From positions 1 through 29,851 of IMG/VR virus record IMGVR_UViG_3300009091_000045: a stretch of 29,851 nt of DNA, one strand, 5' to 3'. Origin of the DNA: a virus. A program made the position numbers and the translations under genes. Positions 1-29,851 of the stretch are shown piece after piece. The notes beneath the pieces are model-generated. The model did not search any database and was not told the origin of the DNA. It was given only the letters and a program-made list of their open reading frames with translations. The stretch's first letter is position 1. Each line of letters opens with the position of its first letter.

Positions 1-34
1 CGCCAACGTAGACCGCCCCAGGAGACGCCGACCG

Positions 35-481
35 ATGGACCCTAACGCCACCCTTGCAGAGATGGAGCAGATCCTAGCCAACCCCGCCGTGATCGATGAT
101 GCCCGCTTGGCCGAGCTTCGCGCCGCGTTGCTGGCGTGGCTGGACCGGGGCGGCTTCGCGCCACAGTGGAGCCACTACCCGCGCGCCACGCGCGCCGTGC
201 GTTCGCTGACCGTCAGCCAGAGCGATCACACGTTCCAGGTGCTTGGCCCCCTACACGGCGACCCGACCGTGATCGCCGTCCGCTTGCCCGCCCACCTCGC
301 CCGCGACATCAGCGGCGGCTGCCAGTGCCCGCACTGCCTCACGCGCGGCCACGGCTACACCCCGACATGGGACACCCTGATCATCCCGCTCCGCCCCGGA
401 GCCTACACCTACACGATCCACGCGCCCGAGCTACGCCCCGCGCCGCCGGCGCCCGTCACCGGCCCCGACCCGCGCGACTGA
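35..481 (+). CDS. Hypothetical phage protein with CxCxxC motif (148 aa)
   Basis: I do not recognise the family. The ATG at 35 is preceded by AGGAGA at about 20-25, a good ribosome site. The N-terminal 40 residues look helical and acidic. The middle is beta-rich, with a CQCPHC motif near residues 96-101 and a later His that could bind a metal. The last 20 residues are Pro-rich and probably disordered. The next gene starts 8 nt downstream and has a similar CxCxxC signature, so the two may be related in function. No role can be assigned. Confidence 0.7.
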   Translation: MDPNATLAEMEQILANPAVIDDARLAELRAALLAWLDRGGFAPQWSHYPRATRAVRSLTVSQSDHTFQVLGPLHGDPTVIAVRLPAHLARDISGGCQCPHCLTRGHGYTPTWDTLIIPLRPGAYTYTIHAPELRPAPPAPVTGPDPRD

Positions 482-489
482 GGGAACCC

Positions 490-819
490 ATGATCAACCG
501 CCCGCACCGGCTCATCGTTGCCGTTGACCTCGCCGGCCAGGACGACGCCGAGCGCGCCGACAGCATCGCGCGGATCCTGGACGCCATCGAGGACGCCGAC
601 CCCGCCGTGATCGCCGCCGGCGACCTGATCACCTTCGAGATGCAGCACCAGGCCAGCCACCTCCCGATCCAGGTCCGGATCCCTTCGAGCCACGACCCCG
701 CCGAGATGCACCGACGCCGGGATCCGCACTGCACTTGCGCCGACTGCCTGGACCACCTGGAACGCACCACCCAGGCGCCCGGCTGGACGGCCCAGGACGA
801 CGCCGACCGCAACAGCTAG
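490..819 (+). CDS. Hypothetical phage protein with CTCADC motif (109 aa)
   Basis: Unrecognised family. The ATG at 490 follows GAGGGAA at about 479-485. The open frame extends upstream of this ATG, but the extra part is Arg/Pro/His-rich and is a shadow of the preceding gene. The protein begins with a hydrophobic beta strand (LIVAVDLAG) and a helix. It has a C-terminal CTCADC motif around residues 81-86, followed by an acidic-basic helix. The Cys spacing resembles that of the previous gene and suggests metal binding. It is the last gene before the non-coding region and is followed 20 nt later by a strong hairpin. Confidence 0.7.
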   Translation: MINRPHRLIVAVDLAGQDDAERADSIARILDAIEDADPAVIAAGDLITFEMQHQASHLPIQVRIPSSHDPAEMHRRRDPHCTCADCLDHLERTTQAPGWTAQDDADRNS

Positions 820-838
820 ACCCGCCCGCCGACCCCAG

Positions 839-866
839 ACGCGCGCCCAGGACATCGGGCGCGCGT
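839..866 (+). terminator. Perfect 10-bp GC hairpin downstream of the 490-819 gene
   Basis: The arm at 839-848 (ACGCGCGCCC) is exactly complementary to 857-866 (GGGCGCGCGT), with an 8-nt loop. It lies 20 nt after the stop at 819, where a terminator is expected. No U-tract follows (TGCGCTG comes next), so classic intrinsic termination is not proven. It could also be a structural element or a protein-binding palindrome. Confidence 0.5.
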
Positions 867-990
867 TGCGCTGTACGCCGGCGCCACGCCACCAGGGAGC
901 CGGCGCCCACCAGGCCACGCGCACCAGGTCGCCGCCCCCGTGTGACCCATGCCGCACACACCACAGCCCACCCGCACACCAGGCCGCACA

Positions 991-1034
991 CCCGCACACC
1001 CACCCCCGCCCAGGCCCGCCCGCACCCCCGCCCC
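991..1034 (-). promoter_or_regulatory. G-quadruplex-forming tract (G-rich on minus strand)
   Basis: The plus strand carries eight runs of three or more C within 44 nt (991-993, 999-1001, 1003-1007, 1009-1011, 1015-1017, 1019-1021, 1025-1029, 1031-1034). The connecting loops are 5, 1, 1, 3, 1, 3 and 1 nt. The minus strand therefore amply satisfies the G3+N1-7 pattern, and the short loops predict a stable quadruplex. It lies in the only intergenic region, upstream of the direct repeats. Formation and function are inference. Confidence 0.45.
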
Positions 1035-1081
1035 GCGCGCCCCGCGCGCCCGCGAGCGCCGCAGGCGCGAGCGGTCTACGA

Positions 1082-1119
1082 TGAGCCGATAGATCCTGAA
1101 TCTCTGAGCCGATATATCC
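1082..1119 (+). repeat. Pair of 15-bp direct repeats, candidate operator
   Basis: TGAGCCGATAGATCC (1082-1096) and TGAGCCGATATATCC (1105-1119) differ at one base and start 23 bp apart, close to two helical turns. A TTGACA hexamer follows at 1125-1130. The spacing would let two copies of a regulator bind the same DNA face next to a promoter. The actual -10 is unclear and no repressor gene is visible in the window. Confidence 0.45.
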
Positions 1120-1241
1120 GCAGGTTGACAAATCTCCCACAAGAAGCAGACTACTGACACGGGCTGTCGCAGGGGGCTGTGAGTTGTCTAGGATTCTGTA
1201 GGATTGCAGGCTGGCATCGGTTGTGCTACTTCCTGGGCAGC

Positions 1242-1544
1242 ATGGCGCATCGATCAGGTCCGAAAGCATGGCGCGTCCAAGACGGGGATCGGCATCTGGC
1301 GAGTTCCTGGATGCCCGACCTTGCCGCCGCGAAGGCACAGTGCGAAGCTATCAAAGCCTTCAGAGAGGATCGGGTGGCTGACCTGTGCGTCATTTACGTT
1401 CCCACTGGCGCCAAGCTCCACGTCGGACCCCACACCTCCGTCTCAGAGGTCAGCGCATGGATTCGATCCGTATCGCCCGAGACGTACTCACCACCCTGGC
1501 GACAAATGTCGTGGCTCGATGCCGCGACTGGTTCCACCCACTGA
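1242..1544 (+). CDS. Hypothetical small protein (100 aa)
   Basis: Unrecognised family. I place the start at ATG 1242. An in-frame GTG at 1179 would add 21 residues, but its only Shine-Dalgarno-like sequence (AGGGGG, 1171-1176) sits 2 nt away, too close. The segment 1187-1206 is a tandem TSTAGGATTS repeat that looks regulatory rather than coding. The protein has a short basic start, a helical middle (LAAAKAQCEAIKAF), a beta strand (LCVIYVPTGAK) and a C-terminal helix. This layout resembles small phage proteins that display data-like alpha/beta folds, but no function follows. It is the first gene after the control region. Confidence 0.5.
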   Translation: MAHRSGPKAWRVQDGDRHLASSWMPDLAAAKAQCEAIKAFREDRVADLCVIYVPTGAKLHVGPHTSVSEVSAWIRSVSPETYSPPWRQMSWLDAATGSTH

Positions 1545-1591
1545 CGGCTGACAACACGGTGCCCAGGTTCCGCGCCTGGTGGAGACGCTGA
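1457..1591 (+). CDS. Possible small basic protein (44 aa)
   Basis: A short frame starts at ATG 1457 behind CAGAGGT (about 1444-1450) and ends two bases before the ATG of the next gene. It overlaps the 3' end of the preceding gene by 88 nt. The product is basic, with a helical N-terminal half (IARDVLTTLATNVVARC) and an aromatic, Arg-rich end. Support comes only from the ribosome site and the coupled position, so it may be spurious. Confidence 0.35.
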   Translation: MDSIRIARDVLTTLATNVVARCRDWFHPLTADNTVPRFRAWWRR

Positions 1592-1592
1592 C

Positions 1593-1790
1593 ATGTGCGA
1601 AGGTTCCTGGTGGGAGTACGTGATCCTGTTCCTGTTCGTTACCCCTCTGCTGGCGTTGCTGTGGTACGCCGTACTGTTCCTGTGGGTCTTTCAGTTCTGG
1701 AGTCACCTTGCCGACGATCCGCCGACCACAACGAGTAGCCAAGACCAACCGGGACGCCGAGCGGGACGGCCCGGACCCAGCGCACGCTGA
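1593..1790 (+). CDS. Small membrane protein (65 aa)
   Basis: The ATG at 1593 follows GGTGGAGA. After a short N-terminus, residues about 8-36 form a long, very hydrophobic, Trp/Phe-rich segment (VILFLFVTPLLALLWYAVLF), enough for one membrane span or a tight hairpin. The remainder is a polar Pro/Gly/Arg tail. Small single-span proteins of this kind occur in phage early regions as holin-like or superinfection-exclusion factors, but nothing here decides between those. The 3' 83 nt overlap the next gene, which starts at a TTG inside it. Confidence 0.6.
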   Translation: MCEGSWWEYVILFLFVTPLLALLWYAVLFLWVFQFWSHLADDPPTTTSSQDQPGRRAGRPGPSAR

Positions 1791-1989
1791 ACAGTTCTGC
1801 CCGACGAAGGTCCGGATCCAACTGGGCCTCTACGACTTCACCACGCGCGGCTACTTTGCCTGGCGTGGCGCGTCGTTCAACGTCGTCGCCGCAGATCGGG
1901 ACGAAGCGTTGTCCCTGTTCTTCACGCTGAAGAAAGCGGCTCACGAGTGGTGGGCAGCGCAGGAGAAGAAGCATGAAGATCCCGTGTAA
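1708..1989 (+). CDS. Hypothetical protein, TTG start (93 aa)
   Basis: No ATG or GTG is available near the 5' end. A TTG at 1708 has GGAG at 1699-1702, a proper 5-nt spacing. The first 27 residues are Arg/Asp-rich and low in complexity. From residue 28 the sequence is convincing: beta strands (KVRIQLGLYDF, GYFAWRGASFNVVAA) and then a helix (DEALSLFFTLKKAAHEWW). This is a compact alpha/beta protein of unknown function. It overlaps the following gene by 17 nt, which suggests coupled translation. Confidence 0.6.
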   Translation: MPTIRRPQRVAKTNRDAERDGPDPAHAEQFCPTKVRIQLGLYDFTTRGYFAWRGASFNVVAADRDEALSLFFTLKKAAHEWWAAQEKKHEDPV

Positions 1990-2173
1990 GCTCTGCCGCT
2001 ACTGGCACGCGCACGCTGTCCCCCGCGCCGACCAGCCGGATGCGTACTGGAGTGACGATGCGCGCGGCGAGTGCCATCGGAAGGCACCCACGCACACCCA
2101 GGAGTTGACGCGAGTCGCCTTCTGGCCGGTGACGGACGCAACCGACTGGTGCGGCGAGGCAGTGAGGCTGTGA
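1973..2173 (+). CDS. Small zinc-binding-type phage protein (66 aa)
   Basis: The ATG at 1973 has AGGAGAAG just upstream. Cys5 and Cys8 (CKLC) combine with Cys34 (GECHRKAP) and Cys60 (DWCGE). The pattern CxxC...GEC.R..P...WP.T...DWCGE is one I recognise from many short, unnamed phage and bacterial proteins and suggests one metal site built from four Cys. The biochemical role of the family is not known to me. The stop TGA overlaps the next ATG by one base. Confidence 0.7.
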   Translation: MKIPCKLCRYWHAHAVPRADQPDAYWSDDARGECHRKAPTHTQELTRVAFWPVTDATDWCGEAVRL

Positions 2174-2391
2174 TGGCAGAGTTCTTTCTACCCGAGACAA
2201 GCCCGACCAGCATCAAGTTCAAGTACAAGCGCACCTACAAGGACGCGCCGTGTTGCGAATGCGGCAAGCCTGCCGTGCGCCACGTTGGGAAGAAGGGATG
2301 GTGCAAGACGCACGTCGAGGGAGCCTTCGCCGCCCGCCGCGCGCAGATGCGCGACCCGCTGATCGATGAGGAGGTGGAGAGTGTTGACTGA
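2173..2391 (+). CDS. Small zinc-finger-like protein (72 aa)
   Basis: The start at ATG 2173 overlaps the preceding stop (TGATG). The frame is open further upstream, but only as a shadow. Cys27/28 and Cys30 (PCCECGKPA) with Cys44 and His47 (WCKTH) form a CxC...CxxH knuckle. A basic N-terminal segment and an acidic C-terminus (DPLIDEEVESVD) flank it. Such proteins in phages are often small nucleic-acid binders or host-protein adaptors, but that is inference. Part of its 3' end carries the strong ribosome site of the next gene. Confidence 0.65.
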   Translation: MAEFFLPETSPTSIKFKYKRTYKDAPCCECGKPAVRHVGKKGWCKTHVEGAFAARRAQMRDPLIDEEVESVD

Positions 2392-2641
2392 CCACTGTGG
2401 CGAGTGCGGCGCCTTCCCCGTCAAGGAAGCTGGCCCGCTCACCATCGAGATCGCGCGGCTGCACTTGCTGCTGTCGCATCACACGATGATCACGACGGCT
2501 GCCACGCGCGTGTTCCGCGAGATGACGGACATGCTCAACGCGCGCTACGGCACCGCCCTGATCACGCCGGCCCAGGTGCGCCGCTGGCGGGACATGTTGG
2601 CCGAACCGATTGAGGCTGCCCAGAAGCAGCACAACCCATGA
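2381..2641 (+). CDS. Hypothetical helical protein (86 aa)
   Basis: The frame is open from ATG 2366, but AGGAGGT lies at 2369-2375, so GTG 2381 at 5-nt spacing is the better start. The N-terminus has CGECG (Cys6, Cys9). The rest is helical: one helix (IEIARLHLLLSHHTMITTAATRVFREMTDMLNA, about residues 22-54) and a second after a TPAQVRRWR turn. The last helix resembles a short DNA-binding recognition element but no family is recognised. It overlaps the next start by 4 nt. Confidence 0.65.
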   Translation: MLTDHCGECGAFPVKEAGPLTIEIARLHLLLSHHTMITTAATRVFREMTDMLNARYGTALITPAQVRRWRDMLAEPIEAAQKQHNP

Positions 2642-3069
2642 AGGTGATCATCGACGACGGCGGACGCGCCGCTGCCGGCTACAAATCGCGGGCCTACGAC
2701 TGCGTGACCCGTTCGATTGCCATTGCGACGGGACTGCCTTACGCTCAGGTGCGCGCCGACCTGGCCCTGGTGGCTGACCGCGAGCGTCCGCGACGGGGCC
2801 GCAAGAAATCCTCCCCCGATGCCGGCATCCGCATCCGGACCATCCGCCGCTACCTCAAGGGGCTGGGCTGGACCTGGGTGCCGACCATGCACATCGGCTC
2901 CGGCTGCACTGTCCACCTGAAGGACGGCGAGCTACCAATGGGCCGGCTGATCGTGAACGTCTCGAAGCACATCACAGCGGTGATTGACGGTGTGATCCAC
3001 GACTCGCACGACCCCACCAGGGAGGGCACCCGCTGTGTCTACGGATACTGGCACCGAACCAACGATTGA
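2638..3069 (+). CDS. Conserved phage protein with Cys-His-Asp layout (143 aa)
   Basis: I recognise this as a conserved hypothetical found in many phages of different hosts. Invariant-looking parts are YDCVTRSIAIATG (residues 20-32), an Arg/Lys-rich insertion (50-70), LGWTWVPTM (76-84), a GSGCTVHL segment (87-94), LPMGRLIVNVSKHITAVIDG (99-118) and the C-terminal RCVYGYW. Cys22 near the N-terminus, His111 after a strand and Asp117 or Asp122 behind it are in the order seen in papain-like and C39-like cysteine peptidase folds. Enzymatic activity is only an inference from that order. The ATG overlaps the preceding stop (ATGA). Confidence 0.8.
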   Translation: MKVIIDDGGRAAAGYKSRAYDCVTRSIAIATGLPYAQVRADLALVADRERPRRGRKKSSPDAGIRIRTIRRYLKGLGWTWVPTMHIGSGCTVHLKDGELPMGRLIVNVSKHITAVIDGVIHDSHDPTREGTRCVYGYWHRTND

Positions 3070-3214
3070 GGAAGAAGCGTTGCTGTTGGCGCGATTCCGC
3101 AAGCTCCGCGCCGACTGGCGGCGCACCGTGTTGGGGATCCTCGAAGCATGTCTGGATCTCCAGGCCAAACATCCGGAGAACAAGCCGCGCCTGCGGCGAA
3201 AGGACATCCATTGA
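3035..3214 (+). CDS. Small helical protein upstream of the exonuclease (59 aa)
   Basis: This frame is easy to miss because it is short and starts with GTG (3035) inside the end of the preceding gene. GGGAGGG at about 3020-3026 is a good ribosome site. The acidic N-terminus (TDTGTEPTIEEEA) is followed by one long amphipathic helix (LLLARFRKLRADWRRTVLGI and on) and a basic tail. Its TGA at 3212-3214 overlaps the TTG start of the exonuclease (TTGA). The coupled position suggests a partner or regulator of that enzyme, but no family is recognised. Confidence 0.55.
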   Translation: MSTDTGTEPTIEEEALLLARFRKLRADWRRTVLGILEACLDLQAKHPENKPRLRRKDIH

Positions 3215-4104
3215 AGGTCAAGACCATCGCACCCAACCGTGAGGAGTGGTTGCGCGCCAGGCTGGAGGGCATCGGCGCCTCTGACGCGGCGGCAGCCGTA
3301 GGGCTGAGTCCCTACGTCACGCCCCTGCAACTGTGGGCAGAGAAGACAGGACGCACCCCGCCGGCAGAGGAGAACGACGCAATGCGCTGGGGACATCGGC
3401 TTCAGCGTGTGGTGGGCGAAGCGTTCGAGGAGGAGACGCACCGCATCGTCGAGGCCGCAGGCGAGTTCACCATCTACGCCCACGACGATCCGGACAGCGG
3501 GTTCTTGCTGGCGACCCTGGACTTCTTTCAGCGCAAGGGATTCGGGCAGCCGCTGGGGATCCTGGAAGCGAAGACCGCTGGTTACATGAAGAAGGACGAC
3601 TGGGCCGACGCGCCGCCGATTCACTACGTCTGCCAGGTGCAGCATCAGATGATGGTGACGGGGCTGCCCTTCGCCTCCATTGCGGCGTTGATTGGCGGGC
3701 AGAAGTTCGTCTGGCAGGACATCACTCCCGATGTCGAGTTCCAGAACCGGCTCCGCTATGCCCTGGAGAAGTTCTGGCACGACTACGTGAAGCGCGACGT
3801 GCCGCCGCCGGCAATGGCCGACGACAACAGCATCCTGGGCCAGGTGATCAAGGAAAGGAAGGACCAGTTGATCGTGGCGCCCGGTGCCGCCATCGACCTG
3901 GACATGGCGCGCTGTGCCGCCATCGAGGACATCAAGCGGGCCGAGCGTCGGCGCGACGAGGCGGAAGCGCAGTTGAAGATGATGATTGGGGAGAGTGCCG
4001 GCATTGCGCTCCCCAACGGTGTGGTTTACAAGTGGCGCACCGAACACCGCAATGCCTACACCGTGCCGGCCAGCGAACGGCGCACCCTGAGAAGGAGTCA
4101 GTAG
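3211..4104 (+). CDS. YqaJ/lambda-exonuclease-like recombination nuclease
   Basis: The protein (297 aa) belongs to the PD-(D/E)XK viral recombinase family. These exonucleases resect one strand of a double-strand end so that the partner annealase, here RecT encoded 3 kb downstream, can pair the single strand. Visible motifs are REEWLRARLEGIGASD (10-25), the WGHRLQRVVGEAF helix with Glu70, the catalytic Asp104 in LATLDFF, GILEAKT with Glu119 and Lys121, and the HYVCQVQHQM helix (138-147). The C-terminal third is a helical extension. I start at TTG 3211, with AAAGGA 6 nt upstream and TTGA overlap with the previous stop. ATG 3148 would add 21 residues that are a shadow of that gene. Confidence 0.9.
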   Translation: MKVKTIAPNREEWLRARLEGIGASDAAAAVGLSPYVTPLQLWAEKTGRTPPAEENDAMRWGHRLQRVVGEAFEEETHRIVEAAGEFTIYAHDDPDSGFLLATLDFFQRKGFGQPLGILEAKTAGYMKKDDWADAPPIHYVCQVQHQMMVTGLPFASIAALIGGQKFVWQDITPDVEFQNRLRYALEKFWHDYVKRDVPPPAMADDNSILGQVIKERKDQLIVAPGAAIDLDMARCAAIEDIKRAERRRDEAEAQLKMMIGESAGIALPNGVVYKWRTEHRNAYTVPASERRTLRRSQ

Positions 4105-4839
4105 GTGAACGAACAGCAGATCATTCAAGAACTGCCTGCCGCTGATCGGTCAGAGGTGAAGCAGCACCTGGGCAAGTGGCAGCCGCCCAAGGTGAACCTG
4201 CACAAGCTACCACCCGGCTCCATCGTCGTCGCTACGGGTGAACAGCCCCGGTTCAATGCGTTCTGGGCCTGCATCATCCGGACCCTTCGCACCTATCCCC
4301 AGGTGGACTTGAAGTGGGCGGCGAGCGTGGACATTTGCTACAACTGGAACGACGCCATCCGCCGCCGCGACACCATCGGAGAGTGGATCTGGACGATTGG
4401 CGACGACCACACCTGGGACGTGAACATCATCGAACGGCTGTGGGGCCATAACCGTGAGGTGATCGTGCCGCTGGTTCTCAAGCGGAGCTTCCCCCACACC
4501 CCGGTGATCTACGACGTGAACCACGCGCAAGCCATGCCCGCGCCCGCGCAGGCAGGACTGCGGGAAGTGTGGGCAGCCGGTGGCGCCGGCATGTTGATCC
4601 GCGAGTCAGCCCTGGCGCGCATCCCGCCGCCCTGGTTCGAGTTCATGTCCGAGAACAACGAGCGAGCCGGCGAAGACTTGATGTTCTGCCGCAAGCTCCG
4701 CGAGGCCGGCATCCGGATCTGGTGCGACCTCGACGCATGGATGGGACACATTACCCCGGTGGAGATATGGCCGATCAGGAACGAACAGGGACAGTGGGGC
4801 ACCCAGTACCGCAACGTCCTCAAGGCAGACGTTCTCTGA
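4105..4839 (+). CDS. GT-A fold glycosyltransferase (GT2-like)
   Basis: The protein (244 aa) transfers a sugar from a nucleotide donor to an unknown acceptor. A first beta strand (SIVVATG, 39-45) leads into helices. The metal/nucleotide motif is WIWTIGDDHTWD (94-105, Asp100-Asp101). Later GGAGMLIRESAL (159-170) and AGEDLMFCRKLREAG (188-202, Glu190-Asp191) match the acceptor-side ED motif, and His215 in WMGHI sits where GT2 enzymes often hold a metal ligand. The GTG start at 4105 directly follows the exonuclease stop, with AGAAGGAG at 4089-4096. Its neighbours are an acyltransferase and a membrane protein, so virion, host-surface or DNA glycosylation are all possible. Confidence 0.8.
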   Translation: MNEQQIIQELPAADRSEVKQHLGKWQPPKVNLHKLPPGSIVVATGEQPRFNAFWACIIRTLRTYPQVDLKWAASVDICYNWNDAIRRRDTIGEWIWTIGDDHTWDVNIIERLWGHNREVIVPLVLKRSFPHTPVIYDVNHAQAMPAPAQAGLREVWAAGGAGMLIRESALARIPPPWFEFMSENNERAGEDLMFCRKLREAGIRIWCDLDAWMGHITPVEIWPIRNEQGQWGTQYRNVLKADVL

Positions 4840-5279
4840 GCTACACCAAGGTCTGCGAGCATTGCGGCAAGGACTACTACCCGATCCGTCACGACCAGCG
4901 ATTCTGTTCGCGGGAGTGCAGCCACTGGCTGCGCCTGCTGGAGCCGAAGAAGTGCAAGATCTGCGGCCAGGGGTTCCAGCCGGCCAGGCGGCGCGTGCGC
5001 TACTGCTCGATCACCTGTGCGCGCAAGAGCCGGGCGATCCAACTGGGCGACGACTGGATGCTGCATCATATGCGCCGAATGCGGGACGCTGCCGCGCAGG
5101 CGCATCACCAGGCGGCTGTAGACCGCGCCGTCCAACAACTCCCCGCCGACATTACCGCCGCGCAGGCGTATCGGCTGGGCGTCACGCGAGGCCGCAACAT
5201 CGGCTACCAGGCCGGATTCCGGATCGCGCGTCGATTTGAAGCCGAACTGAAGCGGCTGAAGGAAGGGCAGGATGCCTGA
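4767..5279 (+). CDS. Double zinc-ribbon protein (up to 170 aa)
   Basis: Two consecutive CxxC...CxxxC modules are clear: Cys30/33/47/51 and Cys63/66/80/84, numbered from ATG 4767. They resemble the short phage zinc ribbons of the FCSxxC type. The second half is helical and basic, with many Ala, Gln and Arg (AVDRAVQQLPADITAAQAYR) and ends in a charged helix. The start is uncertain: ATG 4767 has GGTGGAG only 2 nt away and overlaps the glycosyltransferase by 73 nt, whereas a CTG at 4836 would give CTGA coupling and 147 residues. The ribbons begin after both. Nucleic-acid or protein binding is likely, its target unknown. Confidence 0.7.
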   Translation: MADQERTGTVGHPVPQRPQGRRSLSYTKVCEHCGKDYYPIRHDQRFCSRECSHWLRLLEPKKCKICGQGFQPARRRVRYCSITCARKSRAIQLGDDWMLHHMRRMRDAAAQAHHQAAVDRAVQQLPADITAAQAYRLGVTRGRNIGYQAGFRIARRFEAELKRLKEGQDA

Positions 5280-5868
5280 CTACATGGTTCACCCGACTGC
5301 CATCATCGAGGACAACGTGCAGATCGGTGAGGGCACCCGGATCTGGCACAAGACGCACATCCGCGCCGGCGCCATTATCGGCGCCAACTGCAACATCGGC
5401 GGCAACGTCTACATCGACAAGAACGTGAAGATTGGCGACGGCTGCAAGATCCAGAACAACTGCCTGGTGTACGAAGGCTGCCACTTGGGCAACAGCGTGT
5501 TCCTGGGGCCGAACGTCGTCACGACCAACGACCTCCGCCCGCGCGCCAACACCCAGGCCGGCGAGTGGACGATCACGCACACGCAATTCGACGACGGCTG
5601 TTCTGTCGGCGCCGGCAGCGTGATTGTCTGCGGCGTCTACCTGGGCAAGCACTGCATGATCGCCGCCGGCAGCGTCGTCACGCGCGACGTGCAGCCGTTC
5701 ACGATGGTCAAGGGCAACCCCGCGCGGCCATGCGCGACGGTGTGCCACTGTGGCCGACCCTGCCGCCCAGTCGGGAATCGTCGGTTCTCGTATCGCTGCA
5801 TGGCGTGCCAGAAGATCATCACGTTCACCGAAGACGTGAAGGTTAGGGACTTGGAGGGGATCCGATGA
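5272..5868 (+). CDS. Left-handed beta-helix acyltransferase, WlbB/WbpD-like, with C-terminal zinc ribbon
   Basis: Residues 7-150 are hexapeptide repeats ([LIV]GxxxxI type) that form a left-handed beta-helix. HPTAII, IGEGTRIWHKTHI, NCNIGGNVYID, VTTNDLRPRA and GAGSVIVCGV are typical of WlbB/WbpD-type enzymes that acetylate a 3-amino group on UDP-sugars with acetyl-CoA. After the usual GNPAR end (148-152), this protein has Cys154, Cys158, Cys160, Cys164, Cys176 and Cys179 in a ribbon-like pattern. The WlbB family ends here or with a different short tail, as I remember it, so the ribbon is unusual. It overlaps the preceding gene by 8 nt and is followed by ATGA coupling to the membrane protein. 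Confidence 0.85.
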   Translation: MPDYMVHPTAIIEDNVQIGEGTRIWHKTHIRAGAIIGANCNIGGNVYIDKNVKIGDGCKIQNNCLVYEGCHLGNSVFLGPNVVTTNDLRPRANTQAGEWTITHTQFDDGCSVGAGSVIVCGVYLGKHCMIAAGSVVTRDVQPFTMVKGNPARPCATVCHCGRPCRPVGNRRFSYRCMACQKIITFTEDVKVRDLEGIR

Positions 5869-6698
5869 TTGTCGCCGCCGCGATGAGTGCGCTCGCCTGG
5901 TTCCTGATCCGCCTGGACGAGCGGAGTTCGATGGCGCCCGACAGCCTCTACTATGCTCTGATGGCGCGGGGCGAGAAGGTGCCGCGCCCCTTCTGCGGAC
6001 GCTGGCTGTTCCCGCTGATCTTCCGCGAACGGCTCCGCGCCTGGAACGTCATGGTCGCCGTGATGTTCGTTGTCGGCGGCTGCGCGATGTACACCCTGGC
6101 CGGCAACAACCTGGTCGCCACGTTGCTGTGGGTCTGGCTGCCCAACACCCGCTTCCATCTCCGACACCCGATGCTGGTCGATCTGCCGGGCATCGTCCTG
6201 CCGATGGCAGCGGCAGCGTGGGCGCCCGATTCGCTGGCCTGGAAGCTGCCCCTGGCGTTCTTGATTGGCGCCACGCGCGAGTGGGGCGTCATCTGGTATG
6301 CCATCCTGGCAGCCTGTCCGCCGGCGCTACTGGCTGGCTTCGCCGGCACGGCAGTCGGCTACTTCTGGAAGGGCAGGCCAGGCCAGCAAGGGGACAACGA
6401 CTTCATCACCGATCCCTTCCACACCGTCACGCGCTACCGCATGGGGCACCTGTTCAACTACCGGCTCATGCTGCTGCCGTGGGGCATGGTCCTGCCGCTC
6501 GCCGTGTTCTCTGGCGTCATGCCCTGGCACTGGTTTATCCTAGCCTACGCTCCGCTGGTCATTGCGACCGATCACGCACGCATCTACCTCTACGCCGCTC
6601 CCGTTCTGATACTGGCTGCCGTGCAGGCGCCTGTGCCCGCGATCCTCTGGGGTGGGATCGTTCTCGCGCACGTCTTCAACCCCTATCGAGGTGCCTGA
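5865..6698 (+). CDS. Polytopic membrane protein, possibly GT-C-like
   Basis: The protein (277 aa) has about six to eight hydrophobic segments, for example near residues 1-15, 62-80, 83-92, 108-120, 127-150, 153-168, 204-220, 223-236 and 243-270. An N-terminal soluble loop after the first span contains DSLYYALMARG and VPRPFCGRWLFP (about 26-49). An acidic residue in the first large loop and an R.L.P pattern recall membrane-bound, polyprenol-phosphate-sugar-dependent GT-C glycosyltransferases, but this resemblance is from memory and weak. The ATG at 5865 has GGAGGGG upstream. Position next to the glycosyltransferase and acyltransferase supports a role in sugar transfer or export. Confidence 0.65.
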   Translation: MIVAAAMSALAWFLIRLDERSSMAPDSLYYALMARGEKVPRPFCGRWLFPLIFRERLRAWNVMVAVMFVVGGCAMYTLAGNNLVATLLWVWLPNTRFHLRHPMLVDLPGIVLPMAAAAWAPDSLAWKLPLAFLIGATREWGVIWYAILAACPPALLAGFAGTAVGYFWKGRPGQQGDNDFITDPFHTVTRYRMGHLFNYRLMLLPWGMVLPLAVFSGVMPWHWFILAYAPLVIATDHARIYLYAAPVLILAAVQAPVPAILWGGIVLAHVFNPYRGA

Positions 6699-6964
6699 TG
6701 CCTGGAGAACATGCCAAAGGCGTCCCGCTGTGTTCGCTGTGGCTGAACACGACGAAGGACGGACGTGAGTACTACCGTGGCCGGCTGGGCGATGCCAGCA
6801 TCATGGGCTGGATCAACACGGAGAAGACGAACGAGAAACAGCCCGACATCCGCCTGATGCTCTACCCCGCGCCGACGAAGCGCGAGGAGGGCAGCGAGCG
6901 CCCGGCGCCCAAGCCGAAGCCGGCTGCCGGCACTCCCAACTCTGACGACGACATCCCGTACTGA
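6698..6964 (+). CDS. Small SSB-like protein with acidic DDDIPY tail (88 aa)
   Basis: The start ATG overlaps the preceding stop (TGATG). Residues 8-56 are beta-rich and contain SLWLNTTKDGREYYRGRLGD (13-32) and a KQPDIRLMLYP strand, similar to short DUF736-like or SSB-like phage proteins. A Lys/Pro linker (57-78) ends in SDDDIPY, almost the same as the DDDIPF tip of bacterial SSB that recruits RecQ, RecO, PriA and other SSB-interacting proteins. It lies 8 nt upstream of RecT, so a role in coating or handing over single-stranded DNA is likely. The fold itself is inferred. Confidence 0.65.
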   Translation: MPGEHAKGVPLCSLWLNTTKDGREYYRGRLGDASIMGWINTEKTNEKQPDIRLMLYPAPTKREEGSERPAPKPKPAAGTPNSDDDIPY

Positions 6965-6972
6965 GGTGAACT

Positions 6973-7917
6973 GTGGGCGAACTGGTCACAACCAAGCAGA
7001 AGGGGTTGACGATCCGCGACATGTTCGAGGCGCGGAAGCACGAGATCGCCAAAGCGATCCCGCGCGGCCTCGACCCGCAACGCTTCCTGCGCGTGGCGTT
7101 GACGACGATCCAGAACAACCAGAAGCTGCTCGACTGCACTCCGTCGAGCCTCATGGCGTGCGTGATGCAGGCAAGCCAGTGGGGGCTGGAACTGGATCAG
7201 GTGTTGGGCCAGGCATACCTGGTGCCCTACGCCGGCAAGGCAACCCTGATCATCGGCTACCGTGGCCTGCTGGAGATGGCGCGCCGCCACGTCTCCATCC
7301 AGAGCATCACGGCCCGCCTCGTCTACGAGAAGGACAGCCTGAACGTCGAGTACGGGCTGGAGCCTGTCCTGGAACACCGTCCCTACCTCAACCCGGATCG
7401 GGGCGAGGTTGTCGGCGCCTATTGCGTCTGGCGCCTGAAGGATGTAGGCGATCCCGAGTTCGTCTACATGCCCCGGCATGAACTGGACGCCATCCGCGAA
7501 CGCTCCCGCGCGTCCGAGTCTGGCCCCTGGGTGACGGACTTCGACATGATGTGCCTCAAGAGCGTCATCCGGCGGGCGAGCCGCTTCTGGCCGCAGTCCA
7601 CCGACCTGGGCCGCGCCGTCGCCATCGACGAGCGGCAGGAACTGGGCCTGGACATGGGGCACGTCGAGTACGACATCGAGCCGACACCGGAACCGAAGAA
7701 GCTGGCCGATGCGCTGCCGCCGATCCCCACCCCAGCCGTCACCAGCAGCAGCAACACCTCCACCGCAGAGGATCGCGCCATCGACGCCGAGATTGCCGCG
7801 AAGGAGACGAAGCCCGACTTCGTACCTCACCCCGTCACGCCGACCATTGACCCGGCGGCGCGCGAAGACATCCGGAAAGAACACGATGCCAGACACGAAC
7901 CCAGAAAGGCCCGGTGA
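6973..7917 (+). CDS. recT: RecT-family single-strand annealing protein
   Basis: RecT binds single-stranded DNA left by the phage exonuclease and anneals it to a complementary strand. The core runs from about residue 15 to 225. Recognisable parts are QRFLRVALTTIQNN (36-49), CTPSSLMACVMQASQWGLELD (55-75), GQAYLVPYAGKATLIIGYRGLLEMARR (79-105), and the C-terminal DFDMMCLKSVIRRASRFWP (189-207). The last 80 residues form a Pro/Ser/Thr linker and a charged tail. The start is GTG 6973, with GAGGTGA at 6963-6969. It follows the SSB-like gene and overlaps the zinc-ribbon gene by 32 nt, completing a nuclease-SSB-annealase set. Confidence 0.95.
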   Translation: MGELVTTKQKGLTIRDMFEARKHEIAKAIPRGLDPQRFLRVALTTIQNNQKLLDCTPSSLMACVMQASQWGLELDQVLGQAYLVPYAGKATLIIGYRGLLEMARRHVSIQSITARLVYEKDSLNVEYGLEPVLEHRPYLNPDRGEVVGAYCVWRLKDVGDPEFVYMPRHELDAIRERSRASESGPWVTDFDMMCLKSVIRRASRFWPQSTDLGRAVAIDERQELGLDMGHVEYDIEPTPEPKKLADALPPIPTPAVTSSSNTSTAEDRAIDAEIAAKETKPDFVPHPVTPTIDPAAREDIRKEHDARHEPRKAR

Positions 7918-8128
7918 TGTCCCACCCCCTCGATCCTGCTGGTGCCGAGCCTGTGGTGGAACCGACTTCATCTGGGATCGACTCCTTCTTTGGAGGTGTG
8001 CCGACTGTGGATGCCCGGATGGCTGGACTCCGCTCGAACATGGGCACTTCATCAGCCGTGACGGCACCGCCACGCTCCGCACCCCTCAGAACGGCCCTGG
8101 GGGTTCACTTCTCCGGCAAGTGCGGTGA
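7886..8128 (+). CDS. Small zinc-ribbon protein (80 aa)
   Basis: A CRAC pair (Cys20, Cys23) and a CADC pair (Cys38, Cys41) are separated by 14 residues with an aromatic core (FIWDRLLLWR), a typical zinc-ribbon or rubredoxin-like knuckle. The start is ATG 7886 with GGAAAGA upstream, inside the 3' end of recT. The region before residue 18 and after residue 55 is low in complexity. This frame is more protein-like than the methyltransferase frame in the same stretch, so I shorten the methyltransferase. Position between recT and the methyltransferase suggests a DNA-transaction accessory role. Confidence 0.6.
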   Translation: MPDTNPERPGDVPPPRSCWCRACGGTDFIWDRLLLWRCADCGCPDGWTPLEHGHFISRDGTATLRTPQNGPGGSLLRQVR

Positions 8129-8576
8129 CTGGCGCACGCCTCCCGTCCTCTGGAATCGCCTGCTGCAAGAGTTCGCCTTCGACCTCGACGTGGCGGCGAC
8201 TCCAGAGGATCGCCTGATCGGCGTCAGGTCCGCCGGCTGGGATGCCCTGGAACCGCTCGCATCCTGGGGATACGTCAACTACATCAACCCGCCCTACGGC
8301 AACGTCGTCGGCAAGTGGATCGACGCCGTGCAGGTTCACAACAACATCGACGCGGCGACCGTCGTCATGCTGCTGCCGGCCAGGACGGACACCCTCTGGT
8401 GGCATGGGGGCGTTCACACGGCGGACGAGGTGCGCTTCATCAAGGGGCGCCTCAAGTTTCTGAACAAGGACGGACTGGAGATGAGCAGTGCGCCGTTCCC
8501 GTCCTGTGTAGCGGTGTGGTATCCCCGCGCCGGCCTCCGCAAGGCAGCCCCCCGCTTCTCGACGTTCCAGTGGTAG
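8040..8576 (+). CDS. Phage-type DNA N6-adenine methyltransferase (Dam family)
   Basis: The protein (178 aa) transfers a methyl group from S-adenosylmethionine to adenine in DNA. It carries the phage Dam-type signatures WRTPPVLWNRL (31-41), FDLDVAATPEDR (47-58), the catalytic NPPYG (83-87), LLPARTDTLWWH (111-122), GRLKF (136-140) and APFPS (151-155). Length fits the family (about 160-180 aa). Most family members act at GATC, which fits the high GATC density of this window. The open frame reaches ATG 7914 or 7917, but the extra residues look like a shadow of the zinc-ribbon gene. ATG 8040 is my choice, without a clear ribosome site. Confidence 0.85.
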   Translation: MGTSSAVTAPPRSAPLRTALGVHFSGKCGDWRTPPVLWNRLLQEFAFDLDVAATPEDRLIGVRSAGWDALEPLASWGYVNYINPPYGNVVGKWIDAVQVHNNIDAATVVMLLPARTDTLWWHGGVHTADEVRFIKGRLKFLNKDGLEMSSAPFPSCVAVWYPRAGLRKAAPRFSTFQW

Positions 8577-8582
8577 CCAGAC

Positions 8583-9635
8583 ATGCGGGTCCATCCGAAC
8601 TTCTGGCTGGGAACCAGCGGGCAGCAGTTGCGGGGCATGGGCACCGACCATCTGCTGCTCGCGCTGTACTTCCTGACCAACCCGCACGTCAATCTCTACG
8701 GGTTGTACTACCTGCCCGTGGCGACCATCACAGCGGAGACAGGAATCAAGAAGAACCTGCACGGGATCATCGACCATATCGCCACGACCGAGTTCGCGTA
8801 CTACCGGGACAGTTGGATCTGGGTGCCCCGGATGCTCCGGTTCCAAATGGGCGACTTCTCGCCGGCGGACAACCGGCTGAAGTCCGCCGCCCGCTGGTAC
8901 GCGCAACTCCCTTCGACATGCCCTTTCCTCTCCGCCTTCTGGGCGGAATACAACGGTGCGTTGCCGTTGGGGGAGTGTCGGGGGACGGTGGAGCCGGCGC
9001 CCGCTGGGAACACAGTCAAGGATTCATCCGCCTTGGTTGTGGTGGGGGCGCCGGCCCCCACTGTCGATCCCCAGCGTCTGCTCTTTGAACACTGGTGGGA
9101 GTTGTACCCAAAGAAGCACGGGAAGCGCGCCGCCTGGGCGGAGTGGCTGAAGCTGAAGCCGACCGGCACCCAGGTCGAAGCCTGGTGCGACACCCTGGTG
9201 CGCCAGACCCAGAGCCGCGAGTGGCTGAAGGACGGGGGACAGTTCATCCCCGATCCGGAACGCTACCTGAAGCGCGGCAAGTACGAGGACATCCTGCTGG
9301 ATCGGCCCATTGTGGGCGAGCGACAGACGAACAACTTTTCGGCCCTGGCCGATTTTGCCCAGAGGAAGTTGACCGATGAGCGTAGACCGCCGGCTGGCCC
9401 TGTGGGGAGAGACGATGGCGAAGCTGGGCGCCGCCTTCGACAAGACACTGGACCAACCCCAGTTGGACATCTACTGGGAACAGTTGTCCGACGTGAACCC
9501 GTCCCTGCTCCTCGAAGCCGCCCTGAAGTGGATCAAGGAACAGACCCGCTTCCCCCGGATCGCGGATCTCCGCGAGTACTGCGACCGAGTGAGGCCACAG
9601 CAGGCACTGATCCCCGCGCCCACCATCGACGGTGA
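8583..9635 (+). CDS. Phage replication initiation protein, probable real end near 9372
   Basis: The N-terminal 90 residues (LLLALYFLTNPHVNLYGLYY, then ETGIKKNLHGIIDHI) look like the winged-helix domain of phage replisome organisers that bind the origin. A linker follows (about 128-160). The C-terminal domain has YPKKHGKRAAWAEW (about 174-187) and GQFIPDPERYLKRGKYED (about 219-236), which recur in phage replication and primosome proteins. The annotated frame runs 260 nt into the helicase-loader gene, and those last 85 residues are Arg/Pro/Asp-rich shadow sequence. A shift to the +1 frame would end at TGA 9370-9372, 3 nt before the next ATG. The role is to open the origin and recruit the loader. 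Confidence 0.75.
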   Translation: MRVHPNFWLGTSGQQLRGMGTDHLLLALYFLTNPHVNLYGLYYLPVATITAETGIKKNLHGIIDHIATTEFAYYRDSWIWVPRMLRFQMGDFSPADNRLKSAARWYAQLPSTCPFLSAFWAEYNGALPLGECRGTVEPAPAGNTVKDSSALVVVGAPAPTVDPQRLLFEHWWELYPKKHGKRAAWAEWLKLKPTGTQVEAWCDTLVRQTQSREWLKDGGQFIPDPERYLKRGKYEDILLDRPIVGERQTNNFSALADFAQRKLTDERRPPAGPVGRDDGEAGRRLRQDTGPTPVGHLLGTVVRREPVPAPRSRPEVDQGTDPLPPDRGSPRVLRPSEATAGTDPRAHHRR

Positions 9636-9837
9636 GCCGACCTATCACTGCCCGATCTGCCAGGACCGCGAAGGTGCCTGGGAGTCGTTCACCAAGTACG
9701 TCGAAGCCTACGGATGCGAGGTGCCCTATGTCCGACGATGCTCCTGTTACCAGTCCAACCCCGTCCACGTTGCCCGACTCGAACAGGCCAGGAAGTACCA
9801 TGCCGAAGAACCCAACCGAAAGCGTTTCCGGTCCTGA
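9376..9837 (+). CDS. G39P-like replicative helicase loader with zinc-binding C-terminus
   Basis: The protein (153 aa) resembles loaders such as SPP1 G39P, which deliver a DnaB-type helicase to the initiator. The N-terminal domain (about 5-72) is helical, with GETMAKLGAAFDKTL, IYWEQLSDVNPSLLLEA and KWIKEQTRFPRIADLREYC, the last being the typical FP..ADLR signature. The C-terminal part has CPIC (Cys92, Cys95) and CSC (Cys122, Cys124), a probable metal site. The start is ATG 9376 with AGAGGAAG at 9360-9367. No helicase gene is in the window, so it probably recruits host DnaB. Confidence 0.75.
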   Translation: MSVDRRLALWGETMAKLGAAFDKTLDQPQLDIYWEQLSDVNPSLLLEAALKWIKEQTRFPRIADLREYCDRVRPQQALIPAPTIDGEPTYHCPICQDREGAWESFTKYVEAYGCEVPYVRRCSCYQSNPVHVARLEQARKYHAEEPNRKRFRS

Positions 9838-9949
9838 CGGGCTGGATGTCGTAAGCTATCCCCAGAACTATGGGGAGCCTCCTCACCTCCACCCGGCGGA
9901 CCCGCCCGAGCCGGAGTACCTCCCGGAGCCGGAGTCCATCGAGTTCTGA
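9800..9949 (+). CDS. Small acidic Pro-rich protein (49 aa)
   Basis: A short frame starts at ATG 9800 with AGGAAG at about 9790-9795. It overlaps the end of the loader gene and ends at 9949, two bases before the next GTG start. The product is Pro/Glu-rich (EPPHLHPADPPEPEYLPEPE) and probably unstructured. The ribosome site and tight packing support it, but the composition gives no function. It may be a leader for translation of the next gene. Confidence 0.4.
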   Translation: MPKNPTESVSGPDGLDVVSYPQNYGEPPHLHPADPPEPEYLPEPESIEF

Positions 9950-9950
9950 C

Positions 9951-10358
9951 GTGGAGAGTTGGGGACGACTCATTCACGTCGTCAGTGAGGTCGCTGACGA
10001 GCATCGCCAGGTCGTTGGCGACCTCATGGCCCAGATCGCTACCCTCAAAGCGCGGATCCGAGAACTGGAGAACGAGCGTGGATCGCAGCCTGAACTTCCG
10101 CGTCGTCGGGATTGCTGCCGCGAAGGGCAGTATGCGAGCGTTCCTGCCGAAAGGCAGCACCCGCCCGATCCTGACCAGCACAAACCGCTCTTTGAAATCC
10201 TGGGAGAACCTGGTCCGAGCGAAGGCGTCAGCGGCAGCCGAATCGCTCAACTGGTTGCTACCCGAACGGGACATCCCTGTTTCTGTGTTTGTCTCGATTG
10301 CCTTGCCCAGGCCCAAGAGCTTGCCCAAGAAGAAGCTCGCGCACACCAAGAAACCTGA
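9951..10358 (+). CDS. Short coiled-coil protein, 3' extent uncertain
   Basis: GTG 9951 opens a frame whose first 43 residues form a good coiled coil (VVSEVADEHRQVVGDLMAQI, then TLKARIRELENE). GACGTGGAG before it gives only weak ribosome-site support. The remaining 90 residues overlap the resolvase gene and have poor composition, apart from a Cys-containing stretch. The frame simply lacks a stop after the coiled coil. I see no slippery site at that point. The gene may be real only in its first half. Confidence 0.4.
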   Translation: MESWGRLIHVVSEVADEHRQVVGDLMAQIATLKARIRELENERGSQPELPRRRDCCREGQYASVPAERQHPPDPDQHKPLFEILGEPGPSEGVSGSRIAQLVATRTGHPCFCVCLDCLAQAQELAQEEARAHQET

Positions 10359-10521
10359 CCTGGACAAGCTCGCGCGCGGCATCCTGGATGCGCTGACGGG
10401 GATCTGCTATCACGACGACAGCCAGGTCACGTCCCTGTCCGCGACGAAAAGCTATACTACCTTCCAGGATCAGGCGCCGTCCGTGATGGTCAGGGTGACA
10501 GTCGATGAGTTCTCCCTGTGA
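10078..10521 (+). CDS. rusA: RusA-family Holliday junction resolvase
   Basis: RusA cuts four-way junctions formed during recombination or replication, as a dimer that needs Mg2+. The acidic signature is KPDLDKLARGILDALTG (92-108), with Asp94 and Asp96, followed by YHDDSQV with Asp113 and Asp114. This matches the three essential Asp of E. coli RusA (70, 72 and 91) in spacing. A basic patch (RPKSLPKKKLAH, 78-89) precedes them. Length (147 aa) is normal for the family. The GTG start at 10078 has GGAG at about 10067-10070. It completes the exonuclease-RecT recombination set. Confidence 0.9.
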   Translation: MDRSLNFRVVGIAAAKGSMRAFLPKGSTRPILTSTNRSLKSWENLVRAKASAAAESLNWLLPERDIPVSVFVSIALPRPKSLPKKKLAHTKKPDLDKLARGILDALTGICYHDDSQVTSLSATKSYTTFQDQAPSVMVRVTVDEFSL

Positions 10522-10918
10522 CATCTGCAAGCATGGCACGGTGAGCGGATACTACCGCAACCGTGCCGGCGCCCCCGTTCACCTGTCTTGCCTTTTGGCA
10601 AAGGAACCAAACCATGCGCGGAAGACGTACTATCCTGGGCTTGCTGCTGCTGCTCCCCACGCTTGCGGCAGCGCAAACAGTCACGAACCCGACACGCGCC
10701 GAGTACAGCCCGAGCGCGGACCACAGCATCGTGACCCGGTACGAGATCGGCTACTTCCTGGCACCCGACGCGCCGACCCCGTTCTTCACGTCGGACCTGG
10801 GCAAACCGACCTGTTCCCCGATCTGCCAGAACATCCTGCCAGCCAAGCCGGCATTCGGCCCCTTCTGGGCAAAGGTCCGGGCCTACGGCACCCAGCAAGG
10901 CGGCGGCGAGATCGCTAG
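10505..10918 (+). CDS. Small Cys/His protein, real part probably residues 1-45
   Basis: ATG 10505 lies within the 3' end of the resolvase gene. The first residues carry a CDIC pair (Cys5, Cys8), then His26 and Cys29 (PVHLSCL), a plausible CxxC...HxxC zinc knuckle. A basic helical stretch follows (AKEPNHARKTYY). Beyond about residue 45 the frame overlaps the secreted-protein gene and its composition turns to Arg/Pro/His-rich shadow sequence. The frame lacks a stop there, so the true C-terminus is unclear. No ribosome site better than GTCGATG is seen. Confidence 0.4.
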   Translation: MSSPCDICKHGTVSGYYRNRAGAPVHLSCLLAKEPNHARKTYYPGLAAAAPHACGSANSHEPDTRRVQPERGPQHRDPVRDRLLPGTRRADPVLHVGPGQTDLFPDLPEHPASQAGIRPLLGKGPGLRHPARRRRDR

Positions 10919-10991
10919 CGTGTGGAGTGAGCCGTCCAACCCTTTCGTCTTACTCCCGCTCCCGGTAAGCCAACCGACCCTGAGCCGGTAA
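10614..10991 (+). CDS. Secreted FN3-like protein (125 aa)
   Basis: The ATG at 10614 follows AAAGGAA. Residues 1-20 are a clear signal peptide: basic MRGRR, a Leu-rich core (LGLLLLLPTL) and an AAA end, with cleavage before Gln21. The mature part looks like one fibronectin-III-like beta-sandwich: TRYEIGYFL, TSDLGKP, FWAKVRAYG and SVWSEPSNPF are in the usual strand order. Two Cys (CSPIC) could form a disulphide outside the cell. FN3-like domains on phages often bind carbohydrate or surfaces. Its position before the NlpC/P60-like gene suggests an exported, cell-envelope role. Confidence 0.65.
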   Translation: MRGRRTILGLLLLLPTLAAAQTVTNPTRAEYSPSADHSIVTRYEIGYFLAPDAPTPFFTSDLGKPTCSPICQNILPAKPAFGPFWAKVRAYGTQQGGGEIASVWSEPSNPFVLLPLPVSQPTLSR

Positions 10992-11031
10992 CGCGCGGGC
11001 GCCTGACCCGCTTTGCCTGTTGGATCTTCCG

Positions 11032-11595
11032 ATGCTGACCGTACCCCTCGTCGAGTTCGTTCAACCCCTGGACGTGTTGCTGTTTCGCCCCAACAGCATC
11101 GCCGGCTGGATCATCGCCATCAAGTCTTGGACGCGCGAGGCCAGCCACAGCGAGATCGTGGCGTACAAGAACACCGAGCGAGTGGTGACGTTCACGGCGA
11201 GGGGCGGCACCAGTAAGGGAGAGGACCAGAAGACGGGCGTCAACTTCTACAACGACCTAGCGGACCAGGTTCACCGGATCTCGATGGTCCTCCGACCACG
11301 CGACATGTCTCAGGCGCGTCCGATGCAAGCCTACACCTGGGCACTCAACGCTGCCGTGGGACAGAAGTACGACTACTCTGGCCTGCTGGTGTTCGCCCTG
11401 GCCGCGCGCCAGGGCGCCGCCGACAAGATGTTCTGCTCTGAAGCCTGCACGCGCTACCTGCGCCATGCGGAGGTGGATCCCTTCCACCCGAAGACGGACG
11501 CCGACCTGATCGCGCCCGGCACGTTCAAGTTCTCCCCGTACCTGATTCAGTACCCCGTGGAGTCCGGACGAGTGTTGGTCACGGAAGGATGCTGA
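11032..11595 (+). CDS. Permuted NlpC/P60-like (YiiX-type) papain-fold enzyme
   Basis: The protein (187 aa) has His39 in ASHSEIV before Cys135 in FCSEACTRYL, with PLDVLLFR (12-19) at the start. This His-before-Cys order is typical of circularly permuted NlpC/P60 and YiiX/LRAT-type enzymes, which act as thiol peptidases, amidases or acyltransferases. In a phage it could cut the peptide part of peptidoglycan and serve as the endolysin, but other substrates are possible. I start at ATG 11032 (GGA 8 nt upstream), since TTG 11020 lacks a ribosome site. It overlaps the next gene by one base (TGATG). Confidence 0.75.
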   Translation: MLTVPLVEFVQPLDVLLFRPNSIAGWIIAIKSWTREASHSEIVAYKNTERVVTFTARGGTSKGEDQKTGVNFYNDLADQVHRISMVLRPRDMSQARPMQAYTWALNAAVGQKYDYSGLLVFALAARQGAADKMFCSEACTRYLRHAEVDPFHPKTDADLIAPGTFKFSPYLIQYPVESGRVLVTEGC

Positions 11596-11804
11596 TGTAT
11601 GCCCCGATCCCGTTCGACGAAGCGCAAGAAGGAGTCTTTGTCTTTCCCGATAAAGTATGTCGGTACAGCGAAGGCAGAATCACTGAACCCGACAACTCCA
11701 TTTGGGATCTCGACCTCTGGCTTGCGGCCCACGATTACCGACTGCCCGACCTGGACTGGCATCCCGCCGTCCAACAACCCAGCCGTGAACGACCTGGTGC
11801 GTGA
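11595..11804 (+). CDS. Hypothetical small protein (69 aa)
   Basis: The ATG at 11595 shares a base with the preceding stop and has GGAAGGA at 11583-11589, a good ribosome site. The protein begins with a Pro/aromatic strand (YAPIPFDEAQEGVFVFP) followed by PDKVCRYSEGRI and an acidic, aromatic segment (DNSIWDLDLWLA). No family is recognised. The last 20 nt overlap the next gene, whose GTG start lies at 11785. Confidence 0.55.
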   Translation: MYAPIPFDEAQEGVFVFPDKVCRYSEGRITEPDNSIWDLDLWLAAHDYRLPDLDWHPAVQQPSRERPGA

Positions 11805-12063
11805 ACTGCTGGATCTGCACAACCAGAAGAACCACGACTACGCTTCCGAAGCGGACCCGTTCTCGAACTTCGCCTATGCCGCGCAGTTCGCCGGCGTCAC
11901 CGTCGATACCGTGTTCAAGGTGTTGATGGGGGTGAAGTGGGCACGCCTGAAGGAATTGCAGAACAAGCTCCAGCCCCGCAACGAATCCGTCCAGGACACC
12001 AGGCAAGACCTGGCCCTGTACACCTTGCTCTGGGCTGCCTACTCCAAGCTGCCGCCGTTCTAA
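11785..12063 (+). CDS. Small helical nucleotide-metabolism-like protein (DUF1599/MazG-like)
   Basis: The protein (92 aa) matches a short all-helical family common in phages. LLDLHNQKNHDYASEADPF (8-26), NFAYAAQ, KVLMGVKWARLKEL (45-58) and ESVQDTRQDLALY (68-80) are its hallmarks. The acidic ExxxDxxxD and KN.DY motifs resemble the metal site of all-alpha NTP pyrophosphohydrolases. Members are often called DUF1599 or nucleotide-modification-associated. A hydrolytic role is inference. The open frame reaches ATG 11599, but that part is a Ser/Thr/Pro-rich shadow of the previous gene, so GTG 11785 is my start, without a clear ribosome site. Confidence 0.65.
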   Translation: MNDLVRELLDLHNQKNHDYASEADPFSNFAYAAQFAGVTVDTVFKVLMGVKWARLKELQNKLQPRNESVQDTRQDLALYTLLWAAYSKLPPF

Positions 12064-12395
12064 CCGTGCGTGTTCCGCATTTCCGCGCGTGCGTCCTGGC
12101 GTGCGTCCTGACGGGCATCCTGCCTGGCCTCGACGCGCGCCCGGCGCATTGCCAGCGCATCCTCGATGTTCCGCTCGAAGACGGGACAGACGTTCACGCG
12201 CTCCAGGTGCGTCTTCAGTGACTCCATCGCTTGCGTGTTGTCGTTGACCACCTTCAGCAGACGGTCAATCGTTTCGCGCGCGAAGTCACGTTGCGTCAGG
12301 AGATCCTTGCGGTAGAAGAAGACCAGCAAGGCGGCAATCGCCATTGCGCCACCTTGCGCCAGTACTTCCTTCAGGAAGGTTGTGTCCATCATCAC
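12060..12395 (-). CDS. Small membrane protein, candidate holin (111 aa)
   Basis: After a short polar N-terminus, one hydrophobic segment (QGGAMAIAALLVFFY, about 14-28) is followed by a long charged helix (RDFARETIDRLLKVVN) that looks like a coiled coil. The C-terminus has a triplicated ARQD repeat encoded by three 12-nt units. Single-span proteins with a charged cytoplasmic tail are typical of class III holins and of spanin-like or tail-related membrane proteins. Three ATG codons stand in a row; GGAG spacing favours the third, 12389. Its TAG at 12062-12060 overlaps the TAA of the converging gene. Confidence 0.55.
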   Translation of the reverse strand: MMMDTTFLKEVLAQGGAMAIAALLVFFYRKDLLTQRDFARETIDRLLKVVNDNTQAMESLKTHLERVNVCPVFERNIEDALAMRRARVEARQDARQDARQDARAEMRNTHG

Positions 12396-15300
12396 TCCAG
12401 GCTCTGCCCGGCGGCTCGCCTGGCCGGCGCAATCAGGCGTTCAAGCAGTTGACGATCCTGTCGAAGAATGCCGTACCGTGCCGCCTCTGAGCCATACCGT
12501 GTCGCCTGGTTCAGCGCCCGCCGGATGATCAGACGCTTGAACACGTCTGGCATCTGAGCATAGCGCGGATCCTGGATCACCCGTGTCAGGACGCCGCGCC
12601 GCGCAACTCCGCGCCCGACTGCGCCCATCTCCTCGTCTGCCTGCGAGAGCTTCCGCAGGTTGCCCGCCTGATCCCGGATCTCCACGCGCCCGGACGGACG
12701 GGGCAGGTAGATGCCGAGCCGGTTCAGTTCCATGTCAATCGGGTCTGCCTTCTCGCCCTCGATCTCCGGCACCATGAAGGCAGCCGCCAGGCGCGGACGT
12801 TCCCGCTTGATCGGCTCACCGTAGCGCCCGATGCGCGCCGGCACGTTCTGCTGCATGAACGGGATGTCCGCCTGGATCGCCTGCGCGACTCCGCGCGGAC
12901 GCCGCACCACGTCGTCCTGGGCACGCGCCAGCCCCCGCACGAACCCAGACATCGGGACGAACGAGCGGGCCATGCTCTGCAACCACATGTCCGCCATCGA
13001 CTCGTCGGACTGCACCGCGCCCACCAGAGAGAACAGCCCCTGAAGGTAGGACTGCGACAGCCCGGACTTCACTACCCCTTGCAGGAACGTGCCGATCTGC
13101 CGCGTGGCCCCCATGTCCATGACGGCTTTTTCGTCCGACTCCTGGACGTTCTGGTACGCCTCGAAGGCGTTGGCCGCGAGCGACATCGGAATCGACACCG
13201 GCTGGAACAGCGCGTAGTTGACCCAGTACTGCCCTGTGTCCGACTTCGACGCGCCCAGCGTCTTCGCCACGCCTTCCGGAATGGGGAGCAGGATCGAATT
13301 GGGGCGCCAGCCCGTGTCCATCAGTTGCTGCCGCTTCGCCGGATCGCGGGGGCCGTTGCCCGAGATGCGACCCGTCGCCGCCCAGTACCCAATCGGCAGC
13401 ATCGCCAGCGTGCCGAAGGCACCTTTCGCCAGCATCTCCGTCTGCGCCTCACGGCTGGCACCGAACGGCGCCATCGTCCCACGCTTGAACGCTTTGCTGC
13501 CCTTCACCACCAACGAGATCGGGGTGTGTTCGTAGCCCTGCCGGAAGATGTTGCTGACGGTGTTGACGAAGGGGATCACGTAGTTCAGGGCTGGGATGTC
13601 TCGCTTCATCAACCCCAGCCGCTGCGCCATCGGCCCGAGCGGTTCGCGGTAGACGCCTTCGAGGGCTTGCCGCATGACCTCTTTCTGGCCGGCGACGTTA
13701 TCCGCGTACTTCACCTTCTGACGGACCATCTCCTCCGCCAGGCTGTCCGCTGTGATCTCCCGCTTGGCTGCCTTCAGGGCCGCAATCGACTGGTTGTAGA
13801 GGTAGCCGCGTTGCGCGGCTCCCTTGTTCAGGGCCAGGAAGAAGCGATCCGCTGCCTCCATCCCGCGCCCGACCCAGTTGAACGGGTTTTTGCCGCCGCC
13901 GCGAAACTCCTTCCGGCCCAGGTCGATGGCCGAGACGCCGGAGATCATGTCCTCGACGGCGCCCCGCGAGAACCCATTTTGCAGGACGAAGTAGGCGTCC
14001 GCCAGCGCCCCGTTCAGGTTCTCCTGCATCCCGATCCAGCGTTGCGCGACCTCGCCAGAGAACTGGCTGCGTGGCGCCCCGGTGATCCGGCTCCAGGCTA
14101 CGTCAATCGGCGCCTTCAGCAGGGGCACCACCGAGTTCTTGACCAGCAGGTTCGCGGCGTTGCCGAACGTGTTGCGGAGTTGCGTCGGCACGCCAGAGAG
14201 GACGTTGGTGATGAAGTAGGACTGCATCATCTCCGACTTCGACATCCGCGCGCCCGCTGCCTTGCGAGCCTCCGCGAAGTGGAACATCGGATCGTCACTC
14301 TCCGCCAGCTTCAGGGCCAGGGCTTCCAGCCCCTCCACGTCCCCCATCTTCCGACGCGCGGCCTTGTACGCCTGGACGTGGAACGGCTGCATCGTCTTGA
14401 GGATCTTGTAGGCTTCCAGCGCCCGGCCCGCTTCCGCCTCCGCCCCGACGTAGCTCGCCGTCAGAATTGCCTGCCGGATCTTCAGCCGCTCGAAGTCGAA
14501 CAGGTCGTTCTCGTTCCGAATGCCCCGCTTCACGTCCGCCGCGATCTTGTTCGCCAGGGCTTTCTTCTCGCCCGTGATCGACGCCAGCGCCATGCCTAGA
14601 GCTTGCCCACCCTCCGCATTCAGGGCCGTTCCCCTGGGCAACTGCTTGTCGAGTTCGACCGTGATGCGCTTCGCCGTTTCGACCGTCGTCTCGTGATGCC
14701 GCACCCCGCGCCGCTGACGCTGGAAGAAGTTGTGGTCCTCGATGACCTGGGCCACATCGTCGCGGATCACGGGGGACAGGTGACTCAGGTTCTGCCGGAG
14801 CCGTTCCTTGGGGATCTTCCCTGCCGGCGGGATCGGCCCGCGCGCCGACTCCGCGACGGACCACAGCCCACGCTCGTCGCCCTGGACGGACGACGGCACC
14901 CGCCCAGCCGGCGGACGCTGCCCCTCCGCGAACGTGCGCTGTGGCGGGTTGCCGCGCGGTATTTCGGGCACTGTGGGCGCGGCCCCGGCTCGACCGGCCA
15001 CCTTAGACACGGCGGACATGCCCGCCAGGCCCACACCAGCGCCCATGACCGCCCCGATCAGAGCATTACGTCGCTTTTCTTCCGGGGTAGTACCTTGCGT
15101 TCCACCAGCGGCGGCGCCGGCGCCTGCGCCTGCGATCCCGCCCAGGAGTCTTGGGGAAGCTGCGCCGGCCTGAGTGCCCCAGTTGCGACCGGGACGAGGT
15201 TCTGGCCCGGCTGGCGGGACTGCTTTGACAGGGCTTGCCTGGCCCGCTGCCAGGTCCACTCCGGGGGCGGGAACCCCGGCATTTGGTTGGGGTTGAGGCC

Positions 15301-17659
15301 CGGCGGAGGGAAGGGTGCCTGGACGGACATTCGCTTGCTCCCTGAGAAGGTTGATGCGGGGCTGCCGGATCCCCGTCTCGCCGCCCAGGGACGCCAGCCC
15401 CTTGGCCGCGAAGTCTTCGCCCGGCACGGAGAACGGCACGTCCTCGACCGGCGCCGGCGCCGGCGCCCGTCCGCCCCGGATCGGGGAGACGTAGTTGCCG
15501 GCCTCATCCACGTACTGCCGCCACCACCCTTCCCCGAACGGGGCGCGGTACTTGGTATCCGCTTGCACCAGGCCGACTGCCTCTTGCAGCGCATCGGCCA
15601 TGTCGCGCGAGTTCCGCAAATGCTCGAACTGGGGATAGCTTTCGATCAGCGACTCTTGGAGGCTGTCGAACGTCTTGTACCCAGACACCTCGTTGTAGAT
15701 CGGCATCCCATCCACCGACCCGGTGGGCGTGAAGGTGCCCTTGCGAGGCCGACCAGTGCGCGTGACCTTCGACCCCTTGGGCGGACGCCAGGCTGTCGAT
15801 TCCCGAATCCAGGCCGCGACTTCCGGGTACTCGCTCCCACGATTGGCAGAGATGCCGCCGACGTTCGCCACGGCACGGAGCAAGGCGCGCGGGCTGGCCG
15901 AACCAGCGTCCGGATCGTGCCCTTCCGCGTGGAACCCTTCGAGTTCCGCCATCTCCCGCATGTCGTCCGGGCTGCCCTTGAACCCTTCGCGCCTGGCCTG
16001 GCGGAACATGGCCCGCGCGTTCGACGTGGGATCGGGCAGGATGGCTTCCAGATCCGGCGCGATCACCGGCTTGCCAGGCTCCGCATCCTTCAGGGCTTGC
16101 AGCACTGCCTTCCGGTAGGCCGACGCCGCCTGGCCGAGTCCGCTCTTGCCGCCCGCCTTGAATTGCACCTCGAACTGCGATTCCAGCCAGTCCTTCAGCG
16201 CCGCCAGCCGGCCCGGCACCTTCCGACTCCCCGCCGCCCGTCCGCTGATGCGGTTGGACGCCAGGAACAACTCCATCAGCCTGGGATCGCCAAACTCCAC
16301 TTCCCCAGCCCGCTGGTCCGGGCCGAAGCGAGCCGTGACCTTCAGGCGGGTAGGCGACACCGGCTCCGGGGCACCGACCGGCGGCGGAATCGCCGGCAGC
16401 GGTTCGCCTGGCGCCAGCGGACGCTCGAACGCCATGCCCGTCTGCCCCTCCGGCGGCACGGGCGGACGCACCGGACGCGCCCGGAACTGCACCGGGCCAC
16501 CCGGCTCCTCTGGCATCAACTCGAAGGCGTCCCGCAGGACGTTGAAGCGCGGACGGACGATCCCCGTTTCCTCCATCCCAGGGGGACGGGGCGAGGCCAG
16601 CGGGATCACCTCTCCGCTGGACGGAGTGACAGGACGACCCTGCCGGGGTGGAGTCGCCCGCTCCGGCAGCAACAGCCGGTTCGTCACGTCCTCCGCCACA
16701 ATGTCCTCTGTCCCAGGCGGGCCAGGCCAGCCGCCCCACGGCTCGCCTTCGACGTAGCCCTGCCTGACGCCCATGTAGCGCGGGCCGACCTTCTCTGGAT
16801 CGATACGACTGGCCGGCGGAGGCGGACGATCCACGATGCGCGCCGCCATCTCTTGCTCAGGCGTCAGCCTCGACGGTGGAGCCGGCGGCGGAGGAGGTGC
16901 CGCCACCGGCGCCGGCGCCGCCTCTGGCAGACCAGGCGCGCGAGGAGAAGGACGCGCCAACATCCGCCCGAGCTTGTTCCCAGCGAGCTTGGTCCCGCCG
17001 CCCAGGAGAACACCGAGAATCCCGTTCGCCAACACGTCGCCGCTACTGGGCGCCTCGCCCTGGAAGGCAGAACGTGCCGCCAGCCCACCCAATGCCTGTC
17101 CGCCGCCCATCAGGCCCGCGCGCCCAACAGTGCGCCCGCCAGGCACCGCCGAGAGAACGGCGCCCAACCCGCCCTCGAACGCCACTTCTCCAGGCGACAC
17201 CTCTGGACGCAACCCGCGCGACACCTCGTACTTCTGCGCCAGGAGTTCACCGAGCGCCGACCCTGCGCCGCCGCCTGCCATTGCCGCAGGCACCGCTCCG
17301 AGTCCGGTAGGCGCACCGGCAGCAAACCCGCCGATAGACCCGGCGACAGCCGGGACAACCCGAAGCGCACCCGTCACGCCCACATCCGTCCAGGTGGGTT
17401 CCGGCGCCGCCGGCGCCGACATCTTGAACAGGTCGTCTTGGACTTGCTGAGGGTTGACCCCCGGACTAGCAGGCTGACCGCCCGCGAGCCGTTCCTGGGC
17501 AGCCCGTGCGCCCAGTTCGTAGACTTCAGGCGGACCTTGAGGGATGCCAGACGGAATCGCAGGCGAAGCTGTGGTCAGTTCCCGCCGCTGCTGCTGGCGG
17601 GCCTGCTCTGCTCGCGCCCGCGACTGCATCAACAGTCGCGCCACGTCTTCGTAGGGCAT
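12392..17659 (-). CDS. Giant internal-virion/ejection-type protein (1755 aa)
   Basis: At 1755 residues this is the largest gene here. Residues 1-30 are a basic helix. Residues 93-225 are rich in Gly/Ala zipper segments (GSIGGFAAGAPTGLGAVPAA and others) that could insert into a membrane. Residues 235-450 are a Pro-rich linker. A helical middle follows. A second Gly/Ala block lies at about 825-890 (GGIAGAGAGAAAGG). The C-terminal half (about 1090-1740) has the TNVLSGVPTQLRNTFGNAAN segment and DRFFLALNKGAAQRG, which I recall from large phage polyvalent and internal proteins. A role in forming a channel for DNA entry fits, but no enzyme domain is recognised. It starts 3 nt after the previous stop, with AGGTGA. 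Confidence 0.75.
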   Translation of the reverse strand: MPYEDVARLLMQSRARAEQARQQQRRELTTASPAIPSGIPQGPPEVYELGARAAQERLAGGQPASPGVNPQQVQDDLFKMSAPAAPEPTWTDVGVTGALRVVPAVAGSIGGFAAGAPTGLGAVPAAMAGGGAGSALGELLAQKYEVSRGLRPEVSPGEVAFEGGLGAVLSAVPGGRTVGRAGLMGGGQALGGLAARSAFQGEAPSSGDVLANGILGVLLGGGTKLAGNKLGRMLARPSPRAPGLPEAAPAPVAAPPPPPAPPSRLTPEQEMAARIVDRPPPPASRIDPEKVGPRYMGVRQGYVEGEPWGGWPGPPGTEDIVAEDVTNRLLLPERATPPRQGRPVTPSSGEVIPLASPRPPGMEETGIVRPRFNVLRDAFELMPEEPGGPVQFRARPVRPPVPPEGQTGMAFERPLAPGEPLPAIPPPVGAPEPVSPTRLKVTARFGPDQRAGEVEFGDPRLMELFLASNRISGRAAGSRKVPGRLAALKDWLESQFEVQFKAGGKSGLGQAASAYRKAVLQALKDAEPGKPVIAPDLEAILPDPTSNARAMFRQARREGFKGSPDDMREMAELEGFHAEGHDPDAGSASPRALLRAVANVGGISANRGSEYPEVAAWIRESTAWRPPKGSKVTRTGRPRKGTFTPTGSVDGMPIYNEVSGYKTFDSLQESLIESYPQFEHLRNSRDMADALQEAVGLVQADTKYRAPFGEGWWRQYVDEAGNYVSPIRGGRAPAPAPVEDVPFSVPGEDFAAKGLASLGGETGIRQPRINLLREQANVRPGTLPSAGPQPQPNAGVPAPGVDLAAGQASPVKAVPPAGPEPRPGRNWGTQAGAASPRLLGGIAGAGAGAAAGGTQGTTPEEKRRNALIGAVMGAGVGLAGMSAVSKVAGRAGAAPTVPEIPRGNPPQRTFAEGQRPPAGRVPSSVQGDERGLWSVAESARGPIPPAGKIPKERLRQNLSHLSPVIRDDVAQVIEDHNFFQRQRRGVRHHETTVETAKRITVELDKQLPRGTALNAEGGQALGMALASITGEKKALANKIAADVKRGIRNENDLFDFERLKIRQAILTASYVGAEAEAGRALEAYKILKTMQPFHVQAYKAARRKMGDVEGLEALALKLAESDDPMFHFAEARKAAGARMSKSEMMQSYFITNVLSGVPTQLRNTFGNAANLLVKNSVVPLLKAPIDVAWSRITGAPRSQFSGEVAQRWIGMQENLNGALADAYFVLQNGFSRGAVEDMISGVSAIDLGRKEFRGGGKNPFNWVGRGMEAADRFFLALNKGAAQRGYLYNQSIAALKAAKREITADSLAEEMVRQKVKYADNVAGQKEVMRQALEGVYREPLGPMAQRLGLMKRDIPALNYVIPFVNTVSNIFRQGYEHTPISLVVKGSKAFKRGTMAPFGASREAQTEMLAKGAFGTLAMLPIGYWAATGRISGNGPRDPAKRQQLMDTGWRPNSILLPIPEGVAKTLGASKSDTGQYWVNYALFQPVSIPMSLAANAFEAYQNVQESDEKAVMDMGATRQIGTFLQGVVKSGLSQSYLQGLFSLVGAVQSDESMADMWLQSMARSFVPMSGFVRGLARAQDDVVRRPRGVAQAIQADIPFMQQNVPARIGRYGEPIKRERPRLAAAFMVPEIEGEKADPIDMELNRLGIYLPRPSGRVEIRDQAGNLRKLSQADEEMGAVGRGVARRGVLTRVIQDPRYAQMPDVFKRLIIRRALNQATRYGSEAARYGILRQDRQLLERLIAPARRAAGQSLE

Positions 17660-17662
17660 CGT

Positions 17663-18877
17663 TCACCTGACTGTGTACTTGGCTGCCCGCGCCTGTGCTT
17701 CCAACTCCGCCAACGGAATCCCCGTCCGGAGCGAGTATGCCTGGAGAGTCACGCGCGAAATCTCGCGCCCCTCTCCCTGCGCCACCGGCGGACCCGCCGA
17801 AGGCTCGCCGGCTGCCGGCGCCACTTGCTGCGCCCCAGCCACGGCTTCCGCCTGCGCGGGAGTCGCCTGGACCTGTCCGAACAGGCCAGCATTGCGCGCC
17901 GATGCAAGCTCGACGGCACGCTGGTGCAACACCTCGTCGAGACTCCACTGATTCGGCTGCATCCTGGCGCCAGCGGCGATCTCGCCGCGCCGCACGATGT
18001 CCTGGGCGTACTCTGGACGCTGCGAAATCGCTGCCTGGCCCAGCATTTCCTGGAGATTCTTGACGTTGATGTACGGCTGCGCTTCCGCCTGCCCCTGCGC
18101 GCGGGAGACTTCGCCCAGCCGCGTCGTGTCAGTCGGCAGTGCCCGGCTGGGGCGCGGGCCAAGAGCTTGCGTGCCCTGCGCCAGCGCCGTCGCCATCTTC
18201 GTCTGCGCTTCCATCAGGGCTGCCGGATTGTCGGCACGCATCTCGCGGGACCACCCTTCCGGGATCGCCACGGCTGCCTCCAGCGCCCGGCGCCTCCGGT
18301 CGTAGTCGTCCTGCTGCGCCATCATGGCGTTGTACTCGCGCACCTTCGCGGGATCGTCCCGACCGTAGATGCGCGTGCCCGGCACGAACGTGGCGGACTG
18401 CCCGAATACGGGCGAGTACGAAGTCTGCGGCGCCACCCCTTCCGGCTCCTCGACGAAGATCTTGCCGTAGGTGGAAGCGATGTCCGGTTCCATCTCCTCT
18501 TGCGGTGCCGGCACTGGGCCAGACGGGACTGGCGACGTGTTCGCGCCCAGGTCAATGTCCGACGAACGCAACGTCCTACCCGTCACCTCGTTGATGGTGC
18601 CAGGTTCGCCATAGCGAGAACCAGAGGTCTGGCCCCGCCACCAGGGGCGCGGATAGTCGTGCGCGATGTCCGGAACGACGGGTTCCGTCTCCATGTCGGC
18701 ACCGCTACCGCCCCCGCCCGCTGCCAGATCGAGATCGAGCGGAGGAATCCGAGACTCCTGGATCTGCTGCATCGACTGCACGCGATCCCAGGGCTGCAAC
18801 CCACGCTGCGCGGCCAGCACTTGCGCGTTGTGCTGCGCCCGCTGCCCGGCCCGCTGGAAGTATTCTCGCAGTCCCAT
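17663..18877 (-). CDS. Hypothetical virion-type protein, helical and Pro/Gln-rich (404 aa)
   Basis: No family is recognised. The N-terminus (MGLREYFQRAGQRAQHNAQV) is a basic amphipathic helix. Residues 45-170 are low in complexity, with Gly, Pro and acidic stretches. From about 180 the protein is helical and Gln/Ala/Arg-rich (AMMAQQDDYDRRRRALEAAV, then AGAQQVAPAAGEP near the end). The composition matches internal virion proteins that are packed in the head and ejected with DNA. It has GGAGG 6 nt before the start and directly precedes the giant gene. Confidence 0.65.
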   Translation of the reverse strand: MGLREYFQRAGQRAQHNAQVLAAQRGLQPWDRVQSMQQIQESRIPPLDLDLAAGGGGSGADMETEPVVPDIAHDYPRPWWRGQTSGSRYGEPGTINEVTGRTLRSSDIDLGANTSPVPSGPVPAPQEEMEPDIASTYGKIFVEEPEGVAPQTSYSPVFGQSATFVPGTRIYGRDDPAKVREYNAMMAQQDDYDRRRRALEAAVAIPEGWSREMRADNPAALMEAQTKMATALAQGTQALGPRPSRALPTDTTRLGEVSRAQGQAEAQPYINVKNLQEMLGQAAISQRPEYAQDIVRRGEIAAGARMQPNQWSLDEVLHQRAVELASARNAGLFGQVQATPAQAEAVAGAQQVAPAAGEPSAGPPVAQGEGREISRVTLQAYSLRTGIPLAELEAQARAAKYTVR

Positions 18878-19503
18878 CAGTAGCCTCCGCGCGTCACCCG
18901 ATTGAGCGAGTTCTGGTAGCCGATCCGGCTCCGCTGCCAGCGATCCATGCCGGCGAGTTCGTCGGGCGTGTACCAGCCGCCGCGACTGGGCTTGAAATCA
19001 GGCCCGCTGGCTTCCGTCACGTCGTAGGCGAACTGGTCGTTGCCAACCCGGTTCACGGCGCCGCGCATCCCAGGCGCCACTTCGCCGGCATCCCGCGAGT
19101 AGGACTTGCCGGTGGGCACGTCGTAGTCCACCGTCCGCCCGAAGCCGCCCAGGTCCACGTTCTTGCCACGCAACGACTCGAAGAACGCTTCGTTCGCCGC
19201 ATCCCCGATGCCGCCGTAGAGGCCGAACTTGTGGCCGAACGCCGGCGACCAGAACGCTTCCGGGTTCTCCCGTTCCTTCGCCATCATGGCGCGGCGGCGA
19301 TCTCCCGCCTGCTGCGACAGGACCATGTTGCGATCCAGGCCGAAGTTTGGACCCTGCGCCATGCCCTGCGACAGTGCCTGCTTCGTCGCGTACTGCTCCG
19401 CCTGGTCCCTGGCCTGCCCCATGACGCGCGACTTCTGGCCGGCGCCGATGCCCTTGCGGGCATCCCACTCGTCTACCACCCGAGGTCCGCTGAAGTAGCC
19501 CAT
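18877..19503 (-). CDS. Hypothetical virion-type protein (208 aa)
   Basis: The start is ATG 19503, in the TGATG overlap with the preceding stop. The open frame extends 34 residues upstream only as a shadow. The protein opens with MGYFSGPRVVDEWDARKGI, then a helical Gln/Ala-rich stretch (AEQYATKQALSQGMAQ, about 33-60). A Gly-rich part near 100-140 contains AFWSPAFGHKFGLYGGIGDA. The end is polar and aromatic (GGWYTPDELAGMDRWQRSR). No homologue is recognised. The location among structural genes is the only clue to a virion role. Confidence 0.6.
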   Translation of the reverse strand: MGYFSGPRVVDEWDARKGIGAGQKSRVMGQARDQAEQYATKQALSQGMAQGPNFGLDRNMVLSQQAGDRRRAMMAKERENPEAFWSPAFGHKFGLYGGIGDAANEAFFESLRGKNVDLGGFGRTVDYDVPTGKSYSRDAGEVAPGMRGAVNRVGNDQFAYDVTEASGPDFKPSRGGWYTPDELAGMDRWQRSRIGYQNSLNRVTRGGY

Positions 19504-20117
19504 CAGAACACCCGTCCTCGCTGCGTCAGTGCCGTGCCGCCCGGCGGGTAGATCCGCTTCCCGATGTCCTTGGTATCCATCTGCGAGACAGGTTGCGCGT
19601 TCCATCCCGTAGACGCGCCGCTAGCCGAGAGCAACCCCTGCCGCGCCACGTTTGGCATGGGCGGCGGCGCCACCTCGCTCATCTGCGGGTCCAGGACTTC
19701 TCCGCCTGCCGTGGGCTGGGCGATATTGTTGAACAGCCCGTCAGTCGGCGTCGTGCCTCCGCCTCCACCACCCGCAGGCGCGGCAGCTTCCGGCTTGCGC
19801 TGCGAAGCCATCCACTCACGGCCAGCATCGTTGAGCGAGCCGCCACCATACACCCATGTTCCAGATTGAGCATCCGATCCAGACGAGGGGCCATAGTAGG
19901 ACCAGGTGCCTCCCTCGTAATGGGCTGGGTTCTGGCCGGCTGCCTTCCCTGTCTTCGCCGCCCACTCCGCCGCCAACGACTCATCGCTGGGCTTGAACCC
20001 CTGCGCCATCGCATAGCCTTCCGGGCTATGCCAGTAGTCGGCGGTCAACTCCCAGGGAGACTTCCCCTGGTTCATCTGATTGACCCAGGCTTGTGTCTCT
20101 GCTTGGGCGTAAGGCAT
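19503..20117 (-). CDS. Hypothetical virion-type protein (204 aa)
   Basis: Residues 1-60 are helical (QAETQAWVNQMNQGKSPWEL and AAEWAAKTGKAAGQ). Residues 65-100 are Gly/Ser/Tyr-rich (TWSYYGPSSG, TWVYGGG). A run of Gly and Pro follows (about 110-170), and a short C-terminal module ends in QRGRVF. The layout, with a small helical head and a low-complexity tail, is like that of the two genes around it. It starts at ATG 20117, with GAGGT about 8 nt upstream. Function is unknown, and a structural or ejected component is my inference. Confidence 0.6.
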   Translation of the reverse strand: MPYAQAETQAWVNQMNQGKSPWELTADYWHSPEGYAMAQGFKPSDESLAAEWAAKTGKAAGQNPAHYEGGTWSYYGPSSGSDAQSGTWVYGGGSLNDAGREWMASQRKPEAAAPAGGGGGGTTPTDGLFNNIAQPTAGGEVLDPQMSEVAPPPMPNVARQGLLSASGASTGWNAQPVSQMDTKDIGKRIYPPGGTALTQRGRVF

Positions 20118-20118
20118 C

Positions 20119-20886
20119 TCAGTACCTCATGCCGGGCCAGTTGACCGACAGCCCGCCTGGCGCCGGCGCCGACTTCGACTTCTGGGCGGGCACGGTCGAG
20201 GTGGGCACCCCGGACATCCCGCCGCCGGCAAACTTCCCGATCAGGTCAAAGAGGCCGCTCAACTTCTGGTTCTGCGTGGAGTAGATGCTGGTCAGGCCGC
20301 TGATGTCCTGGCCTCGCTGGTCGATGGCACCCTCGTAGCCACCCTTGGCGGCTTCCCAGGCTTGCTTCTGCGCTTCCAGTTGCTGCTGGAGTTCAGCGTC
20401 CGACTGGTAGCGTGCGGCATCGGACATCAGGTTGCCCATCTCGCGCCCCTCAACGCCGCTGCCCGAGATTCCCGCTGCCGTCATCTGATCCTTCAGTTGC
20501 TCCATCGCCGCGCCATAGATCCGCGAACTGGCGTCCTTCGCGCGCCCGAAGGCTTCCGACTGGGACGGGGCGACAGCCTTGACCGTTGGCGCCGCCTCCC
20601 GACCTGGGAGGCCAGGCGCGGCCCCCGCCCCGCCCCCCGTCCCGATCTGCCCCATGAAGGCGTCGAGGTACTTCTGCCAGACTGGCGTCGTCTGTTCCCA
20701 GATCCCCTGCGTGCCCTCAGCATTCTCTGGGTGGAACTGCCACACGCGCCCAGCCGCATCCATCGTCGTGGCTGGAGGCGTCGTCGGGTCGTTGTACACG
20801 CCCGCCCCCTGCCCGGTGATGTTGGCGTTGAACCCTGGGTTCAGGGCCGGAGTGTACAACCCGCCGAAAATTGGACTCACAGGCAT
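20119..20886 (-). CDS. Hypothetical virion-type protein with long coiled coil (255 aa)
   Basis: The start at ATG 20886 has GAGGGAGAGAG just upstream and follows the only real gap (26 nt) in the minus-strand arm. The N-terminal 45 residues are polar and Gly/Asn-rich. A linker with a poly-Gly stretch precedes a helical middle (about 105-200: SEAFGRAKDASSRIYGAAM, then DAELQQQLEAQKQAWEAAK), a likely coiled coil. The C-terminus is Gly/Ser/Pro-rich. Such helical proteins often pack inside podovirus heads or around the tail. No family is recognised. Confidence 0.6.
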   Translation of the reverse strand: MPVSPIFGGLYTPALNPGFNANITGQGAGVYNDPTTPPATTMDAAGRVWQFHPENAEGTQGIWEQTTPVWQKYLDAFMGQIGTGGGAGAAPGLPGREAAPTVKAVAPSQSEAFGRAKDASSRIYGAAMEQLKDQMTAAGISGSGVEGREMGNLMSDAARYQSDAELQQQLEAQKQAWEAAKGGYEGAIDQRGQDISGLTSIYSTQNQKLSGLFDLIGKFAGGGMSGVPTSTVPAQKSKSAPAPGGLSVNWPGMRY

Positions 20887-20912
20887 CGGACTCTCTCCCT
20901 CGCGTGTCTATT

Positions 20913-21140
20913 CTACGGGGCAACGGTCAGCGCCGGAAATCCAGTCGGCCCGCCCGGTGTTGGGGGCGTCGTCGATCCCAGCAAGCCGTCCAGGGTTGTC
21001 GCCTGGTCGTTATCGCCGCGCGGTGTGGCGACCCAGTACTTCTGGGATCCCGGATCCAGTCCGGTGCGCTTCAGCGTGGCAAACGTGCCGCCGAATGGGT
21101 GCCAGTACTTCTGGGCGCCTTCCGGATCCACGGCTGCCAT
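20913..21140 (-). CDS. Small protein with repeated QKYW motif (75 aa)
   Basis: The short product contains AQKYWHPFGGTFATL and then GSQKYWVATPRGDND, two copies of a GxQKYW segment 22-23 residues apart, and a Pro/Gly/Thr-rich tail. The ATG at 21140 touches the TAA of the preceding fibre gene. GGAG lies 12 nt upstream, a little far. The duplicated motif suggests a two-lobed or repetitive beta element, perhaps a chaperone or cap for the adjacent spike, which is speculation. No family is recognised. Confidence 0.5.
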   Translation of the reverse strand: MAAVDPEGAQKYWHPFGGTFATLKRTGLDPGSQKYWVATPRGDNDQATTLDGLLGSTTPPTPGGPTGFPALTVAP

Positions 21141-23687
21141 TTAGGTTGCACTCCAGTCATCGACGTTGATGTAGCCGACCGTCCCGTCGCAGTCCACGTA
21201 GAACTCCAGCACCCCGTTGCCAGTCGGCGTCGGCGTCGTGTAGCTCAACTGCTCCCAGTTCTCGACGGCTGCCGTCATCGTGTCCCCGACCGTCAGCGCC
21301 GTCACGCCCACCGCATCGTTCCGCTTCATCATCAGACGCGGTTCCGCCCCGTTGTACGTGGCCGACTTCCGCACATAGACGGTGATCGCCGCCGTGCTGC
21401 CAGAAGACACAGCAACGCGCTTCACCGAGGACGGCAACTTCACAGACGCTGACATCGGCGTCATCTTCTCCGAAGGCGCCGCCGTGTTGTAGACGGTCGC
21501 GTCCGTCTGCGTGAGGTTGACCGCCGATCCGGTGCCGATCCCCTTCGACAGCCAGGTGATGCGATGATCCGTGTTGGATCGGTTGTGGTTCACTGAGGAC
21601 ACAAACGAAGACGGCGAGTACACACCATCCGGATCTCCGTACACCAGCGCCGCCGCTGTCTTGCAGTGCAGAAACGAGAGTCTGATGTCTGGAGCAGACC
21701 CAACCCCACCGTCGCCTGCCAGCACCATTAGGTAGGCCGGACCCACACCAGTCGCCGTCGTCGCCTCTAGGTCACAGCTGTAGTACGTGTGATCCAAGTG
21801 ACCCAAATTGAAGTTCCCAAACGTACCGTAGAGGTTCCAAGTGCCAGCCCCCGGATACCCGAACACGCAGTTGTCGAAGACGACGTTGGTGTGCGAGAAA
21901 TCATTAGCCAAACTGAACAGGGGGTTGTCCACCGCCATGAAGATGCAGTTCAGGAACGTCACGTCATACCACTCACCCGCAGCGGCGCCGATGCCCGATC
22001 CTCCGCCCGACACATACGCCCGAAACCCAGTGATCGTGACGCCATACATGTCGAACCCGAAATCGATCCTGTTGCCCAACCCCCCGTTTCCAATTTGCCA
22101 GGAGTCCTGCAAGAAATCACTGGGGAGTTGGCCGGCGATGCGCGTGCCTGGATTCAGATACCCGTCTCCACCCATGCACTTCAGCCCCTTGAGGGACGCA
22201 AATGGTCCGGGGCAGTACAACAACGAAGCAGAAGTGCCGTCGCAGATCACGATCAGATCGTTGATCGTCCAGTTTGTGACATCGCTGCCCGCCCCCATGT
22301 TGATGCTGAAGCCAGCAATGCTGGCGTTGCCAATCCACACCATGTCCTTGAGCGACACGGTGCCACCCACCGTGCCCGTGACGGCAAAGTTCCACGTCGT
22401 CAGTGTGGCCGCTTTGTTGTTTGAGCAGACATAGCGCCACGCCATATTCGATGTCGTCGCGTTGAACGTCACGCCCCCATAGTTGAACAACAACCATTGC
22501 GCGTTCCAGGCGCCAGCCCCGTAGACGATACACAACGCAGCGCGGCCCGAGTTGTCTGACTGGATGATCACGTTCATCTTCGTCAGCGCCAGGACCGCCG
22601 GAATGGGCCAGGTGCCTTCGTAGTTGGCTGAAGCCGTCGTCGCAGGGATGCTGTTGGTGCCGGCGTCTCCTGACAGCGTAAGCTCCGCCGCCTTGGCGCC
22701 ATCAGAGGGATCCGTCGAACTGATGTACACCGTGTCGCCCGTCAGCCAACCCGTGTCATCCTGCACGGCATACGTCGTCGTCGATCCCGATGTGGCATCC
22801 GACGTGAGGATCGTCCAACTCACGTTTTTGCCGCTGGTGCGTGCCAGACCGAACGTGCTGATGGTGCCCCCGATGTGGGCGATCAGCCCGTACCCGGTTG
22901 TCGTGTTGAATTGCAGCGTCATCGTCGAGGACGCCGTACACGGCGCCCCGGACGTGCCCATCTCCCACGTCCCGCCCCAGGAGATCGTCACGTTCCCAGC
23001 CACGCTCAGGGCATAGTTAGTCGAACCGGAGTTCTGCCACGAAACCGAGCTTTTGCAGACAAAGATGCCAGATCGTTCGACACCAGCCCCAGGATTCGAC
23101 CCGAACACGGTCGATCCGGTTGTCCAGTCCATCGTCACGGCGTACTGCGTCCACGTCCCAGAAGATGTCCACAGCCCCATGACGAATAGATCGTCCCCAG
23201 CCGCCGGAGCCTGGGCCGTCTTGGTCCGAAACAAATGCTGCCAGTTTGCTGCCGTGCCGTTGGTCTGCACGCCAATCGTGGACGATCCCACCGACACGTT
23301 CAGGCGCACCTGGTAGTTCGATCCAGACGTGAGGTTCTGGTCGCCCGTCGAGATCAAGAACCAGCCGGCGCGGCTGCCGGTTGCATTCGACGCTGTGGGC
23401 AGATCGGCAATCGGCACGTTCACCGCAACGACGGATGCCGTCGTCGTCACGTTGTACAGCGTCATCGTCAGCGTGCCGGTCGCGCCACCGACAGAGCCGA
23501 TCCGAATCGCAATGGCGTCAATCGTGATGTTCGACGTGGGCGTGATATTGGCCGAGTTCCCGCTGGATGTCGTGAGGTTCGTCTGCGCCGTGCCGCCTTC
23601 CGTCACGAGCGCCGTCGCGGCGTCGATCACCACCCACGTCCCGCTCGACGAGAACACGCCAGTTGCCGCCGCTGCCAATCGCGCCAT
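21141..23687 (-). CDS. Large tail spike/fibre with beta-helix-like body (848 aa)
   Basis: The protein is Ser/Thr/Gly/Asn-rich and almost entirely beta. Residues 1-160 look like a beta-sandwich (SGTWVVIDAATALVTEG, RVLNVSVG-type strands) of carbohydrate-binding type. The middle (about 330-700) has irregular, strand-rich repeats with Asn ladders and aromatic stacks (FDNCVFGYPG, YDVTFLNCIFMAVDNP), as expected for a right-handed beta-helix. The C-terminal 110 residues form a further beta domain ending in GYINVDDWSAT. This is a good candidate for the receptor-binding protein. No catalytic residues can be assigned. It follows two shorter fibre genes. Confidence 0.7.
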   Translation of the reverse strand: MARLAAAATGVFSSSGTWVVIDAATALVTEGGTAQTNLTTSSGNSANITPTSNITIDAIAIRIGSVGGATGTLTMTLYNVTTTASVVAVNVPIADLPTASNATGSRAGWFLISTGDQNLTSGSNYQVRLNVSVGSSTIGVQTNGTAANWQHLFRTKTAQAPAAGDDLFVMGLWTSSGTWTQYAVTMDWTTGSTVFGSNPGAGVERSGIFVCKSSVSWQNSGSTNYALSVAGNVTISWGGTWEMGTSGAPCTASSTMTLQFNTTTGYGLIAHIGGTISTFGLARTSGKNVSWTILTSDATSGSTTTYAVQDDTGWLTGDTVYISSTDPSDGAKAAELTLSGDAGTNSIPATTASANYEGTWPIPAVLALTKMNVIIQSDNSGRAALCIVYGAGAWNAQWLLFNYGGVTFNATTSNMAWRYVCSNNKAATLTTWNFAVTGTVGGTVSLKDMVWIGNASIAGFSINMGAGSDVTNWTINDLIVICDGTSASLLYCPGPFASLKGLKCMGGDGYLNPGTRIAGQLPSDFLQDSWQIGNGGLGNRIDFGFDMYGVTITGFRAYVSGGGSGIGAAAGEWYDVTFLNCIFMAVDNPLFSLANDFSHTNVVFDNCVFGYPGAGTWNLYGTFGNFNLGHLDHTYYSCDLEATTATGVGPAYLMVLAGDGGVGSAPDIRLSFLHCKTAAALVYGDPDGVYSPSSFVSSVNHNRSNTDHRITWLSKGIGTGSAVNLTQTDATVYNTAAPSEKMTPMSASVKLPSSVKRVAVSSGSTAAITVYVRKSATYNGAEPRLMMKRNDAVGVTALTVGDTMTAAVENWEQLSYTTPTPTGNGVLEFYVDCDGTVGYINVDDWSAT

Positions 23688-24458
23688 TTAGAACCCCAGC
23701 GAAGCGTTCCCGAAGTAGTTGGTGCCGTCGAACAGGAACGTGAATAGATCCACCGTGGAACCCGTCGTTGAAAGGGTCGAGACGCCAGCGTTGCCCCACT
23801 TCACGGCGCCAGGCCAGGTCACGGTGCGGCTGCCTGTCGAGTCCTGCACCAGCAGCAGGACGTAGCGCCCGCCCGTCACCCCGTTCGAGAAGGTCAGGGT
23901 GATGTTGGCCCCCAGGACCAGCCGATGCTCGTTGCCGCTCGACCAGTTGATCGTTGAATCCGTCGATGCTGTGCCTGCCTGGACCAGTTCCGAGAAGTAC
24001 TGGCCTCTCATGGTCACGCTGGCCGACGCATTCGCCCCGGTGCCGACTGACACCGTTGTCGCCCGGATGGACGAAGCCGTCACCACCGAAGCCGTCACGC
24101 CGCTGGCGGAAACCGTCGAGAACGAAACGGACGCGCCCGTGTGCAGATCCTGGGGAGTCGCCAGCGTGACCGCTACACCGGCTCCTCCGTCCGTCACCGA
24201 AATCTGGTTCGCCGTGCCCGTCAGGACACGCTCGTTGGTTGTCAGGCTGGACGTGGAGATGGTGACGAAGGTGACAGCCGACAGATCCGGCGCCGAGCCG
24301 GTGGACAACTGGTAGTCCAGCCCGGAATCGTCCACCACCCGCAGTGTCGAGCCGCTGGCGTAGAGCCGCAGGTAGCCGGCGGACGGAGTAACCGGCGTCG
24401 TACTCTGCTGGGTGAACTGGACCGAGTTGATCGTTGTGGCGGAGGAGATATTCGGCAT
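23688..24458 (-). CDS. Tail fibre protein (256 aa)
   Basis: Ser/Thr/Val-rich fibre-like sequence. The segment NERVLTGTANQISVTDGGAG (about 76-95) is a motif I recognise from many phage tail fibres (xRVLTGTxNQIxVTxGxxG). A beta-repeat stretch follows (SFSTVSASGVTASVVTASSI). The C-terminal 80 residues (NITLTFSNGVTGGRYVLLLV, then TVTWPGAVKW and LFDGTNYFGNASLGF) match a common fibre-end domain. It probably forms a trimeric shaft and tip that helps the virion adsorb. The junctions to both neighbouring genes are only a few bases long. Confidence 0.75.
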   Translation of the reverse strand: MPNISSATTINSVQFTQQSTTPVTPSAGYLRLYASGSTLRVVDDSGLDYQLSTGSAPDLSAVTFVTISTSSLTTNERVLTGTANQISVTDGGAGVAVTLATPQDLHTGASVSFSTVSASGVTASVVTASSIRATTVSVGTGANASASVTMRGQYFSELVQAGTASTDSTINWSSGNEHRLVLGANITLTFSNGVTGGRYVLLLVQDSTGSRTVTWPGAVKWGNAGVSTLSTTGSTVDLFTFLFDGTNYFGNASLGF

Positions 24459-24461
24459 CAG

Positions 24462-24998
24462 CTACCCCGAGTAGAGGACATTCCCGTCATCGTCGAGCAT
24501 GACGTGATCCCCGTCCGTCAGAATGGTATCAAGATCCCCGCCCCCACCGGCACTGACCGCCGCCCACTCCAGGCCGGAGGACGCCGACGACGACGAGCGC
24601 AGGTAGTAGCCGCTCGTTCCGACCTCGAACCGGGTGTAATCCGAGCCGTCGTAGGTGAGCAGATCCCCCTTAGCCGTGAACCCGGTCAGGTGGGACAGCG
24701 GATCGACCAGGTTGATCTTGCCCCACACCGGAGGCGTCTGCGTGCCCTGGGAGATAATGGCGGACCCCGTGGCGACTGCCGACAACTTCGCCAGCGTCGT
24801 AGCCGAGTCGGCATAGAGCATGTCGCCCGTCAGGTAGTTGCTGATGCCCGTGCCCCCCTTGGGCACCTGAAGGACATCCCCGACGAACACGACGAGATCC
24901 TTGATCATCCGGTAGAGGAGATCGAAGTTGTAATCGACATCCTCTGCCGTGAACGGATCCCGAATCGGGTGCGGCTTATACTGCTGGTTGATCGCCAT
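24462..24998 (-). CDS. Tail fibre/collar protein (178 aa)
   Basis: The N-terminal 45 residues (RDPFTAEDVDYNFDLLYRMI) are helical and could dock to the tail. KGGTGISNYLTGDMLYADS (about 48-66) and TLAKLSAVATGSAIISQGTQ (68-87) form the GGTG...GDMLYA...L.kL repeat typical of tail-fibre shafts. A second GDLLTYDGSDYTRF copy follows near residue 111. The C-terminus is short and Gly/Asp-rich. The ATG overlaps the previous stop (TGATG). It probably connects the longer fibres to the nozzle. Confidence 0.75.
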   Translation of the reverse strand: MAINQQYKPHPIRDPFTAEDVDYNFDLLYRMIKDLVVFVGDVLQVPKGGTGISNYLTGDMLYADSATTLAKLSAVATGSAIISQGTQTPPVWGKINLVDPLSHLTGFTAKGDLLTYDGSDYTRFEVGTSGYYLRSSSSASSGLEWAAVSAGGGGDLDTILTDGDHVMLDDDGNVLYSG

Positions 24999-26590
24999 CA
25001 GCGCCGCCCAAGTTCATGGAAGGGGATCTCGTAGCCGTAGAGTTCGACCCCCTGATTGTTGTCAGACTGCCGGAAGCGCAACTGGACGAACCGGCCCAGG
25101 CCGATGCGCCCCAGCCGCTCGCGCCCAAGCGTCAGGTTGTGCGTGAACGCTGTCGAGGCCGACGAGTTGAGATCCCCCACCGTGGGCGTGATCGTCAGGC
25201 TCCCCGTGGACTCCACCTTTGTAATGACCGCCAACTCCGCGAAGTACTTGTGGATGTCCGGGGTGTTCCCGCTGTGGAACTTGGAGTACACGTCGAAGTC
25301 GATGGCCGAGCCAGCGTCCGACGACGTAGTGGAGTTCTGAAGGTAGACGGACCCGGACGACGACCCCATTGCCGGAATCGGGAACAGGTTGGCGTCATCC
25401 AGGAGGGCGCCCGCCGTGGGCGTGAACGCTGCCGTCAGGTGCGGACCCAGCCAGAGCTTCCGCGCTAGGTCGTATGTCACCCACCGATCCAGATTGTTCG
25501 AGTTCGCCGCCGCCAGGTGGAGGTGGATCACGTCGTAAAACGGGTTCCAGTAGGCGAAGGCGTCGGTGAACTTGGCCCGGTTGAAGAAGTCGTCCGTCGT
25601 GAACCAGGGATGCACCTGGTCACGCGACAGGGACACCAGCCCCTTGGGGCCGTACTCGTAGAACCCGTCTTCCGCCAGAAAGTACGCCGTGTCGCGGACG
25701 ACGATCATGGCTTCCTGGGACACGCCACCGACCCCCTCCGCGATGAGGATCATCTGGAAGTTGGCGCGGCTGTCCCCGATGATCTTCATCAGGCGCCGCC
25801 GCTTGGCAACGACCAGTTCATCCCGGCGGGCCATGAAGCCGACCACGCCGATCTCGTCCTCCCCGACCGGCTTGGCGGTGAGGTAGTCGTCCTCCAGCCA
25901 GGACGAGTGCTGCCGGTTGCCCGAGAAGTAGATGCGATCCGGATCGTTCGCCGGCGAAGCCCACAGCCGGTCCTTCCAAGCCGTGATCACCCGCAGTCGA
26001 TCCGTCGAATCCACGCCGGGCGGGTTGCCCTTGGGTTCGATCTCCGCCAGCAACGCCAGATCGTAGTCGCTGGAGTTGTCGGTGTAGCTGGTCGTCGAGT
26101 TGTCCCCAATCGTCGTGACCAGATAGTACTCCGCCCCATTGTTCGTTGTGCGGTAGAGCTTTCGGGCCGTGACGCTGGCGTCACTGGACGTAGTGATCCC
26201 GGACACCGAGATCTGCTGGTTGTCCACCGTCACCGGGTCCGACGCATCCGACCAGGGGCTTTCCGAGAGGACCACCGACCCCGTTGTCACGCAGTAGGTG
26301 TAGCGATACCGATACGTTCCGCGCGGATTGCCGGCGGCGCCGGCAGAAGCGGTGACGGACGCCGTGCCTGGCCCGGTCAGGCTCAGGGGCCGCACCGAGT
26401 AGTCAGCGCCCCAGATCTGCATGTTGACGGACGGGGCGTTGACGACCACCACGATGTTGTCGAGCATGGCGAACCGCGCACGCACGGAGGCGGAGACGGT
26501 TTCGCCCGCCGGCAACGTCAGCGTCTTGACGTTCCCCGTCACGGACATCTTCTGGAGGGCAGTCCCGGCATGAAGCAGGTAGTACGGCAT
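24998..26590 (-). CDS. Tail nozzle/hub protein (530 aa)
   Basis: The sequence is mostly beta, with a Gly/Thr-rich N-terminal third that contains an FN3-like insert (about 75-175: YRYRYTYCVTTGSVVLSESP, KLYRTTNNGAEYYLV). RLRVITAWKDRLWASPANDP (198-217), IYFSGNRQHSSW and VVGFMARRDELVVAKRRRL resemble blades of the beta-propeller-like nozzle proteins of podoviruses, such as T7 gp12 and P22 gp10. The C-terminal part includes a strand-rich domain ending in YGYEIPFHELGRR. It would close the tail channel and hold packaged DNA. The ATG overlaps the preceding stop. Confidence 0.7.
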   Translation of the reverse strand: MPYYLLHAGTALQKMSVTGNVKTLTLPAGETVSASVRARFAMLDNIVVVVNAPSVNMQIWGADYSVRPLSLTGPGTASVTASAGAAGNPRGTYRYRYTYCVTTGSVVLSESPWSDASDPVTVDNQQISVSGITTSSDASVTARKLYRTTNNGAEYYLVTTIGDNSTTSYTDNSSDYDLALLAEIEPKGNPPGVDSTDRLRVITAWKDRLWASPANDPDRIYFSGNRQHSSWLEDDYLTAKPVGEDEIGVVGFMARRDELVVAKRRRLMKIIGDSRANFQMILIAEGVGGVSQEAMIVVRDTAYFLAEDGFYEYGPKGLVSLSRDQVHPWFTTDDFFNRAKFTDAFAYWNPFYDVIHLHLAAANSNNLDRWVTYDLARKLWLGPHLTAAFTPTAGALLDDANLFPIPAMGSSSGSVYLQNSTTSSDAGSAIDFDVYSKFHSGNTPDIHKYFAELAVITKVESTGSLTITPTVGDLNSSASTAFTHNLTLGRERLGRIGLGRFVQLRFRQSDNNQGVELYGYEIPFHELGRR

Positions 26591-27957
26591 CAGACTTCCC
26601 CCAACAGCAAGGCGCGCAGCGACGTGGACACGCTCTTAGAGGTCACTTCACTGGACACCCCGGCAGTCGAAAGCTCATGGACCCGATACGTCCAGGGCGA
26701 CGACAGTTCCCAGGTCGCATAGTACAGCTTGCCAGCGCATTCCAGGACATCGGTGTAGTAGCGCCAGGTGGAGTTGGTACTGGCCGTTGTCCACGTTGCG
26801 AGCGCATCGGTGGACCACAACTGGCGATACGGATCCGTCAGCAGCACCGTGCTGCCGCTGCCATAGATCGCCCGCATGATGGTGTAGTCGTAGTACGGCA
26901 GCGAGGTGGAGATGTTCTCCTCGATCCGCTTGGTCCAGGTGCCTCCGGTCGAGCGGCTGAAGATCACATGCCGGCGAGGAACGCCCAGGTTATACGTGAA
27001 GAAGCAGGCGTAGAGGTAATCACCGGCCCCGTTCACGCTGGGGACGTAGGTGCCGTATTCGTCAGTGTTCGCTTCATGGTGATCCAGCGTCCAGACCGAC
27101 TCCGTAGCCGGGTCGATGGAGTAGACGACCATCTCGAACGTAGCGTAATTGTCTGTGTCGATGCCCACCGTCCACAGACGACCGTTCCACCAGGTAATGA
27201 TCTCTCCGGCGTGATCAGCATCAATGCGCGGAATGCCTCCAGGCCCGGTGCCGCCGGCATACGAGAACTCCTGCCCAACCAGCGTCACCGTGCCGTCCTG
27301 CTCGCACTTGTACACAGCCACGGGCGCGAACGTGCCGCCATAATCCGCCGAGACGTAGATGTTGGTGCCGTCTGTGCAGTAACTGCGAATCCAGCCGTGC
27401 GTTTCCAAGACAGATCCGTTCGATCCCGTCGAGGGCAACGTGAAGCCAGAGGCTGTCGTGTCGGTATTGGCGTCGTACTGCTCCCACGTCCCGCCGCGCT
27501 CCGTCGCCGGATACCAGACGACGCTCCCCGTGCTGGGCAGTCGGAAGATCAGGTTCTGCTCGCCGGGCAACCCGTAGTTCTCGAACTGCTCAGAAATGTT
27601 CAACCAGGACGCCGACGTGAGATCGGGCGTATCGGGCGGAAACTTGTGGTAGGTCCGAAACACGGTGTTCCAGGGGATGTAGAGCATCAGGGCGTCAGGC
27701 GACGGCACCGGATCCACGTCAGTCGGGTCAGGATCCACCAGCGAGACGCGAAAGAAGTTCATGATCGCGCCGGCAGCCGCCGTCGTGGCGTTCAGCAAGG
27801 TCATGCCGCGCCGCTTCGCCAGGGCACGCTGGCCGTGATAGGGGATGATCTGCGCGTTCTGCGCCGTCGTCAGTTCCCCGTCCACGAGATGCACCGGACT
27901 CTTGACCCGGTTGACCCCCTTCTCGCCCAGGTTGTAGATGTCTGCCTTGCCAGGCAT
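26590..27957 (-). CDS. Second nozzle-type protein with N-terminal docking arm (455 aa)
   Basis: Residues 1-75 (MPGKADIYNLGEKGVNRVKS, AQNAQIIPYHGQRALAKRRG, AGAIMNFFRVSLVDPDPTD) form an arm domain. Residues about 85-455 look like a beta-propeller: repeated aromatic strands such as NLIFRLPSTGSVVWYP, NGRLWTVGID, YLYACFFTYNLG and GKLYYATWELSSPW. Phage stabilisation proteins at the tail hub have this combination. The arm is duplicated as a separate short gene just upstream. A ring-forming role next to the adaptor is likely, but the exact counterpart in P22 or T7 cannot be fixed. Confidence 0.7.
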   Translation of the reverse strand: MPGKADIYNLGEKGVNRVKSPVHLVDGELTTAQNAQIIPYHGQRALAKRRGMTLLNATTAAAGAIMNFFRVSLVDPDPTDVDPVPSPDALMLYIPWNTVFRTYHKFPPDTPDLTSASWLNISEQFENYGLPGEQNLIFRLPSTGSVVWYPATERGGTWEQYDANTDTTASGFTLPSTGSNGSVLETHGWIRSYCTDGTNIYVSADYGGTFAPVAVYKCEQDGTVTLVGQEFSYAGGTGPGGIPRIDADHAGEIITWWNGRLWTVGIDTDNYATFEMVVYSIDPATESVWTLDHHEANTDEYGTYVPSVNGAGDYLYACFFTYNLGVPRRHVIFSRSTGGTWTKRIEENISTSLPYYDYTIMRAIYGSGSTVLLTDPYRQLWSTDALATWTTASTNSTWRYYTDVLECAGKLYYATWELSSPWTYRVHELSTAGVSSEVTSKSVSTSLRALLLGEV

Positions 27958-28202
27958 CAGTCAATATCCCCAGGAATCGGATCCGTCAGACGCACGACGA
28001 ACATCGAGTAGATCGCCCCTGCCGACGCTGTGCTGTTCAGCTTCGTCATCCCGGCACGCTTCGCCAGCCCGCCTTCCGCTTCTTCCTGCCGATGCGCCGC
28101 GTTCTGGGCAGAGATCAACGCGCCGTCCTTCTTGTGGACGGGACTCTCGACAAGATCGACGCCGATCTGGCCGAGGTTGTAGATGTCGATCTTGCCAGGC
28201 AT
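27957..28202 (-). CDS. Stand-alone copy of the nozzle-protein arm domain (81 aa)
   Basis: Aligned with the first 80 residues of the following gene, it shares MPGK.DIYNLG..GV..V.SPVH..DG.L..AQNA, LAKR.GMT.LN and AGAI...F.V.L.DP.P.D. That is roughly half of all positions, with the same order and spacing. It lacks the propeller and ends after the arm. The start is ATG 28202 beside the previous stop. It may cap or fill vacant docking sites on the hub, or it may be a remnant of a duplication. It has its own ribosome context and no frameshift. Confidence 0.7.
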   Translation of the reverse strand: MPGKIDIYNLGQIGVDLVESPVHKKDGALISAQNAAHRQEEAEGGLAKRAGMTKLNSTASAGAIYSMFVVRLTDPIPGDID

Positions 28203-28910
28203 TTAGACCGGCCACATCCCTTCAAAGACGCCTTCGACGTAGTTCTCCTCGTTCTTGTCACGCGGGTCCAAGACCGACGTGACTAGGTTCTGCTTCTCCG
28301 TGTTGTAGATCGCCAGCCACTCCGAATCCGGCGCCCGATCCTCCCGTTCCCGCGCCCGCGCGAAGGCGACCACCCAGGCGATCACGGCATTGTCGCTCGC
28401 GCCAGGAATCGGGTTGTAGCTCGACGTGGACGCCGACGACAGCGTGGGCACGTAGTAGAGGGTGACACCCACCGCACTGGAGAACTTGGGCGCAATGTAG
28501 ATCTTCGTGCTGGACGAGGACGCATTGCCGCCTGGCCCGATGATGTCGTAGTAGCACACCGTCTCGCGCGGATCCTCTGCCGCCGCGAACCTGGCCCGCT
28601 GGAAATCCGCCGCGAAGTAGTCGGACTTCTTGAAGTGCAGGTTGACGTTCGTATCGGGGTTCGTCGGCTCGATCCCGTAGATGTCCGCGATGTCGTCGGG
28701 CGCCGCGAAGTACGCCGTGCTAGCCGAGATCGTGGAGGTTGTGCTGGTCAGCAAGTGCTTCTTGTTGACCGACTTCACCGCTTTCCACAGATCTTCGACC
28801 CCCATCTGCGCGAGATCGAGCAGTTCCACGTCCGTCCAGAACCGCGCGGTTGTCTCGTTCAGGGCGCGCCGAGCGCGCGTGATCAGTGTCTGGAACGTCG
28901 TCAGCGCCAT
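28203..28910 (-). CDS. Head-tail adaptor protein (235 aa)
   Basis: The N-terminal 55 residues are helical: FQTLITRARRALNE, then FWTDVELLDLAQMGVEDLWK, a pattern I recognise from podovirus adaptors between portal and nozzle (T7 gp11 and P22 gp4 types). A strand-rich middle follows (about 60-165), and then a long helix (IAWVVAFARARERED). Its C-terminal end is acidic. It would form the ring that joins the portal to the two nozzle-type proteins encoded after it. The ATG at 28910 overlaps the stop of the upstream gene. Confidence 0.75.
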   Translation of the reverse strand: MALTTFQTLITRARRALNETTARFWTDVELLDLAQMGVEDLWKAVKSVNKKHLLTSTTSTISASTAYFAAPDDIADIYGIEPTNPDTNVNLHFKKSDYFAADFQRARFAAAEDPRETVCYYDIIGPGGNASSSSTKIYIAPKFSSAVGVTLYYVPTLSSASTSSYNPIPGASDNAVIAWVVAFARAREREDRAPDSEWLAIYNTEKQNLVTSVLDPRDKNEENYVEGVFEGMWPV

Positions 28911-29851
28911 TACCGAATCTCCCGCCAGGTCATCGTGGCATATACCGTCGCCGTGCCGGTCACGTCCGTCCCCACCAGCGAGAGGGCGCGCGGGTTCGCG
29001 CCCGCTCGATCTAGGACAATCGGGTAGCGGGCCGTAATCTTGCCCAGCGTGTTCTGCCGCTGGTTGGTCGTGCCAGAGAGCAGGAACGAATCCACCACCG
29101 TGCCGCCCGTGAAGGCACCGTTCGCCGCATCACCATGCACCGACCACTCCACCGACGACTCTGCGCTGGCACTGGACCAGGTAGGCGTCCCCGTGAACGT
29201 CGGGTTGTAGACGAGTTCGATCAGGGTGACGATGTTGGTGCCGGTGGAGACAAGCGAGAAGTCAGTCGGCAGCACCAGGGACCGATTGACCAGCCCGCCC
29301 AACGTCGCCTTGGGACGGATGGACAGCAACGCGCGCCTGGTGCCCACGGTGCGCCCGGTTGTGGCGGACGCCGCACAGCTTTCGCCACGGCTCTCCTCGA
29401 ACCCGCCTTCAGAGATCACCGTGCAGCAGATCGCCTCTGTGGACGCCAGCGTCCCGCCGCCCACGATCTCCCAGGCCACCGGCAGGTTCGCCGTTTTCAT
29501 GTAGGGCCGCACCTGGCCCCGGTTGGCGTTCAGAAACTCGTGGGCGTAGACGCCGACCCCATCAATGTCGAACCCGCACCGCACGCGCCCGACGCCAAGC
29601 CACTGGAGATCGATGAAGATGATGTTGGTGGAGGTCACGTCCAGCGTCAGGCCAGACGGACCATTGCCGTTCAGCGGATCGAGGTTCCAGTCCCCCTGGG
29701 CGACTCGATTGTTGACCACCGACCCGCTGGTGGAGTCCCGGCGCACCCAGTACAGCCCGTTGGTGCCTTCCTGCTCCAGGTAGATCCCGTCGTTCACCTC
29801 GAAGTAGCCCATCCGCTTCGTCGCGCCGGCCACGGCTGTGCCGATGCGCCC
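28910..29851 (-). CDS. Structural protein, 5' end beyond the window
   Basis: The frame is open to the last base. An internal GTG at 29833 would give 307 residues, but the upstream codons (GRIGTAV) join smoothly to GATKRMGYFEVNDGIYLEQ, so the true start lies outside. I recognise YWVRRDSTSG, LDVTSTNIIFIDLQWLGVGR and NLPVAWEI as parts of a conserved phage virion protein whose exact position in the particle I do not know; the neighbours suggest head-tail or minor head. The C-terminal 110 residues are a beta domain (FTGTPTWSSASAESSVEWSV). Confidence 0.7.
   Translation of the reverse strand, partial: GRIGTAVAGATKRMGYFEVNDGIYLEQEGTNGLYWVRRDSTSGSVVNNRVAQGDWNLDPLNGNGPSGLTLDVTSTNIIFIDLQWLGVGRVRCGFDIDGVGVYAHEFLNANRGQVRPYMKTANLPVAWEIVGGGTLASTEAICCTVISEGGFEESRGESCAASATTGRTVGTRRALLSIRPKATLGGLVNRSLVLPTDFSLVSTGTNIVTLIELVYNPTFTGTPTWSSASAESSVEWSVHGDAANGAFTGGTVVDSFLLSGTTNQRQNTLGKITARYPIVLDRAGANPRALSLVGTDVTGTATVYATMTWREIR

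Follow-up and report, generated by a model that had tools for sequence, protein, structure and literature searches.

Two-step glycosylation of the cell envelope by a GT-A enzyme and a polytopic membrane transferase is described for the Gtr, CsbB/YfhO- and Gtl-type systems (PMC3688519, PMC5836110). The enzyme that acetylates UDP-GlcNAc3NA on the route to UDP-ManNAc3NAcA is WbpD (PMC10622841). With respect to virions, A197 of STIV is a candidate for glycosylation of the coat (PMC4187194), and PMC11256854 cites a report of capsid glycans in the mycobacteriophages Che8 and Rita and places the glycosyltransferases of Maravista near the 3' genome end. The locus analysed here has most in common with the gtrABC O-antigen glucosylation cassettes of Salmonella and Shigella phages in that a phage-borne GT-A glycosyltransferase (GT) is accompanied by a polytopic membrane protein, and in that a related phage carries an integrase. 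It differs from them in several respects. Hydropathy gives no TM segment in the GT, whereas GtrB has C-terminal TM helices; the scanned ORFs of the window, itself a fragment that may lack the gene, include no GtrA flippase Pfam family; homology of the membrane protein to GtrC is not detectable; and the genes include a sugar N-acyltransferase and sit in a recombination operon.

The window, i.e. the whole stretch of DNA that was analysed, is a virus record of 29,851 bases and an incomplete fragment of a phage genome. Megablast of the window against phages gave no match. Its minus strand carries late genes, among them those for T7-like internal virion proteins and for further structural proteins. 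The plus strand carries, in order, a recombination exonuclease (exo), the GT, a zinc-finger protein, the acyltransferase, the membrane protein, an 88-aa ORF, RecT, a Dam-type methyltransferase and a replication protein (Table 1). The four cassette ORFs, from the GT to the membrane protein, were confirmed at the positions in the table, the zinc-finger ORF up to its end at 5279. From the GT to RecT neighbouring ORFs abut or overlap by at most about 70 bases, which agrees with the original prediction of a tightly coupled four-gene run inside a recombination module. The codon-position GC of the cassette is the same as that of its flanks (GC3 0.82-0.89) and the composition is uniform. In three annotated phages (phiOH2, Lilbeanie and Wyborn) exo and RecT are adjacent or split by one ORF of 60-120 aa, and in a further locus (L169) two genes separate them. 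Since the compared phages have zero to two genes at this place, about 2.6 kb of extra genes between exo and RecT is unusual in this small sample. The 88-aa ORF had been taken for a single-stranded DNA-binding protein (SSB). Its acidic DDDIPY tip is SSB-like, but it has no match in Pfam up to E 10 or in PHROGs up to 0.1 and no SSB or OB-fold family, and the assignment is unproven. Further downstream, the protein encoded at 11020-11595 matches phrog_1128 (moron, host takeover; E 7.5e-13).

Table 1 Features of the window. All positions are on the plus strand.
Feature	Position	Strand	Basis or remark
YqaJ/RecE-like recombination exonuclease (upstream boundary)	3148..4104	+	PF09588 5.4e-29, phrog_434 2.2e-70
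Predicted GT-A glycosyltransferase, 244 aa, GTG start	4105..4839	+	AF2 model, Foldseek, phrog_1574 2.5e-6
GT motif G99-D100-D101-H102 at DxD position	4399..4410	+	alignments; subfamily pattern commonly G/A-D-D-H
GT motif G189-E190-D191	4669..4677	+	invariant in 37-sequence alignment
GT invariant His215 (GHITP)	4747..4749	+	alignments
Zinc-finger protein, two Cys clusters	4767..5279	+	start ATG 4767 (170 aa) or CTG 4836 (147 aa)
Putative WlbB/WbpD-type left-handed beta-helix sugar N-acyltransferase, 198 aa	5272..5868	+	3mqg, PF00132
T85-N86 of TN..PR motif	5524..5529	+	common with WlbB (3mqg)
Acyltransferase C-terminal zinc ribbon C158, C160, C164, C176, C179	5743..5808	+	cysteine tail
Polytopic membrane protein, 277 aa	5865..6698	+	hydropathy; ATGA overlap with acyltransferase gene
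88-aa ORF, acidic DDDIPY tail	6698..6964	+	without family match
RecT-like annealing protein (downstream boundary)	6973..7917	+	PF03837 7.5e-47, phrog_148 4e-75

The AF2 model of the GT, built from a 37-sequence alignment (pLDDT 82.7, pTM 0.78), has a GT-A fold. Foldseek matches it to COLGALT1, LH3, mimivirus R699, STIV A197 and ppGalNAc-T, and many GTs of uncultured phages match as well. Against the PDB there were 68 matches at E<=0.001, and nearly all of the best 50 of these 68 are known glycosyltransferases. Such matches of a predicted model at the level of the fold leave the donor and the acceptor unfixed. At the DxD position the first Asp is replaced by Gly99, followed by D100-D101-H102. 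A degenerate GT with a lost DxD was considered and set aside, as D-D-H is common to most of the clade of this enzyme. The model and the family motifs thus uphold the GT-A glycosyltransferase as a predicted enzyme and, at the level of fold and motifs, lend no support to the refuting case of a model without a donor pocket. The GT resembles STIV A197 and the short phage GT-A enzymes of the phrog_1574 type that lie by capsid genes in its GT-A fold and its (D)xD, ED and H motifs. Unlike them, it belongs to a separate clade, in which G/A-D-D-H prevails and the C-terminus extends beyond the conserved His, and it is linked to acyltransferase and membrane genes.

The WlbB/WbpD-like acyltransferase of the original prediction also stands on sequence comparison. 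In the PDB it matches WlbB (3mqg, 3e-35 over residues 6-161) and 4mzu (2e-30); hexapeptide repeats are found (PF00132 1e-25), and the TN..PR motif (T85 N86 with PRA) is present in 82/82 homologues examined. We take the Asn of this motif to have a catalytic role. The protein is like the 3-N-acetyltransferases of the UDP-ManNAc3NAcA pathway in fold family, length and the TN..PR motif, and like many cellular WlbB/WbpD members it has a C-terminal zinc ribbon. This ribbon had been singled out as an unusual feature; it was rejected as a novelty and is in fact ordinary, with a comparable C-terminal cysteine tail in 54 of the 82 homologues. Unlike in the WlbB/WbpD systems, WbpA, B, E and I were not found beside the acyltransferase gene in the window or in its closest relative, L231. 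No Wbp pathway partner (WbpA/B/E) was seen among the scanned ORFs of the window, and the ORFs called in the L231 contig include no relative of WbpE, WbpB or a dehydrogenase. Its substrate would therefore come from the host, or be a different one; since amino-sugar synthesis genes were not found beside either module among the scanned ORFs, we infer that it is host-made.

The membrane protein has about eight hydrophobic segments by hydropathy; GT-C enzymes have 8-13 TM helices and carry an acidic motif in an extracellular loop. It has no match in Pfam, PHROGs, PDB, phages, plasmids and sampled genomes, and the only relative found is in L231. As single-sequence viral queries, neither it nor RecT found anything. 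In the genome sampling, a match in L168 that lies antisense to an HlyD-like gene and two weak fragment matches were judged to be due to chance. Its single-sequence AF2 model has a pLDDT of 46. Residues D18-E19 and D26 and the PDSxYY stretch after TM1 are conserved in the only two sequences, those of the window and L231. On sequence, it would represent an orphan family, possibly GT-C-like, with no detectable GT-C homology.

The closest relative of the GT is found in L231, a contig of 50.4 kb that also encodes a terminase, a major head protein and a tyrosine integrase (PF00589 1.8e-19). The order there is exo (5056-5982), GT (6013-6666), a 133-aa ORF, acyltransferase (7061-7678), membrane protein (7611-8453) and RecT (8553-9653). 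Protein identity between the window and L231 is 38% for exo, 45% for the GT, 46% for the acyltransferase, 38-39% for the membrane protein and 40% for RecT. As cassette and flanks have diverged alike, the trio of GT, acyltransferase and membrane protein looks inherited with the operon and kept intact, and not recently inserted. Because L231 keeps their order and place, these three genes form a retained module, probably vertically kept; within the loci examined, the full trio is kept in this one relative only. The phage of L231 also encodes a 627-aa protein (L310:22-1905) with a weak B_lectin (mannose-binding) match.

The fourth gene is different. No ATG, GTG or TTG of its ORF coincides with the GT stop. 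The probable start is ATG 4767, closely preceded by GGTGGAG, with CTG 4836 as a possible alternative. Its two zinc motifs have weak similarity to the zinc fingers in HNH/NinG proteins of phages (phrog_1271 2e-12, NinG 9e-5), pointing to DNA rather than sugar. An unrelated 133-aa ORF takes its place in L231, and the profile search of the gathered loci found no zinc-finger relative near any other GT. Since the gene between GT and acyltransferase differs between the two phages, we judged the zinc-finger gene to be a passenger outside the sugar module. The sugar cassette as originally proposed is thus retained for the GT, the acyltransferase and the membrane protein and given up for the zinc-ribbon protein.

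In order to place the GT in its wider family, we searched, with stop-to-stop profiles, a set of 214 viral loci for which the GT, the acyltransferase or the exonuclease had served as query and which extend about 6 kb to each side. The GT was found in 160/214 loci; these counts describe the gathered set and not nature. Of the loci with a GT, an acyltransferase was also present only in L212, L213, L231 and L234 (L237 is the same contig as L213), and the membrane protein in L231 only. No membrane partner was detected for the pairs of L212/L213 and L234. Every GT that neighbours an acyltransferase belongs to a single clade of 12 rows (support 99/97), which mostly has G/A-D-D-H for DxD and extra residues after the conserved His. 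The pair precedes the portal gene in L213, and in L234 it follows the major head gene and includes a gene of the UDP-glucose/GDP-mannose dehydrogenase family (PF03721 1e-25). Because the pairing repeats, once with a sugar dehydrogenase, GT and acyltransferase are likely to act on one sugar. As to whether the four genes travel together or separately, most GT relatives adjoin capsid or tail genes without an acyltransferase, and L231 keeps three of the four. Many relatives sit between a protein of about 100 aa and a virion structural protein: of 124 neighbouring proteins 28 belong to phrog_2941 (virion structural) and 28 to phrog_3982 (unknown), with others in tail or major head families. In MW202496, MW202711 and Mel-JY34 the relative directly follows the capsid gene. 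Other arrangements were also seen. One phage structural region has four tandem GT paralogues (L236:3469-6654) and L233 has two in tandem; another has several GTs clustered with a radical-SAM-like and a methyltransferase-like protein (L016:4652-11218); and a nucleotide-sugar epimerase (phrog_540) adjoins a large GT-containing protein among tail genes (L010:3651-6450).

The trio most likely tailors and transfers one acylated sugar. We consider remodelling of the host surface, i.e. of an envelope glycan, to be the leading reading (probability about 0.45) and rank it ahead of virion glycosylation. It is favoured because of the two-step precedent of a GT-A enzyme with a membrane transferase, the integrase of L231 and the early-gene position. 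The integrase is as expected for a temperate surface-converting phage, and the membrane protein is common only to the two phages that have the cassette in the recombination operon. According to the proposed mechanism, the acyltransferase would acylate the amino group of a host-supplied nucleotide-linked amino sugar, as its WlbB/WbpD homology suggests. The soluble GT-A enzyme would then place this acylated sugar on a lipid carrier or straight on an acceptor, and the polytopic membrane protein, perhaps GT-C-like, would move or transfer it at the outer face of the membrane. The net effect may be an early change of a host envelope glycan, for example in superinfection exclusion or lysogenic conversion. 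Against this reading stand the GT without a TM segment and without a GtrA-like flippase among the scanned window ORFs, the membrane protein without detectable GT-C homology, the acyltransferase pairs that lack a detected membrane partner, and the many GT relatives by capsid and tail genes. The module also lies in a recombination operon and not near an attachment site, and an integrase was not found among the scanned ORFs of the window fragment.

Most GT relatives flank head and tail genes, and the GT-acyltransferase pairs of L213 and L234 have portal or capsid genes close by. This would fit a different role, in which the GT works in the cytoplasm and puts the acylated sugar on a protein of the capsid or tail, and the membrane protein has a separate function. 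The fold matches to A197 and to protein-modifying GTs, and the capsid glycans cited for Che8 and Rita, agree with this. As in these mycobacteriophages, the GT lies away from structural genes. However, in both the window and L231 the GT stands apart from the structural genes and comes with a conserved membrane protein for which capsid glycosylation has no use. We regard virion glycosylation as less likely, and yet close behind host-surface remodelling because the wider GT family adjoins structural genes and A197 offers a precedent.

Alternatively, unrelated small genes may have gathered by chance between exo and RecT as independent passengers. The exchange of the zinc finger for the 133-aa ORF between the window and L231, and the GT without the other two genes in most phages, are what this would predict. 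We consider it improbable, since the order and place of the trio are kept at about 40-45% protein identity and the GT-acyltransferase pairing recurs in two other phages. Least probable of all is that GT and acyltransferase decorate a modified DNA base, with the position near exo, RecT and a Dam-like methyltransferase reflecting work on DNA, as the membrane protein would not be required and no base hydroxylase, hydroxymethylase, TET/JBP or thymidylate-synthase-like family occurs among the scanned ORFs of the window and the L231 contig, although a different phage (L007:8001-16471) has a WbpD/E/B-like acyltransferase-aminotransferase-oxidoreductase set between helicase and nuclease with, by sequence reading, apparent QueD, QueE and FolE close by, which hints at 7-deazaguanine DNA modification.

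Returning to host-surface remodelling, we propose, only tentatively, an undescribed module of a GT-A enzyme, a WbpD-type acyltransferase and a new GT-C-like membrane family, sited within the recombination operon, that rewrites acylated amino sugars of the envelope early in infection from host-made nucleotide amino sugars. Should the membrane protein prove to be a GT-C enzyme, it would represent a new family. The repeated pairing links phrog_1574, a large and mostly unannotated GT family of 'unknown function', to a sugar-tailoring enzyme and yields a concrete hypothesis on the donor sugar. It also follows that what lies between the recombination genes of a phage can be a sugar module that is old and under selection, and not random cargo.
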